The position numbers were made by a program, and so were the translations under genes. Below are positions 1 through 64,000 of a DNA stretch of 64,000 nt, piece after piece. The stretch comes from Thioalkalivibrio sp. ALE14 (GTDB lineage Bacteria > Pseudomonadota > Gammaproteobacteria > Ectothiorhodospirales > Ectothiorhodospiraceae): the NCBI RefSeq assembly GCF_000376845.1, contig NZ_AQXY01000031.1, positions 186,001 through 250,000 on the forward strand, in the 5' to 3' direction. The notes under the pieces were generated by a model. The model saw only the letters and a program-made list of their open reading frames with translations. It was not told the DNA's origin and searched no databases. How positions within the stretch are numbered: position 1 is the first letter of the stretch; each line of letters begins with the position of its first letter.

Positions 1-1163
1 CTGCAGATCCTCGGCGAGCGCCTGAAGACGCGTTTCGAGGCGCGCACCATCGCGCGCATCGGCGGCGACGAGTTCGTCGTGATCATCGAAGACGCAGCCG
101 ATCACCGGGAACTCGAGGCGCGCGCCCGCCAGTTGCTGGCGCTGATTGCGGAACCCTTTGCCGTCGGGGGCTGGAGCGACCTCCAGGTGGGTGCAAGCAT
201 CGGCATCGCCCTGTATCCCGACGACGCCACCGAGGCCGGCGAATTGATCACCCAGGCCGACGCCGCGATGTACGAGGCCAAGGACGCCGGACGCAATACC
301 TTCCGCTTCTACCGCACCGCCCTAACCGATGCGGCCAGCCAGCGCCTGGAGATCGAAAACCGCCTGCGCCGCGCGCTGGCACAGGGCGAACTGGAGGTGT
401 TCTACCAGCCCCAGATCCAGATGAAGTCCGGCGTGATCACCGGCATCGAGGCCCTGGTGCGCTGGCGCGACCCGGAACACGGCCTGGTCACGCCGGACGT
501 GTTCATCCCGCTGGCCGAGGAGACCGGGCTCATTGTGGATGTCGGCGCGTTCGTCCTGCGCGAGGCCTGTCGTCAAGTCGTTGACTGGGACCGGGCCGGA
601 CTGCCGCCGCTGGAGATCTCGGTCAACCTGTCGGCGCGCCAGGTCTCCGCACCGGGCCTGCTTCACCAAGTCCGACAGGTCCTGCAGGAAACCGGTCTCC
701 CGGCCCGGCGCCTGACCCTCGAGCTAACCGAAAGCACGCTGATGGAACAGGCCGACACGACCCGCGGCACCCTGCAACAGCTCAAGCAACTGGGCGTGGC
801 ACTGGCCATCGACGATTTCGGCACGGCTATTCGTCGCTGGCCTACCTGAAGGAATTCGCCATCGACATCCTGAAGATCGACCAGACGTTCGTGCGCGACC
901 TGCCCGAGGACCGCAACGACGCCGAGCTGGCCGTGACCATCATCGGCATGGCGCACAACCTCGGACTGGACGTTCTCGCCGAGGGGGTGGAAAGCGCCGC
1001 ACAACTCGGATTTCTGGCGTCCCAGGGCTGCGACACCTGGCAGGGCTACCTGTGCAGCCCGCCCCTGCCGGCCGATGCCCTCGCCGAGCACGTGCGCCGG
1101 CATGCGCCAGAACACTTCGCCCGCCATCCTGCCGCGCCCGCCCGCCGCTGGGCGAACCCATAA
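1..1163 (+). pseudogene. GGDEF-EAL c-di-GMP protein, 5'-truncated by window edge and frameshifted
   Basis: The window opens inside a GGDEF domain (IGGDEFVVII at about 58-87) that runs into an EAL domain (IEALVRW, FIPLAEETG, VNLSARQ, ELTES, AIDDFGT). Frame 1 is open from base 1 to 849, but the homology leaves it at about 825: the expected DDFGTGYSSLAYLK is only readable if one G is added to the GG at 825-826. The rest of the EAL domain (LKIDQTFVRDL, LAEGVES, QGYLCSPPL) continues in frame 3 to a TAA at 1161-1163. Both halves keep normal catalytic residues, so the break is either recent or a sequencing error. As read, the protein would lack the last third of the phosphodiesterase domain. Confidence 0.85.
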
Positions 1164-1174
1164 CCCGCAAAAAG

Positions 1175-1202
1175 AAAAAGGCCTGCGAAAGCAGGCCTTT
1201 TT
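1175..1202. terminator. Bidirectional intrinsic terminator
   Basis: Perfect 12-bp stem (AAAAAGGCCTGC / GCAGGCCTTTTT) with a GAAA loop. It has a T-run in both orientations, so it can end the EAL gene on the plus strand and tRNA-Ala on the minus strand. Confidence 0.9.
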
Positions 1203-1211
1203 CACGGTGTC

Positions 1212-1287
<76 letters not shown>

Positions 1288-1535
1288 AAACAGGACGCGC
1301 ATTCTAGCAACTCCACCGGGTGGCGGGAAGCCCCGATCATGCAACTTTTGTTTTCCCCGACCTCTCGCGAAATTGCCTTTTCGCGCCACAGATCACGGAA
1401 GCCGAAGCTGGACCCGGTCTAGCATTGGCATATGTCCGTCACCCACCTCCAGCACTGCCGGGCGACCGGCCCCACCCCCCAACCCACCGGGCAGGCGGGG
1501 GGACGGCTCGCTGCGGGGTCGATATACTTCGCGAC

Positions 1536-2321
1536 ATGAGTTTGTCCGTTCGCATCCTGGGCGCCAGTGGCGGGATTGGCCCCGGCCGGCGCACTACGTC
1601 CATCCTCATCGATGACGACATCCTGATCGATGCCGGCAGCGGCGTGGGCGACCTGAGCCTGGACGAACTGCGCCGCATCCGTCACGTGTTCCTGACCCAT
1701 TCGCACCTCGACCATATCGCCTTCCTGCCCATGCTCGCGGACATGGTCTACAGCCCGAATGCCGAACCCATCCACGTGCACGGGCTACCCGCCACGCTGA
1801 AGGCCCTTTGCGATCACGTGTTCAACTGGGTGATCTGGCCGGACTTCACACGCCTGCCCCGTCCCGATCAGCCCCTGATCCGGCTGGAATCCCTGCAGCC
1901 CGGACAGACGCTCGCCGCCGGGGACCGCGAGATCCGCGTGTTGCCCGCCCGGCATACCGTACCCGCCGTGGGGTACAGCGTGACCAACCACGAAGGTGCC
2001 GCATTCGCCTTCAGCGGCGATACCACCTCCTCGCGTCAACTCTGGCCCGCGCTCAACGCCTTGCCCCACCTCGACCTGCTGATGATCGAGACCGGTCTCC
2101 CGGACGAGATGGAGGGCATGGCCGACCTGGCCAAGCACTACACGCCGCAGCACCTGGGCCAGGACCTCGCGCTATTGGAGCACCGCCCGCGCATCGCCAT
2201 CACGCACCTGAAGCCCGGCCATGAACAGGCCATCCGCCAGCAACTCGCCCGTTCGCCCCACCATGACGGCATGATCTTCCTGCACGGCGACGAACGCTTC
2301 GAACTCGGCGCGCACTCGTAA
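1536..2321 (+). CDS. MBL-fold hydrolase, class II cyclic-nucleotide phosphodiesterase-like
   Basis: 261-aa metallo-beta-lactamase-fold protein. The metal-binding motif THSHLDH lies at residues 54-60 (H55, H57, D59, H60), preceded by the beta-strand/turn ILIDAGSGVGDLS; later metal ligands are probably in ARHTVPAVGY, FAFSGDTT and ITHLKPGH. The overall arrangement (N-terminal glycine-rich turn, long loop after the HxHxDH motif, ITHLKPGHE near the C-terminus) resembles class II 3',5'-cyclic-nucleotide phosphodiesterases, but RNase Z-like or other hydrolase roles cannot be excluded. The start chosen is ATG 1536; the upstream in-frame extension passes through the region next to the tRNA and is unlikely. 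It stands alone, upstream of phoB. Confidence 0.75.
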   Translation: MSLSVRILGASGGIGPGRRTTSILIDDDILIDAGSGVGDLSLDELRRIRHVFLTHSHLDHIAFLPMLADMVYSPNAEPIHVHGLPATLKALCDHVFNWVIWPDFTRLPRPDQPLIRLESLQPGQTLAAGDREIRVLPARHTVPAVGYSVTNHEGAAFAFSGDTTSSRQLWPALNALPHLDLLMIETGLPDEMEGMADLAKHYTPQHLGQDLALLEHRPRIAITHLKPGHEQAIRQQLARSPHHDGMIFLHGDERFELGAHS

Positions 2322-2367
2322 CAAGACCGAAGGCCCCGGCCGGTTCGGCGGATTCAGACATCGCCCG

Positions 2368-2401
2368 CGTTCACAAGGCTGTAACATGCCTGTTATCTAA
2401 T
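2368..2401 (+). promoter_or_regulatory. Pho box and -10 of phoB
   Basis: Three 7-mers at 11-bp period: CGTTCAC (2368, degenerate), CTGTAAC (2379) and CTGTTAT (2390), matching the PhoB direct repeat CTGTCAT-N4-CTGTCAT. A TCTAAT -10 at 2396-2401 lies exactly 10 bp after the second repeat, the standard geometry for PhoB-activated promoters. An ATG at 2400 falls inside this -10, which supports ATG 2430 as the true phoB start. Confidence 0.8.
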
Positions 2402-2429
2402 GCGGAGCAGGCAATCACGAGACAGGGCC

Positions 2430-3119
2430 ATGGCCACTCGAATTCTGCTGGTGGAGGATGACACGGCAATCCGCGAGATGCTGCAGCTGCCGTTCCAGAA
2501 GGCCGGCTACGAGGTCCGCGAGGCCGGCGACGTGCGCAGCGCGAAATCGCTGCTGCTGGAAGACCCGCCGGACCTGATCCTCCTGGACTGGATGCTGCCG
2601 GACATCAGCGGCATCGACTGGGCGCGCACCCTCAAGGCCAGTCCCGTCACCAAGGACATCCCGCTGATCATGCTGACCGCACGCGGCGAGGAAGAGGACC
2701 GCGTGCGCGGCCTGGATGTCGGCGCCGACGACTACGTAACCAAACCGTTCTCGCCGCGCGAGCTGGTCGCACGCATGAAGGCCGTGCTGCGCCGCACCTC
2801 GCCGACCACCAGCGAGGAGCCCATCGAGATTGAGGGCCTGCGCCTGGACCCGGTCTCGCACCGCATTACCGGCAACGGCGAGGCCATCAGCATGGGCCCG
2901 ACCGAGTACAACCTGCTGCACTTCTTCATGACCCATCAGGAACGCGTGTTCAGTCGCGAACAGCTGCTGGACAAGGTCTGGGGCACCAACGTGTACGTGG
3001 AAGAACGCACGGTGGACGTGCACATCCGCCGCCTGCGCAAGGCGCTGGCCGACTCCGGCCATGATCATCTGGTGCAAACCGTGCGCGGTTCGGGGTACCG
3101 TTTCTCGCAGACTCCCTGA
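2430..3119 (+). CDS. phoB: Phosphate regulon response regulator PhoB
   Basis: 229-aa OmpR/PhoB-class regulator. The receiver domain (1-120) has acidic residues E9/D10, phospho-acceptor D53 (LLDWMLPD), T83 and K105 (TKPFSP). The winged-helix DNA-binding domain (about 130-229) contains [20 protein letters not shown], the recognition-helix region [17 protein letters not shown] and VRGSGYRF. When phosphorylated by PhoR it binds Pho boxes; candidate targets lie in this window before itself, pstS and pstC. Co-directional with phoR 15 bp downstream. Confidence 0.97.
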
Positions 3120-3134
3120 CGCCCGGCGGTCCCC

Positions 3135-4457
3135 GTGCAGCACCGCAAGACCTGGCCCGACATCCTCATCACCAGCCTGCTGATCGCGCTGCCGATCCTG
3201 GCGCTGGGCTGGGCCACCGGCCAGTTCTGGCCTACGGTGGCCTTTCTGCTGGGCGCGGCCCTGGCCTGGAACATCGCCAACCTGCTGTGGCTGGAGACCT
3301 GGCTGCGCCGCGGTGGACGTGCCGAACCCCCGGACGTGCGCGGCCTGTGGGGCACAATCTTCGATCACCTCTACCGCCGCCGAAAACGCCACGAGAACCG
3401 GGTGCACCGCCTGCGTCAGCTGCTGGAGCGCTACCGCGACTCGGCCAAGGCCATGCCCGACGCCGTGATCGTGCTGAACGACGACCTGCGCATTGAATGG
3501 CTGAACGACATGGCCTGCCAGCTCCTCGGACTCCACTGGCCGCGCGACGAGGGCCAGCGCGTTACGCACCTCCTGCGCCACCCGGAGTTCCTGGCCTTCA
3601 TGGAGCGCGCCCGCGAATCGCTGGCCCGCGTAACCGTGCCCTCGCCGCTGGATGACGAGCGCCAGCTGGAGATGCGCATGCTCCCCTACGGCGATGCGCA
3701 GTACCTGCTGCTGGCGCGCGACACCACCCACCTGCATCGCCTCGAGGTGATGCGCCGCGACTTCATCGCCAATGTCTCGCACGAGTTGCGCACGCCGCTC
3801 ACCGTCCTCTACGGCGTCACGGAGACACTGGAGGACGCGCTGGAGGACCAGCCCGAACTGATCCGCTCGGTGCAGATGCTGCGCGAACAATCCGAGCGCA
3901 TGAAGCTCCTGGTGGACGACCTGCTGCTGCTCTCGCGTCTCGAAACCGGCGAAACCACTGGCCCGCAGGACTGGTTCAACCCGTTTCCGATGCTCCGGAA
4001 GCTGGCCGACGAGGCGCGGATCCTGTCCGGGTCGGAAGCACACGAAATCGTGCTCGACGCCGACCCGGACCTGGAGTTTCAGGGCAACCCGGACGAGCTG
4101 CGCTCGGCCTGCGCCAACCTGCTGTTCAACGCAGTGAAGTACACCCCCGATGGGACCACCATCACTCTGCGCTGGCGCGCGGACGACGACGGCGCGCGCC
4201 TGATCGTGGAAGACACCGGGCCCGGGATCGCCAGCCACCACCTCGGACGCCTGACCGAACGCTTCTACCGTGTGGATGCCGGGCGCACGCAATCCCGCGG
4301 CGGGACGGGGCTGGGTCTGGCGATCGTGAAGCACGTCCTCGCGCGCCACGACGGCCACCTCGCCATCGAGAGCCAGGTCGGCCGCGGCAGCCGCTTCACC
4401 TGCCTGTTCCCCCTGAGTCGCATTCGCAAGCCGGAAGCCGCCGTGCTCTCAAGCTAG
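3135..4457 (+). CDS. phoR: Phosphate regulon sensor histidine kinase PhoR
   Basis: 440-aa membrane sensor kinase starting at GTG 3135, 15 nt after phoB. The N-terminus holds two closely spaced hydrophobic helices (about 9-50), followed by a charged linker, a PAS domain (about 95-200, MPDAVIVLNDDLRIEWLN) and the HisKA domain with NVSHELRTPL (H216). The ATPase domain has the N box (NLLFNAVKYTP), G1 (EDTGPGIA), F box (ERFYRV) and G2 (GGTGLGLAI). As in other PhoR proteins, there is no large periplasmic domain; phosphate status is expected to be read through PstSCAB-PhoU. No strong Shine-Dalgarno is visible, so translation may be coupled to phoB. Confidence 0.95.
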   Translation: MQHRKTWPDILITSLLIALPILALGWATGQFWPTVAFLLGAALAWNIANLLWLETWLRRGGRAEPPDVRGLWGTIFDHLYRRRKRHENRVHRLRQLLERYRDSAKAMPDAVIVLNDDLRIEWLNDMACQLLGLHWPRDEGQRVTHLLRHPEFLAFMERARESLARVTVPSPLDDERQLEMRMLPYGDAQYLLLARDTTHLHRLEVMRRDFIANVSHELRTPLTVLYGVTETLEDALEDQPELIRSVQMLREQSERMKLLVDDLLLLSRLETGETTGPQDWFNPFPMLRKLADEARILSGSEAHEIVLDADPDLEFQGNPDELRSACANLLFNAVKYTPDGTTITLRWRADDDGARLIVEDTGPGIASHHLGRLTERFYRVDAGRTQSRGGTGLGLAIVKHVLARHDGHLAIESQVGRGSRFTCLFPLSRIRKPEAAVLSS

Positions 4458-4598
4458 CCGCGTTGCGACTGCGCCGACCCTACGCGCGCGGGTCACCGAA
4501 GCGCGACGCACGTGGAACGGCCCAAGAGGAAGGCCCCCAAGAGAGAGCAAGGCAAGCTATCGCTGACTGAACCCCCGAGTGCCCTGGCAGATCCAACC

Positions 4599-4678
4599 GG
4601 TTGCCGCGTCGCTCCGCTCCTCGCAATGACCGATACAACTCAACTACCCGTCATAGCGAGCGCAGCGAAGCAATCGCC
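4599..4678. repeat. Inverted pair of GTCATTGCGAGG-type repeats in the phoR-pstS spacer
   Basis: The 422-bp spacer 4458-4879 holds no credible gene. It contains facing copies of a short repeat: CTCCTCGCAATGAC ending at about 4630 and GTCATAGCGAGCGCAGCG from 4650. Related pairs occur at 10101-10219, 49613-49695 and 50963-51035. The class is a widespread, non-coding, REP-like repeat. Confidence 0.6.
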
Positions 4679-4758
4679 CGGAACGAGCAAGGCGTCAGAG
4701 CCCCGGGTTCGGCCGAATCTCCACCCACCGTTACAGCCCTATGGGCGTGGCCCACCAG

Positions 4759-4814
4759 ATGTCACACCGCTGTCATGTGGCCGTCACGCAACTGCAAGCA
4801 AGCCTCCCGATAAT
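4759..4814 (+). promoter_or_regulatory. Tandem Pho boxes and -10 of pstS
   Basis: Four 7-mers at a strict 11-bp period: ATGTCAC (4759), CTGTCAT (4770), CCGTCAC (4781) and CTGCAAG (4792, weak). A GATAAT -10 at 4809-4814 follows the last repeat by 10 bp. This array could bind two PhoB dimers side by side and predicts strong induction by phosphate starvation. Confidence 0.85.
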
Positions 4815-4879
4815 CCCGCATCAAGGACCGACCGATCGGCTCCGAACAAACCTCAAAGCAAGCACCAGGGAGTACACCC

Positions 4880-5845
4880 ATGCTGTTCAAGCGCACGATT
4901 CTTGCCGCGGCCGCGGCCGCCGCCCTCGCCATCACCCCGGCGATGGCCGATGTCGACCCCAACCTGCCGGCCTACCAGACCGTCAGCGGGATCTCCGGCA
5001 ACCTGTCCAGCGAAGGCTCGGACACCCTGAACAACCTGATGGCGCTGTGGGCCGAGGAGTTCCAGGACTTCTACCCGAACGTCAACATCCAGATCCAGGG
5101 TGCCGGCACCTCCACCGCCCCCCCCGCCCTGACCGAGGGCACCGCCGACTTCGGCCCGATGTCCCGCATGCCCCGCGACAGCGAGCAGGCGGCCTTCGAG
5201 GAGCGCCACGGCTACGAGATGACCCTGGTCCCGGTCGCCATCGACTCCATCGCCGTCTTCGTGAACCGCGACAACCCGATCGAAGGCATGACCATTGCCC
5301 AGGTTGACGCCGTCTTCTCCTCCACCCGCCGCTGCGGTGGTGCCGAAGACATCACCCGCTGGGGTCAGCTCGGCCTGGAAGGCTCCTGGGCCAACCGCGA
5401 CATCACCATCTACGGGCGTAACGCGGTCTCCGGCACCTACGGTTACTTCCGTCAGCACGCCATGTGTGACGGTGACTTCAAGAACGCCGTGAACGAGCAG
5501 CCCGGTTCCGCCTCCGTGGTCCAGGGTGTCGCCGAGTCCCTGAACGGCATCGGCTACTCCGGCATCGGCTACAACACCTCCGGCGTGCGCGCCATCGCCC
5601 TGGGCGAGAATGAAGGCGAATACTTCGAGCCGACCGGCGAGAACGCCGCCACCGGTGACTACCCGCTGTCCCGCTTCCTGTACGTCGCGGTCAACAAGCA
5701 CCCGGAAGACGGGCTCGCCCCGCGTCAGGCCGAGTTCCTGAAGATGGTGCTGTCCAAGGAAGGCCAGGAAGTGGTCGTGCGTGACGGCTTCGTCCCGCTG
5801 CCCGAGACCGTCGCCCAGCGCCAGCGCGAGGCGCTCGGCCTGTAG
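4880..5845 (+). CDS. pstS: Phosphate ABC transporter substrate-binding protein PstS
   Basis: 321-aa periplasmic protein with a Sec signal peptide (positive MLFKR, alanine-rich core, AMA cleavage site at about residue 23). The mature part is a PBP-like phosphate receptor: [11 protein letters not shown] and [23 protein letters not shown] carry the Ser/Thr/Asp phosphate contacts, and [14 protein letters not shown] the later ones. GGGAG lies 8 nt before ATG. A terminator at 5946-5974 separates it from pstC, so the receptor can be made in excess over the permease. Confidence 0.96.
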
Positions 5846-5874
5846 GAGCCTGCTCGCAGACGAACGCCCCTGCC
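5841..5874 (+). repeat. REP-like hairpin overlapping the pstS stop codon
   Basis: TGTAGGAGCCTGCTCGCAGA followed by CGAACGCCCCTGCC matches the window's main REP family. The TAG stop of pstS (5843-5845) is the TAG of the repeat itself, so the repeat begins inside the coding sequence. Confidence 0.7.
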
Positions 5875-5945
5875 CACATCGAGCTCTGGCAGGGCTTCGC
5901 CCCCAAGCAGTCCTCGCGAGGATTATCAGCCTCGGCCAAGACCAG

Positions 5946-5974
5946 AAGGCCCGGACTCTGTCCGGGCCTTTTTT
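5946..5974 (+). terminator. Terminator after pstS
   Basis: Perfect 10-bp stem AAGGCCCGGA / TCCGGGCCTT with a 5-nt loop, followed by a run of Ts to 5974. Confidence 0.9.
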
Positions 5975-6008
5975 GTGCAGCCATCCCAACACGTGGGCGT
6001 TCAAACAG

Positions 6009-6053
6009 CCGTCACACGGCTGTAACCGTTCTGTCACGAAGCGCCCGTAGCAT
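6009..6053 (+). promoter_or_regulatory. Pho boxes and -10 of pstCAB-phoU
   Basis: Three 7-mers at an 11-bp period: CCGTCAC (6009), CTGTAAC (6020) and CTGTCAC (6031). TAGCAT at 6048-6053 follows by 10 bp as the -10. This gives pstC-pstA-pstB-phoU its own PhoB-dependent promoter, separate from that of pstS. Confidence 0.85.
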
Positions 6054-6101
6054 GCGGGCCATCTGACGCCTTCCGCCTGTCGACCCCCCGGGGGACCCCG
6101 A

Positions 6102-8372
6102 ATGTCCGGACTCCACGCGATCTCCACCCTTGGCCGCTTCCAGCGCTGGCGCCGCACCAAGGATACCTCGGCCCGCTACCTGATCGGCTTTTTCGGCGTC
6201 GCGGTGGTCGGTGCGCTAACCCTGATGTTCGTCTACCTGCTGAGCGAAACGCTGCCCATGTTCCTGGGCGCGGAGATCGAGGAACAGACCCAGTACAGCG
6301 CCCCCGGCGGCGCCGACACCGGGACGGTCCACCTCGCCGTGAACCGCCACCGGGAGATGGCCGTGCGCCTGACCGAGGACCGGCGTGCGATCTTCTTCCG
6401 CCCGGAAAGCGGTGAGATCGTGCAGGAGCAGTCCCTGCCGATCCCCGAGGATGCCCGGGTGACCAGCTTCACCGCCGCCGAACCGCGCACCCGACTCGTC
6501 GCGATTGGCCTGGACAATGGTCAGGTCCTCGCCATTGAGTACGAATACAACGAACGCTTCACCCCCGAAGGCCGCGCCTATGACCCCGGCCTGGTCTACC
6601 CGCTGGGGGACGAGAGCTCCTCCCTGCTGGATGTGGACGGCGAAGGCCAGGCCATCGAGGTGGTCGGCATCCAGCGCGGCTCCAGCGGCGTCCGCGTCGC
6701 GGTGGCTACCGGCGACGGCCGCCTGCGCCTGGTCAACTTCGAGGAACGGACCTCGATGATGACCGGCGAAGTCGAAGTACGCCGCTCGGCGCATGACCTC
6801 CCGTCCCTGCCGGATGGCGCGACAGCCTCGCGTATCCTGCTGGACATCACCGGCCGCAACATGCTGGTGGGCGACAACCAGGGGCGGCTGCATTTCTACG
6901 ACATCTCCAGCCCGCGAAACGCCGAGCGGGTCGACACCCAGCGCGTGATCCACGGCGAGGATGCCGAGGTCACATCGCTGGAATATCTGCTCGGGACCGT
7001 ATCGGTGATCGTCGGCGGCTCGGACGGCTCCGTCGCGCAATACATGCTGGTGCGCGACGACAACAACGTGAACCGGATCACCCGCGTGCGCGAGTTCCCC
7101 CGCCACTCGGCCGCGGTAACCAACATCCAGCCGGAATACATCCGCAAGGGCTTCGCCACCGCCGATGCCAGCGGCGCCCTGGCCGTGCACTACCCGACTT
7201 CGCAGCGCACGCTGGTACAGCACCAGGTCGGCGATACATCCCTGCACCGGGTCTACATCGACCCGCGCAATCGACTGCTGATCGCGGTCGACACCGACGA
7301 GACCTGGACCGTGCACCGGCTCTCGAATCCCCACCCGGAGGTCTCCCTCCACGTCCTGTGGCAGAAGGTCTGGTACGAGGGCCGCTCCAGCGGCGATTAC
7401 GTTTGGCAGTCGTCCTCCGCCACCGACGAATTCGAGCCCAAGTTCTCGCTGGTGCCACTGACCCTCGGCACCGTGAAGGCCGCCTTCTACGCCATGCTGT
7501 TCGCCACCCCGCTGGCGATCATGGGGGCCATCTACAGCGCCTACTTCATGTCCAGCCGCATGCGCAGCCTGACCAAGCCCAGCATCGAGCTGATGGAGGC
7601 CCTGCCGACCGTCATCCTCGGCTTCCTCGCCGGGCTATGGCTGGCCCCCTACATCGAGTCCAACCTGCCCGCAGTCGCCAGCATCCTGATCCTGATGCCC
7701 CTGATGATGCTGGTGGTCGCCTTCGTCTGGACGCGGCTGCTGCCGGAGGGCGTGCGCCGCGTGATCCCGGCCGGCTGGGAGGCCGCGGTGCTGATCCCGG
7801 TGGTGATCCTGGTAGGCTGGTTCTCCGCGTCGATGAGCCCGCTGATCGAGGTCTGGCTGTTCAACGGCGACGCCCGCCAGTGGCTGACCGACGCCGGCTA
7901 CACCTACGACCAGCGCAACGCCCTGGTCATCGGCATCGCGATGGGCTTCGCGGTGATCCCGACCATCTACTCGATCTCCGAGGACGCGGTATTCAACGTG
8001 CCCAAGCACCTGACCCAGGGCTCGCTGGCGCTGGGGGCCACCCCGTGGCAGACGGTGGTCCGCGTGGTCCTGCTGACCGCCAGCCCCGGCATCTTCTCGG
8101 CCGTCATGATCGGCTTCGGGCGCGCCGTCGGCGAGACCATGATCGTGCTAATGGCGACCGGGAACTCGCCGGTGGTCAATTTCAACATCTTCGAGGGCAT
8201 GCGCACCCTCTCCGCGAATATCGCGGTGGAGATGCCCGAAACCGCGGTGGGCGGCACGCACTACCGAATCCTGTTCCTCGCCGCCCTGGTGCTGTTCGCG
8301 CTGACGTTCTTCGTGAACACGGTCGCCGAGATCGTGCGCCAGCGCCTGCGCAACAAGTACAGCTCCCTCTAA
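6102..8372 (+). CDS. pstC: Phosphate ABC transporter permease PstC, enlarged form
   Basis: 756 aa, more than twice the length of E. coli PstC. A first membrane helix (about 26-48) is followed by roughly 400 residues of extracytoplasmic sequence with beta-propeller-like repeats (DNGQVLAIEYE, TGDGRLRLVNFE, GDNQGRLHFYD, GGSDGSVAQYM, TADASGALAVHY). The permease proper follows (about 450-756), with the EAA-type loop HLTQGSLALGATPWQTVVRVV. Enlarged PstC proteins are known in several gammaproteobacteria. The propeller-like insertion should face the periplasm; its function is not established. First gene of pstC-pstA-pstB-phoU, 27 bp before pstA. Confidence 0.93.
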   Translation: MSGLHAISTLGRFQRWRRTKDTSARYLIGFFGVAVVGALTLMFVYLLSETLPMFLGAEIEEQTQYSAPGGADTGTVHLAVNRHREMAVRLTEDRRAIFFRPESGEIVQEQSLPIPEDARVTSFTAAEPRTRLVAIGLDNGQVLAIEYEYNERFTPEGRAYDPGLVYPLGDESSSLLDVDGEGQAIEVVGIQRGSSGVRVAVATGDGRLRLVNFEERTSMMTGEVEVRRSAHDLPSLPDGATASRILLDITGRNMLVGDNQGRLHFYDISSPRNAERVDTQRVIHGEDAEVTSLEYLLGTVSVIVGGSDGSVAQYMLVRDDNNVNRITRVREFPRHSAAVTNIQPEYIRKGFATADASGALAVHYPTSQRTLVQHQVGDTSLHRVYIDPRNRLLIAVDTDETWTVHRLSNPHPEVSLHVLWQKVWYEGRSSGDYVWQSSSATDEFEPKFSLVPLTLGTVKAAFYAMLFATPLAIMGAIYSAYFMSSRMRSLTKPSIELMEALPTVILGFLAGLWLAPYIESNLPAVASILILMPLMMLVVAFVWTRLLPEGVRRVIPAGWEAAVLIPVVILVGWFSASMSPLIEVWLFNGDARQWLTDAGYTYDQRNALVIGIAMGFAVIPTIYSISEDAVFNVPKHLTQGSLALGATPWQTVVRVVLLTASPGIFSAVMIGFGRAVGETMIVLMATGNSPVVNFNIFEGMRTLSANIAVEMPETAVGGTHYRILFLAALVLFALTFFVNTVAEIVRQRLRNKYSSL

Positions 8373-8399
8373 CCCGCATCGACGACAGGCTCCGATCCG

Positions 8400-10067
8400 A
8401 TGAATAAATGGTTCAAAACGGGCACCCCCTGGATCTGGCTCAACGCGGGCGCGGTGGCGGTGTCGCTGACGATGGTCTTCGGGCTGATCCTGATGATCGC
8501 GGTCAACGGCCTGTCGTTCTTCTGGCCCTCGGATGTCATCGAGTTCGAGTACCAGACCTCCGAGCAGTCCGAACCCGTCCGGGTGATGGGCGAGCTGTCG
8601 CGCTCCGAGACCATGACCGCCCAGGCCATGCGCGAAACCGGTATCGACGTCCCGGAAGGCCAGGAGATCGTGGTCCGGCATCTGGTCAAGCGCGGCAATC
8701 GCGACCTCGACTCGCGTGATTTCCGCTGGTACGTCGAAGACTTCATGTCCGAATGGGAGCGCCCGCGCGACGCCGTGGTGCTGGAACGCCTGCAATGGGG
8801 CAATTTCTACGGCTACATCAGCGAGTTCCGGGTCGACGGCGAAGTGGTCGCCGAGGGCAGCGGCGCCCGCGAGGCCTTCGAGGCGCGCATCCCCGAAACC
8901 CGTTCCCTGGTGCAGCAAATCGAGCGCATCGAGCGGGTGGAGATCGGGCGGGTGAACTTTGCCCTGGAACAGATACGCCTGGCCGAACGCGGGCTGGAAC
9001 GCGACGAGACGCTGTCCGAGGAAGCGCGCGCCGAGCGCCACGAGGCGCTTCAGGCCGAACGCGAGGCGCTTGACGCGGAGTACAGCGACCTCGAGGCCGA
9101 ACGCAATCAGCTGCGCCAGGAGGTCGGCCGCTACGCCCTCACGCTGCAGACCGCCGACGGCCAGGAATCCAGCATCGATCTGTCCCAGGTGGTGAACGCC
9201 TGGTGGCCGAACGACATGAACATCCCGCAGAAGCTCGGCCACTACGTGGTCACCTTCTGGGACTTCATGACCGGCTTCCCGCGCGAGGCCAATACCGAGG
9301 GCGGCATCCTCCCGGCCATCTTCGGCACCGTGCTGATGGTGCTGCTGATGTCCATCGTGGTGACCCCGTTCGGGGTGCTTGCGGCCATCTACCTGCGCGA
9401 GTACGCCAAGCAGGGGCCGCTGGTGCGCACCATCCGCATCTCGGTGAACAACCTGGCGGGCGTCCCGTCCATCGTGTTCGGCGTGTTCGGCCTGGGCTTC
9501 TTCGTCTACCTGATCGGCGGCAACATCGACCAGATCTTCTTCCAGGACGCCCTTCCCTCACCGACCTTCGGCTCGCCGGCAATCATCTGGGCCTCGCTGA
9601 CCCTGGCATTGCTGACGCTGCCGGTGGTGATCGTCTCCACCGAGGAAGGCCTGACCCGCATTGGCAGCAGCATCCGCCACGGCTCGCTGGCCCTGGGCGC
9701 CACCAAGGCCGAGACCCTGTGGCGCCTGATCGTGCCGCTGTCCGCGCCGGCCATGATGACCGGGCTGATCCTGGCCGTAGCGCGCGCAGCCGGCGAGGTG
9801 GCGCCGCTGATGCTGGTCGGCGTGGTCAAGCTGGCCCCCAACCTGCCGATGGACGGGAACTTCCCGTACCTCCACCTCGACCGCGCGTTCATGCATCTCG
9901 GTTACCACATCTATGACGTCGGCTTCAAAAGCCCGAACGTCGAGGCCGGCCGCCCGCTGGTCTACGCCACCGCGCTGGTCCTGGTGCTGCTGATCATCGT
10001 GCTCAACCTCACGGCGATCTCCATCCGCAACCACCTGCGCGAGAAATACCGCGCCGACAGCGACTGA
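8400..10067 (+). CDS. pstA: Phosphate ABC transporter permease PstA, enlarged form
   Basis: 555 aa. The first membrane helix is at about 14-42. A periplasmic region of about 250 residues follows, including a long charged heptad-rich stretch (about 175-250, rich in E, R and A) predicted as coiled coil. The permease domain (about 290-555) has the EAA loop RHGSLALGATKAETLWRLIV. The inserted region is the counterpart of that in PstC, so both permeases of this transporter carry large periplasmic elaborations. It pairs with PstC to form the channel energised by PstB. Confidence 0.93.
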   Translation: MNKWFKTGTPWIWLNAGAVAVSLTMVFGLILMIAVNGLSFFWPSDVIEFEYQTSEQSEPVRVMGELSRSETMTAQAMRETGIDVPEGQEIVVRHLVKRGNRDLDSRDFRWYVEDFMSEWERPRDAVVLERLQWGNFYGYISEFRVDGEVVAEGSGAREAFEARIPETRSLVQQIERIERVEIGRVNFALEQIRLAERGLERDETLSEEARAERHEALQAEREALDAEYSDLEAERNQLRQEVGRYALTLQTADGQESSIDLSQVVNAWWPNDMNIPQKLGHYVVTFWDFMTGFPREANTEGGILPAIFGTVLMVLLMSIVVTPFGVLAAIYLREYAKQGPLVRTIRISVNNLAGVPSIVFGVFGLGFFVYLIGGNIDQIFFQDALPSPTFGSPAIIWASLTLALLTLPVVIVSTEEGLTRIGSSIRHGSLALGATKAETLWRLIVPLSAPAMMTGLILAVARAAGEVAPLMLVGVVKLAPNLPMDGNFPYLHLDRAFMHLGYHIYDVGFKSPNVEAGRPLVYATALVLVLLIIVLNLTAISIRNHLREKYRADSD

Positions 10068-10100
10068 CACACGACATGCAGAACGTTTCTCGCATACACC

Positions 10101-10219
10101 GTCATTGCGAGGCCCCAAAGGGGCCGCGGCAACCTCCCGACGCAATCCAGACGCCCGCTTCGGCCAACGCCGGGAGCATCCCGGGAGATCGCCACGGCGC
10201 TGCGCGCCTCGCGATGACG
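10101..10219. repeat. GTCATTGCGAGG-type inverted repeat pair in the pstA-pstB spacer
   Basis: GTCATTGCGAGG at 10101 faces CCTCGCGATGAC ending at 10218, with a GGCCCC..GGGGCC hairpin inside the left copy. It lies within the transcribed pst operon, so it could form a strong mRNA hairpin between pstA and pstB. Confidence 0.75.
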
Positions 10220-10283
10220 GTGCTTTTCCGTACCGTCGCGATAACTGGGTGCGTCGAACCCTATTCCCCATGGAGTACCCGAA

Positions 10284-11114
10284 ATGAGTGACACCCAGAC
10301 CCACGCCGTCAACGTGGCCCAGAACAACCAGGCCCCGCGCGGCCTGAACCTCGACCGCGAGGATATCTGCCTGACCGCGGAGGACCTCAGTCTCTATTAC
10401 GGCGAGGACCAGGCGCTCAAGGGCCTCGACATCCGCATCCCGAAGAACCGCATCACCGCATTCATCGGCCCGTCTGGCTGTGGCAAGTCCACGTTCCTGC
10501 GCTGCTTCAACCGCATGAACGATCTGATCGATTCTGTGCACATCGATGGCACGATCCGTCTGGACGGCGCGGACATCTACGACAAGAGCGTGGACATCCC
10601 CGAGCTGCGCCGGCGCGTGGGCATGGTATTCCAGAAGCCGAATCCCTTCCCCAAGTCGATCTACGAGAACGTGGCCTACGGCCTGCGCCTGCAGGGCGTG
10701 AAGAACCGCCGCAAGCTGGACGAGGTCGTGGAAAAGTCGCTCAAGCGCGCCGCGCTGTGGGACGAGGTGAAGGACCGCCTGCACGAGAACGCCTTCGGCC
10801 TCTCCGGTGGCCAGCAGCAGCGCCTGGTGATCGCCCGCGCCATCGCGATCGATCCCGAGGTCCTGCTGCTGGACGAGCCCTGCTCCGCGCTGGACCCGCT
10901 GGCCACGCTGAAGATCGAGGAACTGATGATCGAGCTGAAGAAGGACTACACGCTGGTCATCGTCACCCACAACATGCAGCAGGCCGCGCGTGTCTCCGAC
11001 TACACCGCCTTCATGTACATGGGCGAGCTGATCGAATACGCCGACACCGACACCCTGTTCACCTCGCCCGCGAAAAAGCAGACCGAGGACTACATCACCG
11101 GCCGCTTCGGCTGA
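10284..11114 (+). CDS. pstB: Phosphate ABC transporter ATPase PstB
   Basis: 276 aa. Walker [11 protein letters not shown]-loop [15 protein letters not shown], signature LSGGQQQRL, Walker [13 protein letters not shown] and H-loop VTHNMQQA are all present. FQKPNPFP and the NRMNDL segment are diagnostic for PstB among ABC ATPases. Separated from pstA by a 216-bp spacer holding a repeat pair, and followed 26 bp later by phoU. Confidence 0.97.
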
Positions 11115-11140
11115 CGTCGCGACCGCAAGGGGATACCACA

Positions 11141-11863
11141 ATGGACAAGAGCTTCTTCAAGCAGCACATCTCGCAGCAGTTCAACGCCGAGCTGGAGGAC
11201 ATCATCAAGCAGGTGATGGCGATGGGCGGCCTGGTCGAGCAGCAGCTCGCCGATGCCGTCCACGCCATGGTCGAGGGTGACGTCGAGCTGGCCGAGAAGG
11301 TGATGACCTCGGACTATCAGGTCAACGCCAAGGAGGTCGAGATCGACGAGGAATGCACCCACATCCTCGCGCGGCGCCAGCCCACCGCCTCCGACCTGCG
11401 TCTGGTGATCGCCGTGATCAAGACCATCACCGACCTCGAGCGCATGGGCGACGAGGCCGAGCGTGTCGGCCGCATGGGCCTGCACCTGCTGGACGCGGAC
11501 CGCAACAGTGCGCCGATGGCGGACATCGCCAGCATGGGGGAGCACGCCCGCGAAATGACGCGTGGCGCCCTCGATGCCTTCGCCCGCATGGATGTCGAGC
11601 AGGCCGTCCGCGTGGCCCAGCTGGACATCCAGATCGACAGCCTGTACGAGACCATCACCCAGAAACTGATGAAGCAGATGACTGCCGCGCCGGACTCCGT
11701 ACCGCGCCTGATGGACATCATCTGGGCCACGCGCTCCCTGGAACGCATCGGCGACCGCGCCCGCAACATCTGCGAGTACGTGGTCTACTTCGTCAAGGGC
11801 AAGGACGTGCGCCACACCAGCTACGACCAGATGGCCGAAGAGGCCACCGGCGACCGCCACTGA
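11141..11863 (+). CDS. phoU: Phosphate signalling regulator PhoU
   Basis: 240-aa all-helical protein made of two similar three-helix bundles. The conserved metal-binding motifs are ITDLERMGDEAERVG (first repeat) and TRSLERIGDRARNICEYVVYF (second repeat). PhoU links Pst transporter state to PhoR and restrains phosphate uptake. Start at ATG 11141 after AAGGGGA; last gene of the pst operon. Confidence 0.97.
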   Translation: MDKSFFKQHISQQFNAELEDIIKQVMAMGGLVEQQLADAVHAMVEGDVELAEKVMTSDYQVNAKEVEIDEECTHILARRQPTASDLRLVIAVIKTITDLERMGDEAERVGRMGLHLLDADRNSAPMADIASMGEHAREMTRGALDAFARMDVEQAVRVAQLDIQIDSLYETITQKLMKQMTAAPDSVPRLMDIIWATRSLERIGDRARNICEYVVYFVKGKDVRHTSYDQMAEEATGDRH

Positions 11864-11922
11864 AACGGCATGCCGACAGCGCCAGGAGACACCTCCCCGG
11901 ACAGGGCGGCCAAGGGTATCGG

Positions 11923-13818
11923 TCAGCCGGGTTGGTCGTCTGCGACCCCGTCGCGGTAGAAGCTCCAGGTGTTGCGACCCGCGTCCTTGGCACAGTACAT
12001 CGCCATATCGGCCCGGTGAATCAGTGTCCCGGCGTCACCGCCATCCTCCGGATACAGGGCAATGCCGACCGAGACCCCGATGTTCGCCTGCTGGCCGTCG
12101 AGCTCGAACGGCTCGCCCAGGCTCGCAATGATCTTGGCAGCCACCTCGCCGGCGAAGCGGGGGGCCGGCAATCCCTGCAGCAGGACGAGGAACTCGTCCC
12201 CTCCCAGTCGGCCCACCGTGTCTTCGTGACGCAACAGGGCATCCAGACGCTCGGCGACCTGACAGAGCAGTTCGTCACCCAGCGCATGCCCGAGGCTATC
12301 GTTCACCTCCTTGAACCGATCCAGGTCCAGAAACAGCAGCGCCAGGGAGGTCGACTCGTCGGCGGCACGGTCAATCGCCTGCTGGAGCTGCCGGGTCAGC
12401 TCGGCACGATTCGGCAGATCGGTCAGCGGGTCGTGCAGCGCCTGGTGACGGATCTTCTGCTCCTGCGCCTTGCGCCGGGTCACATCGTGCAGGATGTGAA
12501 TGTAGTGTAGTGGACGGCCTTCCGCATCGCGCACTTCGGTAATGCCCTGCAGGGCCGTCAGACGCTCTCCACTGCGGGTACCGTAGTCGATCTCGCCGTG
12601 CCAGTTCCCGTCGCGGCGCACCCGGTCACAAATGCCGTCGAGCTCACCCGGCTGCAGGCTGACAAAGAACTCCGGCAACACCTGCCCGACCACCTGCTCG
12701 ATGTCATACCCGGTCAGGCGCTGGAAGGCGCCATTCGCGCGCACCACCCGGTGATCCGGCGTGGTCACCAGGATTGCTTCGCCGGTACCCTCGAACACGC
12801 TGGCCGCCAGACGCAACTCCTGGGACTGGTGTTCCAGCGTCTCGGCCTGGGCTACCAGTCGGCGCAATAACGGGCGCATGGTGCGCCCCGCCATCCAGCT
12901 CACCAGCGGAAGCAGCAACACGACCAGGGCCAGCGGCCAGGCCAGGCGATGCAGTGCCGCCCCGTAGAAGTCCCAGAACGGGGCATCGACCAGCAGCAGC
13001 CGGTCGCCCTGGCCCACCGGGGCAAAGGCAACGACCCGATCCCGTAACGAATCCTCCGGTTCCAGAAATCCTGCCCGGGAAGACTCGGAACGCCCCAGGG
13101 CCGCGGCCATTCCGGCGTCCAGCGGTCGCTGCACGAGTTCCCCGCCAGAGCCTACCTCCAGCAACGACTCCCGCACCCGGTCCAGCAGTCGCGCACGCAG
13201 CGCCAGACCATCCGGACCGAACAGGTCGTCGTCGACCGCCTCCGCCTCGAGCAGAAGGTCACGCAATGGCACCGGATCGAAATACAGCACATCAATCCCT
13301 ACCTGGCGGCCCTCCGGGTCGCGGATGGGGGCCGCCGCCCGCCACAGCAGGGTCTCCCCCACCCGCACCATCCCGTTTCCGGTACCTTCGGACGGGTTCG
13401 GGCCCCCCTCCGCGTCCTCGGTCAGGCCTTCGCGGACCACCACCTCGCCGTTCGGTCCCAGGCGAATCATCCCGGCCACTCCGGGGGCACTGGCCTTTGC
13501 ATCCAGCAGCCGCGGGCGCGTGAATGCGATCAGTTCCTCCAGCGACAGCTCGCCATCCGCATACCACTCCAGGCGTCGCCGGATCTCGGTCCGGCTGGTG
13601 AACTGCTCGGCGACCGACTCGAACTGCCCCTCCAGCCGGGCGATCGCCTCGCCACGCGCCCAGGTCGCGACCACCGTGACCCGCTCCATTGCCTCGCGCG
13701 ACGACTGATAAAGGGGCCACGCAGTGACCAGCGTTACCAGCACGCCGGTCATCAGGATCGCAAGGATCACCATGCCCAGCAGACGCCGCCGCTGGGACCG
13801 GAAAGATGGCTGGATCAT
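11923..13818 (-). CDS. Membrane diguanylate cyclase with extracytoplasmic sensor, PAS and GGDEF domains
   Basis: About 631 aa from ATG 13818 (MIQPSFRSQRRR); an in-frame GTG at 13875 would add 19 residues. Membrane helix one follows the basic N-terminus. An extracytoplasmic sensor of about 260 residues comes next, then a second helix (LAWPLALVVLLLPLVSWMAG), a PAS domain (SVFEGTGEAILVTTPDHRVVRAN) and the GGDEF domain with an intact GGDEF (GRLGGDEFLVLL). An RHED inhibitory I-site lies five residues upstream of GGDEF, so product inhibition is expected. No EAL domain. It should make c-di-GMP in response to a periplasmic cue that cannot be read from sequence. Convergent with phoU. Confidence 0.9.
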   Translation of the reverse strand: MIQPSFRSQRRRLLGMVILAILMTGVLVTLVTAWPLYQSSREAMERVTVVATWARGEAIARLEGQFESVAEQFTSRTEIRRRLEWYADGELSLEELIAFTRPRLLDAKASAPGVAGMIRLGPNGEVVVREGLTEDAEGGPNPSEGTGNGMVRVGETLLWRAAAPIRDPEGRQVGIDVLYFDPVPLRDLLLEAEAVDDDLFGPDGLALRARLLDRVRESLLEVGSGGELVQRPLDAGMAAALGRSESSRAGFLEPEDSLRDRVVAFAPVGQGDRLLLVDAPFWDFYGAALHRLAWPLALVVLLLPLVSWMAGRTMRPLLRRLVAQAETLEHQSQELRLAASVFEGTGEAILVTTPDHRVVRANGAFQRLTGYDIEQVVGQVLPEFFVSLQPGELDGICDRVRRDGNWHGEIDYGTRSGERLTALQGITEVRDAEGRPLHYIHILHDVTRRKAQEQKIRHQALHDPLTDLPNRAELTRQLQQAIDRAADESTSLALLFLDLDRFKEVNDSLGHALGDELLCQVAERLDALLRHEDTVGRLGGDEFLVLLQGLPAPRFAGEVAAKIIASLGEPFELDGQQANIGVSVGIALYPEDGGDAGTLIHRADMAMYCAKDAGRNTWSFYRDGVADDQPG

Positions 13819-14075
13819 CGAGATACGACTCGCGACGGCGGCAACGCGCCGGTTGGCAACACTCAAACCGTGCACTCGTTATCGACCGTACCCCATCCCT
13901 GGGCCACATTCGGAGCGCGACATTTTGGCGGAAAACCCTAGCATGAAACCAGAGACTGTGATGAAGGTCTCGCTCCAGGCACCCGTTCCCGCCTGATCCC
14001 ATAGCCGACATTCCCTCCCCACGATGCCTGTGCGTTCATGCGTCACATCGCCCGATTGCCTACCCTTAAAGATGT

Positions 14076-14639
14076 ATGACGCGATTAATCCCGCTCCTGT
14101 GTGTGACATCCCTGATGCTGGCCACCGCGGCCTCGCATTCGTTCGCTTCGGGTGGCGAACCACAGCGAGAGCCATCCACGGAAGTCCGCGAGCTGCTGGA
14201 GCGCGACGAACTCCCCGAGGGCGTCGTCTTCGAGATCATCGAGAATGACCGCGCGGCACTCTCCGCACTGTTACCCGAGCTCCGCGCGAACATTGCCCGC
14301 CTGCGCAAACGCGACCCGGACTACCCCGTCGCCGTGGTCGCCCATGGCGCAGAGCAGTTCACTCTCACTCGCGGCGAGGCCGGGCAGCATCCCGGCCTGC
14401 ACGCCGAGGTCGAGTCGCTGGTGCGCAATGAAGGGGTCGACGTGTCCGTCTGCGGCACCTTCGCGGACTGGCGTGGCATCGAGGCCGAGGCCTTCGCCGA
14501 CTTCGTGGAGGTCGCCGACCTCGCCCCGGATCGCCTCGATGACTACCGCGAACTGGGCTTCGAAATCATCCGCCTGCGTCCCTCCCTGCTCGACGCGCCC
14601 GAGCAAGACCCGTGGGAGTTCGACTTCGACACTCCCTGA
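14076..14639 (+). CDS. Exported DsrE/DsrF-like protein
   Basis: 187 aa with a signal peptide (about residues 1-25, MTRLIPLLCVTSLMLATAAS). The mature part has the DsrE-like pattern: a strand with VAVVAHGAEQFTL, a helix, GVDVSVCGTFADWRGI with a single Cys at the usual position, FVEVADLAPDRLDDYRELGFEIIRL, and a variable acidic tail. DsrE-family proteins include sulfur-transfer proteins, but this exported subgroup has no assigned function. A sulfur-trafficking role is a guess from family membership. Monocistronic. Confidence 0.7.
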   Translation: MTRLIPLLCVTSLMLATAASHSFASGGEPQREPSTEVRELLERDELPEGVVFEIIENDRAALSALLPELRANIARLRKRDPDYPVAVVAHGAEQFTLTRGEAGQHPGLHAEVESLVRNEGVDVSVCGTFADWRGIEAEAFADFVEVADLAPDRLDDYRELGFEIIRLRPSLLDAPEQDPWEFDFDTP

Positions 14640-14661
14640 ACTTTCCTAATGCAGGAAGCTA

Positions 14662-14862
14662 TTCACCTCGAAAGCACGAAAAAGGACAGATCAACAGCCG
14701 TAACAGGAAGACGCGAAGTCAGGAAGATTTCTTGATTGGGGTCCGGAAATACTCCGGGACATCGCAGCGGCCTCCATCGTCCTCGTTCTTCCCGGCGCCC
14801 CACTGCAAGAACCTTCCCATCTTCAAACCTTCCTGTTAAACGCCCTGGAATTTCATCGTGAA
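14662..14862. repeat. Long inverted-repeat element, copy 1
   Basis: The 306-bp spacer 14640-14945 has no gene. It holds an imperfect inverted repeat: the left arm includes TAACAGGAAGACGCGAAG (about 14701) and the right arm CCTTCCTGTTAAACGCC (about 14828), enclosing unrelated sequence. The outer ends are TTCAC (14662) and GTGAA (14858-14862). Same family as 16244, 23223, 25483 and 63338. Confidence 0.75.
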
Positions 14863-14945
14863 ACCGCCCTTGGCTCCGGCATGACTAACGCCGTGGGTTA
14901 TCTGGATGCTGTAACGTCGTCGGGCTCCTGTGGCATGCTTTCCGG

Positions 14946-15380
14946 ATGCGATTCCTGATCCGAACCTTCTTCCGCGGCGTACGCCTGATCCTCACCCCGT
15001 TCATGTTGATCGGGGAGCGCGTCTCGCGCCCGCGCGGCATCGAGCGCGACCCGGCCGAACAGGCCCGGGTCGACGAACAAACCCGCGCGCTGGCGCTTTA
15101 CCACTTCCCCGCCTGCCCGTTCTGCATCAAGGCCCGGCGCGCGATGCAGCGCCTGTCGCTGAACATCGAACTGCGCAATGCCCAGGCCGCCGGGCCCTGG
15201 CGCGAGGAACTGCAGAATGAGGGTGGGCGCCTCCAGGTGCCCTGCCTGCGCATCGAGGAGGACGACGGCTCGGTGCGCTGGCTGTACGAATCCGACGCGA
15301 TCATCCGCTACCTGCGCGACCGCTTTGATCCGCAACAGGCCGAAGCGACAGCCGCCACCGGCAGCACGCCGCGGTCCTGA
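14946..15380 (+). CDS. Glutaredoxin-like protein
   Basis: 144 aa. After an N-terminal segment of about 48 residues comes a thioredoxin fold beginning LALYHFPACPFCIKARRAM, with the redox motif CPFC (C57, C60). VPCLRIEEDDGSVRWLYESDAIIRYLRDRF supplies the cis-Pro region and C-terminal helix typical of glutaredoxin and GST N-domains. The N-terminal extension is hydrophobic enough at RTFFRGVRLILTPFMLIG to be membrane-associated, possibly an anchor. Likely a GSH-dependent thiol oxidoreductase; the substrate is unknown. Confidence 0.85.
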   Translation: MRFLIRTFFRGVRLILTPFMLIGERVSRPRGIERDPAEQARVDEQTRALALYHFPACPFCIKARRAMQRLSLNIELRNAQAAGPWREELQNEGGRLQVPCLRIEEDDGSVRWLYESDAIIRYLRDRFDPQQAEATAATGSTPRS

Positions 15381-15408
15381 TATCGGACCCGCCTCGGGAG
15401 GGCCCCTT

Positions 15409-16236
15409 ATGAACCACTGCCTCCGTCGTTCCCTGCTCGCACTGGTGCTGGCCCTGCCTTTCGCGGCCGCCAGCGCCGAGCCGCCGATCTTCGATGCCCA
15501 CCTGCACTACCGACCAGCGGTGGCCGAGCACTTCGGCATCAGTGATGTGGCCCGAACGCTGGCCTCCAACGAGGTCCGAAGCGCTATCGTCATGTCCCCG
15601 GAGGACGACCTGATCCGCCGTCTGAAGGCCGGCTCCGACACCCGCATCGTCCCGTTCCTGGAGGTCTCCAACCGTCTGGGCAAGAAGATGGACTGGATGC
15701 ACGTCGAGGATCTGGGCGAGCGCATCACCGCGATGCTGGATGAATCCGACATCACGTGGCGCGGGCTGGGCGAATTCCACATCCTCGCCGACGACCGTTT
15801 CGGCCCCGGGTTCGAACAGCTGCTGGACCTGGCCGTGGCCCGTGACCTGACCGTGATGATCCACGGCGACCCCGCCGTGATCGACCACGCCTACGCGACC
15901 CATCCCGAGGTCCGCATCCTCTGGGCGCACGCCGGAAGCTACGCCTACCCGCCGCTGGTGCAGGACTACCTCGAACGCCACCCGCACATGAACATGGACG
16001 TCTCCATGCGCAACCCGCGGATCAACGCCGGCGGGCAGATCGACGACGACTGGTTCGAGCTGTTCCTGGCCCACCCCGACCGCTTCATGATCGGCGTGGA
16101 TACCTTCACGCGCACCCGCTGGGAACAGTACACCCGCCTGAAGGACGAAACCCGCGCCTGGCTGCAACAACTCCCCGAGGACGTCGCTCGCGCCATCGCC
16201 TTCGAGAACGGCGAACGGCTCTTCCCCGCCCAGTGA
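15409..16236 (+). CDS. Exported amidohydrolase-family (TIM-barrel) protein
   Basis: 275 aa, ATG 15409 preceded by GGGAGG. Signal peptide MNHCLRRSLLALVLALPFAAASA at 1-23. The mature part starts with IFDAHLHY (metal-binding HxH), then GLGEFHI, MIHGDP, LWAHAG and GVDTFTRTRW, the order of metal/substrate positions in the amidohydrolase_2 superfamily. The substrate cannot be inferred. The gene starts 28 bp after the glutaredoxin gene, so the two may be co-transcribed. Confidence 0.8.
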   Translation: MNHCLRRSLLALVLALPFAAASAEPPIFDAHLHYRPAVAEHFGISDVARTLASNEVRSAIVMSPEDDLIRRLKAGSDTRIVPFLEVSNRLGKKMDWMHVEDLGERITAMLDESDITWRGLGEFHILADDRFGPGFEQLLDLAVARDLTVMIHGDPAVIDHAYATHPEVRILWAHAGSYAYPPLVQDYLERHPHMNMDVSMRNPRINAGGQIDDDWFELFLAHPDRFMIGVDTFTRTRWEQYTRLKDETRAWLQQLPEDVARAIAFENGERLFPAQ

Positions 16237-16243
16237 GGGCCTG

Positions 16244-16578
16244 GATTCACCACGAAGCGCACGAAGAAAGGCCAGGACAAGGGCGGTTCACAGGAAGACC
16301 GGAAGATTCGAAGGATGAATCGGCTAAAACCGCCCGGGGCCTAGCCGACGCCGTGACCCGTCCAGCCCGCCGGCCGAGCCCCCTGTGGGAGCGGGCTCGC
16401 CCGCGAAGCCCCCGCCCGCGTCCGCTCGAGCACCAGCCCTCCGACCAACCCTCCCCGTCAGACCGTGCCCGATCCACTACCCCATCAATCTCGCTTCCAA
16501 TCTTCCCCGCTTCCTGTAGACCGGTTTTCGCCCTCGACCCAGCCCTTCTTCGTGCCTTCGTGCACTTCGTGGTGAATC
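16244..16578. repeat. Long inverted-repeat element, copy 2 (composite)
   Basis: The 422-bp spacer 16237-16658 has no gene. Its outer ends are perfect inverted repeats (GATTCACCACGAAG at 16244, CTTCGTGGTGAATC ending at 16578). Inner arms TTCACAGGAAGACCGGAAGA (16287) and CTTCCCCGCTTCCTGT (16502) belong to the AGGAAGA family. A REP hairpin sits inside (next entry), so two repeat families are nested here. Confidence 0.8.
16385..16416 (+). repeat. REP-like hairpin nested in the 16244-16578 element
   Basis: GTGGGAGCGGGCTCGCCCGC followed by GAAGCCCCCGCC; stem GCGGGC/GCCCGC. Same family as the well-known Pseudomonas-type REP GTGGGAGCGGGCTTGCCCGC. Confidence 0.8.
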
Positions 16579-16603
16579 AAGCCTTTCAACCACACACGCA
16601 TGC

Positions 16604-16634
16604 AAAAGCCCGCCACCCCGAGGGGATGGCGGGC
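16604..16634 (-). terminator. Terminator of the chemoreceptor gene
   Basis: Read on the minus strand: stem GCCCGCCA/TGGCGGGC with additional pairing of the loop (TCCCC/GGGG), followed by TTTT. Located 25 bp beyond the stop codon of the chemoreceptor gene. Confidence 0.85.
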
Positions 16635-16658
16635 TCGGCTCCGGGCATCTGATCGTGA

Positions 16659-18569
16659 TCAGACCTTGAACTGGCCCACGCGCTGCTGCTGTTCGGAGGC
16701 GAGCTTGGACAGCTCCTCGGACGCGTTTCGGATCTGCTCGGAGCCCGACGCCGTCTGATCCAGAACCTCGGTGATATTGGCCACGTTGCGGTTGATCTCC
16801 TCGGCCACCGTGGACTGCTCCTCGGCCGCACTGGCGATCTGCGTGTTCATGTCGCTGATGCGGGTCACCGACTGGGTAATCGCGACCAGCGACTCGCCGG
16901 CCAGATTCACCTGCTCGACGCTCTCGTGGGCCTTGTTGCGGCCGTCCTCCATCGCCTGCACGGCCTCGCGCGTGCCGCTTTGCACCCGCTCGATCATCTG
17001 CTGGATCTCGTGGGTGGAGTCCTGGGTGCGGCTGGCCAGCGTGCGCACCTCGTCCGCCACGACCGCGAAGCCACGGCCCTGTTCGCCGGCGCGGGCGGCC
17101 TCGATGGCGGCGTTCAGCGCGAGGAGGTTGGTCTGGTCGGCGATATCGCCGATCACCTCGAGGACCTTGTTGATCTCCTCGGCATCCTGCGACAGGCGGC
17201 CGACGACCTCGGCGGCGTTGTCCACCTGCGAAGACAGGCCGTTGATCGCGGTGACCGTCTTCTGCACCACCTGCTGACCGGCATTGGCATCCTGGTCCGT
17301 GGTCTGGGCCGCGGCCGCCGCGTCGGCCGCGTTGCGCGCGACTTCCTGCACGGTGGCGGTCATCTCGTTCATCGCCGTGGCGACCTGATCGGTCTCGGCC
17401 TTCTGGCGCCGCACCTGCTCGTTGGTCTCCTCGCTGGTCGCGGACAGCTCGTTGGCCGCGGCCGCCACCTGGTCGGAGCCCGCCGCCACCTGCTGGATCA
17501 GCACGCGTATCTTCTCGACGAAGCGGTTGAAGGCCAGGGACAGGTCGCCCAGCTCGTTCCTGCCGGACACCTCCAGCTGACGAGTCAGGTCGCCCTCGCC
17601 ACTGGCGATGTCGTCCAGCCGTGCCACGGTCTGACGCAGCGGCCGCACGATGCTACGGGTCAGGAACCAGGCAAGGAGCGCGCCCAGGACCACGGCGATC
17701 ACGCCCACCATCACGACCGTACCGGTCGCGTTGCGAGTCATGGCCACGTAGGTGCTGCGATCCACCTTCAATTCCAGGACCCCCACCGCGTCGCCGGAAA
17801 AGTCGCGAACTGGCCGTGCGATCGCCGCCATCGGCGTGCCCTGGTAGGTCACATTGCGGACCAGATGCTCGCCATCGAGGACCCGACGCATCTCGGCGGC
17901 GCTGAAGGTTGCATCGGCCTCGATGGTGCCGCCAAAGCGGCTGAATCGGCCATCATCCCGAAGGTACAGCGCGACCGGCGCACCCAGTTCCGCGGTGAAC
18001 TGTTCGAAGAAGGGGTCACCAAACGAGAGGCCGAACTCCACCGACCCGACATGCTCGCCTTCGAAGGCAATCGGGACCACGCCCCGGATGCCGAGACCGG
18101 CCACCCCTTCCTCCAGGCCCGAGATCGGAGCCTGGTTGTTGTTGGTGTCGACGACCGTCTGGCGAAAACCGGAGAGGTCGTCATCGAAGCGTTCCGGGCG
18201 GTGTACCCGCAGGAAGGAGGTCGCCGGCGGCGTATGGAACTGGTACTGGCGAACCCCGTACTCCGTGCTCAGGGCCTCGAAACCGGGCACGGTCATCGCG
18301 GCCAGTCGATCGCGATCACCATTGGCCAGGGCCTCCTGGACGTCGGGGATTCGTGCCACGGTCTCGGCCATCGCCGTGGCCCGTGCCGCCTCCTGGTCCA
18401 GCCGATCCAGCAATTGCCCGGCCAGGTCGTTCAACTCGCGCTGCTCGGCGCGGTCCGCCATCGTGTCCAGGGCATTCATCACCACGACCAGCGTCAGCAC
18501 CACGGCGAGCACCACCACGCCAATGATGCCCACCATGAGCCGTACACCAATCCGGATATTGTCAAACAT
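16659..18569 (-). CDS. Methyl-accepting chemotaxis protein
   Basis: 636 aa from ATG 18569 ([12 protein letters not shown]), which has GGAAGGA 9-10 nt upstream; an in-frame start at 18635 would add 22 residues without a better signal. Membrane helix 1 is at about 10-32. A periplasmic sensor domain of about 240 residues follows (dCache/sCache-like, with [22 protein letters not shown] and [21 protein letters not shown]). Then come helix 2 ([19 protein letters not shown]), HAMP, and the cytoplasmic coiled coil with the conserved hairpin tip ([20 protein letters not shown]). No C-terminal pentapeptide CheR tether. The ligand is unknown. Confidence 0.93.
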
Positions 18570-18746
18570 GTCTGCGCGTCCTTCCCTGCGGCGGGTAACG
18601 CCGGCTTCGGAATCAAGATTCAGGTCATTCGCCATTTCTAGCGGCGGCGAATCCTAAAACTTGAATACGGAAGCCCGGTCTTCCCCACAGGTTCTCAGGG
18701 GACAACATCGCCCCGCCCTGCTCCGTCGCAGGCGGCCCCGGACCGG

Positions 18747-20267
18747 CTACAGCAACAGGTGCTCGGCAAAGGCATACACCACCACGCTGATCAGGACGAG
18801 CGCCACCACCGAAAGCAGCGCCCCGCCCCGCACCATGTCCAGCACCCGCAGTCGGTTGCTGGCAAACACGATCGCATTGGGCGGGGTGGCCACCGGTAGC
18901 ATGAAGGCCACCGAGGCCGCGAAGGCGACGGGCAGCGCCAGTATCAGCACCGCCACATCCATGCGCAGCGCAAACGCGGTAACCAGCGGCAACAGCGTCG
19001 CCGCCGTGGCCGTGTTACTGGTCACGTGGCTCAGGGTCATGGTCAGCAGGGCCACACCGGCCATGATCAGGATCAGTGGCCAGGCCTGGGCGACCACCAG
19101 GGCGTCCGCCGCCAGCTCCGCCAGCCCGCTGGACTCGATGGCCGCGCCCAGGCTGAGCCCACCTCCAACCAGCAGGAGCACCCCCCAGGGCAGCTCGCGT
19201 GTATTGTCCCAGGCCAGCAGCCGCCGCTGATCCGCGGAGCCCGAGGGGATCAGGAACAACAGCCCGGCTCCAAGGATCGCGATACCGGCGTCCGTCAGGG
19301 TCACCGGCAGCCAGTCCTCCAGCAGCGGCCGGGTCAGCCAGGCCAGCGCCACCAGAAGGAACACCGCGGCGACCCGCTTCTCCGCGCTCGACCAGCGCCC
19401 TACGGTGACACGCTGCTCGTCCAGCAGCGCGCGCAGACCGTTCAGTTCCACCCGGTGCACCGGAAATACCCAGCGGGTCAGTAGCCACCAGGCCAGGCCC
19501 AGCAGGATCGCGGCCAGGGGCAGCCCGAGGGTCATCCACTCCAGGAAGCCGATCTCCATCCCGTGGCGATCCCCAAGATAGGCTGCGGTCAAGGCGTTCG
19601 GCGGCGACCCGATGATGGTGGCCATGCCCCCGATGTTCGCGGCAAAGGCAATCCCCAGCAGCAGCGCCAGCGCGGGCCGACGCGACTCGGCGGTTGCCCC
19701 CTGGCCCTGCGCGGGGGCGCCACGTTCGATCAGGCCCAGCACGGACAGCGCGATCGGCAGCATCAGGGCGGCGGTCGCGGTATTGCTCACCCACATCGAC
19801 AGCCCCGCCGTGGCCAGCATGAAGGCTCCCACCAGGACATGCAGCCGGTTGCCGGCGCGGGCCACGATCGCCAGCGCCATACGCCGGTGAAGATCCCAGC
19901 GCTGCACCGCCAGGGCGATGGCGAAGCCGCCCATGAACAGGAAGATGATCGGATTGGCGTAGGGCGCGGTCGCGTCGTCCATCGAGACGACGCCGAGCAA
20001 TGGGAGGATGGCAATCGGCAGCAGCGCCGTGACCGGCAACGGCAACGCCTCGCTGATCCACCAGGTCGCCATGAACAGGGTCAGTCCCAGGACGTGCCAG
20101 GCCGCCGGTTCGAAACCCGCCGGCGCCGGCAGCAGCAGGAACAGCGCGAAGATCGCCGGACCCAGCAGGAGACCGATGCGCCCGCGCCAGTTCACCGGCC
20201 CGGCCTTCACCGCGTCCGCGTCGCGTTGTCGTTCCGTGTCTTCGGTATCCGCCATGGGCCCCTGCAT
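18747..20267 (-). CDS. DASS/SLC13-family sodium-coupled anion transporter
   Basis: 506 aa, about 11-12 membrane helices, with both signature regions of the divalent anion:sodium symporter family: MWVSNTATAALMLPIALSV in the first half and SNTATAATLLPLV plus LPVATPPNAIVFASNRL in the second. These SNT motifs bind Na+ and carboxylate in characterised members. Substrates in the family include dicarboxylates, citrate and sulfate; which applies here is not readable. The start could be ATG 20267 (MQGPMADTED) or four codons later (MADTED). Confidence 0.88.
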   Translation of the reverse strand: MQGPMADTEDTERQRDADAVKAGPVNWRGRIGLLLGPAIFALFLLLPAPAGFEPAAWHVLGLTLFMATWWISEALPLPVTALLPIAILPLLGVVSMDDATAPYANPIIFLFMGGFAIALAVQRWDLHRRMALAIVARAGNRLHVLVGAFMLATAGLSMWVSNTATAALMLPIALSVLGLIERGAPAQGQGATAESRRPALALLLGIAFAANIGGMATIIGSPPNALTAAYLGDRHGMEIGFLEWMTLGLPLAAILLGLAWWLLTRWVFPVHRVELNGLRALLDEQRVTVGRWSSAEKRVAAVFLLVALAWLTRPLLEDWLPVTLTDAGIAILGAGLLFLIPSGSADQRRLLAWDNTRELPWGVLLLVGGGLSLGAAIESSGLAELAADALVVAQAWPLILIMAGVALLTMTLSHVTSNTATAATLLPLVTAFALRMDVAVLILALPVAFAASVAFMLPVATPPNAIVFASNRLRVLDMVRGGALLSVVALVLISVVVYAFAEHLLL

Positions 20268-20416
20268 TCAAAAGAGCTCGCCCGGTTAAAACCAACCCGC
20301 AACATCGGGAATTGCATCACCCGGGCAACGTGACTATCGTTGTCGCGTTACGCGGCGATCCCGACCCGGGAGCGCCGCCGCTGCAGTTTCTCACGACACT
20401 GTCCAAGGAGTCTTTC

Positions 20417-20998
20417 ATGGCCTACGAACTGCCCGAACTGCCCTACGCCAAGAACGCGCTGGAACCGCACATCTCCGCCGAGACGCTGGAATACCATCAC
20501 GACAAGCACCACGCGACCTACGTGACCAAGCTGAACGGCCTGCTGCCGGGCTCCGAGTTCGAAAACGCCTCGCTGGAAGACATCATCAAGAAGGCCCCGG
20601 CCGGCGGCATCTTCAACAACGGCGCCCAGGTCTGGAACCACACCTTCTACTTCAACTGCATGGCCCCGAACGCGGGCGGCGAGCCGTCCGGCAAGCTGGC
20701 CGACGCCATCAACAGCACCTTCGGTTCGTTTGACGCCTTCAAGGAGAAGTTCAACGAATCCGCAGTCGGCAACTTCGGCTCCGGCTGGACCTGGCTGGTG
20801 CAGAACGACGACGGCTCGGTGGAGATCGTGAACACCTCCAACGCCGCCAACCCGCTGCGTGACGGCAAGACCCCGCTGCTGACCTGCGACGTCTGGGAAC
20901 ACGCCTACTACATCGACTACCGCAACGCGCGCCCGAAGTACCTCGAGAACTTCTGGGCCGTGGTGAACTGGGACTTTGTGGCCCAGCAGATGAAGTAA
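20417..20998 (+). CDS. sodB: Iron superoxide dismutase
   Basis: 193 aa, ATG 20417 after AAGGAG. Metal ligands: H27 in the YHHDKHH segment, H75 (VWNHTFYF), and the Asp and His of DVWEHAYYIDY. FNNGAQVWNHTFYFNCM and FGSGWTWLV are typical of the iron form, although metal choice in this family cannot be settled by sequence alone. No signal peptide, so it is cytoplasmic. Monocistronic, ended by the hairpin at 21059. Confidence 0.96.
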   Translation: MAYELPELPYAKNALEPHISAETLEYHHDKHHATYVTKLNGLLPGSEFENASLEDIIKKAPAGGIFNNGAQVWNHTFYFNCMAPNAGGEPSGKLADAINSTFGSFDAFKEKFNESAVGNFGSGWTWLVQNDDGSVEIVNTSNAANPLRDGKTPLLTCDVWEHAYYIDYRNARPKYLENFWAVVNWDFVAQQMK

Positions 20999-21058
20999 CG
21001 CCCCAAGCGGCGATATACTTGGCGCCTTTGGCCGCATGACGCGGCCGCGCCTTTCATC

Positions 21059-21090
21059 GAGCCGGCGGTCCTCCGCCGGCTCTTTGGTTT
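21059..21090 (+). terminator. Hairpin terminator between sodB and argD
   Basis: Perfect 10-bp stem GAGCCGGCGG / CCGCCGGCTC with TCCT loop, followed by TTTGGTTT. It ends 12 bp before the argD ATG, so it also forms a strong 5' hairpin on any transcript entering argD from sodB. Confidence 0.8.
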
Positions 21091-21101
21091 CGGAGAACCC
21101 C

Positions 21102-22298
21102 ATGAGCGATGCCCTGCAGAACACCTACAAGCGCCTGCCCATTGCCTTCGAGCGCGGCGAAGGCGCCTGGCTGTGGGATACGGACGGCAAGCGCTACCTG
21201 GATGCCCTGTCCGGCATTGCCGTGTGCGGCCTCGGGCATGCGCATCCCAAGGTGGCCCAGGCCGTCTGCGACCAGGCCAGCACCCTGGTGCACACCTCCA
21301 ACCTCTACCGCATCCCGCTGCAGGAGCAGCTGGCGCGCCGCCTGTGCGCCCTCGCCGGCATGGACCGCGCCTTCTTCTGCAACTCGGGCGCCGAGGCCAA
21401 CGAGGCCGCGATCAAGCTGGCGCGCCTGCACGGACGCGCCCGCGGCATCGCCGAACCGAAGATCGTGGTGATGGAGGGCAGCTTCCACGGCCGTACCATG
21501 GCGACCCTGTCCGCCACCGGCAACGCGAAGGTCCGTGCGGGCTTCGAGCCGTTAGTGTCCGGCTTCGTGCATGTCCCGCACGGCGATGCCGAAGCAGTCG
21601 AGGCCCTCGCCCAGGACCCCGACGTGGTCGCCATCCTGGTCGAGCCGGTCACCGGCGAGGGCGGCATCCACGTGCCGCCGCCCGGCTACCTGCGGCGCCT
21701 GCGCGAACTGGCCGACCAGAACGGCTGGCTGCTGATACTGGACGAGATCCAGGCCGGCATCGGCCGCACCGGCTACTGGTTCGCCTTCCAGCACGAGGGC
21801 ATCACCCCGGACGTGGTCAGTCTGGCCAAGGGCCTCGGCAACGGCATCCCCATCGGCGCCAATCTGGTCGCCGGAGCGGCCCGCGAGCTGTTCAGCCCGG
21901 GCATGCACGGCACCACCTTCGGCGGCAATCCGCTGGTATGCCGGGCGGCACTGGCCGTGCTCGACGTCATGCAGGACGAGGCCCTTTGCGAACAGGCCGC
22001 CCGCCAGGGCGAGCTCCTGCGCAACCGCCTGCGCGACCGGCTGGCGGACCACGCGGGCGTGGTCGCCGTGCGCGGACGCGGGCTGATGATCGGCGTCGAG
22101 CTGGACCGTCCGGCCGGCGAACTGGTGATGGCGGCCCTGGAGCGTGGCCTGATCCTGAACGTAACGGCCGATCGGGTGATCCGGCTCTTGCCGCCGCTGA
22201 TCATCGACGACGACCAGGTGGAACAGATCGCCACCACCGTAGCCGACCTGGTGGATGCCTTCCTCGCATCCCCGCAAGCCAACGAGGTCTCCGCATGA
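21102..22298 (+). CDS. argD: Acetylornithine/succinyldiaminopimelate aminotransferase
   Basis: 398-aa class III PLP aminotransferase. Visible motifs: [18 protein letters not shown] (PLP phosphate site), [36 protein letters not shown] and [14 protein letters not shown] with the Schiff-base Lys, then [20 protein letters not shown]. This pattern identifies the ArgD/AstC group; the adjacent argF supports the arginine biosynthetic assignment. It converts N-acetylglutamate semialdehyde to N-acetylornithine and may also act in lysine synthesis. Confidence 0.92.
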
Positions 22299-23224
22299 AT
22301 CCACGCCACTACCTCTCGTTCCTGGATCTCTCCGGCGACGAAACCCGGGCCCTGCTGCAGCGCGCCATCGAGCTCAAGCAGCAACTGAAGGCCGGCGAGC
22401 ACCACGACGACCTGCTGCGCGGCAAGACGCTCGGCATGATCTTCGAGAAGTCCTCCACCCGGACCCGGGTGTCGTTCGAGGTGGGCATGCAGCAGCTGGG
22501 CGGCAATGCCCTGTTCCTGTCCCCGCGCGACACCCAGCTGGGCCGTGGCGAGCCGATCGAGGACACCGCCCGCGTGCTCTCGCGCATGGTCGACTGCGTG
22601 ATGATCCGCACCTACGAGCACGAGAAGATCGAGCTGTTCGCCAAGCACGCCACGGTGCCGGTCATCAACGGCCTGACGGACCTCGAACACCCGGCCCAGC
22701 TGCTGGCCGACCTGCAGACCTACTTCGAGCATCGCGGCGACATCCGCGGCAAGCGCGTGGCCTGGATCGGGGACGGCAACAACATGTGCCACAGCTACAT
22801 GTACGCCGCCCGTCTGCTGGACTTCCAGCTGGTCGCCGCCTGCCCCGAGGGCTACGACCCGGAACCGAGCGTGGTCGAGACCACCCGCGAGCACTTCGAG
22901 CTGACCCGGGACGCCCGCGCCGCCGCCGAGGGCGCCGATCTGATCGTAACCGACGTCTGGGCCAGCATGGGCCAGGAACAGGAAAAGAGCGCCCGGCGCC
23001 GGGCCTTCTCCGGCTTTTTCGTCGATTCCGACCTGATGCAGCTCGCCAACAACGACGCCCTGTTCATGCACTGCTTGCCGGCGCACCGCGAGGAAGAGGT
23101 CTCCACCGACGTCCTGGAAGGCCCACAAAGCGTCGTCTGGGACGAGGCTGAAAACCGCCTCCACGCCCAGAAGGCCCTGCTGGAGTTCCTCATCACCCTC
23201 AACGCCGGCCAGCGCACGTCGTAA
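22295..23224 (+). CDS. argF: Ornithine carbamoyltransferase
   Basis: 309 aa, starting in a 4-bp ATGA overlap with argD (translational coupling). Carbamoyl-phosphate binding [12 protein letters not shown], then [27 protein letters not shown], and the ornithine-loop and catalytic HCLPAHR. This completes ornithine to citrulline; the argD-argF pair is a common gammaproteobacterial arrangement. Confidence 0.96.
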
Positions 23225-23380
23225 GGGCGAAAAGCGTTAACAGGAAGATGGGAAGTTAGGAAGGGTTATTGGTGAGGTGGCATCCCCGGCGCGGCGGCTA
23301 GCATCGCGCGGTGGGCGAAATCTCGGCCCCCGCAATCAAAACCTTCCTGTCTTCCCATCTTCCTGTGAAACGCCCTTGAC
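23223..23380. repeat. Long inverted-repeat element, copy 3
   Basis: Begins at the argF stop codon. The left arm contains TTAACAGGAAGATGGGAAG (about 23237) and the right arm CTTCCCATCTTCCTGTGAA (about 23351), each with a second GGAAGG or CCTTCC block, enclosing about 70 bp of unrelated sequence. Right end CGCCCTTGACC. It fills the argF-msrQ spacer. Confidence 0.85.
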
Positions 23381-23388
23381 CTAGACCT

Positions 23389-24036
23389 TCAGGCAGGCGC
23401 GCGGCGGTGGGCGTGAATACGGCGGCGGGTCTGCCAGCGGTAGACGATGCGCCAACCGAGCAGGAAGGCCAGGATGGCCGCGTACAACGCGACCTCGGCA
23501 TAGTCCGCCCGCGCCAGCCACAGGAAGTGCAGTACCGCCAGCACGCCGGCCATATACACCCCGCGGTGCAGCCACACCCACCGCTTCTTCAGCCAGCGCT
23601 GGGCACCGTCGGTGGAAGTCAGCGTTAGCATCAGCAGGATCACCCAGGCGGCGAAGCCGACCATCACGAACGGGCGCTCCGTCAGGTCGTAGAGCACCAG
23701 CTCCCAGTCGAAGAAAAGGTCCACGCCCAGCCAGATCAGGGCATGCGCAGTCACGTAGCCGAACGCGACCAGCCCCAGCATCCGCCGCAGGCGGGTAATC
23801 CACACGACCCCCGTCATCTGTCGCACTGGCGTCACCGCCAGTGCCACCAGCAGCGCAATCATCGCGTGGGTTCCGGACAGCTCCAGCAGCTTCTCGATCG
23901 GGTTCACACCCAGTCCGCCAAACCAGCCAAGGGTTCGCAGGCCGATCCACATGGCCGGCAGCAGCGCCACCATCAGAACCGCCCACCAGACGCCGGTTGG
24001 CGGGCGGGCCCGTGCCCGGCGGGTTGTGGCGGTCAT
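23389..24036 (-). CDS. msrQ: Methionine sulfoxide reductase heme-binding membrane subunit MsrQ
   Basis: 215 aa, about six membrane helices, ferric-reductase-like (YedZ) domain. Conserved histidines for heme b are seen in GTHAMIALLVALAVTPVRQ, VTAHALIWLGVDLFF and WLHRGVYMAGVLAVLHFLWL. It passes electrons from the quinone pool to MsrP. The start lies 12 bp after the msrP stop, in the usual msrPQ order. Confidence 0.93.
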   Translation of the reverse strand: MTATTRRARARPPTGVWWAVLMVALLPAMWIGLRTLGWFGGLGVNPIEKLLELSGTHAMIALLVALAVTPVRQMTGVVWITRLRRMLGLVAFGYVTAHALIWLGVDLFFDWELVLYDLTERPFVMVGFAAWVILLMLTLTSTDGAQRWLKKRWVWLHRGVYMAGVLAVLHFLWLARADYAEVALYAAILAFLLGWRIVYRWQTRRRIHAHRRAPA

Positions 24037-24048
24037 GCCATCATCCCG

Positions 24049-25017
24049 TCAGAAATGCTCGCGCAGGTCCATGCCCTCGTACAGCGACGCCACCTCATCG
24101 CCGTAGCCATTGAACATCTCCGTGCGCCGACGCCGGAATTCACCGATACGGCGCTCCGTACGCTGCGACCAGCGCGGATGATCCACGTCCGGGTTCACGT
24201 TGCTGTAGAAGCCGTACTCGTCGGGCTGCGCCTGATTCCACAGCGTCGGTGGCTGCTCCTCGACAAACCGGATGTGCTGGATCGACTTGATGCTCTTGAA
24301 CCCGTACTTCCACGGCACCACCAGCCGGATCGGCGCACCGTTCTGGTTGGGCAACACCTCGTCGTACAGGCCCACCGACAGGATAGTCAGCGGATGCATC
24401 GCCTCGTCCAGGCGCAAACCTTCCGTGTAGGGCCATTCCAGCCCGCCACTGCCCCGCCGGCGCTGGCCGCGCAGGTTGTCCGGGTCGTAGATGCTCTCGA
24501 AGGCCACGTAGCGCGCATCACTTCGGGGAGCGGCCTTCTCGATGATGCGGTTCAGCTCGAAGCCGATCCACGGGATCACCATCGACCAGCCCTCGACACA
24601 GCGCATGCGGTAGATGCGCTCCTCCAACGACCACGGGCTGATGAAGTCCTCCACCGCGTATTCACCCGGGTTGTCGCACAACCCGTCCACCGTAATCGTC
24701 CACGGATCGGTCTTGAGCTGGTCGGCGTAGGTCTTCGGATCTCCTTTGCCCGGGCCCATCTCGAAGAAGTTGTTGTAGCTGGTGACCTCGTCATAGGAGG
24801 TCTTCGACTCGTCGGTCGAGAAATCGCTGGCCTCGAACTCCAGCGGATAGCCCCGCAGCGCAGCGGATGCCGGCAACGCCATGCCCAGCCCCCCGAGCGC
24901 GAGGCCCGCGCCGAGCCCGATCCCCGTGCGCAGGAACTCGCGCCGGAGCGCGTAGACCTCCGGCGGGGTAATCTCGCTGCGGGAACAATCGGAACGACGT
25001 CGGGTGCGGATCAGCAT
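24049..25017 (-). CDS. msrP: Periplasmic protein-methionine-sulfoxide reductase catalytic subunit MsrP
   Basis: 322 aa from ATG 25017. A Tat signal ([14 protein letters not shown], followed by a hydrophobic stretch and ASA) directs folded export with molybdopterin. The sulfite-oxidase fold has the Mo-ligating Cys in [15 protein letters not shown] and conserved [27 protein letters not shown]. It repairs oxidised methionines in envelope proteins with MsrQ. The longer in-frame upstream extension (to 25116) is not needed and would bury the Tat signal. Confidence 0.94.
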
Positions 25018-25233
25018 GGCCTGCCCTCGCGAATGATTCTGGTGGCGACGGAAAGCGCCGCCACTCGTGCACGATGGACCAGCCACGGACGCCCGAGTTC
25101 GCCACCCGAGAACCATAAGCCGATTCGCAGAACAATAAGAATTTTCTGCTTGCGAACCGGCCGGAACGATATATAAGGCTTTTCTGATACCGCAGTCCGG
25201 GGTGGCCCGGCCGGCTTGTCAGGAGACCCGACA

Positions 25234-25434
25234 ATGGATCCGACGATCGACTACGCGGCCGATGGTGCCGACGAGATCGCCAGCCTGTTCGACAACCAGC
25301 TCGTCAACGACCGCGGCCCGGCGCGTCACGCCGCCCGCCGCACTCTGGAACGCCTGATGGAAGAACGCGCCCTGCGCGCCCACCCCCAGGACGACTTCGA
25401 CCTCGACCCGAGCCACGAAGCCCTCGACTGGTAA
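25234..25434 (+). CDS. Small conserved-looking protein of unknown function
   Basis: 66 aa, ATG 25234 with AGGAG 9 nt upstream. Acidic N-terminus, then a basic helix RHAARRTLERLMEERALR and an acidic tail ending LDPSHEALDW. The basic-helix and LEERxLR pattern recalls small PA3496-type gammaproteobacterial proteins, but I would not assign it. Followed at once by a hairpin (25440-25460). Divergent from msrPQ. Confidence 0.6.
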   Translation: MDPTIDYAADGADEIASLFDNQLVNDRGPARHAARRTLERLMEERALRAHPQDDFDLDPSHEALDW

Positions 25435-25439
25435 CCCCC

Positions 25440-25466
25440 GGGGTGGCCTCGCGCCACCCCTCTCCT
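25440..25466 (+). terminator. Likely terminator of the small ORF
   Basis: Perfect 8-bp stem GGGGTGGC / GCCACCCC with a 5-nt loop, followed by TCTCCT. The T-run is poor, so efficiency is uncertain. Confidence 0.5.
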
Positions 25467-25482
25467 GCAAGCAGCCCTGTTG

Positions 25483-25709
25483 CACCACAGAGGACACGGA
25501 GAACAGCCAGGTCAGAAGCGAAAAGCATTCACAGGAAGATTGGAAGATCGGAAGGTTTTTTAGGTCCGGCAGTGCTGCGTCGGAGGCAGGCTCAGCCCTC
25601 GGGCGCTGGGGGTGCCCGGGCTCCCCACAACAACCCTTCCAGGCTTCCCGTCTTCCTGTTAATCGATTTTGACCTGGCTGTTTCCGTGTCCTCTGTGTCC
25701 TCTGTGGTG
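25483..25709. repeat. Long inverted-repeat element, copy 4
   Basis: Outer ends CACCACAG (25483) and CTGTGGTG (ending 25709), each followed inward by GGACAC/GTGTCC-rich tracts and AACAGCCAGGTC / GACCTGGCTG. Inner arms TTCACAGGAAGATTGGAAGA (25529) and CTTCCCGTCTTCCTGTTAA (25643) are the shared family core. It lies between the stop codons of two convergent genes. Confidence 0.85.
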
Positions 25710-25717
25710 AAAACGGC

Positions 25718-26860
25718 TTAGTTGCCCTCGTACCCAGTCAGCTCCACGAAGCCCCGGCCGATCGGCTCGCCATCCGCGTCGAGAATATCCACCGCCCCTT
25801 CCCAATAACGGACCACGGTGTCCATCTCCTGCTCGTCGCGCACCGCAACCACGGTCCACTCCCGCACAGGCCCGCCGTCCGAAGGCTCGATGCGCATGGA
25901 CCATTCCACCGGATAGCGGTTGCCGGACGGCTGGGTCGCGTAGCGGGTGGGTTCGAGCTGCACCTGCTCCGGCTCCAGCAGGGCGTCCCGGGCATCCGCC
26001 GGCATCCAGCGACCTTTCGATAACTCATGCGGCGTGCCATCGGGCCGGCACAACTGGTAGTACATCACGTCCAGCCCGTCATCCAGCTGCAGCGCAAACC
26101 AATTCCAACCCTCCTGATCCTCCGCCAGCGCACTGGTGCTCCATTCGCGGTCCATCCACGCCTGCCCGGTCACGTCCAGCTCCGTCCCGGCCGCACGGCG
26201 AACCTCGCCCACCACCGCGATACGCGGCATCGAGTAGTAATAGGACGCATCGCCCGGCTCCGACCCCTTCTGGCTCAGGCCGGCATCGCCCTGCAGCACC
26301 GGCTCGCGAACCGGCTCCAGTTCCAGAGACAGCACGTAGTCCTCCACGGTAAAGCGCAGCGTCCAGCGCTCCCCGTCCAGCCCGGCCAGTTCCCAGTCTT
26401 CGGCCCAGACACGCCCTACCGGCGTGGTGGCTCCGGCCAGCCCCCCGCCATCGCGCACGAACCGCTCCTCGGATGCGTGAAACCCCGCGTCACGGTCCAG
26501 CACAGCCGTATGCACCATCCACAGATCGGGGCTGGCCCAGGCCGACGCGTGCCAGACCGCATCCCCTGCTAGCCCCGGCGCGAGCCCCACACGGAAGAAC
26601 GTCACATGGAACCCGAAGCGCTCGCCCTCCGGCCCGTCGAGATTCCCGGTCACATACCACCACTCGTTGCGAAACCCCGGATGCGGCCCGTGATCGCGCG
26701 GAAATTCGAAGGCCCGCGGCGCATCCGCGCGGCGAAAGCCCGTGGTGTCCTCACCCCCGAGGGCCTCGCTCACCCGCAGTCCGGTCACCCCCGAATCATC
26801 CGACTCCGGCGGCTCCCCACCCCCGCACGCGGCCAGCACCCCCACCATCATCAACACCAT
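25718..26860 (-). CDS. AttH/CrtC-like lipocalin-fold lipoprotein
   Basis: 380 aa from ATG 26860 (GAGGGTGG just upstream). A lipoprotein signal peptide MVLMMVGVLAAC has lipobox LAAC (Cys12). The mature protein shows the tandem lipocalin-like pattern of the AttH/CrtC superfamily: EWWYVTGNLDGPEGERFGFHVTFFR, then TGQAWMDREWSTSAL, GWNWFALQLDDGLDVMYYQL and a C-terminal GRGFVELTGY. Family members include hydroxyneurosporene synthase and exporter-associated lipoproteins. Here it is encoded with an ABC exporter, as is common, suggesting a lipid or hydrophobic substrate. The reading frame also extends upstream to an ATG overlapping the permease stop (see findings). Confidence 0.82.
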   Translation of the reverse strand: MVLMMVGVLAACGGGEPPESDDSGVTGLRVSEALGGEDTTGFRRADAPRAFEFPRDHGPHPGFRNEWWYVTGNLDGPEGERFGFHVTFFRVGLAPGLAGDAVWHASAWASPDLWMVHTAVLDRDAGFHASEERFVRDGGGLAGATTPVGRVWAEDWELAGLDGERWTLRFTVEDYVLSLELEPVREPVLQGDAGLSQKGSEPGDASYYYSMPRIAVVGEVRRAAGTELDVTGQAWMDREWSTSALAEDQEGWNWFALQLDDGLDVMYYQLCRPDGTPHELSKGRWMPADARDALLEPEQVQLEPTRYATQPSGNRYPVEWSMRIEPSDGGPVREWTVVAVRDEQEMDTVVRYWEGAVDILDADGEPIGRGFVELTGYEGN

Positions 26861-26882
26861 AACCACCCTCAGGCGCAGCCCC

Positions 26883-26964
26883 CGTAGGAGCCTGCTTGCA
26901 GGCGAAGCCCCTGCCCGCGCTGGACCCTGACCCAAAACATTCGCCTGCAAGCAGGCTCCTACAG
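26883..26964. repeat. Convergent REP pair (BIME-like)
   Basis: CGTAGGAGCCTGCTTGCAGG at 26883 faces CGCCTGCAAGCAGGCTCCTA ending at about 26961. The two arms are complementary over more than 20 bp and could form one long hairpin between the permease and lipoprotein genes. Confidence 0.88.
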
Positions 26965-26979
26965 GATTCAACCACCGCA

Positions 26980-29523
26980 TCACGGCGTCTCCCGTAACGC
27001 CGGCACCAGCCGCATCCGCGCCATCCGCCAGGCGGGGATCACCGACGCCAGCAATGCAGCCCCTACGCCCAGCAGGACGGTCTCCCCGACCTCGGCCCAG
27101 GACAGCCGCAGGTCCATGCCCCAGCCAAAGGCCTCGCGGTTGATCACCTCGATCAGCAACCAGCCCATCCCCAGCCCCAGCGGGATCGCCGACAGGGCGG
27201 CAAACGCCCCCAGCACCCCGCCCTGCAGGACCACCAGGGCGCGCACGCCCCCGGGCAACAGCCCGAGGCTGCGCAGCGTGGCGAATTCGCGCGCCCGTTC
27301 CATCTGCAACGCGATCAGGGCGCCCAGGATCGCGATGAAGGCCACCACCAGCGTGATCACCCGCAGCAGATGCGTGATCGCAAAGGTCCGGTCGAAGATC
27401 GCCATCGACTCCTGCTCGATATCCCCCGGCCGGGTCACCAGCGCCGCATGGTCCTGCTCCGCCAGCCACGCCTCCAGCTGCTCCACCGCCTGCTCCGCGT
27501 TGGCCCCGTCCGGCAGGCGCAGCCCGAACGAGCCCACCCCGTCCGGGGGCACGCCCCCGCGCGCGAAGGCCGCCTGCGTCATCAACACCGTCCCGCTGGG
27601 ATTGCCATAGTCGCGGTAGATCCCGGGAACCTCGAAGGCGCGTTGCCCACCGGGCACCGCCAGCGACAACCGATCCCCCGGTTCCACGCCGTGATGCGCG
27701 GCAAATGGCTCGGTCACCAGCACCGCGTCCTCCGTCGCCAGCCGGTGCCCCAGCGGCTCGCGAGGCGCCTCCGCCTCCAGCAACGGCAAGTATTCCAGCC
27801 AGTCGGCATGCGGACGAACCACGTAGAGATCGACCAGCCCGTGATCGCTGACGACCTCCTGGCTGGAACCCGTACTCACCGACACCGCCCCCGACCGGGC
27901 CACCAGGTCGGCGGTCCAGTCCTGGGGCAGACGCGCGCCGGCGCGTGCCGATGCCGGCGCGGCGGGCACCACGTACAGATCCGACGTTAGCGCCTGCCCC
28001 AGCCACTGCTCCACGCTCCCGCGAAAGCTGCCGACCATCACCGCCACGCCGATGGCGGCGGCCAGCGCCAGCGTCAGTGCCGAGGTCGCGGGCGCACTGC
28101 GCGACAGGCTGCGCTCCAGACTGCGCACCGCAATACGCGGCAGCGTCACCCCGCGCACCAGCACCGCCAGACCACGAAGGGTCCAGACCAGCACCCAGGG
28201 CAGCAACAGAACAAAACCGGCGATCAGCAGGAACAGCGCCACGAAGCCGCCAACCAGCGCCCCCGCCCCGGTAACGATCAGGCCCGACCCGGCAAGCAGC
28301 AGCACGAGGGATACCAGTGCCAGCCATGCGGCCCAGCTACGCGCGCGGCGCTCCAGCCCGCCGCGCCCACTGCCGCCGGGGCCGGCCGTGCGGGCCGCCT
28401 CCCAGGCGGGGGCCATCGCCGCCGCCAGCGAAAGCCCCACCCCCAGCAGGAACACCGCCGCCAGGGCCAGCGGCCGCGGCGTCACCCCGGTCACCGCCAC
28501 CGCAAAAAAGTGGTCCGTGACCGTCTGGGCCACCTGTGCGACCAGCACCTGCGCCAGTGCAATACCCAGCAACGCGCCAAGCAGCGTGCCGATCACGCCG
28601 ACCAGCAACGCCTCCAGCAGCACCACGCCGAAGATTGCCCGCCGGCCCACACCCACCAGGCGCAGGCTGGCGATCACTTCGCGCCGCCGGAGTACGGCAA
28701 AGGTCTGCGTGTTGTAGATCAGGAACGCCGCGATCAGCAGTGCCAGCAAACTCATCGCCGTCAGGTTGATGCGAAACGCCTGCGCCAGCTCGCGCGCGGC
28801 CTGCCCGCGACTCTCCACCGGCACCAGCTCCAGTTCGGCGGGCAGGGCGTCGCGGAGCGCGTCGACTTCGGCCTCCGCCAACCGCACGTCGATCCGGTCC
28901 AGACGCCCCAGCCGATCCAGCAGCACCTGCGCCGTGGCCATATCCGTCACCCAGAGCGAACCGCCCGCGATCCTGTCTTCCTCCGCGTCCGGCGCCTCGC
29001 GTTCAGCAGCCCGGTCGATCACGGTCACCTCGCGCGTGCCGCCTGCCGCCTCCAGCGTCACACGGGCCTCGTGTGCAGGCCCCGAGTCGCGGAACCAGCT
29101 CGCTGGCGGCAGGATCGTCCCCGGCTCGGTCACCAGGCGTTGCACCGGCGCATCACCGATATCCGACGCGGTCCCGCGAAACGGCCCTTCGGCCAGGGGA
29201 TCTACCCCGAGCACATAGATCGTGGTGCCATCCGGCAACCGCGCCGGCCCCTCCACGATCGGCGCCGTGTCCCGCCACCCGGCCATGCGCAGATCGCGAT
29301 AGAAGGCCTCGTCGAACCCACTCGCCGGCCCCAGTACCTGGTGCGTGGCGGCCCCCGCCACCTCGTCCATCGAGCGGTCGAAGGCCCGCTGGGCCGACTG
29401 GTTCGCCAGGTCCACCGCGAGCACGACCGCCACGCCGATGATCACCCCCACCAACGTCAGCAAGCGCTGCAATGGCCGCCGACGCCAGTCGCGCAGCCAC
29501 GCGCGCAGAACCAGACCGCTCAT
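26980..29523 (-). CDS. ABC transporter permease, double FtsX/MacB type
   Basis: 847 aa. The N-terminal helix is at about 20-42, followed by an extracytoplasmic domain (about 45-255), three helices (about 258-375), then further helices, a second extracytoplasmic domain (about 530-700) and three C-terminal helices. This is the LolCE/MacB-type layout doubled, typical of FtsX-domain permeases that extract lipophilic substrates or lipoproteins from the inner membrane. FtsX motifs: LLIAAFLIYNTQTFAVLRRRE and ALQMERAREFATLRSLGLLPGG. It overlaps the ATPase gene by 4 bp (ATGA). Confidence 0.88.
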   Translation of the reverse strand: MSGLVLRAWLRDWRRRPLQRLLTLVGVIIGVAVVLAVDLANQSAQRAFDRSMDEVAGAATHQVLGPASGFDEAFYRDLRMAGWRDTAPIVEGPARLPDGTTIYVLGVDPLAEGPFRGTASDIGDAPVQRLVTEPGTILPPASWFRDSGPAHEARVTLEAAGGTREVTVIDRAAEREAPDAEEDRIAGGSLWVTDMATAQVLLDRLGRLDRIDVRLAEAEVDALRDALPAELELVPVESRGQAARELAQAFRINLTAMSLLALLIAAFLIYNTQTFAVLRRREVIASLRLVGVGRRAIFGVVLLEALLVGVIGTLLGALLGIALAQVLVAQVAQTVTDHFFAVAVTGVTPRPLALAAVFLLGVGLSLAAAMAPAWEAARTAGPGGSGRGGLERRARSWAAWLALVSLVLLLAGSGLIVTGAGALVGGFVALFLLIAGFVLLLPWVLVWTLRGLAVLVRGVTLPRIAVRSLERSLSRSAPATSALTLALAAAIGVAVMVGSFRGSVEQWLGQALTSDLYVVPAAPASARAGARLPQDWTADLVARSGAVSVSTGSSQEVVSDHGLVDLYVVRPHADWLEYLPLLEAEAPREPLGHRLATEDAVLVTEPFAAHHGVEPGDRLSLAVPGGQRAFEVPGIYRDYGNPSGTVLMTQAAFARGGVPPDGVGSFGLRLPDGANAEQAVEQLEAWLAEQDHAALVTRPGDIEQESMAIFDRTFAITHLLRVITLVVAFIAILGALIALQMERAREFATLRSLGLLPGGVRALVVLQGGVLGAFAALSAIPLGLGMGWLLIEVINREAFGWGMDLRLSWAEVGETVLLGVGAALLASVIPAWRMARMRLVPALRETP

Positions 29524-30236
29524 GCCGAAGCCGCTTCCGCCGAATCCACGGCTTGCAGGATGCCATCACGCATCGTCAGCACCCGGTCCAGCCGGCGCGC
29601 CAGCTCGTGACTGTGGGTCACCAGCAACAACGAGCACCCGGTCGCCCGCACCTGCTCCAGCAGCAAGGCGAAGACCGTCTCGCCGGTGCGCGAGTCGAGG
29701 TTGCCGGTGGGCTCGTCCGCCAGGATCAGCGCCGGCTCGTGCACCAGCGCCCGGGCAATCGCGACACGTTGCTGCTCGCCCCCGGACAGCGCCTCCGGAT
29801 ACCGCGCCTCCTTGTCTGCAAGCCCCACCGCCGCCAGCTGTCGGGCGGCGCGCTCACGGCGCTCGGCCGCGCCGGCCTTCGTCGCCAGCTCCAGCGGCAG
29901 CATCACGTTCTCCAGCACCGTGAGCGTCGGGATCAGGTGGAACGACTGGAACACGATCCCCACGCGGGCCCGCCGCAGCCGCGTGCGCGCCGCCTCGTCG
30001 AGGCCCGCGAGCGCTTCGCCCGCCAGGTGCACCTCGCCACGATCCGCCGCCTCCAGGCCGGCCGCCAGGTGCAACAGGGTGGACTTGCCGCTCCCGCTCT
30101 CGCCGACGATCGCCACGCGCTCCCCGGCGCCCAGCTCGAAATCCACGCCGTGCAGCACCTCGCCCTCGCCGGGGTAGGCAAACGCCACATCGGTCAGCGA
30201 CAACACCGCGTCTTCTACCGAGCCTTGTTGCTCCAT
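29520..30236 (-). CDS. ABC transporter ATPase, MacB/LolD type
   Basis: 238 aa. Walker [11 protein letters not shown]-loop [19 protein letters not shown], signature [15 protein letters not shown], Walker [14 protein letters not shown] and H-loop [24 protein letters not shown] and ADEPTGNLD are hallmarks of the MacB/LolD subfamily. With the FtsX-type permease and lipoprotein downstream it forms a three-gene export unit: 30236 to 25718 on the minus strand. Confidence 0.92.
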
Positions 30237-30289
30237 CGTATACGCCTTTATTGATACACCAATGGTGGCGTCAGAGAGACGCCGAGTTG

Positions 30290-30354
30290 TTCGCCTGCAA
30301 GCAGGCTCCTACAAGGCAGGGGAAGCCCCCTGTAGGAGCCTGCTCGCAGGCGAA
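30290..30354. repeat. Divergent REP pair upstream of the ABC operon
   Basis: TTCGCCTGCAAGCAGGCTCC (30290, minus orientation) and TGTAGGAGCCTGCTCGCAGG (30330, plus orientation), separated by GGCAGGGGAAGCCCCC. The two can pair with each other over more than 20 bp. Confidence 0.85.
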
Positions 30355-30438
30355 CAGCGCTCACCGAACGCCCCACACGTTCCGGCCCAACACAGACCAT
30401 GAAGAGTAGATGAATGTTTCAAAACCCTGCACAAGCGG

Positions 30439-30466
30439 TTGATTGACGGCCGCCATCCGTTAGAAT
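30439..30466 (+). promoter_or_regulatory. Sigma-70-type promoter of mgtE1
   Basis: TTGATT (30439-30444), 16-bp spacer, TAGAAT (30461-30466). Transcription would start at about 30473, 246 nt before the mgtE start codon. Confidence 0.55.
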
Positions 30467-30472
30467 AAGGCG

Positions 30473-30718
30473 CATCTCCACACACGGGAACGCGCCTTGA
30501 AACGTCGATCACGCAGTCGATCTATCCGCGCCTAGCGGCAAGCGCCCGTTCCCCAACCGGTCGCTTCCGTCAGGCCTCTTTGATCAAAGAGCCGGGAGCG
30601 GCCGGGCCTCACCAGCCCGACCCGACCCTGGACCATTCACCGCATCCGTGCGGCGCCACGCGGGCCTGTGCCTGAACACAGACCACTGGTAGCGCCCCGA
30701 TGCCGCCGGGAGAAGGGC
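30473..30718 (+). promoter_or_regulatory. Long structured leader of mgtE1
   Basis: About 246 nt without a convincing ORF. Visible pairings: GGGAACG (30486-30492) with CGTTCCC (30547-30553), the perfect palindrome CTCTTTGATCAAAGAG (about 30576-30591), and CCGC-GCCTA-GCGG (about 30527). I cannot find the conserved M-box (ykoK) core, so this is not called a riboswitch. Its length ahead of a Mg transporter makes metal-responsive control plausible. Confidence 0.4.
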
Positions 30719-32077
30719 ATGGAGCTTCACCTCGAACAGTCCATCATCGAGCTGAAGGAGCTGTTGCGTCTGGACGACCGCGACGGGCTCCACGAGCTGC
30801 TCGACTACATGCGCGTGCAGGATATCGCCCACGCGCTGATGGAGCTGGGCGACGAGGACCTGTGCGCCGTCTTCAACCTGCTGCCCCCGGGGCGCAAGGC
30901 GGACGTCTTCGCCTACCTCGACACCGGGCACCAGATCCGCCTGCTGGAGGCCTCGCCAAAGGACGACGCCCGCTTCATCCTCTCCGAGATGGAGGCGGAC
31001 GACCTCACCGCCCTGCTGCAGACCCTGGATCCGGACACCCTGCGCGGCTACCTGCGCCTGCTGCCGTTTCGCGCCATCCGCCGCGCGCTCAAGCAGCTCA
31101 ACTACCCGGAAGACTCGGTCGGTCGCGTGATGTCCCCGGACGTGGTCGCCGTGGACCCGGACTGGACGCTCAAGCGTGCGCTCGCGTTCATCCGCCGCAA
31201 CGCCGACGAGCACTCCAACAACGTGATCTTCGTGGTCGACCCGGATCGCGTCCTGCTGGCCGCCGTCCCCATCCGCCACTTCCTGCGTGCCAGTGCGGAC
31301 AGCCCGGTGCGCGAGCTGCTGGGCGAGGCCGAGCCGATCACCATCACCGTCTCCGAAGACGCGGTCGAAGCCGCTCGCCGGATCCAGCACTACGACCTCG
31401 AGACCCTCCCGGTGGTGGGCGAGACCGGCGAGCTGCTGGGCGTGGTCACAGTGGACGACGTGATGGACCTGATCGAGGCCGAATCCACCGAGGACTTCCA
31501 CAAGCTGGGTTCGGTGGGCACCCTGCCCCTGTCGCCGCAGGACGCCAGCCCGTTCCTGCTCTATCGCAAGCGCATTGGCTGGCTGCTGGGCCTGGTCGCC
31601 TTCAACACCATCGGCGCCCTGATGATCTCCCAGTACGAGGACATCATCGAGGCCGTGGTGGTGCTGGTGTTCTTCCTGCCACTGCTGATCGCCTCCGGTG
31701 GTAACGCCGGCGCGCAGAGCTCCACGCTGATGGTGCGTGCCATGGCCACCGGCGAGGTCACCGCCCGCGACTGGCTCAAGCTGTGGGCCAAGGAGATGGG
31801 CGTCTCCGTGACCCTGGGTGTCAGCATGGGGGTGGCCGTGTCACTCGTCGGCCTTTGGCGCGGCGGACCGGAGATCGCACTTCTGGTCGCCCTGGCCATG
31901 ACCGTCATCGTCACCGTGGCCAGCATCCTCGGCATGCTTCTGCCGGTGGTCCTGAACAAGCTCCGTCTCGATCCGGCCACGGCCAGCGTCCCACTGGTCA
32001 CCTCGCTCGCCGACATCGGCGGTATCCTGATCTACTTCTCGCTGGCCGTGGCTATTCTTGGCCTGGCGACTCCGTAG
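30719..32077 (+). CDS. mgtE: Magnesium transporter MgtE, first paralogue
   Basis: 452 aa from ATG 30719 (GGGAGAAGGGC just upstream). The superhelical MgtE_N domain spans about 1-130. Two CBS domains follow (MSPDVVAVDPDWTLKRAL; EPITITVSEDAVEAARRI...LETLPVVGETGELLGVVTVDDVMDLIE), then the connecting helix, then five membrane helices with IASGGNAGAQSSTLMVRAMA and the PLVTSLADIGGILIYF pore region. Acidic cytoplasmic domains bind Mg2+ and close the channel when Mg2+ is high. A second mgtE follows downstream. Confidence 0.95.
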   Translation: MELHLEQSIIELKELLRLDDRDGLHELLDYMRVQDIAHALMELGDEDLCAVFNLLPPGRKADVFAYLDTGHQIRLLEASPKDDARFILSEMEADDLTALLQTLDPDTLRGYLRLLPFRAIRRALKQLNYPEDSVGRVMSPDVVAVDPDWTLKRALAFIRRNADEHSNNVIFVVDPDRVLLAAVPIRHFLRASADSPVRELLGEAEPITITVSEDAVEAARRIQHYDLETLPVVGETGELLGVVTVDDVMDLIEAESTEDFHKLGSVGTLPLSPQDASPFLLYRKRIGWLLGLVAFNTIGALMISQYEDIIEAVVVLVFFLPLLIASGGNAGAQSSTLMVRAMATGEVTARDWLKLWAKEMGVSVTLGVSMGVAVSLVGLWRGGPEIALLVALAMTVIVTVASILGMLLPVVLNKLRLDPATASVPLVTSLADIGGILIYFSLAVAILGLATP

Positions 32078-32345
32078 GGAGACACTGCCCCATGTACACG
32101 CTCGCGTTGACACCCCAGGTTTTCCGAGACAAGGCGCGGTGCGCAGCCGGTAGTGGTTCTACCGGCAAGGGCCGCAACGCAGGATCGGTGAACCTGGGGT
32201 GCCAACCCCGAAGGGGCTCGGCCCCTTTTGCGTGCGCACGGCGTTGCGGTTCCCTTGTGCAGAATGACTGCACGGCAGTCACCGCGCCTTGTTCGCACAC
32301 AAAAGCGACTCGAGCGCGAGCGTGTACATGGGGCAGTGTCTCCCT
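32076..32345 (+). other. 270-bp nested inverted-repeat element between the two mgtE genes
   Basis: Starts at the mgtE1 stop codon and ends 15 bp before the mgtE2 ATG. The ends are perfect 31-bp inverted repeats (32076-32106 and 32315-32345). Inside: a 12-bp perfect pairing 32130-32141 with 32280-32291 (CAAGGCGCGGTG / CACCGCGCCTTG); a 15-bp pairing 32166-32180 with 32241-32257 with a 2-nt bulge; hairpins GCCGGTA/TACCGGC (32146-32166) and GTGCAG/CTGCAC (32257-32273); a terminator-like hairpin AAGGGGC-TCG-GCCCCTTTT (32211-32229); and an 11-bp crossing pairing 32111-32121 with 32191-32201 that would be a pseudoknot. It may be a structured RNA acting on mgtE2 or a palindromic mobile repeat. No known class recognised. 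Confidence 0.85.
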
Positions 32346-32360
32346 GAGGGGAACCCGCGC

Positions 32361-33719
32361 ATGAGCGCCACCGAACCCGATCTCGACACCCTGCGGCAGG
32401 TCATTGCCGACGCCCTGGACGAACCGGATGCGGACGTCCTGCAGGCGATTTGTGCCAGCCACGCCGCGCCGGACCTCTCCGACGCGCTGGAGGCGCTGCC
32501 GGCCGAGCAGATGGAGGCGTTCTTCCAGCGCCTGGACGTCGAGTGCACGGCGGATATCTACGCCCACCTGGAACCCGACCACCAGTCGCGGGTCTTCCAG
32601 GCGCTGGACGACGATAACGCCAGCCGCCTGGTGGCGGCACTGTCCTACGACGACGCGGTCTCCGTGATCGACGGGCTTGAAGACGACCAGGCCGAATCCC
32701 TCCTCGAGACGCTCCCGGACGACGACCAGGAGGCCCTGGAGACCCTGCTCGGCTACCCAGAGGAGAGTGCCGGGCGCCTGATGACACCCGAGTTCGCGAC
32801 GGTGCAGCCAGACTGGTCGGTGGCGGAGGCGATGGACCACCTGCGCGAACACAGCGACCTCGCCGAGACCATTAACACCATCTTCGTGACCACGCCCAAT
32901 GGCGAGCTGCTCGGCTGGGTGCGCCTGAAGGAACTCCTGCTGTCACGCCCCAGCACCAGCGTGCGCGAGCGCATGCACACGGACGTCGTCAGCATCGCGG
33001 CGGAGGAAGACCGCGAAGAGGCCGCCCACCGCATCTCCCACTACGACCTGGACGTCCTCCCGGTGGTGGACGACAACGGCCACCTCCTCGGCATCATCAC
33101 CGTCGACGACGTCATGGACGTGTTGCGCGCGGAGACCACCGAGGACTTCCACCGCATGGCCGCGGTCGGCGACGTCGTGCTCTCCCTGCGCGACGCCAGC
33201 ATGCAGCTGCTCTACCGCAAGCGCATCGGCTGGCTGGTGATCCTGGTTGCCGTGAACATCCTCTCCGGCATGGCCATCGCCCACTTCGAGGCCGCCATCG
33301 AGACCGTGGTCGCACTGATCTTCTTCCTCCCCATGGTCATCGCCTCCGGCGGGAACGCGGGCGCCCAGGCCTCCACCCTGGTGGTGCGCTCGCTCGCCAC
33401 CAACGACATCAAGCTCCAGGACTGGTGGCGCCTGGGCGGCAAGGAAATCCTCGTCTCGTCCGCGCTGGGCGCCACCCTGGCCGGCGCCATCTGGCTCTCC
33501 GGCAACTGGCTGGGCAGCTTCGAGGTCGCCAACGCCATCGCGCTGGGCATGTTTCTGGTCGTCCTGTTCGGCTCCATGTTCGGCCTGCTGCTGCCCTTCA
33601 CCCTCACCCGCTTCGGCGTCGACCCCGCCGTCGCCAGCGCCCCGCTGATCACCTCCGTCGTCGACGTCGTCGGCATCACCATCTACTTCGCCACCGCCGT
33701 CGCCATCCTCGGCCTCTGA
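32361..33719 (+). CDS. mgtE: Magnesium transporter MgtE, second paralogue
   Basis: 452 aa, ATG 32361 with GAGGGG at about 32346. Same layout as the first copy: MgtE_N helices (about 1-130), two CBS domains (MTPEFATVQPDWSVAEAM; MHTDVVSIAAEEDREEAA...LDVLPVVDDNGHLLGIITVDDVMDVL), and five membrane helices with the IASGGNAGAQASTLVVRSLA motif and PLITSVVDVVGITIYF. The two proteins are clearly paralogous but differ throughout the N-domain, so the duplication is old. Equal length and tandem arrangement suggest either heteromers or differential use. Confidence 0.95.
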   Translation: MSATEPDLDTLRQVIADALDEPDADVLQAICASHAAPDLSDALEALPAEQMEAFFQRLDVECTADIYAHLEPDHQSRVFQALDDDNASRLVAALSYDDAVSVIDGLEDDQAESLLETLPDDDQEALETLLGYPEESAGRLMTPEFATVQPDWSVAEAMDHLREHSDLAETINTIFVTTPNGELLGWVRLKELLLSRPSTSVRERMHTDVVSIAAEEDREEAAHRISHYDLDVLPVVDDNGHLLGIITVDDVMDVLRAETTEDFHRMAAVGDVVLSLRDASMQLLYRKRIGWLVILVAVNILSGMAIAHFEAAIETVVALIFFLPMVIASGGNAGAQASTLVVRSLATNDIKLQDWWRLGGKEILVSSALGATLAGAIWLSGNWLGSFEVANAIALGMFLVVLFGSMFGLLLPFTLTRFGVDPAVASAPLITSVVDVVGITIYFATAVAILGL

Positions 33720-33730
33720 TTCGCATTCTC

Positions 33731-33979
33731 CGTAGGAGCCTGCTTGCAGGCGAAGCCCCTGCCAACGCCTGGCCGGCACCAAAACATCACCCTCCCCGCG
33801 GGCGCCCCCTTCTGGCAACGCCCTTCGTGGGAGCGGGCTTGCCCGCGAAGCCCCTGCCAGAGTGCGATGCCAGCACCGCACCACCGTAGAAGAAGCCCCT
33901 GTGCAAACGACCTCTGGGGAGGCAGAGCCCTGGGCGAGCGCCCTTCGTGAGAGCAGGCCTGCCCGCGAAGCCCTCGCCA
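33731..33979 (+). repeat. Three tandem REP-like units downstream of mgtE2
   Basis: The 601-bp spacer 33720-34320 has no gene. Three same-orientation repeats at 33731, 33826 and 33946 (CGTAGGAGCC..., CGTGGGAGCGGG..., CGTGAGAGCAGG...), each followed by CGAAGCCCCTGCC or a variant. The second and third also share flanking sequence (GAGTGCGATGCCAGCACCGC versus AAGTGTGACACCCGCACCGC), so larger units of about 120 bp were duplicated. Confidence 0.8.
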
Positions 33980-34084
33980 AAGTGTGACACCCGCACCGCG
34001 CCACCCCCGCGTTACCGCTCTCGAGCACCGCCCCACCAGGCCCGCGACGAGCCCGAGCCTGCCCCCTTCATACCGGCAGCCCAC

Positions 34085-34122
34085 GTCATCCCGGCCGCAG
34101 CGAAGCGAAGAGCCGGGATCTC
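34085..34122. repeat. TCATCCCGG-type hairpin repeat
   Basis: GTCATCCCGGCCGCAGCGAA and GAGCCGGGATCTCC: stem ATCCCGGC/GCCGGGAT. Related copies lie at 40618-40652 and twice at 58151-58250, and a degraded one near 35087-35118. Confidence 0.65.
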
Positions 34123-34282
34123 CACCGGTGAGCGAAACCCACCGCATCCCGGACCACCACCGAGGACCACCCGGAACAACGACCAAATCGGCAACAGCCC
34201 CCGAGACACATATCAGCGGTCCAATCCACGAGCCGACCGCCTGAACCCGATACCGCCGGCGATAGCGCCACCCCTAACTATT

Positions 34283-34297
34283 TTGTACAATCTGTAC
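34283..34297 (+). promoter_or_regulatory. Probable operator/-10 of the Phd-PIN module
   Basis: Palindrome TTGTACAA (34283-34290) followed by a direct repeat TGTAC (34293-34297). TACAAT at 34286-34291 can serve as -10. AAGGA precedes the ATG at 34321. Autoregulation by antitoxin binding here is the usual pattern for such modules. Confidence 0.5.
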
Positions 34298-34320
34298 CTA
34301 ATAGACATAAGGAAACCGGC

Positions 34321-34569
34321 ATGCGTACCGTCAGTGCAAGCGAAGCCAAGCAGGGCCTGGCCGGCGTCATCGAATCCGCGCGCAAGGAGCCCGTCATCAT
34401 CCAGCGCCAGAAACGCGATGTGGCCGTGGTCCTTTCGCCCGAAGAATACGAGCGCCTGGTCCACCTGAACGTGAATGAGTTCCGCCGGTTCTGCGACCAG
34501 ATCGGCGGCAAGGCCGAAGCGGCCGGCCTGACCCAGGAAAAGCTCGACCAACTGCTCGCGGATGACTGA
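34321..34569 (+). CDS. Phd/YefM-family antitoxin
   Basis: 82 aa. MRTVSASEAKQGLAGVIESARKEPVIIQRQKRDVAVVLSPEEYERL is the Phd/YefM DNA-binding N-domain; the remainder (LNVNEFRRFCDQIGGKAEAAG...) is the toxin-binding tail. It overlaps the PIN-domain toxin gene by 8 bp, the classic coupled antitoxin-first order. Confidence 0.88.
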   Translation: MRTVSASEAKQGLAGVIESARKEPVIIQRQKRDVAVVLSPEEYERLVHLNVNEFRRFCDQIGGKAEAAGLTQEKLDQLLADD

Positions 34570-34984
34570 GTCCAACCGGCAGCGTCGGTGGGTACTGGAC
34601 ACGAACCTGCTCGTCAGTCGCCTCCTGGTTCCATCCGGCCCCGCGGCGCGGGCCGTTGACCACGCTCTCGACCGAGGCATCCTCCTGGTCTCGGAGGCCA
34701 CCCTCGACGAGCTCGTCCAGGTTCTCTCGCGCCCCAAATTCGATCCCTACATCAGCCAGGCGGAGCGACAGCAGTTCATCCGCCTGCTGGGGGGCATTGC
34801 ACGCTTCGTTACGATCACCACCCCAATCACGGCCTGTCGCGATCCGAAAGACGACAAGTTCCTCGAAGTCGCCGTCCACGGCGAGGCCCATGCCATCGTT
34901 ACCGGAGACGCCGACCTGCTCGAGCTCGATCCTTTCCACGGCATCCGCATCCTCCGCCCCGCCGATCTCCTCACCCGGCGCTGA
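34562..34984 (+). CDS. PIN-domain toxin (TIGR00305-type)
   Basis: 140 aa. PIN-fold acidic residues: LDTNLLVSRLL (first Asp), TLDELVQVLSRPKF (Glu), CRDPKDDKFLEVAV (third acidic cluster) and IVTGDADLLEL (last Asp). This order matches the bacterial PIN family often annotated as putative toxin component. Expected Mg2+-dependent RNase, neutralised by the upstream antitoxin. All catalytic positions are present. Confidence 0.87.
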   Translation: MTESNRQRRWVLDTNLLVSRLLVPSGPAARAVDHALDRGILLVSEATLDELVQVLSRPKFDPYISQAERQQFIRLLGGIARFVTITTPITACRDPKDDKFLEVAVHGEAHAIVTGDADLLELDPFHGIRILRPADLLTRR

Positions 34985-35030
34985 ACCGCACCCGCACCCA
35001 ATCCACTTGTCGGGCAGAGCGTTGCCCACC

Positions 35031-35070
35031 CTGTAGGAGCCGCCTTGGCGGCGAAGCCCCGGCCAGCGCG
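35031..35070 (+). repeat. REP-like hairpin upstream of the pilin locus
   Basis: CTGTAGGAGCCGCCTTGGCG followed by GCGAAGCCCCGGCC; stem GCCGCC/GGCGGC with a TTG(G) loop variant of the family. Part of the gene-free stretch 34985-35369, which otherwise carries the pilin promoter. Confidence 0.7.
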
Positions 35071-35167
35071 TAATCCACCCCGTCGCACCCCCCCATACCG
35101 GCCACCGCGCTGCGAAGAGCCGGGGTCGCCTTCAGTGACAAAACCCCCATAGAAACTGACCACCCGC

Positions 35168-35200
35168 GTCACTTGGGGTGACCATTTTTGTCACGTGACA
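35168..35200 (+). promoter_or_regulatory. Candidate activator sites upstream of the pilin sigma-54 promoter
   Basis: Two inverted GTCAC/GTGAC pairs: GTCAC-N5-GTGAC (35168-35182) and the perfect palindrome TGTCACGTGACA (35189-35200), about 85-115 bp upstream of the -24 element. This is where an enhancer-binding protein such as PilR would be expected. The identity is inference from position. Confidence 0.4.
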
Positions 35201-35281
35201 CATCTGGATGTCCCGCATGTTGTGACCCAAACCCCACACCGAATGGCCACACAGCGCCGTTTCTTCGGATTCCCCTCGCCC

Positions 35282-35297
35282 TGGCACACCCATTGCA
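35282..35297 (+). promoter_or_regulatory. Sigma-54 promoter of the first pilin gene
   Basis: TGGCAC-ACCCA-TTGCA, a full match to the -24/-12 consensus TGGCAC-N5-TTGCW. It predicts RpoN-dependent transcription starting at about 35308, 62 nt before the ATG, as for pilA of Pseudomonas and relatives. Confidence 0.88.
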
Positions 35298-35369
35298 TCT
35301 ACCCAGACAGCTGCCCACGGGGCGGCCGGGCCTCCGGCCCCGCTTTCATCACATCAAGGGAGTATCACC

Positions 35370-35888
35370 ATGCATCAAGCCATGCGTACCGGAATCAACA
35401 AACCGAAGGCCCAGCAGGGCTTTACGCTGATCGAACTGATGATCGTGGTTGCGATCATCGGCATCCTGGCCGCCATTGCGATTCCGCAGTATCAGGACTA
35501 TACAGCACGATCTCAGGTCAGCTCAGCTCTAGCTGAAATCACTCCACTCCGAACGGCAGCTGAGGAAATTATCGTCCGCGGCGGCGTCGATGCTGCAGAT
35601 GACCCAGACATGGCAGATTTGGGAGCCCCAGGTGCAGCGGCTGGCGAGCAAACCGTCGACACGCAATTCGGCCAGATCTCTAAAGACAATGATGACGGCA
35701 ACAATGGCGACAACTTTGAACTCATTATCACCCTCGGTGGCGGCGCTGACGCCTCTGTTGGTCCGGCCGTAAATGGGGCCATCATCACTCTTCAGCGTCA
35801 GACAAACGGTGGCTGGGATTGCGAAATTTCCAACACCCCTGGGGGCTGGAAGAGCAACTACACGCCCTCAAACTGCGAAGAAGTATAA
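35370..35888 (+). CDS. pilA: Type IV major pilin (PilA-like), first copy
   Basis: 172 aa, AAGGGAG upstream of ATG 35370. A 17-residue basic leader ends in [23 protein letters not shown], cut by prepilin peptidase between G17 and F18; mature Glu5 is present. The C-terminal half is a variable, Asp/Gly-rich globular domain with two cysteines (WDCEIS and SNCEEV) likely to form the D-region disulfide. It has lower GC and more Asn/Thr than neighbours, as is common for pilins. Followed by a terminator at 35942. Confidence 0.93.
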
Positions 35889-36234
35889 AAGAGCAAAGGA
35901 AACGAAGGAAACAACGGGTACGGACACCCACCTAGTACTGGAGCCCCGGCCATCGTGCCGGGGCTTTTTCGTTAAAGAAACCCTTCCGACGGAACATCCT
36001 CTGAAGGCCCTGCAGGACACCCAGTTTCCTTGCGATTGAAGAGCGTCTAGCTCGGGGAACCGAGAAGCTCTAGGACACCCACTTTGTCGCAGCCATGGGA
36101 CGTCCCGATTTATCTACCACACGGGCGACCCAATCTCTTAACCGCTTTTTAATTCCGATGTTCCCAGGGCCACGACTATCGGACAATCACTTGGTCGGGT
36201 GCACCGCCGAGGAAATCCATATGTTACATTGACT
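35889..36234. other. Gene-free spacer between the pilin genes with GGACACCC motifs
   Basis: No credible gene. It contains the terminator at 35942 and three copies of the island-specific motif: GGACACCCACCTAG (about 35922), GGACACCCAGTTT (about 36015) and GGACACCCACTTTGTCGC (36073). Confidence 0.6.
35942..35969 (+). terminator. Terminator after the first pilin gene
   Basis: Perfect 9-bp stem AGCCCCGGC / GCCGGGGCT with CATCGT loop, followed by TTTTTC. Confidence 0.92.
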
Positions 36235-36250
36235 TGGTTCGAATTTTGCA
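36235..36250 (+). promoter_or_regulatory. Sigma-54-type promoter of the second pilin gene
   Basis: TGGTTC-GAATT-TTGCA keeps the invariant GG and GC with the exact 10-bp spacing. The predicted transcript start at about 36261 leaves 29 nt before ATG 36290 but only 14 nt before the alternative ATG 36275, which is why 36290 was chosen as the start. Confidence 0.65.
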
Positions 36251-36289
36251 GGATTTCTGGACGATTCAAAAGCAATGCGAGATCCGGCC

Positions 36290-36784
36290 ATGCCCCCAAA
36301 ACACAGCACCCATGGATTTACCCTCATCGAACTTATGATTGTCGTTGCGATCATCGGCATCCTGGCCACCATCGCAATCCCGCTGTATCAGGATTATGTC
36401 GCACGCAGCCAGATCCACTCAGCACTCTACGAAATCTCCGGTCTCAAGACCGCCGTCGAAGATACACTCGCGCGTGGCCAGGTCACCAGCGCCGACTCAC
36501 CCGACATGGCGGATCTGGGCGTACCGGGTGCGGCACCGTCCGACCAGACCGTCGACACCTCTTTCGGTCAAATATCAAAGGATAACAACGCGGCTGGCAA
36601 TGGAACCGAGTTCGTCCTCACCATGACCCTTGGCGAAGGCGCGAGCGCCCGCGTGGGTCCAGGCGTCAATGGTGTCATGCTGTCACTGCGCCGGCAGCCC
36701 AATGGCCAATGGTTATGTGAAATCGCGGACACTCCAGCCGGATGGAAAGAAAGCTTTACTCCATCCGGGTGCAGCGAAATCTAA
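36290..36784 (+). CDS. Type IV pilin (PilA-like), second copy
   Basis: 164 aa from ATG 36290; a start at 36275 would add five residues. A 9-residue leader MPPKHSTHG precedes [27 protein letters not shown]. It is very similar to the first pilin in the N-terminal helix and in the segments [31 protein letters not shown] and GGW/AGW near the end, with two C-terminal cysteines (WLCEIA, SGCSEI). A tandem paralogue that could serve as an alternative major pilin or a minor subunit. Confidence 0.9.
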
Positions 36785-36804
36785 GGGAATCCTCTGGGAC
36801 ACCC

Positions 36805-36884
36805 ACTTTGTCGGCCGGGACATCCACTTTGTTGCCGCGGCTACGTCCTTCCAGACGACCCCGTTTTGCAGGGGCACGAGTCTG
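36805..36884 (+). repeat. Exact repeat unit, copy A (with GGACATCCACTTTG motif)
   Basis: About 78 bp from TTTGTCGGCCGGGACATCCA to GGGGCACGAGTCTG, found again without change at 38660-38737. It includes one GGACATCCACTTTGTTGCC motif and a CCCCGTTTTGCAGGGG hairpin. Confidence 0.85.
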
Positions 36885-37007
36885 TCCGATAGCGTCGGGA
36901 CACCCACGTTGTTGATAAGCCGGATTCGCCGCCGCAATCGGCCTCAAGCCCCGCATCTGCACCCCGTCCCTCGCGCCAGGCCATTTCCGCAACGGTTATG
37001 GCCAGGG

Positions 37008-37032
37008 TATGATATGACCATCTACATGGTCA
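37008..37032 (+). promoter_or_regulatory. -10 and operator of VapBC copy A
   Basis: -10 TATGAT (37008-37013) followed by the perfect inverted repeat TGACCAT-CTAC-ATGGTCA (37015-37032), which overlaps the expected transcript start. AGGAG (37032-37036) then precedes the ATG. This is a typical autoregulated TA operator, repeated at 39532. Confidence 0.75.
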
Positions 37033-37044
37033 GGAGAGTGCGAA

Positions 37045-37287
37045 ATGCCCGAGCCGACGGTTAGCCTGGCGAACGCCAAAGCCCACCTGAGCGAACTGGC
37101 GGAACGAGCTGCTGCAGGTGAATCCATTCTCATCACCAAGCGAGGCAAGGCCGTCGTACGCCTTTCCAGCGCCACGGCACCCAAAAAACCCATTGATGCA
37201 AATGCGCTCCGTGCAGTCACCGATGCCCAGCAACACGGTTCCGATGAGACCTTCATGCGGCACATCCGCGACAACGCTCGCTACTGA
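37045..37287 (+). CDS. Phd/YefM-like antitoxin, VapBC copy A
   Basis: 80 aa. PTVSLANAKAHLSELAERAAAGESILITKRGKAVVRLSS is the YefM/Phd DNA-binding domain; the tail holds the toxin-binding segment. It ends in a 1-bp overlap with the toxin (TGATG). It differs from copy B mainly in the tail (DAQQHGSDETFMRHIRDN versus DTQHKSIDETFIRRMRDD). Confidence 0.88.
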   Translation: MPEPTVSLANAKAHLSELAERAAAGESILITKRGKAVVRLSSATAPKKPIDANALRAVTDAQQHGSDETFMRHIRDNARY

Positions 37288-37709
37288 TGCGCTATCTGGA
37301 CACCAGCATCCTGGTCGCGGCGCTCACCCGCGAGCCCCGCACCGCAGATATGCAAGATTGGCTAGCGGCACAGGGCGCCGATTCGCTATGCATCAGTGAC
37401 TGGGTGCTTACGGAGTTCTCCGCAGCCTTGTCCATGAAGGTTCGAATGGAGATCCTGACACCCCGGGAACGGGCGACCGTGCTTGGTGCATTTGCGGCGT
37501 TGCGGGAATCGTCACTCTCGACCGTGCCGGTCTCGTCTATCGATTACCACACCGCTGCCCTCTTCGCCGACGATCATGCCTCCGGGTTGCGCGCGGGCGA
37601 CGCACTTCACCTGGCCATTGCGTACAACCACGGCGTGGAACTTTGCTCACTCGACAAGACGCTCATGGCTGCTGCAGAACCCATGGGCGTGAATGCGACG
37701 CTGCTGTAA
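37287..37709 (+). CDS. VapC-type PIN toxin, copy A (intact active site)
   Basis: 140 aa. Acidic active-site residues D5 (YLDTS), E43 (VLTEFS), D105 (RAGDALHLA) and D123 (CSLDKT) are all present. Expected Mg2+-dependent endoribonuclease, held inactive by the antitoxin encoded upstream. Confidence 0.9.
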   Translation: MRYLDTSILVAALTREPRTADMQDWLAAQGADSLCISDWVLTEFSAALSMKVRMEILTPRERATVLGAFAALRESSLSTVPVSSIDYHTAALFADDHASGLRAGDALHLAIAYNHGVELCSLDKTLMAAAEPMGVNATLL

Positions 37710-38028
37710 TCAATCGAAACCGGGGACAGATTGATTTTCCCCGTCCCGAAAATCGGCCTCGTGCGCTAAAACTCTCCGGGACACCAAACTCTCCGGGACA
37801 CCCACTTTGTCACGGTGCGACGCGCGCCAGACCCGCTATTTGCGGGGCATCGGGGCCGCCCGCAAGCTCTTCCGCAATCCTGCGGCCTGACACCGTTGAC
37901 CGCCATACAGACGCCAACGGCCGGGATTCGCAGACACTCGGTGCCATCAAGACCAGGAGAGTTCTCTGCGAGCCCCACTTTGTCGCCCTTTGTCATGCCA
38001 TCCTCGATGGTCGCCAAGCAGATCTTCT
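37710..38028. other. Gene-free spacer with GGACACCC motifs
   Basis: No credible gene. After the duplicated tail come CTCCGGGACACC (37774), CTCCGGGACACCCACTTTGT (37791) and a degenerate GAGCCCCACTTTGTCGCCC (37970). These are the same motif as elsewhere in the island. Confidence 0.55.
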
Positions 38029-38066
38029 TGATGCGCATCACTGATGCGCATACGATATGCGCTATC
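38029..38066 (+). promoter_or_regulatory. ccdAB operator region
   Basis: Perfect palindrome TGATGCGCATCA (38029-38040), then TGATGCGCAT (38042-38051) and GATATGCGCTATC (38054-38066): three related sites at about 12-13-bp spacing. TACGAT (38051-38056) can serve as -10. AGGAGG (38079-38084) lies 5 nt before the GTG start. Confidence 0.65.
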
Positions 38067-38089
38067 ATCGGCAGCATCAGGAGGCCTTT

Positions 38090-38338
38090 GTGTACCAGAC
38101 CCCGTACAACACAGACGCACCGCGCAAGGCCACCAACCTCAGCGTCAATACCGACCTTCTGGCCCAGGCGCGAGAGCTCGGCATCAATCTCTCGGGCCTG
38201 TTCGAGGAATCGCTGGCGCGTGCCGTGCGCGACGCCCGTCGCGACGCATGGCTGACCGAGAATCGGGAGGCCCTCGAAGAATACAACCAGCGCGTAGCCA
38301 AACAGGGCAGCTTTGGCGATCAGATGCGGCGCTTCTGA
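38090..38338 (+). CDS. ccdA: CcdA-family antitoxin
   Basis: 82 aa from GTG 38090, chosen for the AGGAGG 5 nt upstream. N-terminal ribbon-helix-helix (RKATNLSVNTDLLAQARELGINLSGLFEESLARAVRD), then the CcdB-binding tail WLTENREALEEYNQRVAKQGSFGDQMRRF, typical of CcdA. One-base TGATG overlap with ccdB. Confidence 0.92.
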   Translation: MYQTPYNTDAPRKATNLSVNTDLLAQARELGINLSGLFEESLARAVRDARRDAWLTENREALEEYNQRVAKQGSFGDQMRRF

Positions 38339-38652
38339 TGGCGCAGTTCGCGGTACATCGCAACCCGCACGCAGCCACCGCGCGCTGGATACCCTATCTG
38401 CTCGTACTTCAGGACGATCTGCTCTCCGAACTGGACACGGTGGTGGTCGCCCCACTCGTAGACGCTGAGGCGTTTGGTCGTCCCGCCCGCATCCTCAACC
38501 CGACCTTCACCATAGAGGGCCAACCCGTCGTCTTGTCGACTGCTGAACTGGCCGGAGTTTCCCGCGATTCGCTTGGCGCCGAGGTCGTCAGCCTTGCCCA
38601 CGAGCGGAACACCATCATCGCCGCTTGCGACTTGCTGCTCACCGGCATCTGA
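38338..38652 (+). CDS. ccdB: CcdB-family toxin
   Basis: 104 aa. MAQFAVHRNPHAATARWIPYLLVLQDDLLSELDTVVVAPL matches the CcdB start, and the C-terminal SLGAEVVSLAHERNTIIAACDLLLTGI retains the gyrase-contact end of the fold. Characterised CcdB proteins poison DNA gyrase. A chromosomal ccdAB, probably acting in stabilisation of the island. Confidence 0.92.
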   Translation: MAQFAVHRNPHAATARWIPYLLVLQDDLLSELDTVVVAPLVDAEAFGRPARILNPTFTIEGQPVVLSTAELAGVSRDSLGAEVVSLAHERNTIIAACDLLLTGI

Positions 38653-38659
38653 CCGCTCC

Positions 38660-38737
38660 TTTGTCGGCCGGGACATCCACTTTGTTGCCGCGGCTACGTC
38701 CTTCCAGACGACCCCGTTTTGCAGGGGCACGAGTCTG
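38660..38737 (+). repeat. Exact repeat unit, copy B
   Basis: Identical to 36807-36884 (TTTGTCGGCCGGGACATCCA to GGGGCACGAGTCTG). It lies just after ccdB and just before the brnT promoter. Confidence 0.85.
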
Positions 38738-38751
38738 ACCCAACTCGCCAA

Positions 38752-38789
38752 TTGCTCACTCCATTTAATGTGCATACAATAAGTATATG
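38752..38789 (+). promoter_or_regulatory. brnTA promoter with overlapping operator
   Basis: -35 TTGCTC (38752-38757), 17-bp spacer, -10 TACAAT (38775-38780). An imperfect palindrome CATAC-AATAA-GTATATG (38774-38790) covers the -10 and the start codon. The predicted +1 coincides with the A of the brnT ATG, so brnT mRNA may be leaderless. Confidence 0.65.
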
Positions 38790-39065
38790 GAGATCGAGTT
38801 TGACGCAGACAAGGACGCTGCGAACCTGGCGAAGCACGGGGTCTCACTCGGCGATGCCCTCGGGCGCGAATGGGATACGCTCCTGGCCATGGAAGACCGA
38901 CGGAAAAGCTACGGCGAACGTCGAATGCTCGGGTACGCCTTGATGGGCGAACGCTTGTATTGCGTCGTTTTCACCGATCGATCGTCCGTGCGGCGAATCA
39001 TCAGCCTGCGCAAAGCCAACAACCGGGAGATTGCGCGTTATGTCGAAATCACTAACGCTACGTAG
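38787..39065 (+). CDS. brnT: BrnT-family ribonuclease toxin
   Basis: 92 aa. MEIEFDADKDAANLAKHGVSLGDAL opens the BrnT (DUF497) fold, followed by RRKSYGERRMLGYALMGERLYCVVFTDR and RIISLRKANNREIARYVE, which hold the conserved basic and aromatic residues. Toxin-first order, as in Brucella brnTA. No Shine-Dalgarno is visible before ATG 38787. Confidence 0.9.
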   Translation: MEIEFDADKDAANLAKHGVSLGDALGREWDTLLAMEDRRKSYGERRMLGYALMGERLYCVVFTDRSSVRRIISLRKANNREIARYVEITNAT

Positions 39066-39345
39066 CGGTCGGCGCGTCGTCTTGAACGACGCCGACGAGG
39101 AATCGTCCATTCAGGCCGGAATCGATGCTGATCCAGAGACCCGGGAACCTTCCGAAGACGAGACGAAAGCCCTGCGACGCGTCGGTCGCCCACCTCTGCC
39201 TGTGACTAAAGAGCGTATCACGATCCGCCTGTCGCCAGACGTCGTGGAGGCATTCCGCGCGACGGGAAAGGGTTGGCAGACGCGAATGGACTCGGCTTTG
39301 AAAGACTGGCTCAAGGACCATAGTCCGACTTCTAATAATCGTTAG
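39040..39345 (+). CDS. brnA: BrnA-family antitoxin
   Basis: 101 aa, start ATG 39040 inside the end of brnT (26-bp overlap). Variable acidic N-terminus, then RPPLPVTKERITIRLSPDVVEAFRATGKGWQTRMDSALKDWL, the BrnA ribbon-helix-helix. It binds BrnT and represses the operon in characterised systems. Confidence 0.88.
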   Translation: MSKSLTLRSGRRVVLNDADEESSIQAGIDADPETREPSEDETKALRRVGRPPLPVTKERITIRLSPDVVEAFRATGKGWQTRMDSALKDWLKDHSPTSNNR

Positions 39346-39531
39346 TTGTCAGGTCTCGGCTGGTTATAAACGCGTTTTCGAAAGCAGTCGGGGTGGGTTG
39401 GACCATCCCGAGGACACCCACTTTGCGGACATAAGCCGGATTCGCCGCCGCAATCGGCCGCAAGCCCCGCGTCTGCACCCCCGTCCCTCGCGCCAGGCCA
39501 TTTCCGCAACGGTTATGGCCAGGGTATGATA

Positions 39532-39549
39532 TGACCATCTACATGGTCA
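39532..39549 (+). promoter_or_regulatory. Operator of VapBC copy B
   Basis: TGACCAT-CTAC-ATGGTCA, identical to copy A, with the same TATGAT -10 and an AGGAGG Shine-Dalgarno. Each antitoxin should therefore be able to bind either operator. Confidence 0.75.
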
Positions 39550-39561
39550 GGAGGGTGCGAA

Positions 39562-39804
39562 ATGCCCGAGCCGACGGTTAGCCTGGCGAACGCCAAAGCC
39601 CACCTGAGCGAACTAGCTGAACGTGCTGCTGCAGGTGAATCCATCCTCATCACCAAGCGGGGCAAGGCGGTCGTGCGCCTTTCCAGTGCCACCGCACCCA
39701 GGAAGCCGATCGATGCGAATGCGCTCCGTGCAGTCACGGATACCCAGCACAAAAGTATCGATGAGACCTTCATCCGTCGTATGCGTGATGATGCTCGCTA
39801 CTGA
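39562..39804 (+). CDS. Phd/YefM-like antitoxin, VapBC copy B
   Basis: 80 aa. The DNA-binding domain matches copy A at residues 1-45. Changes are concentrated in the C-terminal toxin-binding tail (DTQHKSIDETFIRRMRDDARY). One-base TGATG overlap with the toxin gene. Confidence 0.88.
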   Translation: MPEPTVSLANAKAHLSELAERAAAGESILITKRGKAVVRLSSATAPRKPIDANALRAVTDTQHKSIDETFIRRMRDDARY

Positions 39805-40226
39805 TGCGCTATCTGGATACCAGCGTCCTGGTGGCGGCCCTCACTCGCGAGCCCCGAACCGAGGATATGCAGAATTGGCTGGCGGCACAGAGCGCCGGTT
39901 CGCTGTGCATAAGTGACTGGGTGCTTACGGAGTTCTCCGCAGCCTTGTCCATGAAGGTTCGAATGGAGATCCTGACACCCCGGGAACGGGCGACCGTGCT
40001 TGGCGCATTTGCGGCGTTGCGGGAATCGTCGCTCTCGACCCTGCCGATCTCGTCTATCGATTACCACACCGCTGCCCACTTCGCCGACGATCATGCCTCC
40101 GGGTTGCGCGCTGGCGCTGCCCTTCACCTGGCCATTGCGTACAACCACGGCGTGGAACTTTGCTCACTCGACGAGACGCTCGTGGCCGCTGCAGAACCCA
40201 TTGGCGTGAATGCGACGCTGCTGTAA
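39804..40226 (+). CDS. VapC-type PIN toxin, copy B (active-site Asp lost)
   Basis: 140 aa, closely similar to copy A. D5, E43 and D123 are kept, but the conserved RAGDALHLA motif reads RAGAALHLA: codon 105 is GCT (40116-40118) instead of GAC. This Asp is one of the PIN-domain metal ligands, so the protein is predicted to be a poor or inactive RNase while still able to bind antitoxin. The open reading frame is otherwise undamaged. Confidence 0.88.
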   Translation: MRYLDTSVLVAALTREPRTEDMQNWLAAQSAGSLCISDWVLTEFSAALSMKVRMEILTPRERATVLGAFAALRESSLSTLPISSIDYHTAAHFADDHASGLRAGAALHLAIAYNHGVELCSLDETLVAAAEPIGVNATLL

Positions 40227-40282
40227 TCAATCGAAACCGGGGACAGATTGATTTCCCCGTCCCGAAAATCGGCCTCGTGCGC

Positions 40283-41178
40283 CCTCTCAGGACACGCGCT
40301 TTGTTGCTGGGCCCAATTCGTCCAAATGGCAAGGGGGGACAAGTTTAATTTCGATTCCCCGAGCACCGACGCGCGGTCGGGCATTTTATTGCCAGAGGCT
40401 GGATTCGCTGGTGCACCCGGCAGTTTTGGGCAGGTCCGGCGCGGGCGGGGGCTTCGCCTGCGAGCAGGCTCCCACAGTTCGTCGGGCGCGAAGCGTCGGA
40501 TGCAATCGGCGCCGCAAAGTGCCTCGGCCACTCAGCGCCACCGCTTGGCCCGCCGAGGGCGACCCTGATCCGGGTCTTTGCCGAAGCGCCACCATTCGTG
40601 CTCCTTGCCCCTGCCGTGTCATCCCGGCCGGAGAGAAGCGAAGAGCCGGGATAATCGCCGGGAGACCTAGCCTGTCTTGCAGCACTACTGAAATGCCAGG
40701 ATTGGGGTCGAGAATGCCCAAGCCCCGGAAACAGAAAGGGCCGCCCGGATTCCCTTCCTGGACGACCCTTTTGGGGCTTCCCTGCCCCGAGGCACCACGC
40801 TAACAGAACCCGTCTCGATTTCCAGTCACACGGGCCATGAATTAATGAACGGTCGTTTTTGACTGATGAACGGTAGTTTTCCATGGAATATTTTTGGGCC
40901 GATCTGGAACCACACCGACTTTTCGGGTGCAGGCCTAATCTCGAGAGATCGAATCTGGAATGCAAATTTGGAGGACATCCACTTTGCGAAGAAGCCCACT
41001 GCGGGAAAGCCACTTTGAATGCCGTTCTCAACCAGAGACGGCGATGCAGCCCAAGGCTCCGAACAGGGACAACTCTGGCAGGAGCTTCGCGGCCGAGGCC
41101 GCTCCTACAGAGATGGCGGGTCGTTGCGGGGATCGGGTGAAAGGCTCAATACCCTGACCGCGGGGAGAACGCCGCTCG
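40283..41178. other. Repeat-filled region without genes
   Basis: About 900 bp with no credible coding sequence. Seen in it: GGACACGCGCTTTGTTGC (40290), a REP hairpin at 40435-40477 (GGGCTTCGCCTGCGAGCAGG), a TCATCCCGG hairpin at 40618-40652, a short direct repeat GATGAACGGT with TGAACGGTCG (about 40842-40876), GGACATCCACTTTGCG (40973) and another REP-like hairpin at 41080-41109 (GCTTCGCGGCCGAGGCCGCT). It looks like a landing area for repeats at the right edge of the TA island. Confidence 0.65.
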
Positions 41179-43818
41179 TCAGTCCCGGAACACTTGATCG
41201 GCGGGGGTCGGGCGCCCCAGCAGGAAGCCCTGGCCGCTGGCGCAGCCTTCCTCCAATAGGAAGGCACGTTGCGGTTCTTCCTCGACGCCCTCGGCGATCA
41301 GGTCCAGTTCCAGGGCTTCGGCCAGTGCGATGATGGCGCGGATGATGGATTCGTTGTGGTGGGAGTGGCCGATGTCACGTACCAGCGACTGGTCGACCTT
41401 CAGGCGGTGAAGTGGCAAGCGGCGCAAGTGCGCGAGATTGGAATAACCGGAGCCGAAGTCGTCCATGGCCAGGCGTACGCCCAGGTTGTCCAGGTGGCGC
41501 AGGATCGCCAGCGCACGTTCCGGGTCTTCCATGATCATGGTCTCGGTCAGCTCGACTTCCAGGCGCTCGGGTGCGATGCCGTAGCGTTCCAGCGTCTCGC
41601 GCACGGTGACGACCAGCTGCTCGTCGTGGAGTTCGCGGGCCGAGAGGTTCACGGCGATCATCGGAACGTTCTGGCCCGCCGCATCCCAGGCCGCAAGCTG
41701 ACGACAGGCGGCCTCCAGCACCCATCGGTCGATCGAGACGATCAGCCCGGTCTCTTCCGCCAGGGGAATGAACTCCGCCGGGGACACCATCCCTCGCCGC
41801 GGATGGTTCCAGCGCACCAGGCTCTCCACCCCTATACATTCGCCACTGGAGAGGTCGAACTGCGGCTGAAAGTGGAGCACGAACTCTTCGTTGGCGATCG
41901 CCTGACGCAGGTCATTCTCCAGGAACAGTCGCCGCTCGGTCAGGGCACCCATCTCCGGGGCATAGGCGCACCAGCCGTCGCCACCACGGGCGCGGGCGGA
42001 CTGCATGGCCAGCTCGGCCGCAGTGAGGAGCTCTTCGCGTGTCTGTCCGTCGTCCGGGAAACTCGCCACGCCCGCGCTCACCGTGAGCACCAGCGTCCGG
42101 CCCGCGGTGTCGAAGGGCGCCCGCAGGGTATCAAGAAGGCCCTGCATAAAGGTCTCCAGCTCGCCTTCGTCCGGGCCTTCGATGATCAGACAGAACTCGT
42201 CCGCCCCGATGCGCGCGATCGTGTCCTGCGGCGAGAGCGTCTGGCCCAGGCGCTGGGCGATCCCCTGCAGCACGGTATCCCCTGCTGCGGTCCCCAGGGT
42301 CTCGTTCACGTTGCGGAAGCGGTCCAGGTCCATTAGGACAATCCAGCGCGTCTCGCCATCCGCCATCGCGCGTTCCACTGCATGGCCCAGGCGGTCCTGC
42401 AGCAGGGTCCGATTGGGCAGCCCCGTCCGCGCATCGAAGTGTGAAATCTGGCGCAGCTGCTCCTTCTGCTCGATGCTGTCGGTCAGATCCGTCCAGCTGC
42501 CCACAATCTCCTGGTCACCCCGACCCGCACTTCCCGGCACCAGACGCATCTCGTCCCGCACATGGCGCAGCTTGCCCCAGCCATCAAACAGGCGGAACTC
42601 ACGCACCATCTCCCCGTCTTCCAGCAACCGCAGATTTTCGTGCAGGGCGCCAGCGCGATCCTCGGGATGCAGTTGCTGCTCCCACCAGCCGGGGCGCATG
42701 GCGGTGGCCGGATCGATTCCGAACAGGCGCTGGAGGTTGGAACTCACCCAGAGGGGGTGGAAGCTGGGGGCGGCCAGCTGATAGATCACGGTGGGCCCAC
42801 TGTCCAGCACGTGCTCCAGGCGCTGGTTGGCCGCCCCCAACTGCCGGGTACGCAGACGGACCTGCCAGCGCAACGCGAGACCGACCAGTGCCAGCAGCAG
42901 CACCAGGCCCAGCGCGGCAAGCAGCACCCACTTCACCCAACCCGGCAGTCCTGGCACGTCGTCCGCCAGCAAAGTGGCCGCAAGGGCCTCCTGGTAAGGC
43001 GAATCCGCCAGCGGCTTCCATTGCTCGAGATAGGCGTCGATGACGGCCAGCCGTTCGTCATGGGCACCCGGTGTCGCCGCGTAATAAAGCCCCACCTGGC
43101 CGAACGTGATCGGCGTCTCCACCAGACCATGGGCCCGCGCATGCTGGCGACCATAGAAGTTGTTGCTCACGGCCGCCTCGGCCTCGCCTTCCAGCACCGC
43201 CCCGAGGACCGCCGGCAGGTTGCTGAAGGTGATCACCTCGTACTGGACGTTCGGATCGCGGATCTGCTGCCGGCGCAGATGGCTTTCCTGAACGGAGCCT
43301 TCCAGGACCGCGATCCGCCGCGAACCGAGCGCCTCAAAGCTGCTGAACCCGGACTGCGGGAAGGCATACACCTGGCTCCACCCCTGGACCACGGGGATCT
43401 GATGAAACTCCAGGAATTCCTCGCGCACCTCGGTCAGGGCGACGTCCGGCATCAGGTCCAGACGACCCTCGCGCAGATCCAGCAGGCATTGCGCCCATTC
43501 ACAGGGAACATACTCGATCTGCCAGTGCTCGCGCCGCGCAATGGAATTCAGCAGGCGCACAAAGAGGCCATCGGCCTCTCCGTGTTCGTCCACGCTGATT
43601 TTCGGCGCGTTGTCGTACACGCCCACGCGCAATTGCGGGGTATCGGCCACGGCGGGCGACACCCAGAAGGCAACCAGGAGGCCGGCAAGCGACAAGACGT
43701 GGCCGGGAGAAAGCAGCACTTCCAGCGCCCTCAGGCGACACCCGACTCGGGACGATTGGGGACAATCCTTGGCGCTCACCACACTCTCTCGACAGGCCCG
43801 ATGCACGCATAGTGCCAT
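41179..43818 (-). CDS. Solute-binding-sensor PAS-GGDEF-EAL c-di-GMP protein
   Basis: About 879 aa from ATG 43818; the start is uncertain because the frame stays open to 44022. A signal-like helix ends in AVA (about residues 40-58), followed by a periplasmic SBP_bac_3 domain (LRVGVYDNAPKISVDEHGEADGLFVRLLNSIA...), a membrane helix (WVKWVLLAALGLVLLLALVGLAL), PAS, a GGDEF domain with degenerate motif IGADEF and an EAL domain with key residues intact (GVESLVRW, FIPLAEETG, VNLSARE, ELTET, MDDFGSGYSNLAHL, AEGVEEE). Most likely a c-di-GMP phosphodiesterase controlled by an extracellular amino-acid-like ligand. Confidence 0.88.
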   Translation of the reverse strand: MALCVHRACRESVVSAKDCPQSSRVGCRLRALEVLLSPGHVLSLAGLLVAFWVSPAVADTPQLRVGVYDNAPKISVDEHGEADGLFVRLLNSIARREHWQIEYVPCEWAQCLLDLREGRLDLMPDVALTEVREEFLEFHQIPVVQGWSQVYAFPQSGFSSFEALGSRRIAVLEGSVQESHLRRQQIRDPNVQYEVITFSNLPAVLGAVLEGEAEAAVSNNFYGRQHARAHGLVETPITFGQVGLYYAATPGAHDERLAVIDAYLEQWKPLADSPYQEALAATLLADDVPGLPGWVKWVLLAALGLVLLLALVGLALRWQVRLRTRQLGAANQRLEHVLDSGPTVIYQLAAPSFHPLWVSSNLQRLFGIDPATAMRPGWWEQQLHPEDRAGALHENLRLLEDGEMVREFRLFDGWGKLRHVRDEMRLVPGSAGRGDQEIVGSWTDLTDSIEQKEQLRQISHFDARTGLPNRTLLQDRLGHAVERAMADGETRWIVLMDLDRFRNVNETLGTAAGDTVLQGIAQRLGQTLSPQDTIARIGADEFCLIIEGPDEGELETFMQGLLDTLRAPFDTAGRTLVLTVSAGVASFPDDGQTREELLTAAELAMQSARARGGDGWCAYAPEMGALTERRLFLENDLRQAIANEEFVLHFQPQFDLSSGECIGVESLVRWNHPRRGMVSPAEFIPLAEETGLIVSIDRWVLEAACRQLAAWDAAGQNVPMIAVNLSARELHDEQLVVTVRETLERYGIAPERLEVELTETMIMEDPERALAILRHLDNLGVRLAMDDFGSGYSNLAHLRRLPLHRLKVDQSLVRDIGHSHHNESIIRAIIALAEALELDLIAEGVEEEPQRAFLLEEGCASGQGFLLGRPTPADQVFRD

Positions 43819-44049
43819 GCTCCGCCCGCCGATGCGTGCCACCGTGTTGCAATCCGAGCCCAGCCGTTGGCGGCCGCCCCCAGGGGTCCCGAAGCCTACG
43901 CCCCACATGAAGGGATTCATTCCAGACAGAACCGCAAGCACATCGTGACCCATCCCTGGTCGATCCGGGCACGGCCCCATGTCTCCGGGACCGCCCTCAA
44001 CATGTCCGTCGACCTTCCCCACCCGGAGGTCCGCCCCCGAACGGCTCGC

Positions 44050-45159
44050 CTAAGCGCTGTCCTCCGGGCTGTAAAAGACCCGGTCACGGCCCTCCTGCTT
44101 GGCACGGTACATCATGTCGTCGGCACGCCGCAGCACGCTGTCCAGGCTGTCCTGCGGACCGAAGGTGGTTACGCCGAACGAAGCCGTGACCGGCACTCCG
44201 GCGATGGGTCTTTCCGCGATCGCCTGACGGCAGCGTTCCGCCAGCTGCACGCTCGGCTCCCCCGCGATCTCCGGCGCGACGATCAGGAACTCCTCACCAC
44301 CCCAGCGGGCGACGAAGTCCGGCTCGCGCACCGAATCCCGCAGAAGCCGCGCAACCCCGGCGATCACGGCGTCGCCCATCGCGTGGCCATGGGTATCGTT
44401 CACGGCCTTGAAGTGATCGATATCCATGCCGATCACGCTGACCGGCAGCCCGTAGCGCCGAACCGAGGCCGCCTGACGCTGAAGCGTGGATTCCGCCGCT
44501 CGCCGGTTGGCCAGGCCGGTCAGGGGGTCGGTGCGGGCGGCCTGCTCCAGCGCTTCACTGCGCACCAGGGCGTCCTTGACCGTATCGCGCATGGAGGTCG
44601 CGACACTGGCCAGTGCCAGCAAGATGGCGAGAAAGAGGTGGATCCGCAGCAGGTAAACAATCGCCTCGCGCGAGAGCTCGCCGCGCAGCCACTCGCCGGC
44701 GACACCGGTGACCGCGATCAGCGTCGCGATCGCGAGAATGGCCAGCCCCGCCCAGAGGCCCCGGCGATGTTCGAGCATGACGAAGGCCGCCAGGATCACG
44801 ATGCCCACGGCCCAGTAATGCCCGCCGGCCAGGACGAGCAAGTGCTCCTCCAGTGACCCGCCGGCGTGAAAATGCCATGCGAGACGGCTCAGGATCATCG
44901 ACGCCACCAGCCCGAGCATCCATCCCTCGAGCCGCGGCAGGGCCTGCGGCGCCCGCCACACCGCCAGAAACAGCACCACCAGGACGCCCGCGAAAAGCGG
45001 ATACAGGTAGGCAAGGAAGGGATCGCCGGGTGTGCGAATCACCCAGCTGAGCAGGAAGATCGCGACCCCTGCCGCCAGCGCCACGAGATAGACCAGACGC
45101 TTCCAGTTCTGAAGCCGGTCCGCATCCACCCCCACACTGTCGGTCGCCTCTACCTGCAT
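44050..45159 (-). CDS. Membrane diguanylate cyclase
   Basis: 369 aa from ATG 45159. Six hydrophobic helices (about 20-190) form an integral membrane sensor of MASE type, followed by a GGDEF domain with a canonical active site (ARWGGEEFLIV) and an REPD I-site five residues upstream. Tail RRADDMMYRAKQEGRDRV is typical. Predicted active, product-inhibited c-di-GMP synthase. Lies downstream of tRNA-Cys on the same strand, behind a terminator. Confidence 0.9.
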   Translation of the reverse strand: MQVEATDSVGVDADRLQNWKRLVYLVALAAGVAIFLLSWVIRTPGDPFLAYLYPLFAGVLVVLFLAVWRAPQALPRLEGWMLGLVASMILSRLAWHFHAGGSLEEHLLVLAGGHYWAVGIVILAAFVMLEHRRGLWAGLAILAIATLIAVTGVAGEWLRGELSREAIVYLLRIHLFLAILLALASVATSMRDTVKDALVRSEALEQAARTDPLTGLANRRAAESTLQRQAASVRRYGLPVSVIGMDIDHFKAVNDTHGHAMGDAVIAGVARLLRDSVREPDFVARWGGEEFLIVAPEIAGEPSVQLAERCRQAIAERPIAGVPVTASFGVTTFGPQDSLDSVLRRADDMMYRAKQEGRDRVFYSPEDSA

Positions 45160-45271
45160 GGAATGTTCCCTGATGACGCGCCACGCGCCCATGGTTGCCG
45201 GCCGCAGCCGCCATAGACCCCTTCGCGCCCGAGCATGCCGACCTGCACCGCCAAGGGCAATGGCGCCAACG

Positions 45272-45296
45272 AAAAAGGCCGCCCCAAGGGGCGGCC
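45272..45296 (-). terminator. Terminator after tRNA-Cys
   Basis: Minus strand: perfect 9-bp stem GGCCGCCCC / GGGGCGGCC with a 2-nt loop (looser in practice), followed by TTTTTC. Confidence 0.88.
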
Positions 45297-45316
45297 CGTC
45301 ACGCGTACGACAATGA

Positions 45317-45390
45317 TGGAGGCTGGGGTCGGAATCGAACCGGCGTACACGGATTTGCAGTCCGCTGCATAACCACTCTGCCACCCAGCC
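45317..45390 (-). tRNA. tRNA-Cys (anticodon GCA)
   Basis: 74-nt cloverleaf with encoded CCA on the minus strand. Acceptor GGCTGGG/CCCAGCC, anticodon loop CTGCAAA giving GCA, T-arm GCCGG TTCGATT CCGAC. It lies behind tRNA-Gly, the usual glyW-cysT order downstream of pgsA. Confidence 0.95.
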
Positions 45391-45445
45391 TTGATCGGGT
45401 GGGTTCCGGCCCGGAAGACGCCCTGGCATCTACGTGGGCCGAAAC

Positions 45446-45471
45446 AGAAAACCCCGGCGGAACCGGGGTTT
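45446..45471 (-). terminator. Terminator-like hairpin between tRNA-Gly and tRNA-Cys
   Basis: Minus strand: perfect 9-bp stem AAACCCCGG / CCGGGGTTT followed by TCTG; the run of Ts is TTTT. It may attenuate rather than stop transcription into tRNA-Cys, which has no obvious promoter of its own. Confidence 0.7.
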
Positions 45472-45482
45472 CAGGAATCTGT

Positions 45483-45558
45483 TGGAGCGGGAAACGAGAT
45501 TCGAACTCGCGACCCCAACCTTGGCAAGGTTGTGCTCTACCAGCTGAGCTATTCCCGC
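45483..45558 (-). tRNA. tRNA-Gly (anticodon GCC)
   Basis: 76-nt cloverleaf with encoded CCA on the minus strand. Acceptor GCGGGAA/TTCCCGC, anticodon loop TTGCCAA giving GCC, T-arm GCGAG TTCGAAT CTCGT. Confidence 0.96.
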
Positions 45559-45600
45559 TCTTCGTTAACGGCGCGTATTCTACCGCAGATTCCGGGTAGG

Positions 45601-46950
45601 TCAATACCCGCGATAGCCGATCGCATCCGCGCCGTGCACCGCACGGTCGAATACGACCACCTGATTGCGCCCGGCGTTCTTGGCCACGTACATCGCGGCA
45701 TCGGCCGCCCGTGACAGCGCCGGGCCATCCGCTGCATCCAGCGGGAACAGGGCAATCCCGATACTGCACGAGATAAACACCTCGACCCCGTCGCAGTCGA
45801 ACGGGGCGGCCAGCGCCGCGCGGACTTTCTCGCCGATCACGGCGGCATGCGCCCGGCTCTCCTCCACCGAGTGGAAGCGCGGCAACATCACCACGAACTC
45901 GTCACCCGCGATCCGCGCCGCGACGTCGCTATCGCGAATGGCGCCCGACAGGCGCTGTGCGACCTGACGCAGCAGCAGATCGCCCACCGCGTGCCCATGC
46001 CGGTCATTGACCGGCTTGAACTCGTCCAGGTCCACGAACATCAGTGCCACCTGTTGTCCCTCGCGGCGGGCGCCCGTCAGCTCGTGGTCGAGGATCTGGT
46101 AGAACAGGGTGCGATTGGGCAGAGCGGTGAGGGGGTCGTAGTGGGCCAGGCGCTGCATCTGCTCTTCGGTCGCCTTGCGCTCGGTGATATCCCGGGCGAT
46201 ACCGAGGAACTCCGTAACCCGCCCGTCTTGATCCAGCACGGGGGAGACGTTGCTGGTGTGCCAGCGGTAGTGGCCGTCCTGGTGGCGAATGCGGTATTCG
46301 ATACCGCCCGCCTTCTGGCCCGTGCGCGCAATCCGGTCGAGAAAGGCGTAGCAGCCGGGCAGATCCTCCGGGGCGACATACTCGTCGATCGCGTGGTCAA
46401 TCGCGGCGCTGATCGGATAGCCGAGGTTCTCGGTCCAGTTGGGCGAGACGTAGGTCAGCACGCCATCCGGCCGCAGCGAATAGATCACATCGCTGGCCGT
46501 CTCGACGAAAGCGCGGAACTTGGCCTCGCTCTGGCGCAGCGACGCCTCCAGCTCCTTGCGTTCGGTCACGTCGGTGGCAAAGCCGGTCCAGACAACAGTG
46601 CCGTCCTGGAGGCGGCGCGCGGTGTCGTAGGCAGACAGCCAGATCACCCCACCGCCGTGGCACTGCATGCGAAACTCCATGCTCCACGGCTCCGCCTGCT
46701 CCACCGAATCCATCGTGGAACGCATCACCCAGTCCCGGTCTTCGGGATGAATGCAGTCCAGCAGAGGCGCCCCATCGGTCTTCAGCGCCTCGCGGTCTAC
46801 CCCGAACCAGCGCTCCACCATCTCGCCCACGTAGGGGTAGTCGAGATGCCCGTCGGGGCGCATGCGCAGCTGGTACACGAACCCGGGCAGCAAACCCTGA
46901 AGGGCCTCCAGGGTCTGGATGTTGTCGAGATCAAGCTGGGGGCCAAGCAT
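45601..46950 (-). CDS. PAS-PAS-GGDEF protein, soluble
   Basis: 449 aa from ATG 46950; an in-frame start at 47049 is possible. Two PAS/PAC modules (LLPGFVYQLRMRPDGHLDYPYVG...; FVETASDVIYSLRPDGVLTYVSPNW...GIARDITERK) precede a GGDEF domain whose motif is AGDEF (ARIAGDEFVVML), with an RDSD I-site upstream. The first Gly is replaced, which many active cyclases tolerate, so activity is undecided. No membrane helix. It lies between pgsA and tRNA-Gly, where most relatives have no gene. Confidence 0.88.
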   Translation of the reverse strand: MLGPQLDLDNIQTLEALQGLLPGFVYQLRMRPDGHLDYPYVGEMVERWFGVDREALKTDGAPLLDCIHPEDRDWVMRSTMDSVEQAEPWSMEFRMQCHGGGVIWLSAYDTARRLQDGTVVWTGFATDVTERKELEASLRQSEAKFRAFVETASDVIYSLRPDGVLTYVSPNWTENLGYPISAAIDHAIDEYVAPEDLPGCYAFLDRIARTGQKAGGIEYRIRHQDGHYRWHTSNVSPVLDQDGRVTEFLGIARDITERKATEEQMQRLAHYDPLTALPNRTLFYQILDHELTGARREGQQVALMFVDLDEFKPVNDRHGHAVGDLLLRQVAQRLSGAIRDSDVAARIAGDEFVVMLPRFHSVEESRAHAAVIGEKVRAALAAPFDCDGVEVFISCSIGIALFPLDAADGPALSRAADAAMYVAKNAGRNQVVVFDRAVHGADAIGYRGY

Positions 46951-47074
46951 GGGCGGTCCCGCGGGCGACACGTGGTCGATCAGGGCAGTGTATCGCCGAA
47001 CCCCGGCAAGCGGAACGCCCTCGATGTCTGCCCGTCGCGCCGGGACCATCCGGCGACGAAAGCGGCACCCCGGG

Positions 47075-47626
47075 TCAGCGGTTGCGCGCGGCGGCCAGCA
47101 TGTACTGGACCATCGACACCAGCGTGAGCGCTGCCGCCAGGTAAAGCAGCCACTCGCCGATCAGGAAGGTGGGCAGACCGACGATGGGCTCGGCCCACAG
47201 CAGCAGGAAGATCGCCACCATCTGTGCGGTGGTCTTGACCTTGCCCACCCAGGACACCGCGACCTTCGCGCTACCGCCGATCTCCGCCATCCATTCGCGC
47301 AGCGCGGAGATCGCGATCTCGCGCCCGATGATCACGATCGCCGCCAGGGCGAGGCCCAGCCCCGGGTTGTGGTCCACCACCAGCACCAGGGCCGCGGCCA
47401 CGATCAGCTTGTCTGCCACCGGGTCGAGGAAGGCCCCGAATCGGCTGGTCACCTCCCAGCGCCGGGCGAGGTAGCCGTCCAGCCAGTCGGTGACGCCGGC
47501 CAGTGCAAAGATCACGGCCGCCACGATGCCGGCCAGCGGCATCGACAGGCCGTAGAACGCCGCCACCAGCAAGGGGATCATTACGATCCGCGACCAGGTC
47601 AGCCAGGTGGGCAGTTGGGGGAACAT
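47075..47626 (-). CDS. pgsA: CDP-diacylglycerol--glycerol-3-phosphate 3-phosphatidyltransferase
   Basis: 183-aa membrane protein with the CDP-alcohol phosphotransferase motif DWLDGYLARRWEVTSRFGAF plus LDPVADK (D-G-x2-A-R-x8-G-x3-D-x3-D pattern). It makes phosphatidylglycerophosphate, the committed step to phosphatidylglycerol. It starts 9 bp after the uvrC stop, the conserved uvrC-pgsA order. Confidence 0.95.
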   Translation of the reverse strand: MFPQLPTWLTWSRIVMIPLLVAAFYGLSMPLAGIVAAVIFALAGVTDWLDGYLARRWEVTSRFGAFLDPVADKLIVAAALVLVVDHNPGLGLALAAIVIIGREIAISALREWMAEIGGSAKVAVSWVGKVKTTAQMVAIFLLLWAEPIVGLPTFLIGEWLLYLAAALTLVSMVQYMLAAARNR

Positions 47627-47635
47627 GGCAGTGCC

Positions 47636-49462
47636 TCAACTCTCGTGAAACTGGTCGTAGATCGACTGCGCGAGGCGTCGATGGATCCCTGGCACCTTGG
47701 TCAGTTCCTCGACCCCGGCCCGGCTGACCCCGCGCAGGCCGCCGAAGTGCTTAAGCAGCGCGCTGCGCCGCTTCGGACCCAGGCCCGGGATCGCCTCCAG
47801 GGTCGATTCCTTGCGCGCCTTCGCGCGGCGGGCGCGGTGCCCGGTGATCGCGAACCGGTGCGCCTCGTCGCGGATCTGCTGGATCAGATGCAGTGCACCC
47901 GAATGCGCGGGGAGTATAGAGGGCGCCTCGACCCCGCTCAATATCAGGGTTTCCATCCCCGGCTTACGCTCCTCGCCCTTGGCCACGCCCACCACCTTGA
48001 TGTGGTCCAGCCCGAGATCCGCCAGCACATTCAGCGCCTGCGTCACCTGGCCCTTGCCGCCGTCGATGAACAGGATATCCGGTTCCTGCCCCTCGCCCTT
48101 TTTCAGGCGCGCGAAACGCCGGCCGAGCGCCTGGTGCATGGCCGCGTAGTCGTCGCCCGGCTCGATGCCCTCGATGTTGAAGCGGCGATAATCCGACTTG
48201 ATCGGCCCCTCCGGCCCGAACACCACGCAGGACGCCACCGTGCCCTCGCCTCCCGTATGCGAGATGTCGAAGCACTCCATGCGCTTGGGTGTCTCTTCCA
48301 GGCCCAGCTCTGCGGTCAGCGCGTCTAGACGTGCCGTCTGGCCGGCCTGGCTCGCGATGCGGGTCTTCAGGGCCTGCTCGGCGTTGCGGCGGGCCATGTC
48401 CAGCCAGCGGGCGCGGTCACCGCGCAGCGACCATGCCAGCGCGACCTTCCCGCCGCGACGCTCCGCCAGAAAGGCCTCCAGCGCCTCCGCGCCCTGCGGC
48501 TCGTGCGACAGCAGGATGCGCGCCGGAGGTTCGCGTTCCGCGTAGTACTGCGCCAGGACCGCGGCCATGATCTCGTCGGTCTCGGTGGCCTCCGGCACAT
48601 TGGGGAATAGCTCGCTGTTGCCGAGGTTCTGACCATTGCGCACGAAGAAGATCTCCACCGCGCAGGCCCCCGCCTCCTGCGCCAGCGCGAACACGTCGGC
48701 ATCGCCCTCGCCGCCGGAGACGAACTGCTGCTCGGAGATCTGGCGCAGCCGCGCGATCTGGTCGCGCAGGCGCGCGGCATGCTCGAAGTCCAGACGCACG
48801 GACGCCGCCTCCATACGTTCCATCAGTTCCTCGATCACGGCCTCGCTCTTGCCCTCGAGGAACTTCACCGAGGCCTCGACGTCGCGGGCGTAGTCCTCCG
48901 GCTCGATGTAACCGACACAGGGCGCGGTACAGCGCCCGATCTGGTACTGCAGGCACGGGCGGGAGCGATGCGCAAACACGCTGTCCTCGCACTGGCGAAC
49001 CTGGAACAGCTTCTGCAGCAGCGCCAGGCTCTCGCGCACGGCCCCGGCGGAGGGGTACGGACCGAAATAGCGAACGCCCTTCTTGCGCGCGCCGCGGTGG
49101 AATCCGAGCCGGGGGTATTCCTGGTTCGAGACGTAGATGTAGGGGTAGCTCTTGTCGTCGCGCAGCAGCACGTTGTAACGCGGCCGGTGACGCTTGATCA
49201 GGTTGGCCTCCAGCAGCAGCGCCTCGGCCTCGGTGTGCGTCACCGCCACGCGGATATCCGCGATCTGGCGCACCATCGAGCGGATGCGCGGACCGCGGTC
49301 GTCGCTGCCGCGGAAGTAGCTGGCCACCCGACTCTTCAGGTTTCGCGCCTTGCCGACATACAGCACGGACCCCGACGCATCCAGCATCTGATACACGCCG
49401 GGCGACTGCGTCAGGGTCTGCAGAAAGGCCTTGTGATCGAATCCGGTCTCGGGGGTACTCAT
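47636..49462 (-). CDS. uvrC: Excinuclease ABC subunit C
   Basis: 608 aa. N-terminal GIY-YIG nuclease (SPGVYQMLDASGSVLYVGKARNLKSRV), a Cys-containing central region, the UVR motif (VIEELMERMEAAS...FEHAARLRDQI), the C-terminal RNase H-like nuclease (MECFDISHTGGEGTVASCVVF...YRRFNI, DILFIDGGKGQV) and a final helix-hairpin-helix (LEAIPGLGPKRRSALLKHFGGL). It makes both incisions in nucleotide excision repair. Full length for the family. Confidence 0.97.
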   Translation of the reverse strand: MSTPETGFDHKAFLQTLTQSPGVYQMLDASGSVLYVGKARNLKSRVASYFRGSDDRGPRIRSMVRQIADIRVAVTHTEAEALLLEANLIKRHRPRYNVLLRDDKSYPYIYVSNQEYPRLGFHRGARKKGVRYFGPYPSAGAVRESLALLQKLFQVRQCEDSVFAHRSRPCLQYQIGRCTAPCVGYIEPEDYARDVEASVKFLEGKSEAVIEELMERMEAASVRLDFEHAARLRDQIARLRQISEQQFVSGGEGDADVFALAQEAGACAVEIFFVRNGQNLGNSELFPNVPEATETDEIMAAVLAQYYAEREPPARILLSHEPQGAEALEAFLAERRGGKVALAWSLRGDRARWLDMARRNAEQALKTRIASQAGQTARLDALTAELGLEETPKRMECFDISHTGGEGTVASCVVFGPEGPIKSDYRRFNIEGIEPGDDYAAMHQALGRRFARLKKGEGQEPDILFIDGGKGQVTQALNVLADLGLDHIKVVGVAKGEERKPGMETLILSGVEAPSILPAHSGALHLIQQIRDEAHRFAITGHRARRAKARKESTLEAIPGLGPKRRSALLKHFGGLRGVSRAGVEELTKVPGIHRRLAQSIYDQFHES

Positions 49463-49612
49463 GATCGCGTCAGGATACCGGAACTGCCCGGCCTCCCGGC
49501 ATAGCCCCCGCCTGCCCTATGCCCTCGCACAAGCGGGAAACCATCCCTCTCGGGTCGAGCATGGTCTGCGCACGCCTGACGTTCCAGGCCTCGGACCGAG
49601 CCATGGTCCCCC

Positions 49613-49695
49613 GATTGCCACGGCCCGTTCGGGGCCTCGCAATGACGAGGAAAGAAGTTCGTCATCGCGAGCGCCGCAGGCGCGTGGCGATCTCC
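49613..49695. repeat. GTCATTGCGAGG-type inverted repeat pair upstream of uvrC
   Basis: CCTCGCAATGAC (ending about 49645) faces GTCATCGCGAGCGCCGC (49660). Same family as 4599, 10101 and 50963. Otherwise 49463-49754 contains nothing recognisable as a gene. Confidence 0.7.
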
Positions 49696-49754
49696 ATGGA
49701 CACCCCGGACACAGGCCCTGAGGCACCGGGATTCGGGCCTTCCGGGCCAGGGCG

Positions 49755-50396
49755 CTAACCGAGGTGGTTGCGGACCCGGGCGAAGAGCTCGTTAAACATC
49801 GCAGGGGTCAGGCGGCGGGTCTGCGTGTTGTAGCGCGAGCAGTGATAGGAGTCGACCAGGCGGGTGTGCGCGTCCAGTTCGTGCTCGGCGCCGTGGGCGA
49901 AGCGCAGGCTGGACAGCGGCAGGCCCCTGGCCCGCAGGATGGCGTCGTGGGCGATCTTGCCCAGCGCCAGGATCACTCGTGGCTGCATGGCCGTCATCTC
50001 GGCCGCGAGGAAGCCGTTGCAGGTACGGATCTCTTCGGTGGTTGGCTTGTTCTGCGGCGGCAGGCATTTCACCGCATTGGTGATGCGGCAGTCGATCAGC
50101 TCCAGGCCATCGTCCGCGCTCGTGCTCTCCGCTGCGCTGGCGAAGCCGTGTTCGTGCAGCGTCTGGTACAGCAACACCCCGGCATAGTCGCCGGTGAACG
50201 GGCGCCCGGTGGCATTGGCCCCGTGCATGCCGGGTGCCAGGCCGACGATCAGCAGCCGCGCATCCAGCGGCCCGAAGGACGGCACCGGCGCGGCGTGATA
50301 CTCGGGATGCTTCGTCCGGACGTCCTCCAGAAACGCCGCCAGGCGCGGACAGGCCCGGCAGTCCGCAGCGAAGATTTCGCGTGACTCAGGAGGCAT
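49755..50396 (-). CDS. Uracil-DNA glycosylase, family 5-like
   Basis: 213 aa. Iron-sulfur-type N-terminus with a CRACPRL motif, then the active-site motif GLAPGMHGANATGRPFTGD, typical of the UDGb/family-5 group (GLAPxxHGANRTGRxFTGD), RITNAVKCLPPQNKPT, LALGKIAHDAIL, and the C-terminal DSYHCSRYNTQTRRLTPAMF with the second motif His. It removes uracil, and in some members other deaminated bases, from DNA. The ATG lies inside the CYTH gene, overlapping it by 11 bp. Confidence 0.88.
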   Translation of the reverse strand: MPPESREIFAADCRACPRLAAFLEDVRTKHPEYHAAPVPSFGPLDARLLIVGLAPGMHGANATGRPFTGDYAGVLLYQTLHEHGFASAAESTSADDGLELIDCRITNAVKCLPPQNKPTTEEIRTCNGFLAAEMTAMQPRVILALGKIAHDAILRARGLPLSSLRFAHGAEHELDAHTRLVDSYHCSRYNTQTRRLTPAMFNELFARVRNHLG

Positions 50397-50862
50397 CCGG
50401 CCAGTCGCGGTAGGGGTTCCGCGCGAGTTCGGTGTTGTAGTAACGCGGGTCGTGGGAGACCTCCTCGCCCAGCCAGTCGGGGCGCGGGAACTCGGCATCG
50501 CTGCTCGGCAGTTCCAGCTCCGCAACGATCAGGCCGGCGTTGGCGCCCTCGAACACATCGATCTCGTACTCCCAGCCATCCACGTCCACCCAGTGGCGGG
50601 TCTTTTCCACCTGGGGCCCGGCCAGGGTGTCCAGCAGGCGGTGGGCCTCGTCCACCGGGATGTCGTACTGGTATTCGTCGCGCTCCACGCCGAGGGTCGC
50701 GCTCTTGATGTTGAGGTTGGCCCCCTCCTCGTCCACCCGCACACGGATGGAGGCGCGGTCATTGCCGCACAGGTAGCCCTGGCGCATGTACTGCGAGCGC
50801 ACGACTTGCGCGCGCCAGGCGTCGCCGGCCAGCAGGAACTTGCGTTCGATTTCGCGCCCCAT
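50386..50862 (-). CDS. CYTH-domain protein
   Basis: 158 aa from ATG 50862 (MGREIERKFLL). The ExExK motif (EIERK) and the alternating charged beta-strands (ASIRVRVDEEGANLNIKSA, HWVDVDGWEYEIDVFEGANAGLIVAELELPS) define the triphosphate tunnel fold. Bacterial members are short CYTH proteins with triphosphatase activity or unknown function. It precedes, and is translationally coupled to, the uracil-DNA glycosylase gene. Confidence 0.9.
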   Translation of the reverse strand: MGREIERKFLLAGDAWRAQVVRSQYMRQGYLCGNDRASIRVRVDEEGANLNIKSATLGVERDEYQYDIPVDEAHRLLDTLAGPQVEKTRHWVDVDGWEYEIDVFEGANAGLIVAELELPSSDAEFPRPDWLGEEVSHDPRYYNTELARNPYRDWPDAS

Positions 50863-50908
50863 GTCGTCGAGTACTCCCCTTTTGACGAATCGCCTCGTGA
50901 GTCCATCC

Positions 50909-51035
50909 CTGTGGGAGCCTGCTCGCAGGCGAAGCCCCCGCCAGCGCCCGCGCCTGCCGAACGGCGCTGCGCGCCTCGCGATGACGTTCTCCCACCCTGT
51001 CATTGCGAGGCCCCGCAGGGGCCGTGGCAATCGCC
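50909..51035. repeat. REP hairpin plus GTCATTGCGAGG pair between fabH and the CYTH gene
   Basis: CTGTGGGAGCCTGCTCGCAG at 50909 belongs to the REP family. CGCGCCTCGCGATGACG (about 50970) and GTCATTGCGAGGCCCC (50999) are the second family. The two families sit back to back in this spacer of about 190 bp. Confidence 0.75.
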
Positions 51036-51052
51036 CGGATGCACCCCGTGTG

Positions 51053-52015
51053 CTACATCCGGATCAGCGCGGAGCCCCAGGTGAAGCCGCCGCCGAAGGC
51101 CTCGGTCAGGATCAGATCGCCACGTTTGATCCGCCCGTCGCGCACCGCGGTATCCAGGGCCAGCGGGATAGAAGCAGCCGAGGTGTTGCCGTGGCGGTCC
51201 ACGGTGACCACCACGTTGTCCATGGACATGTTCAGCTTCTTCGCGGTGGCCTGGATGATGCGGATGTTCGCCTGGTGCGGCACGAGCCAGTCCAGCTCGG
51301 ACTTGTCGATACCGTTGTATTCCAGGGTCTCGTCGACGATCTGGTCCAGGGTGTTCACGGCCACCCGGAACACCGCCCGGCCCTCCATGCGGATGAATGC
51401 CAGGTCGGGGTTGTCGTTCGGCTGGGAGACGCCGCCGGGGACCTCGAGCAGGCCCTTGTGGTGGCCGTCCGCATGCAGGTGGGTGGAGATGATGCCCGGG
51501 TCGGGCGAGCGCGACAGGACCACGGCGCCGGCGCCGTCGCCCCACAGGATACAGTTGCCACGATCGGTGTAGTCGGTGATGCGCGAGAGGGTCTCCGCCC
51601 CCACGACCAGCACGTGACGGATCTCGTCGCTCTGCATGAAGCGATCGGCGGTCGCCAGGGCGTATACGAAACCGCTGCACACCGCCTGGATGTCGAACGC
51701 CGGGCAGCCGCCTACGCCCAGCTTGGCCTGCAGGATGCACGCGGTGCTGGGAAAGATCTGGTCCGGGGTGGTGGTGGCGACCAGGATCATGTCGAGATCG
51801 GCGGCCCGGATGCCGGCGGCGTCGAGGGCGCGTTCCGCCGCCTTCAGCGCGAGATCCGAGGTCACCTCGTTCTCGGCGACAATGTGGCGCTCGCGGATAC
51901 CGGTGCGTTCGCGGATCCAGGCGTCCGAGGTGTCGACCATCGCCTCCAGTTCGGCGTTGGTCAGGATGCGTTCGGGCAGGTAGCTGCCGGTTCCACTGAT
52001 GCGCGCGTGCTTCAC
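51053..52015 (-). CDS. fabH: 3-oxoacyl-ACP synthase III
   Basis: 320-aa ketosynthase with catalytic triad Cys113 ([10 protein letters not shown]), His in VPHQANIRI and Asn in HGNTSAAS; C-terminus [16 protein letters not shown]. It condenses acetyl-CoA with malonyl-ACP to start fatty acid synthesis. It overlaps plsX by 4 bp (ATGA). Confidence 0.97.
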
Positions 52016-53040
52016 TCGCTTGTCTCCTGCCCCAGGAGCTGGCCCAGTTGCTTGTCGATGCGCCGCGAGATGTTCGCCTCCGCCTCGATGCGGGCGATCC
52101 GGATGGCGTGCTCGAACGCCAGTTCGTCGGCGCTGCCGTGGCTCTTGATCACCACGCCCTGCAGGCCCAGTAGCGAAGCGCCATTGTACCGGCGATGATC
52201 AAAGCGGTGGCGAATCCGGCGCAGCACGGGGAGTGCGAACAGGGCGGCCAGACGCGAATACAGCGAGGCGCGGAACTCGCCCTTGATGTTGCTGGAGATC
52301 ATCTTGGCGACGCCCTCGCTCACCTTCAGCGCAACGTTGCCGACGAAGCCATCGCAGACCACCACGTCCACGTCCCCGCAGTAGACGTCGTTGCCCTCGA
52401 CAAAGCCGATGTAGTTCAGGCTGGACTCTTCCAGCATGCGGCCGGCCTCGCGCACCCGGTCGTTGCCCTTGATCGCCTCGGAGCCGATGTTGAGCAGCCC
52501 GACCCGGGGGGCCTCGAGACCGTCCACCGCATTCGCCAGCACCGAGCCCATCACCGCGAACTGGTACAGGTGCGCCGCCTCGACATCGACATTGGCGCCC
52601 AGGTCCAGCATGTGCGTATGCCCGTTCATCGACGGCAGGGCCGTGGCGATGGCCGGGCGATCGATTCCGGGCAGGGTCTTCAGGACGTAGCGGGCGGTGG
52701 CCATCAGCCCGCCGGTGTTGCCGGCGGAGACGCAGGCCTGGGCGGCCCCGTTCTTCACCTGGTCGATGGCGACCCGCATCGAGGAATCGCGCTTGGTGCG
52801 CAGTGCCACGGCCGGAAGTTCGTCCATGCCCACCACCTGGCTGGCATGCACGATATCGACCCGCTCGCGCTCGGCCGCGGTCCATCCGGACAGACCGGAC
52901 TCGATGGCGTCCTGGTCGCCAACCAGCAGCAGACGAAAGTCATCCGCCACCTTGAGGGCGCGGCGCGCCGCCGGAAGGATGACGGGCGCTCCGTGATCGC
53001 CGCCCATCACGTCCAGTGCGATGGTAAAACTGGCAGTCAT
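52012..53040 (-). CDS. plsX: Phosphate acyltransferase
   Basis: 342 aa. [67 protein letters not shown] and [16 protein letters not shown] are PlsX hallmarks. It makes acyl-phosphate from acyl-ACP for phospholipid synthesis. It follows rpmF by 99 bp in the conserved yceD-rpmF-plsX-fabH order. Confidence 0.97.
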
Positions 53041-53139
53041 GTTCGGGTCCGACGAACGGCCACAGTGCGGCCGTATTCAAACGCGGAAAGGCCACGGTGC
53101 AAGCGCAGCCGTGGCCCCGGGACGGTCATTCCCTGGACC

Positions 53140-53337
53140 TTAATCTTCGTCTTCGTCGACTTCGACGTCCTGCTGGATCACCTGGCGACCACGATAGAAG
53201 CCATCGGGGGTCACGTGGTGACGACGATGGATCTCGCCGGTCGTCGGATCCGTGGACAGGGTGGCGCCCGTCAGCCCGTCATGGGAGCGGCGCATGTCGC
53301 GCTTGGAACGGGTCTTGCGGCGTTGCTGAACAGCCAT
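53140..53337 (-). CDS. rpmF: 50S ribosomal protein L32
   Basis: 65 aa. [22 protein letters not shown] is the L32 N-terminus, followed by [18 protein letters not shown] and an acidic tail. The zinc-binding cysteines of some L32 proteins are absent (Cys-minus form). GGAGA lies upstream of ATG. Confidence 0.97.
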
Positions 53338-53446
53338 GATGCATCTCCAGATTGATCAAATCCCGTGGCGACGGGAGTGAGCCCGGTATCAAAACGGGCG
53401 CAAGTATAACGGTTCGGCCCGGACAATGCGCCGGCCCGCCTCCAGG

Positions 53447-53971
53447 TTACGGGTCGTCCCGATCCGGGCCGCCCCCCTTTTTCAGTTGTTCCAGCACGGC
53501 GAACGGGTTGTCCCCGCGCTCGCCTTCGGTGAACTCGGGCCCGGCTGCCGGTTCGCAGTCCGCGTGGCGTGGCACCAGTGGCCAGGCCAGCAGGATCTCC
53601 TCCTCGATCCAGGCCGCGGGGCGCAGCAGGCCATCGGCCTCGAGTTCGACGAAATCGTCTCCCTCGCTCAAGCCCGCGCGCGTGCCTTCCAGCGGCAGCA
53701 GAACGGCATCCGGCTCCAGCCGGAATTCCCAGGCCATCGGCTGCAGGCAGCGCTGGCACGTATGCCACAACTCGCCGCTGATCACCCCGCTCAGGCGCAT
53801 CTCGTCCAACGATCCGCGCTCCAGCTGGAACTGCGCGTGAACGCGCAGCGGGTGCCCCGGCAGGGCATCGGCGCGCAGTCGCGGCAGATCGTCCGGGCCC
53901 AGGTCACCCTCGAATTCGAGGTGCCGGGCACGCGGTTGCCACGGGTCAAGAGAGACGGGGATACGACTCAT
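53447..53971 (-). CDS. yceD: YceD family protein (DUF177)
   Basis: 174 aa from ATG 53971 (MSRIPVSLDPWQ). ISGELWHTCQRCLQPMAWEF contains the Cys pair typical of DUF177, and the C-terminal GDNPFAVLEQLKKG is the family end. In E. coli YceD affects 23S rRNA accumulation. Located just upstream of rpmF as in most proteobacteria. Confidence 0.92.
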   Translation of the reverse strand: MSRIPVSLDPWQPRARHLEFEGDLGPDDLPRLRADALPGHPLRVHAQFQLERGSLDEMRLSGVISGELWHTCQRCLQPMAWEFRLEPDAVLLPLEGTRAGLSEGDDFVELEADGLLRPAAWIEEEILLAWPLVPRHADCEPAAGPEFTEGERGDNPFAVLEQLKKGGGPDRDDP

Positions 53972-54101
53972 ATCGGGCTCGGTTGCGAGGGCGCGGAATA
54001 TACGCGCGCGCGGGCGATCTGTCAAAGCGAAACAGAAACTTGCAGCGCCCGCAAACGACGTCGATACTCGGGTTGTCATCGACCTGCCCGGGGCCTTCCG
54101 T

Positions 54102-55520
54102 TTGATCCGCAAGCTGCTCATTGCCAACCGGGGCGAGATCGCCGTGCGCCTGATCCGGGCGTGCAGCGAAATGGGGATTATTTCGGTCGCCGTGTACACG
54201 GATGCCGACCGCCACGCCCTGCACGTGAAGAAGGCGGACGAGGCCTACGCCATCGGCCCGGACTCCATGGGCGGCTACCTCAGCATCCATCGCCTGATCA
54301 GCGTCGCGCGCGCCGCCGGCTGTGACGCGGTCCACCCCGGCTACGGCTTTCTGTCCGAGAACCCCGATTTCGCCGCTGCCTGTGCCGCGCGCGATCTGAT
54401 CTGGGTGGGCCCGGATGCCTCGGTCATCCGCCGCATGGGCGACAAGGTCGCGGCGCGGCGGGCGATGATCGAGGCCGGTGTGCCGGTCACGCCCGGCTCC
54501 GAGGACAATCTGGAAGATGCCGCGGCCGCGCTGGAGGTCGCCGAACGGATCGGCTACCCGGTGATGCTCAAGGCCACCAGCGGCGGTGGCGGCCGCGGCA
54601 TCCGCCTGTGCGAGGACGCGGCGGCCCTGGAACACAACTTCGAGCGCGTGCGCTCCGAGGCCACCCGCGCCTTCGGCAGCACCGAGATCTTCCTGGAGAA
54701 GGCCGTGGTCAATCCGCGGCACATCGAGGTACAGATCCTCGGCGATGCCCATGGGCACGCTATCCACCTGTTCGAGCGCGACTGCTCGGTGCAGCGGCGC
54801 CACCAGAAGCTGGTGGAGATCGCGCCCTCGCCACAGCTGACGGAAGCCCAGCGGCAGCATCTGGGCGAGCTCGCCGTACGCGCAGCCAGGGCCGTCGGCT
54901 ACCAGAACGCAGGGACCGTCGAGTTCCTTATGGACTCCGATGATTCGTTCTATTTCATGGAGATGAACACGCGTCTTCAGGTCGAACATCCAGTTACCGA
55001 GATGATTACCGGGGTCGATATCGTGCAGGAGCAGTTGCGCATCGCGGCCGGCGAGCCGCTGCGCTATGTCCAGTCCGAGATCACCCGCCGCGGCTACGCC
55101 ATAGAGTTCCGCATCAACGCGGAAGACCCGAAGAACGACTTCCTGCCGAGCTTCGGCCGTATCACCCGCTATTTCGCCCCGGGCGGCCCCGGGGTGCGCA
55201 CCGACGGCGCCATCTACACCGGCTACACCATTCCCCCGCATTACGACTCGATGTGCGCCAAGCTGATCTGCTGGGCACTGGAGTGGGATGACCTCCTGGC
55301 ACGCGCCAACCGTGCGCTGCGCGATATCGGGGTATTCGGCGTCAAGACGACCATCCCGTTTCACCTGGCGATCGTCGACCACCCGGTGTTCCGCAGCGGG
55401 CACTTCGACACCGGATTCGTGGCGACCCACCCGGAACTCACACACTTCCCCGGCAAGCGCTCGGACCGCCAGATTGCGGTGGCCATCGCCGCTGCCCTCG
55501 CCGCTCACCACGGGTTATAG
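54102..55520 (+). CDS. pycA: Pyruvate carboxylase subunit A (biotin carboxylase)
   Basis: 472 aa with a probable TTG start at 54102 (LIRKLLIANRGEIAVR). ATP-grasp biotin carboxylase: HPGYGFLSEN, GDKVAARRAM, KATSGGGGRGIR, EMNTRLQVEHPVTE and the C-terminal domain. AccC of acetyl-CoA carboxylase is similar, but the next gene encodes a carboxyltransferase with a biotinyl domain, so this is subunit A of a two-subunit pyruvate carboxylase as in Pseudomonas. No oadB/oadG membrane subunits are nearby, which argues against a sodium-pumping oxaloacetate decarboxylase. Confidence 0.85.
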   Translation: MIRKLLIANRGEIAVRLIRACSEMGIISVAVYTDADRHALHVKKADEAYAIGPDSMGGYLSIHRLISVARAAGCDAVHPGYGFLSENPDFAAACAARDLIWVGPDASVIRRMGDKVAARRAMIEAGVPVTPGSEDNLEDAAAALEVAERIGYPVMLKATSGGGGRGIRLCEDAAALEHNFERVRSEATRAFGSTEIFLEKAVVNPRHIEVQILGDAHGHAIHLFERDCSVQRRHQKLVEIAPSPQLTEAQRQHLGELAVRAARAVGYQNAGTVEFLMDSDDSFYFMEMNTRLQVEHPVTEMITGVDIVQEQLRIAAGEPLRYVQSEITRRGYAIEFRINAEDPKNDFLPSFGRITRYFAPGGPGVRTDGAIYTGYTIPPHYDSMCAKLICWALEWDDLLARANRALRDIGVFGVKTTIPFHLAIVDHPVFRSGHFDTGFVATHPELTHFPGKRSDRQIAVAIAAALAAHHGL

Positions 55521-55547
55521 ACCGCAACTCGCCGCCCGGACACCGGA

Positions 55548-57380
55548 ATGACCATGGATCGAGTTCACATCACCGATGTCACCCTGCGCGACGGCCACCA
55601 GAGCCTGATCGCCACGCGCATGCGTACCGAGGACATGCTGCCGATCTGCGAGCAGATGGATGCCATCGGCTTCCACTCGCTGGAGGTCTGGGGCGGCGCG
55701 ACCTTCGATGCCTGCGTGCGCTTTTTGAAGGAAGACCCGTGGGAACGCCTGCATCAGCTCAAGGCTGCGCTGCCGAACACCCCGTTGCAGATGCTGCTGC
55801 GCGGGCAGAACCTGCTGGGCTACCGGCACTACGCCGACGATGTGGTGCGCGCCTTCGTCGAGCGCTCGGTCGCCGGCGGCATCGACATCATCCGCATCTT
55901 CGACGCGATGAACGACGCCCGGAACCTGCGCACCGCGATCGAGGCCACCCGCGAGGCCGGTGGCCATGCACAGGGCACGCTTTGCTACACCACCGGCCCG
56001 GTGCATTCGGCCGCCGAGTTCGTTGCCCTGGGCCGCGAACTGGTGGACATGGGCGCACAGAGCATCGCGATCAAGGACATGGCCGGACTGCTGACCCCGT
56101 CTGCCACCCGCGAGCTGGTCACCGAGCTGGTGGATGCGCTGGACGTGCCGATCCACCTGCACGCGCATGCCACCTCCGGCCTGTCCGAACTGTGCCACTG
56201 GCAGGCCATCGAAGCCGGCTGCGGGCATATCGAGACCGCGATCTCCGCCTTTGCCGGCGGCACCAGCCACCCGCCGACCGAGAGCCTGGTCGCCGCCCTG
56301 GCGGGCACCCAGCATGACACCGGGCTGGATCTGGTCGCGCTGCAGAAGATCGGGCTGTACTTCCACGAGGTGCGCAAGAAGTACCAGCGCTTCGAGAGCG
56401 AGTACACCGGGGTCGACACCCGCGTGCAGGTGAACCAGGTGCCCGGCGGGATGATCTCCAACCTGGCAAATCAGCTGCGCGACCAGAACGCGCTGGATCG
56501 CTTCGACGCCGTGCTGGAGGAGATCCCGCGGGTGCGCGAGGACCTCGGCTACCCGCCCCTGGTGACCCCGACCTCGCAGATCGTCGGCACCCAGGCGGTG
56601 ATGAACGTGCTGGCCGGCGAGCGCTACAAGACCATCACCAACGAGGTGAAGCAGTATCTGACCGGGCATTACGGCCGGGCGCCGGGGCCAATCAATGCGG
56701 TCGTGCGGCAAAAGGCCATCGGCAATGCCGACGTCATCGACTGTCGCCCCGCCGACCTCCTGCCGCCGGAGATGGACAGCCTTACCGGCGAGATCGGCGA
56801 TCTCGCCCGGGGGCCGGAGGACGTGCTGACCTTCGCCCTGTTCCCCGAGGTGGGGCGCCAGTTCCTGGAGCAGCGCCGTGACGGGACCCTCGACCCGGAA
56901 CCGCTGACCCTGCCGGAGAACACCCAGGCCGGCTGCCCCGCCCCGGTGGAGTTCAACGTCACCTTCCACGGCGAGACCTATCACATCCAGGTCAACGGCT
57001 CCGGCCACCACCGGGAAGACACGCGCCCGATGTACGTAACGGTCGACGGCATGCCGGAAGAGGTGCAGATCGAGACCCTGGACACCATCGAGACCGCTGG
57101 CAGCAGTGCCGCAGCCGGCGGTGGAAGCCGCAAGAAATCCCGCCGCGCGACCCGCCCCGGCGACGTCACCACCTCCATGCCCGGCACCATCATCGACGTG
57201 CTGGTGGCCGAGGGGGATCGCGTGGAGGCCGGCCAGCCGGTGCTGGTGCTGGAGGCCATGAAGATGGAATCCGAGATCGCCGCGCCGGTGTCCGGGACGG
57301 TCACCGCGGTGAACGTGGCCAAGGGGGCCGCGGCCAACCCGGACGACGCCCTGATCGAGATCGATGGCGACGATGAGTGA
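55548..57380 (+). CDS. pycB: Pyruvate carboxylase subunit B (carboxyltransferase plus biotinyl domain)
   Basis: 610 aa. The HMGL-like carboxyltransferase barrel (ITDVTLRDGHQSLIATRM, metal site in LHAHATSGL) is at 1-280, the conserved PYC/OadA domain at about 290-480, an Ala/Gly/Lys-rich linker at about 515-535, and a C-terminal biotinyl domain with VLEAMKMESEIAAP (biotinylated K572). It transfers CO2 from biotin to pyruvate giving oxaloacetate. ATG 55548 follows pycA by 27 bp. Confidence 0.87.
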   Translation: MTMDRVHITDVTLRDGHQSLIATRMRTEDMLPICEQMDAIGFHSLEVWGGATFDACVRFLKEDPWERLHQLKAALPNTPLQMLLRGQNLLGYRHYADDVVRAFVERSVAGGIDIIRIFDAMNDARNLRTAIEATREAGGHAQGTLCYTTGPVHSAAEFVALGRELVDMGAQSIAIKDMAGLLTPSATRELVTELVDALDVPIHLHAHATSGLSELCHWQAIEAGCGHIETAISAFAGGTSHPPTESLVAALAGTQHDTGLDLVALQKIGLYFHEVRKKYQRFESEYTGVDTRVQVNQVPGGMISNLANQLRDQNALDRFDAVLEEIPRVREDLGYPPLVTPTSQIVGTQAVMNVLAGERYKTITNEVKQYLTGHYGRAPGPINAVVRQKAIGNADVIDCRPADLLPPEMDSLTGEIGDLARGPEDVLTFALFPEVGRQFLEQRRDGTLDPEPLTLPENTQAGCPAPVEFNVTFHGETYHIQVNGSGHHREDTRPMYVTVDGMPEEVQIETLDTIETAGSSAAAGGGSRKKSRRATRPGDVTTSMPGTIIDVLVAEGDRVEAGQPVLVLEAMKMESEIAAPVSGTVTAVNVAKGAAANPDDALIEIDGDDE

Positions 57381-57975
57381 GACGGCGCGCAGGCTGGTCC
57401 TGGCCTCCACATCCCCCTATCGCGCGGAACTGCTCGGGCGCCTGCATCTCCCGTTCGAGACCGCGCGCCCCGAAGTCGACGAGACCCCGCGGCCCCACGA
57501 GCGGCCCGAGGCCATGGTCGAACGCCTCGCCGAGGCCAAGGCCCGCGCGGTCGCCGATGCCTACCCCGACCATCTGGTGATCGGGTCCGACCAGAATGCC
57601 AGCCATGCCGGCCATATCCTCGGCAAGCCGGGAAGCGCCGACCGCGCGGAGGCCCAGCTCGCGGCACTGTCCGGCGAGACCGTCACCTTCCACACCGGCC
57701 TGGCCCTCCTGGATACCGCCACCGGCCAGACCCGTAGCGGACAGGTGCCGTTCACCGTCACCTTCCGCGAACTGACGCCGGAGGAGATCCGGCGTTACGT
57801 GGCCCTGGATCAGCCGCTGGACTGCGCCGGCAGCTTCAAGTCGGAGGGGCTGGGCATCAGTCTGTTCGCGCGCATGAGCGGCGACGATCCGACCGCGCTG
57901 GTCGGCCTGCCGCTGATCACCCTCGGCAACTGGCTGCGCGAGGCCGGCGTCGCGATCCCGCCTGCACCGAACTGA
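57373..57975 (+). CDS. Maf-like nucleotide pyrophosphatase (YceF type)
   Basis: 200 aa, ATG 57373 overlapping the end of pycB by 8 bp. LVLASTSPYRAELLGRL is the Maf nucleotide-binding start, VIGSDQNASHAGHILGKPG the catalytic Asp region, and VTFHTGLALLDTATG matches the YceF subgroup, which hydrolyses 7-methyl-GTP in E. coli. In relatives yceF is next to yceD-rpmF-plsX; here pycAB lies between. Confidence 0.9.
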   Translation: MSETARRLVLASTSPYRAELLGRLHLPFETARPEVDETPRPHERPEAMVERLAEAKARAVADAYPDHLVIGSDQNASHAGHILGKPGSADRAEAQLAALSGETVTFHTGLALLDTATGQTRSGQVPFTVTFRELTPEEIRRYVALDQPLDCAGSFKSEGLGISLFARMSGDDPTALVGLPLITLGNWLREAGVAIPPAPN

Positions 57976-58150
57976 CCGACCCGTCCAGTCCCATCATGGG
58001 ATTCGCTACGCTCGACCCATCCTGCGAACCGGCGACTGGCTGAAGCTCGTTCCGAATCAAAGCCCCACCTGATTCGCAACGAGCGTCCGCCAGACCCAAG
58101 GACCGTGCGGGCCCGGGTCGAGCTCGCGTCTCCGGCTGCCCCCCGATTTC

Positions 58151-58250
58151 GTCATCCCGGAAACCGCGTAGCGGTTATCCGGGATCTGCGCGCTGGGGGT
58201 TGCCCCGACGGGGGAGATCCCGGCTCTTCGCTTCGCTCCGGCCGGGATGA
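58151..58250. repeat. Two TCATCCCGG-type hairpins
   Basis: The 414-bp spacer 57976-58389 has no gene. GTCATCCCGGAAACCGCG with GCGGTTATCCGGGAT (58151-58186) and GATCCCGGCTCTTCGC with CGGCCGGGATGA (58216-58250) are hairpin repeats of the family at 34085 and 40618. Confidence 0.75.
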
Positions 58251-58389
58251 AGGGGCAGGGGAAAGGGACGTCAGGAGGGTGACCTTCCCAAGAAGGCCTG
58301 GATCAAAGTGGCCCGGGACGGTCCATGCACGTCCCCGAATGAGCCCCGCCAGTGGCAGGCTCTCGTGGCTGACCAGGAAGCCGCGGGGG

Positions 58390-58992
58390 TCAAGCCCAGT
58401 CCAGCCGCGGCTTGTGTGCCAGGATCTGCACGACGGCGCCGCGCCCGGTGTGAAACTGCCCCTCGAGCACGTCGCGTTCGCGTTCCACGGCCTCCTCGAA
58501 TTCCAGCCCGTCCAGCTCCTCGACCAGCGCATCCCGGGTCATCATCAGTTCGGCCGTGGGCGGCCCACCCGTCCCCCAGTCCAGCTGGGCCGGGGTATAG
58601 GCCTCGAGGATGAACACCCCGCCCGGGCGCAGCCCTGTCACCACCTCGGCATGCAGGCGGCGCCGGATCGCCGGCGGTACATGGCAAAAGATCGAGGTAA
58701 TCAGATCCCACGCGGCCGGCTCGATCGCGTAATCCGCGAGATCCGCCACCAGGGTCTCGATGTGGACACCCCGGTCGGCGGCCAAACGCTCGGCCTTTTG
58801 CAGGCCGACGGCGGAACTGTCCACCGCGAGCACCTCGAATCCCTGTTGCGCCAGGAACACGGCATTGCGCCCCTCCCCTTCGCCGAGGCACAGGGCACGG
58901 CCACGCGGCACGTTGGCCACCGCGGCACGCAGGAAGTCGTTCGGTTCGGTGCCGTAGACGTATTCGTCCGTGGCGTAGCGTTCATCCCACAT
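58390..58992 (-). CDS. SAM-dependent methyltransferase (TehB-like)
   Basis: 200 aa from ATG 58992 with AGGAG 10 nt upstream. MWDERYATDEYVYGTEPNDFL, motif I ALCLGEGEGRNAVFLAQQGFEVLAVDSS, motif II LADYAIEPAAWDLITSIFCHVPP and LRPGGVFILEAYTP. The MWDERY and GEGEGRNAV patterns are those of small TehB/thiopurine-type methyltransferases. Substrate unknown. Confidence 0.86.
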   Translation of the reverse strand: MWDERYATDEYVYGTEPNDFLRAAVANVPRGRALCLGEGEGRNAVFLAQQGFEVLAVDSSAVGLQKAERLAADRGVHIETLVADLADYAIEPAAWDLITSIFCHVPPAIRRRLHAEVVTGLRPGGVFILEAYTPAQLDWGTGGPPTAELMMTRDALVEELDGLEFEEAVERERDVLEGQFHTGRGAVVQILAHKPRLDWA

Positions 58993-59138
58993 CCCTCGTC
59001 TCCTTTGATCACCCGCCTGCGCGGGCCCGGCCGCCCGTCCTGTACCGGGCATGACACAACTCGCGCTGCGCGATTGCCGGAATCCCGGGTTTACCCTACT
59101 CTTGCGCGTCCCCGAGCACTGCGACGACCCCCGACACC

Positions 59139-59981
59139 ATGAGCGAGACCCCCACGCTGCGCACGCGCCTGGAAGGCTTCATCGAGGCCCGCCTGACCCA
59201 GCGCTTCATCATCGGCCTGATCCTGCTCAACGCCCTGACCCTGGGGCTCGAGACTTCGGACACCGTGATGGGCTGGATGGGCCCGGTCATCCTGACCGCC
59301 GATGCCCTGATCCTGTCGCTCTTCACCGCCGAGGTGCTGGCCAAGCTGTTCGTCTACCGGCTGAGTTTCTGGCGCAACCCGTGGAACGTGTTCGACTTCT
59401 TCGTGGTGGGGATCGCGCTGATCCCGGCCTCCGGTCCGTTCTCTGTGCTTCGCGTGCTGCGCCTGCTGCGGCTGGTCTCCATGGTCCCGAAGCTGCGCTT
59501 CATCGTGGAGGCGCTGCTGCGGGCCATCCCGGGCATCATCTCCATCATCGGGCTTCTGCTGCTGATCTTCTACGTGTTCGCGATCATCGCGACCGGCCTG
59601 TTCGGCGAGTCCTTCCCGCAGAAGTTCGGCACCCTGGGCGCTACCATGTACAGCCTGTTCCAGGTGATGACCCTGGAGGGCTGGTCGGAGGACATCGCCC
59701 GCCCGGTGATGGAGGTCTACCCCTGGGCCTGGGCGTTCTTCGTGCCGTTCATCCTGATCGCCACCTTCACCGTGCTGAACCTGTTCATCGCGATCATCGT
59801 AGACGCCATGCAGCGCATGCACGACCGCGCGATGGAGATCGAACAGCAGATGATCCACGACAGCGTGCATGAGGAGAACCAGGCCCTGCACGCGGAGATC
59901 CACGGGATCCAGCAGGAAACCGTCAAGCTGCAGGAACGCCTCACCCGCATGCAGAACATGCTGGAGAAGCGGGTGAAGTAA
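59139..59981 (+). CDS. Single-domain voltage-gated sodium channel (BacNav)
   Basis: 280 aa with six membrane helices. The voltage sensor S4 (about 103-120, VLRVLRLLRLVSMVPKLR) has Arg/Lys every third residue. The pore has filter T178-L179-E180-G181-W182-S183-E184-D185, comparable to TLESW in NaChBac/NavAb-type channels but with Gly for Ser. After S6 (LIATFTVLNLFIAIIVDAM) there is a neck and a heptad-rich C-terminal coiled coil (about 230-280) that assembles the tetramer. BacNav channels support Na+ entry for motility, chemotaxis and pH homeostasis in alkaliphiles and marine bacteria. Confidence 0.9.
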   Translation: MSETPTLRTRLEGFIEARLTQRFIIGLILLNALTLGLETSDTVMGWMGPVILTADALILSLFTAEVLAKLFVYRLSFWRNPWNVFDFFVVGIALIPASGPFSVLRVLRLLRLVSMVPKLRFIVEALLRAIPGIISIIGLLLLIFYVFAIIATGLFGESFPQKFGTLGATMYSLFQVMTLEGWSEDIARPVMEVYPWAWAFFVPFILIATFTVLNLFIAIIVDAMQRMHDRAMEIEQQMIHDSVHEENQALHAEIHGIQQETVKLQERLTRMQNMLEKRVK

Positions 59982-60031
59982 ATGCCTTTGCGTCCCCCAA
60001 TGGGCCCCGTCATTGCCGAACGCACAACCGC

Positions 60032-60058
60032 GTGCTTCAATATCAGAAAATGAAGCAC
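60032..60058 (+). promoter_or_regulatory. Operator of the third PIN-type TA module
   Basis: Perfect inverted repeat GTGCTTCA-N11-TGAAGCAC just upstream of the antitoxin Shine-Dalgarno (GAGGGGG). Probable autoregulatory site. Confidence 0.65.
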
Positions 60059-60073
60059 ACTTGAGGGGGCGCC

Positions 60074-60301
60074 ATGAAAGAGCTCAACGTCCGCGAGATG
60101 CGGGCCTCCATTGGACACCTGGACGAAATCGTACAGGCGTCCGGCGAGATCACCATCACCCGCCACGGAAAACCGATTGCACGGGTTTTGCCCGTTCGTC
60201 GCGGGCGCCAGCGTCCCGATCACCACGAGCTTCGCCAGCGCACCGCGCAGCTGATTCCCTCGGAGACCCTCCTCAGGGAAGAGCGCGATGAGCGCGGATG
60301 A
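60074..60301 (+). CDS. Phd/YefM-family antitoxin
   Basis: 75 aa. MKELNVREMRASIGHLDEIVQASGEITITRHGKPIARVLPV is the Phd DNA-binding domain, followed by a basic tail. Overlaps the toxin gene by 14 bp. Confidence 0.88.
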   Translation: MKELNVREMRASIGHLDEIVQASGEITITRHGKPIARVLPVRRGRQRPDHHELRQRTAQLIPSETLLREERDERG

Positions 60302-60728
60302 ACGGAGCTACCTCGACACCAGTGCCCTGGCCAAGTGGTACCTGAACGAACCGGGCTCCGAGGCCTTTGTCGGCTACCTGCAAAAGGTCGACGTCGCCAT
60401 CATCAGTCGTCTGGTGGCCACGGAACTGCGGTCCCTGCTCGCACGGCGCCGACGCATGGGCGAACTGCCGCAGGAGCTGGAAACGATCATCTTCGCCACC
60501 TTCCAGGACGACATCTCCAGTGCCTCGCTACAGCTCTATCCCTTCGATGACTCACTATTCGAGGAAGCGACCAACCTGATCACCCGTTACCCCGAACACC
60601 CACTGCGGACGCTGGACGCACTGCACATCGCAACTGCGCGGCATCACGAGATTCCAGTCATCGCCACCGCAGACAACGTCCTGGCGGACGCGGCTTCATC
60701 GATGGGCCTGATCGTTCGTCGATTCTGA
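60288..60728 (+). CDS. VapC-type PIN toxin
   Basis: 146 aa. SYLDTSALAKWYLNEPGSEAF (D10), ATELRSLLARRRR (Glu), RTLDALHIATARHH (Asp) and VIATADNVL (Asp) give the full PIN acidic set. Predicted RNase toxin, unrelated in detail to the 37-40 kb copies. Confidence 0.9.
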   Translation: MSADERSYLDTSALAKWYLNEPGSEAFVGYLQKVDVAIISRLVATELRSLLARRRRMGELPQELETIIFATFQDDISSASLQLYPFDDSLFEEATNLITRYPEHPLRTLDALHIATARHHEIPVIATADNVLADAASSMGLIVRRF

Positions 60729-60794
60729 CGTCTCCGGCACCCGACGCGCTGGAGAAGTAAAGAGCCCGGGACGGAACCCGGCTGCGGCGCTCCG

Positions 60795-60885
60795 GCGCGG
60801 GCGGGGCTTCGCCGCCAAGGCGGCTCCTACAAGACCGCATCCCACCTCCGGTAGGAGCCTGCTTGCAGGCGAAGCCCCTGCCAAA
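60795..60885. repeat. Convergent REP pair between the TA module and leuA
   Basis: GGCTTCGCCGCCAAGGCGGC (60805, minus orientation) and GGTAGGAGCCTGCTTGCAGG (60850, plus orientation). The stems differ (GCCGCC and GCCTGC types), so two REP subtypes are paired. The spacer 60729-60965 contains no gene. Confidence 0.8.
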
Positions 60886-60965
60886 GCCAGCCCCACCTCG
60901 ACGAACGGTGCTTGCGTGGCCTTCAATGCCCCCTGCGCGCCCTCGGACACGCAGGGGCGGCTGGA

Positions 60966-62651
60966 TCAAGCGTTGACGGCGGCCGGTTCGGCGGCGCGTT
61001 CGCCCAGGCGTCGGCCGGTGGCGTTCAGCACGGCCTGCAGGGTGGCGGCGGTGGTGTCCTCGCCCAGGGCAACACCCACGGAGCGTTCACCATCGACCTG
61101 CACATCCACCGCGGCCATCGCGCGTGCTTCGGTGCCGGACTCCATCGCGTGCTCGTCGAAATGGGTCACCTTCACCTGCACCCCGCGCTCGGCCTGCATC
61201 GCGGCGGTCAAGGCCTCGACCGCGCCGTGGCCCTCGCCCTGCAGGCGGGATTCACGCCCGGGCGGGCCCATGGTCGCGTCCAGGCGCACCACCGGGCCTT
61301 CCTTCTCGATCTCGTAGCGCACCAGGTCCCAGCCGGCGACCGGGGTCAGGTAATGCTGCTCGAACAACTCGTGGATGCGCCTGGATGACACCTCGATCTG
61401 CGAGGTCTCGGCGTCCTTCTGCACGATGCGGGCGAATTCGATCGCCAGCCAGCGCGGCACCTCGATGCCGTAGTCGCGCTCCAGCACATGCGCCACGCCG
61501 CCCTTGCCGGACTGGCTGTTGATACGCACGACCTCCTCGTAGCGCCGCCCCAGGTCGCCCGGATCGATCGGCAGATAGGGCACGTTCCAGTGGCCACCCT
61601 GCTCCTTGTAGTGCGCCAGCCCCTTGCGGATTGCGTCCTGGTGGCTGCCGGAAAACGCGGTGTAGACCAGCTCGCCCGCCCACGGGTGACGTGGGTGGAT
61701 GGGCATGTCGGTGCACTCCTTGTACACCTCCATCAGCCGTTCCATGTCCGACAGGTCGATGGTCGGGTCGATACCCTGCGAGTACAGATTCATGCCGACG
61801 GTAACCAGGTCCATGTTACCGGTGCGCTCGCCATTACCGAACAGCGTGCCCTCCAGGCGGTCGGCCCCGGCCAGCAGGCCCAGCTCGGCCGCGGCCACGC
61901 CGGTGCCCCGGTCGTTGTGCGTATGCAGCGACACGCAGAAATGCTCGCGGTACTGCACGTGGTCGCAGAACCACTCGACCTGGTCGGCGAACACGTTCGG
62001 TGTAGCGGATTCGACCGTTGCCGGCAGGTTGATCACGACCTTCTGACCCTGGTCCGGGCGCCAGATCGCGTTCACCGCATCGACCACCTCGACCGCGTAG
62101 TCCAGCTCGGTGGTCGAGAAGCTCTCCGGCGAGTACTGGAAGATCCAGTCGGTCTGCGGGTACTTCGCCGCATAGTCCCGCACCCAGCGCGCGCCGTTCT
62201 CGGCGATACCGCGGATACCGTCGCGGTCCATGCGAAACACCTGCTCGCGCTGCGCCGGGTTGGTGGAGTTGTACACGTGCACTACCGCACGCGGGGCGCC
62301 CTCCAGCGCCGCGAAGGTCTTCTGGATCAGGTCCTCGCGCGCCTGGGTCAGCACCTGGATGTACACGCCCTCGGGGATGCGGTCTTCGTCGATCAGGCGG
62401 CGGGTGAAGTCGTAGTCGATCTGCGAGGCGGACGGGAAGCCGATCTCGATCTCGGTCAGGCCGATATCCGCCAGCACCTCGAAGAAGCGCATCTTCTGTT
62501 CCACGCTCATCGGGTGCACCAGCGCCTGGTTGCCGTCGCGCAGATCCACCGCGCAGAAACGCGGTGCAACCGTCGTGCGCTGGGCCGGCCAGCGGCGATC
62601 GGACTTGTCGATCGGCGGGAACGGGGCGTACTTGGTGTGATCGAAGGCCAT
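60966..62651 (-). CDS. leuA: 2-isopropylmalate synthase, long form (LeuA2)
   Basis: 561 aa. The catalytic barrel has RFCAVDLRDGNQALVHPMS, LHTHNDRGTGVAAAELGLLAGADRLEGTLFGNGERTGN with the metal HxH, and the C-terminal regulatory domain carries the feedback-inhibition region. The long N-terminus (YAPFPPIDKSDRRWP) assigns it to the type-2 group seen in Corynebacterium and some proteobacteria. AGGAG precedes ATG 62651. Divergent from an Lrp-type regulator across a shared 179-bp spacer. Confidence 0.95.
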   Translation of the reverse strand: MAFDHTKYAPFPPIDKSDRRWPAQRTTVAPRFCAVDLRDGNQALVHPMSVEQKMRFFEVLADIGLTEIEIGFPSASQIDYDFTRRLIDEDRIPEGVYIQVLTQAREDLIQKTFAALEGAPRAVVHVYNSTNPAQREQVFRMDRDGIRGIAENGARWVRDYAAKYPQTDWIFQYSPESFSTTELDYAVEVVDAVNAIWRPDQGQKVVINLPATVESATPNVFADQVEWFCDHVQYREHFCVSLHTHNDRGTGVAAAELGLLAGADRLEGTLFGNGERTGNMDLVTVGMNLYSQGIDPTIDLSDMERLMEVYKECTDMPIHPRHPWAGELVYTAFSGSHQDAIRKGLAHYKEQGGHWNVPYLPIDPGDLGRRYEEVVRINSQSGKGGVAHVLERDYGIEVPRWLAIEFARIVQKDAETSQIEVSSRRIHELFEQHYLTPVAGWDLVRYEIEKEGPVVRLDATMGPPGRESRLQGEGHGAVEALTAAMQAERGVQVKVTHFDEHAMESGTEARAMAAVDVQVDGERSVGVALGEDTTAATLQAVLNATGRRLGERAAEPAAVNA

Positions 62652-62788
62652 CGTGCTCGTCTCCTGTAAGGGCGTGACTTGCCGTGAGGTCGGCCGCCGC
62701 GCTCCGGATTTCTATCTGTGCATTATCCTAACGCATTCATCCGGGCATAACCTTGCGTTTTTCCCTATAAAGGCCTTAGTTGGGATCT

Positions 62789-62823
62789 ATTGTTGCGCAT
62801 TCAAGGGCTATATGCGCAATAAT
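62789..62823. promoter_or_regulatory. Candidate Lrp/AsnC operator between leuA and lrp
   Basis: ATTGTTGCGCAT-N11-ATGCGCAATAAT, an inverted repeat matching in 11 of 12 positions, centred about 25 bp before the regulator ATG. Lrp-family proteins bind inverted repeats of this size; autoregulation and control of leuA are inference. Confidence 0.6.
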
Positions 62824-62830
62824 CCTCCCC

Positions 62831-63322
62831 ATGAAACCACAACCACACTCACTCGACCGCTATGACCGTCGCATCCTCGAGATCCTGCAGGAGGATGCGA
62901 ACCTGTCCAACCAGGCCCTGGCGGAGCGCGTCGGGCTCAGCCCCTCTCCCTGCCTGCGCCGGGTACGCGCGCTGGAGCAGGCCGGTATCCTGCTGCGCCG
63001 CGTGGCGCTGCTGGACCGGCGCAGCCTGGGCCTGGAGCTGACCGCCCTGATCCACATCGGCATGGACCGCCACACCCCGGAGCGCTTCGCGCATTTCGAG
63101 GAAACCGTAGCCGGCTACCCCGAAGTCCAGCACTGCTACCTGATCACCGGCCAGTCCGCCGACTACATGCTGCAGGTGGTAGTCCCCGACATGGATGCCT
63201 ACCAGGACTTCCTGCTGCGCCGCATCACCCGCCTGGAGGGCGTGGACAGCGTGCACTCCAGCTTCGTGCTGCGCCGCGTCGTCGACCGCACCGCCCTCCC
63301 CCTCGACTACACCGCCTCCTGA
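62831..63322 (+). CDS. Lrp/AsnC-family transcriptional regulator
   Basis: 163 aa from ATG 62831. N-terminal helix-turn-helix (LDRYDRRILEILQEDANLSNQALAERVGLSPSPCLRRVRALEQAG), then the RAM/ligand domain (ALIHIGMDRHTPERFAHFEETVAGYPEVQHCYLITGQSADYMLQVVVPDMDAY). It resembles the Lrp subgroup with an SPSPCLRRV recognition helix, which commonly responds to branched-chain amino acids. The divergent leuA is a natural target. Confidence 0.92.
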   Translation: MKPQPHSLDRYDRRILEILQEDANLSNQALAERVGLSPSPCLRRVRALEQAGILLRRVALLDRRSLGLELTALIHIGMDRHTPERFAHFEETVAGYPEVQHCYLITGQSADYMLQVVVPDMDAYQDFLLRRITRLEGVDSVHSSFVLRRVVDRTALPLDYTAS

Positions 63323-63337
63323 GCACTCCGCGCTCAA

Positions 63338-63495
63338 GGTCAAGGGCGGTCTACAGGAAGATGGGAAGGTTGGAAGATTAATGGATATGACGGCGGTGCC
63401 ATAGCACACGTGGAAGTACAACGTGAACGTCTGCGATCGCGCTTTACCCTAAAAACCTTCCGATCTTCCCATCTTCCTGTGAATCGCCCTTGACC
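63338..63495. repeat. Long inverted-repeat element, copy 5
   Basis: Ends GGTCAAGGGCGG (63338) and TCGCCCTTGACC (63484-63495). Inner arms TACAGGAAGATGGGAAGG (63352) and CTTCCCATCTTCCTGTGAA (63465) with a second GGAAG/CTTCC block in each arm; about 70 bp of unrelated sequence between. It fills most of the lrp-lexA spacer. Confidence 0.85.
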
Positions 63496-63528
63496 CTTTC
63501 GCTTGTCCTCGTGTGGGGCGTGGATGTA

Positions 63529-63544
63529 CTGTATATATAGACAG
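63529..63544 (+). promoter_or_regulatory. LexA-binding SOS box
   Basis: CTGTATATATAGACAG, matching the gammaproteobacterial consensus CTGT-N8-ACAG with an AT-rich centre, 16 bp before the lexA GTG. It predicts autorepression relieved by DNA damage. Confidence 0.92.
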
Positions 63545-63560
63545 TTACTGGAGGGGTCTT

Positions 63561-64000
63561 GTGTCGCTTACGGAACGCCAGCAGGCCATCCTCGACTACA
63601 TTAGCGAGACCATCGCCACCCAGGGCACGGCGCCGACCCGCAGCGAGATCGCCCGGGCCTTCGGCTTTCGCTCGCCCTATGCGGCCGAGTGCCACCTGAA
63701 GGCCCTGGAGAAGAAGGGCGCCATCGAACTGCTGGGCGGCACCTCCCGCGGCATCCGCCTGCCGGGTTCCGCGCGGGGCGCGCCGGCCGAACTGCCCCTG
63801 GTCGGGCGCGTCGCCGCCGGGTCGCCGATCCTTGCCACCGAACACATCGAGCGCCACTACCGGGTCGACGACACCCTGTTCCGCGCCCGCCCGGACTACC
63901 TCCTGCGCGTGCACGGCGAAAGCATGCGCGATGCCGGTATCCTCGATGGCGACCTGCTGGCCGTGCGCCAGACCCCGGAGGCCCGCCCCGGCCAGATCGT
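63561..64000 (+). CDS. lexA: SOS repressor LexA (3' end beyond the window)
   Basis: First 146 codons visible, GTG start 63561 with GGAGGGG upstream. Winged helix-turn-helix ([32 protein letters not shown]), linker, autocleavage site A86-G87 in GRVAAGSP and catalytic Ser121 in [12 protein letters not shown]; the catalytic Lys lies beyond the end. It represses DNA-damage genes until RecA triggers self-cleavage. The perfect SOS box in front supports the assignment. Confidence 0.96.

Follow-up and report, generated by a model that had tools for sequence, protein, structure and literature searches.

Genomic context of the element

The window, a 64,000-nt stretch of the Thioalkalivibrio sp. ALE14 genome, carries two mgtE genes on the + strand, mgtE1 (30719..32077, start codon approximate; TIGR00400, 314 bits) and mgtE2 (32361..33719, with its ATG at 32361; TIGR00400, 353 bits). 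At 30415-30726, upstream of mgtE1, lies the mgtE motif leader RNA RF04316 (295.8 bits), a riboswitch candidate known from Thioalkalivibrio only (PMC11109978). A GTAG-type REP pair (TTCGCCTGCAAGCAGGCTCCTACA ... TGTAGGAGCCTGCTCGCAGGCGAA) is located upstream of this leader RNA at 30290-30353, and a similar GTAG-type pair is present at the corresponding place in locus L074.

The stretch between the two genes is occupied by a self-complementary element. A sequence-only reading of the window had placed its start at the mgtE1 stop codon (TAG, 32075-32077) and its end just before the mgtE2 Shine-Dalgarno, and both placements hold. The perfect 31-bp end helix and the coordinates of the element had also been given essentially correctly: the left arm of the terminal inverted repeat, P1 (32076..32106, + strand), is 31 nt long and 100% complementary to the right arm at 32315..32345 (- strand). 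Based on a 270-bp-shorter empty junction (L065) and ~50 genomic copies, both described below, the body of the mobile element is assigned to 32078..32343, giving 266 bp between two 4-bp target-site remnants. These are GTAG (32074..32077), which includes the mgtE1 stop codon, and CTGA (32344..32347), both assigned from the empty site and the preference of the family for CTAG/TTAA.

Folded as RNA, the element reaches -186.7 kcal/mol, compared with -115.9 (sd 5.1) for shuffled sequences (z -13.8; 0 of 200 as good). Its reading frames are mechanical ORFs only, and copies differ in length by steps of ~14-15 bp with no preservation of frame. The search against Rfam that had been proposed as a check gave no family match for the element at gathering score in Rfam 15, and the matches at relaxed scores were long hairpins with no relation to it, microRNA precursors among them.

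Copies in the genome and insertion into an empty site

A sequence search of the host's own genome (3.02 Mb, 31 contigs) returned 41 matches that cover most of the element at 76-100% identity. A covariance search of the same genome identified 101 modules, the hairpin units described in the next section, arranged as 49 pairs and 3 singles with the order +/- in 49 of 49 pairs. The element is present in ~50 copies dispersed over unrelated loci; the earlier observation that there is no second copy is correct for the 64-kb window, but not for the genome. Among congeneric genomes, 12 of 24 carry the element.

In nine related Thioalkalivibrio loci mgtE1 is followed directly by mgtE2, with no element between them. 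The closest of these empty junctions (L065 from strain ALE31, whose mgtE2 is 97% identical) falls short of the window junction by exactly 270 bp, the length expected for a 266-bp body and a 4-bp duplication together. The stretch between mgtE1 and mgtE2 is a MITE-like insertion and not an mgtE2 regulator. Both options had been raised from the sequence: the mobile palindrome or MITE is borne out by copies at unrelated loci and by the nine empty sites, while the mgtE2 attenuator is not supported by these observations, the element not being consistently upstream of mgtE2. In this one strain the insertion may still affect mgtE2 incidentally.

Exact 4-bp target repeats were found at 30 of 86 sites (CTAG at 22, TTAA at 4), against 14.3 in shuffles, of which 0 of 2000 were as high. 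Many copies at unrelated loci with target duplications had been proposed as the mark of a mobile element, and this is the pattern found. The lack of a target-site duplication noted earlier applies to the window copy, whose repeats have decayed to GTAG/CTGA, and not to the family. Many copies (window 32074-32077; L010, L020, L021, L026, L143 and others) lie at the stop codon of the gene upstream, as is expected from the TAG and TAA present in the CTAG and TTAA targets. In such copies the stop codon is either TAG/TAA from the target site or TGA/TAA from the first bases of the element.

The genome has 73 occurrences of the tips of the element, GGRARACRCTGATYNA, most of them paired at a distance of one element. 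One such tip, at a contig end, adjoins a 1.2-kb element with an IS5_4-type transposase (G000:C30:1-1202; PF01609, and NF033581 IS5_4 at 322.8 bits). The other end of this resident IS is GGAAACGCTGATCAATGG, and the far end of the copy is cut by the contig end. The outer ~18 bp of the left P1 arm resemble the ends of the resident IS. Beyond the tips the resident IS and the MITE have nothing visibly in common, and the interior thus has no appearance of being derived from this IS by deletion. A cognate IS was also looked for by exact tip patterns in five other genomes (G146, G108, G221, G592 and G236), and none was found. The P1 arms are perfect and carry copy-specific double changes. Within one genome, two end types, AGGGAAACACTGATYAATGTAC (L019, L028, L041, L045, L046) and AGGGAGACGCTGATTNAATCGC (L048), were observed on closely similar interiors, and both ends of any copy are always alike.

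Two opposed hairpin modules

Each half of the element is a self-contained hairpin of ~97 nt. Module b occupies 32108..32204 in its own sense on the + strand (R2 covariance model, 86.5 bits, E 6.6e-23; hairpin fold z -6.4), and module a occupies 32219..32313 in its own sense on the - strand (R2 78.7 bits, E 1.4e-20; z -5.2); both belonged to the R2 training set. The naming of a and b follows the likeness of ends and spacer to other families. In each module Stem I (~18-20 bp) comes first. It is followed by an internal loop containing CAA, a GGC paired to GCC and an AAC bulge, and then by Stem II, an internal loop containing CAAG, and Stem III, which has a small loop. In the spacer lies a mini-hairpin, CCCC-GAA-GGGG (32206..32216), at which some copies carry an extension of ~15 nt.

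A single 270-nt RNA with a pseudoknot was considered and rejected, as the two halves are inverted copies of one module. The crossing pairing on which the pseudoknot had been based is real (32106-32127/32185-32206, 22 nt, 86%), but it is better explained as Stem I, the closing stem, of the self-contained module b. Two further long-range inverted repeats, 32129-32141/32280-32292 (13 nt) and 32172-32180/32241-32249 (9 nt), reflect pairing between module b and the inverted module a; a 15-bp helix that had also been listed was not found as such.

When 11 modules from 6 genomes are aligned with plain MAFFT, the proportion of paired cells is 84.5%, and sliding brings it to 48% at most; double changes occur at 28 of 35 pairs. 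For 63 distinct modules, in an alignment fitted to the model and hence biased towards it, 91.6% of cells are paired, against 37-42%, and double-change cells number 699 versus 201 in shuffles. U-G pairs are conserved at fixed columns of this larger alignment. The loop bases (CAAGGC, AAC) are invariant over distant families, with the stem sequences free to vary. The sequence-only reading had counted homologues at random loci without compensatory changes as evidence against a structured RNA; the loci are indeed scattered, but the compensatory changes are massive. The covariation that it had named as a check on the helices was found within the modules, at scattered loci and not consistently before mgtE2.

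Strand asymmetry

Equal numbers of G-U and A-C mispairs are predicted if the underlying process is blind to strand, as palindrome repair is, or if the structure is a double-stranded cruciform. This equality is seen in the P1 arms, where the ratio is 16:14. Read in their own sense, the modules give 73:10 for a and 61:12 for b. Over 97 modules the ratio is 255:71, with a G-U excess at 50 loci against 1; the sequences are related by descent, so that these counts are not independent, and much of the excess falls at alignment columns 16-18, 35 and 43, to which conserved wobble positions contribute. In a test restricted to Thioalkalivibrio each alifold run favours its own strand, and the strand was settled by the cross-family counts. 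G-U far above A-C in the own sense points to a module selected as a folded single strand. The natural reading of these sequence patterns is that each module is selected in its own sense as a folded single strand, either of RNA or of ssDNA, and that each DNA strand would thus carry one native module.

Orientation relative to host genes was also compared. The Thioalkalivibrio copies have the b sense along host transcription in a ratio of 49:18 (p 2e-4), and copies in other families show no bias (9:6 and 9:10, from rough gene calls). Such an orientation bias would suggest selection at the RNA level; being limited to Thioalkalivibrio, it gives no argument for a general effect on host transcripts.

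Evolution at shared sites

At 11 sites common to two species, identity averages 95.5% over the element, and 89% and 88% over its 300-bp flanks. At five shared sites (L239/L023, L269/L020, L259/L022, L051/L014 and L270/L018) the hairpin extension of ~15 nt is whole in one species and absent in the other. Such whole-block exchange of extensions suggests gene conversion between dispersed copies. Gene conversion could itself yield part of the conservation of the element, and host selection is thus not proven.

Elements of the same plan in other genomes

Weak matches in other gammaproteobacterial families led to elements of like plan with different ends. In 29 such elements from ~25 genomes, modules a and b stand in +/- order with a spacer of mostly 7-10 nt, and the total length is mostly 265-272 bp, reaching 317 bp with a longer spacer. 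Their terminal repeats of ~31-34 bp are perfect or nearly so, and differ in sequence between families. Elements with a single module were also found (L182, L183). Three other weak blastn matches (L161, L167 and L170) were set aside, as they resemble portions of coding genes.

The R2 model, whose E-values are rough because they come from a short calibration, has matches in 127 of 369 genomes of Gammaproteobacteria (E<=1e-3), in 99 of 398 of Pseudomonadota (E<=1e-4) and in 45 of 297 of a second phylum (E<=1e-4), that of genome G771, with an entry locus titled Vicinamibacteria; some of the latter matches are paired. The R2 matches nearly always represent a convergent a/b pair between ~32-bp terminal repeats. 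Spot checks with R2 gave no match in six genomes outside Pseudomonadota or in one Ectothiorhodospira.

No match was obtained in a phage collection, and a plasmid collection yielded one, on an Azotobacter plasmid. This is an unannotated element of the same a/b plan on Azotobacter chroococcum plasmid pAcX50f (Pseudomonadaceae; L237, 1378-1580). A +/- module pair also lies at 962-1164 of a contig catalogued as viral (L322, IMGVR_UViG_2811995032_000003), a possible route between hosts.

Proposed mechanism and alternatives

The reading that we consider likely is that of a MITE moved by an IS5-family transposase with CTAG/TTAA targeting, whose core consists of two modules selected as single strands and bound by a putative conserved factor. 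A DDE transposase of the IS5 family would move the non-autonomous element by its ends and insert it at CTAG/TTAA-like sites with a 4-bp duplication, the window copy having landed on the mgtE1 stop codon. The interior consists of two conserved ~97-nt modules in opposite orientation, apparently not leftover transposase DNA, and a reader from either side would meet a native module first. When a strand is exposed, either as a transcript or as ssDNA during replication or transposition, its native module would fold. The putative factor would recognize the invariant loop bases (CAAGGC, the CAAG loop and AAC), and may thereby help the element to persist or spread. Against this reading, gene conversion among copies can also keep the interior uniform. 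The truncation of the resident IS copy by a contig end, the five other genomes in which exact tip patterns gave no cognate IS, the share of the G-U excess that comes from a few conserved wobble columns, and the confinement of the orientation bias to Thioalkalivibrio weigh against it as well.

Of the other explanations, the strongest is that the modules act only as DNA, forming hairpins or cruciforms for a replication, recombination or transposition protein in the manner of REP/REPIN sequences, with no role as RNA. We regard it as a serious possibility that falls somewhat short of an even chance. One native module per strand in constant inverted pairing, the lack of a general orientation relative to host genes, and a core that travels with differing transposon ends would all be accommodated. 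However, RNA is the more usual setting for U-G pairs conserved at fixed columns, although ssDNA also tolerates G-T, and the excess of G-U over A-C is not expected from a double-stranded cruciform.

It is unlikely that the interior is a functionless, passive palindrome with stems kept by template-switch repair and gene conversion between copies. The perfect end arms with their copy-specific double changes and the exchange of hairpin extensions as blocks at shared sites are what such a process would leave, and its predicted equality of G-U and A-C holds for the P1 arms. The same prediction fails for the modules (255:71), and the process does not account for loop bases that are invariant over distant families while stems are free, for a module length fixed at ~97 nt or for the a/b pairing that has been kept. 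A cis-acting RNA, either an attenuator or an Mg2+ switch, is very improbable despite the position between co-directional mgtE genes and the terminator-like GGGGC-TCG-GCCCC-TTTT of the window copy, as the junction lacks the element in nine related loci, dozens of unrelated loci contain it, in about one copy in three a hairpin extension replaces the TTTT stretch, and the operon already has its own leader RNA upstream.

Beyond the preferred reading of a transposase-moved MITE with a selected core, a broader proposal is put forward tentatively, with slightly more doubt than belief. The conserved inverted-module heterodimer may be the lasting unit of a mobile class that crosses phyla, with its ends exchanged among IS families. 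If true, a structured core would use successive transposases, and the module would represent a new functional motif at the level of RNA or ssDNA.

The common view of MITEs is that they are remnants of transposons and that their interior carries no meaning. In the present elements the invariant bases and the very strong covariation, seen in many genera and in two or more phyla, lie in the interior, and it is the ends that vary. Thousands of natural variants are available for finding the binding partner of the fold and for distinguishing action as RNA from action as ssDNA. Seen next to one gene only, a repeat of this kind can resemble a riboswitch.

Comparison with known systems

Literature searches gave no description of an inverted a/b module pair inside terminal repeats. 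Narunsky et al. (2024) covered 50 genomes including Thioalkalivibrio and listed 250 mobile or repeat candidates (PMC11109978), and the module may overlap some of these catalogued candidates. The candidate MRSC-65-2 is likewise a single long covarying stem with dozens of copies per genome in diverse phyla, sometimes near a transposase (PMC11109978). Its stated conserved repeat, UYCCGG (PMC11109978), is found in only 8 of 67 modules and is absent from the window element, and the text consulted does not describe for it two inverted modules enclosed by terminal repeats. RF04316, named SRC-65-1 in the same survey (PMC11109978), belongs to the same operon and genus, but is a different RNA, located upstream of mgtE1.

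REP and REPIN sequences likewise form inverted hairpin dimers, often heterodimers, in many dispersed copies (PMC3733652, PMC3116915). REPs are 20-40 bp long, carry a GTAG or CGTC tag and are associated with tyrosine transposases (PMC3733652, PMC3116915). In contrast, the modules described here are ~97 nt long, lie inside ~32-bp terminal repeats with target repeats of the DDE type, and have no GTAG/CGTC tag; the element with matching tips belongs to the IS5 family.

MITEPsy1 of Pseudomonas syringae, an IS5-type MITE, likewise has IS5-family-like terminal repeats and a 4-bp duplication, of CTAG or YTAA (PMC3189936), and is without a transposase. It is 100 bp long with 18-bp repeats, is reported to be restricted in distribution, and has no module pair described (PMC3189936). 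The element between mgtE1 and mgtE2 shows the features of a MITE in being short (under ~300 bp), in its terminal inverted repeats, dispersed copies and family target-site duplication, and in having ends in common with an autonomous element.
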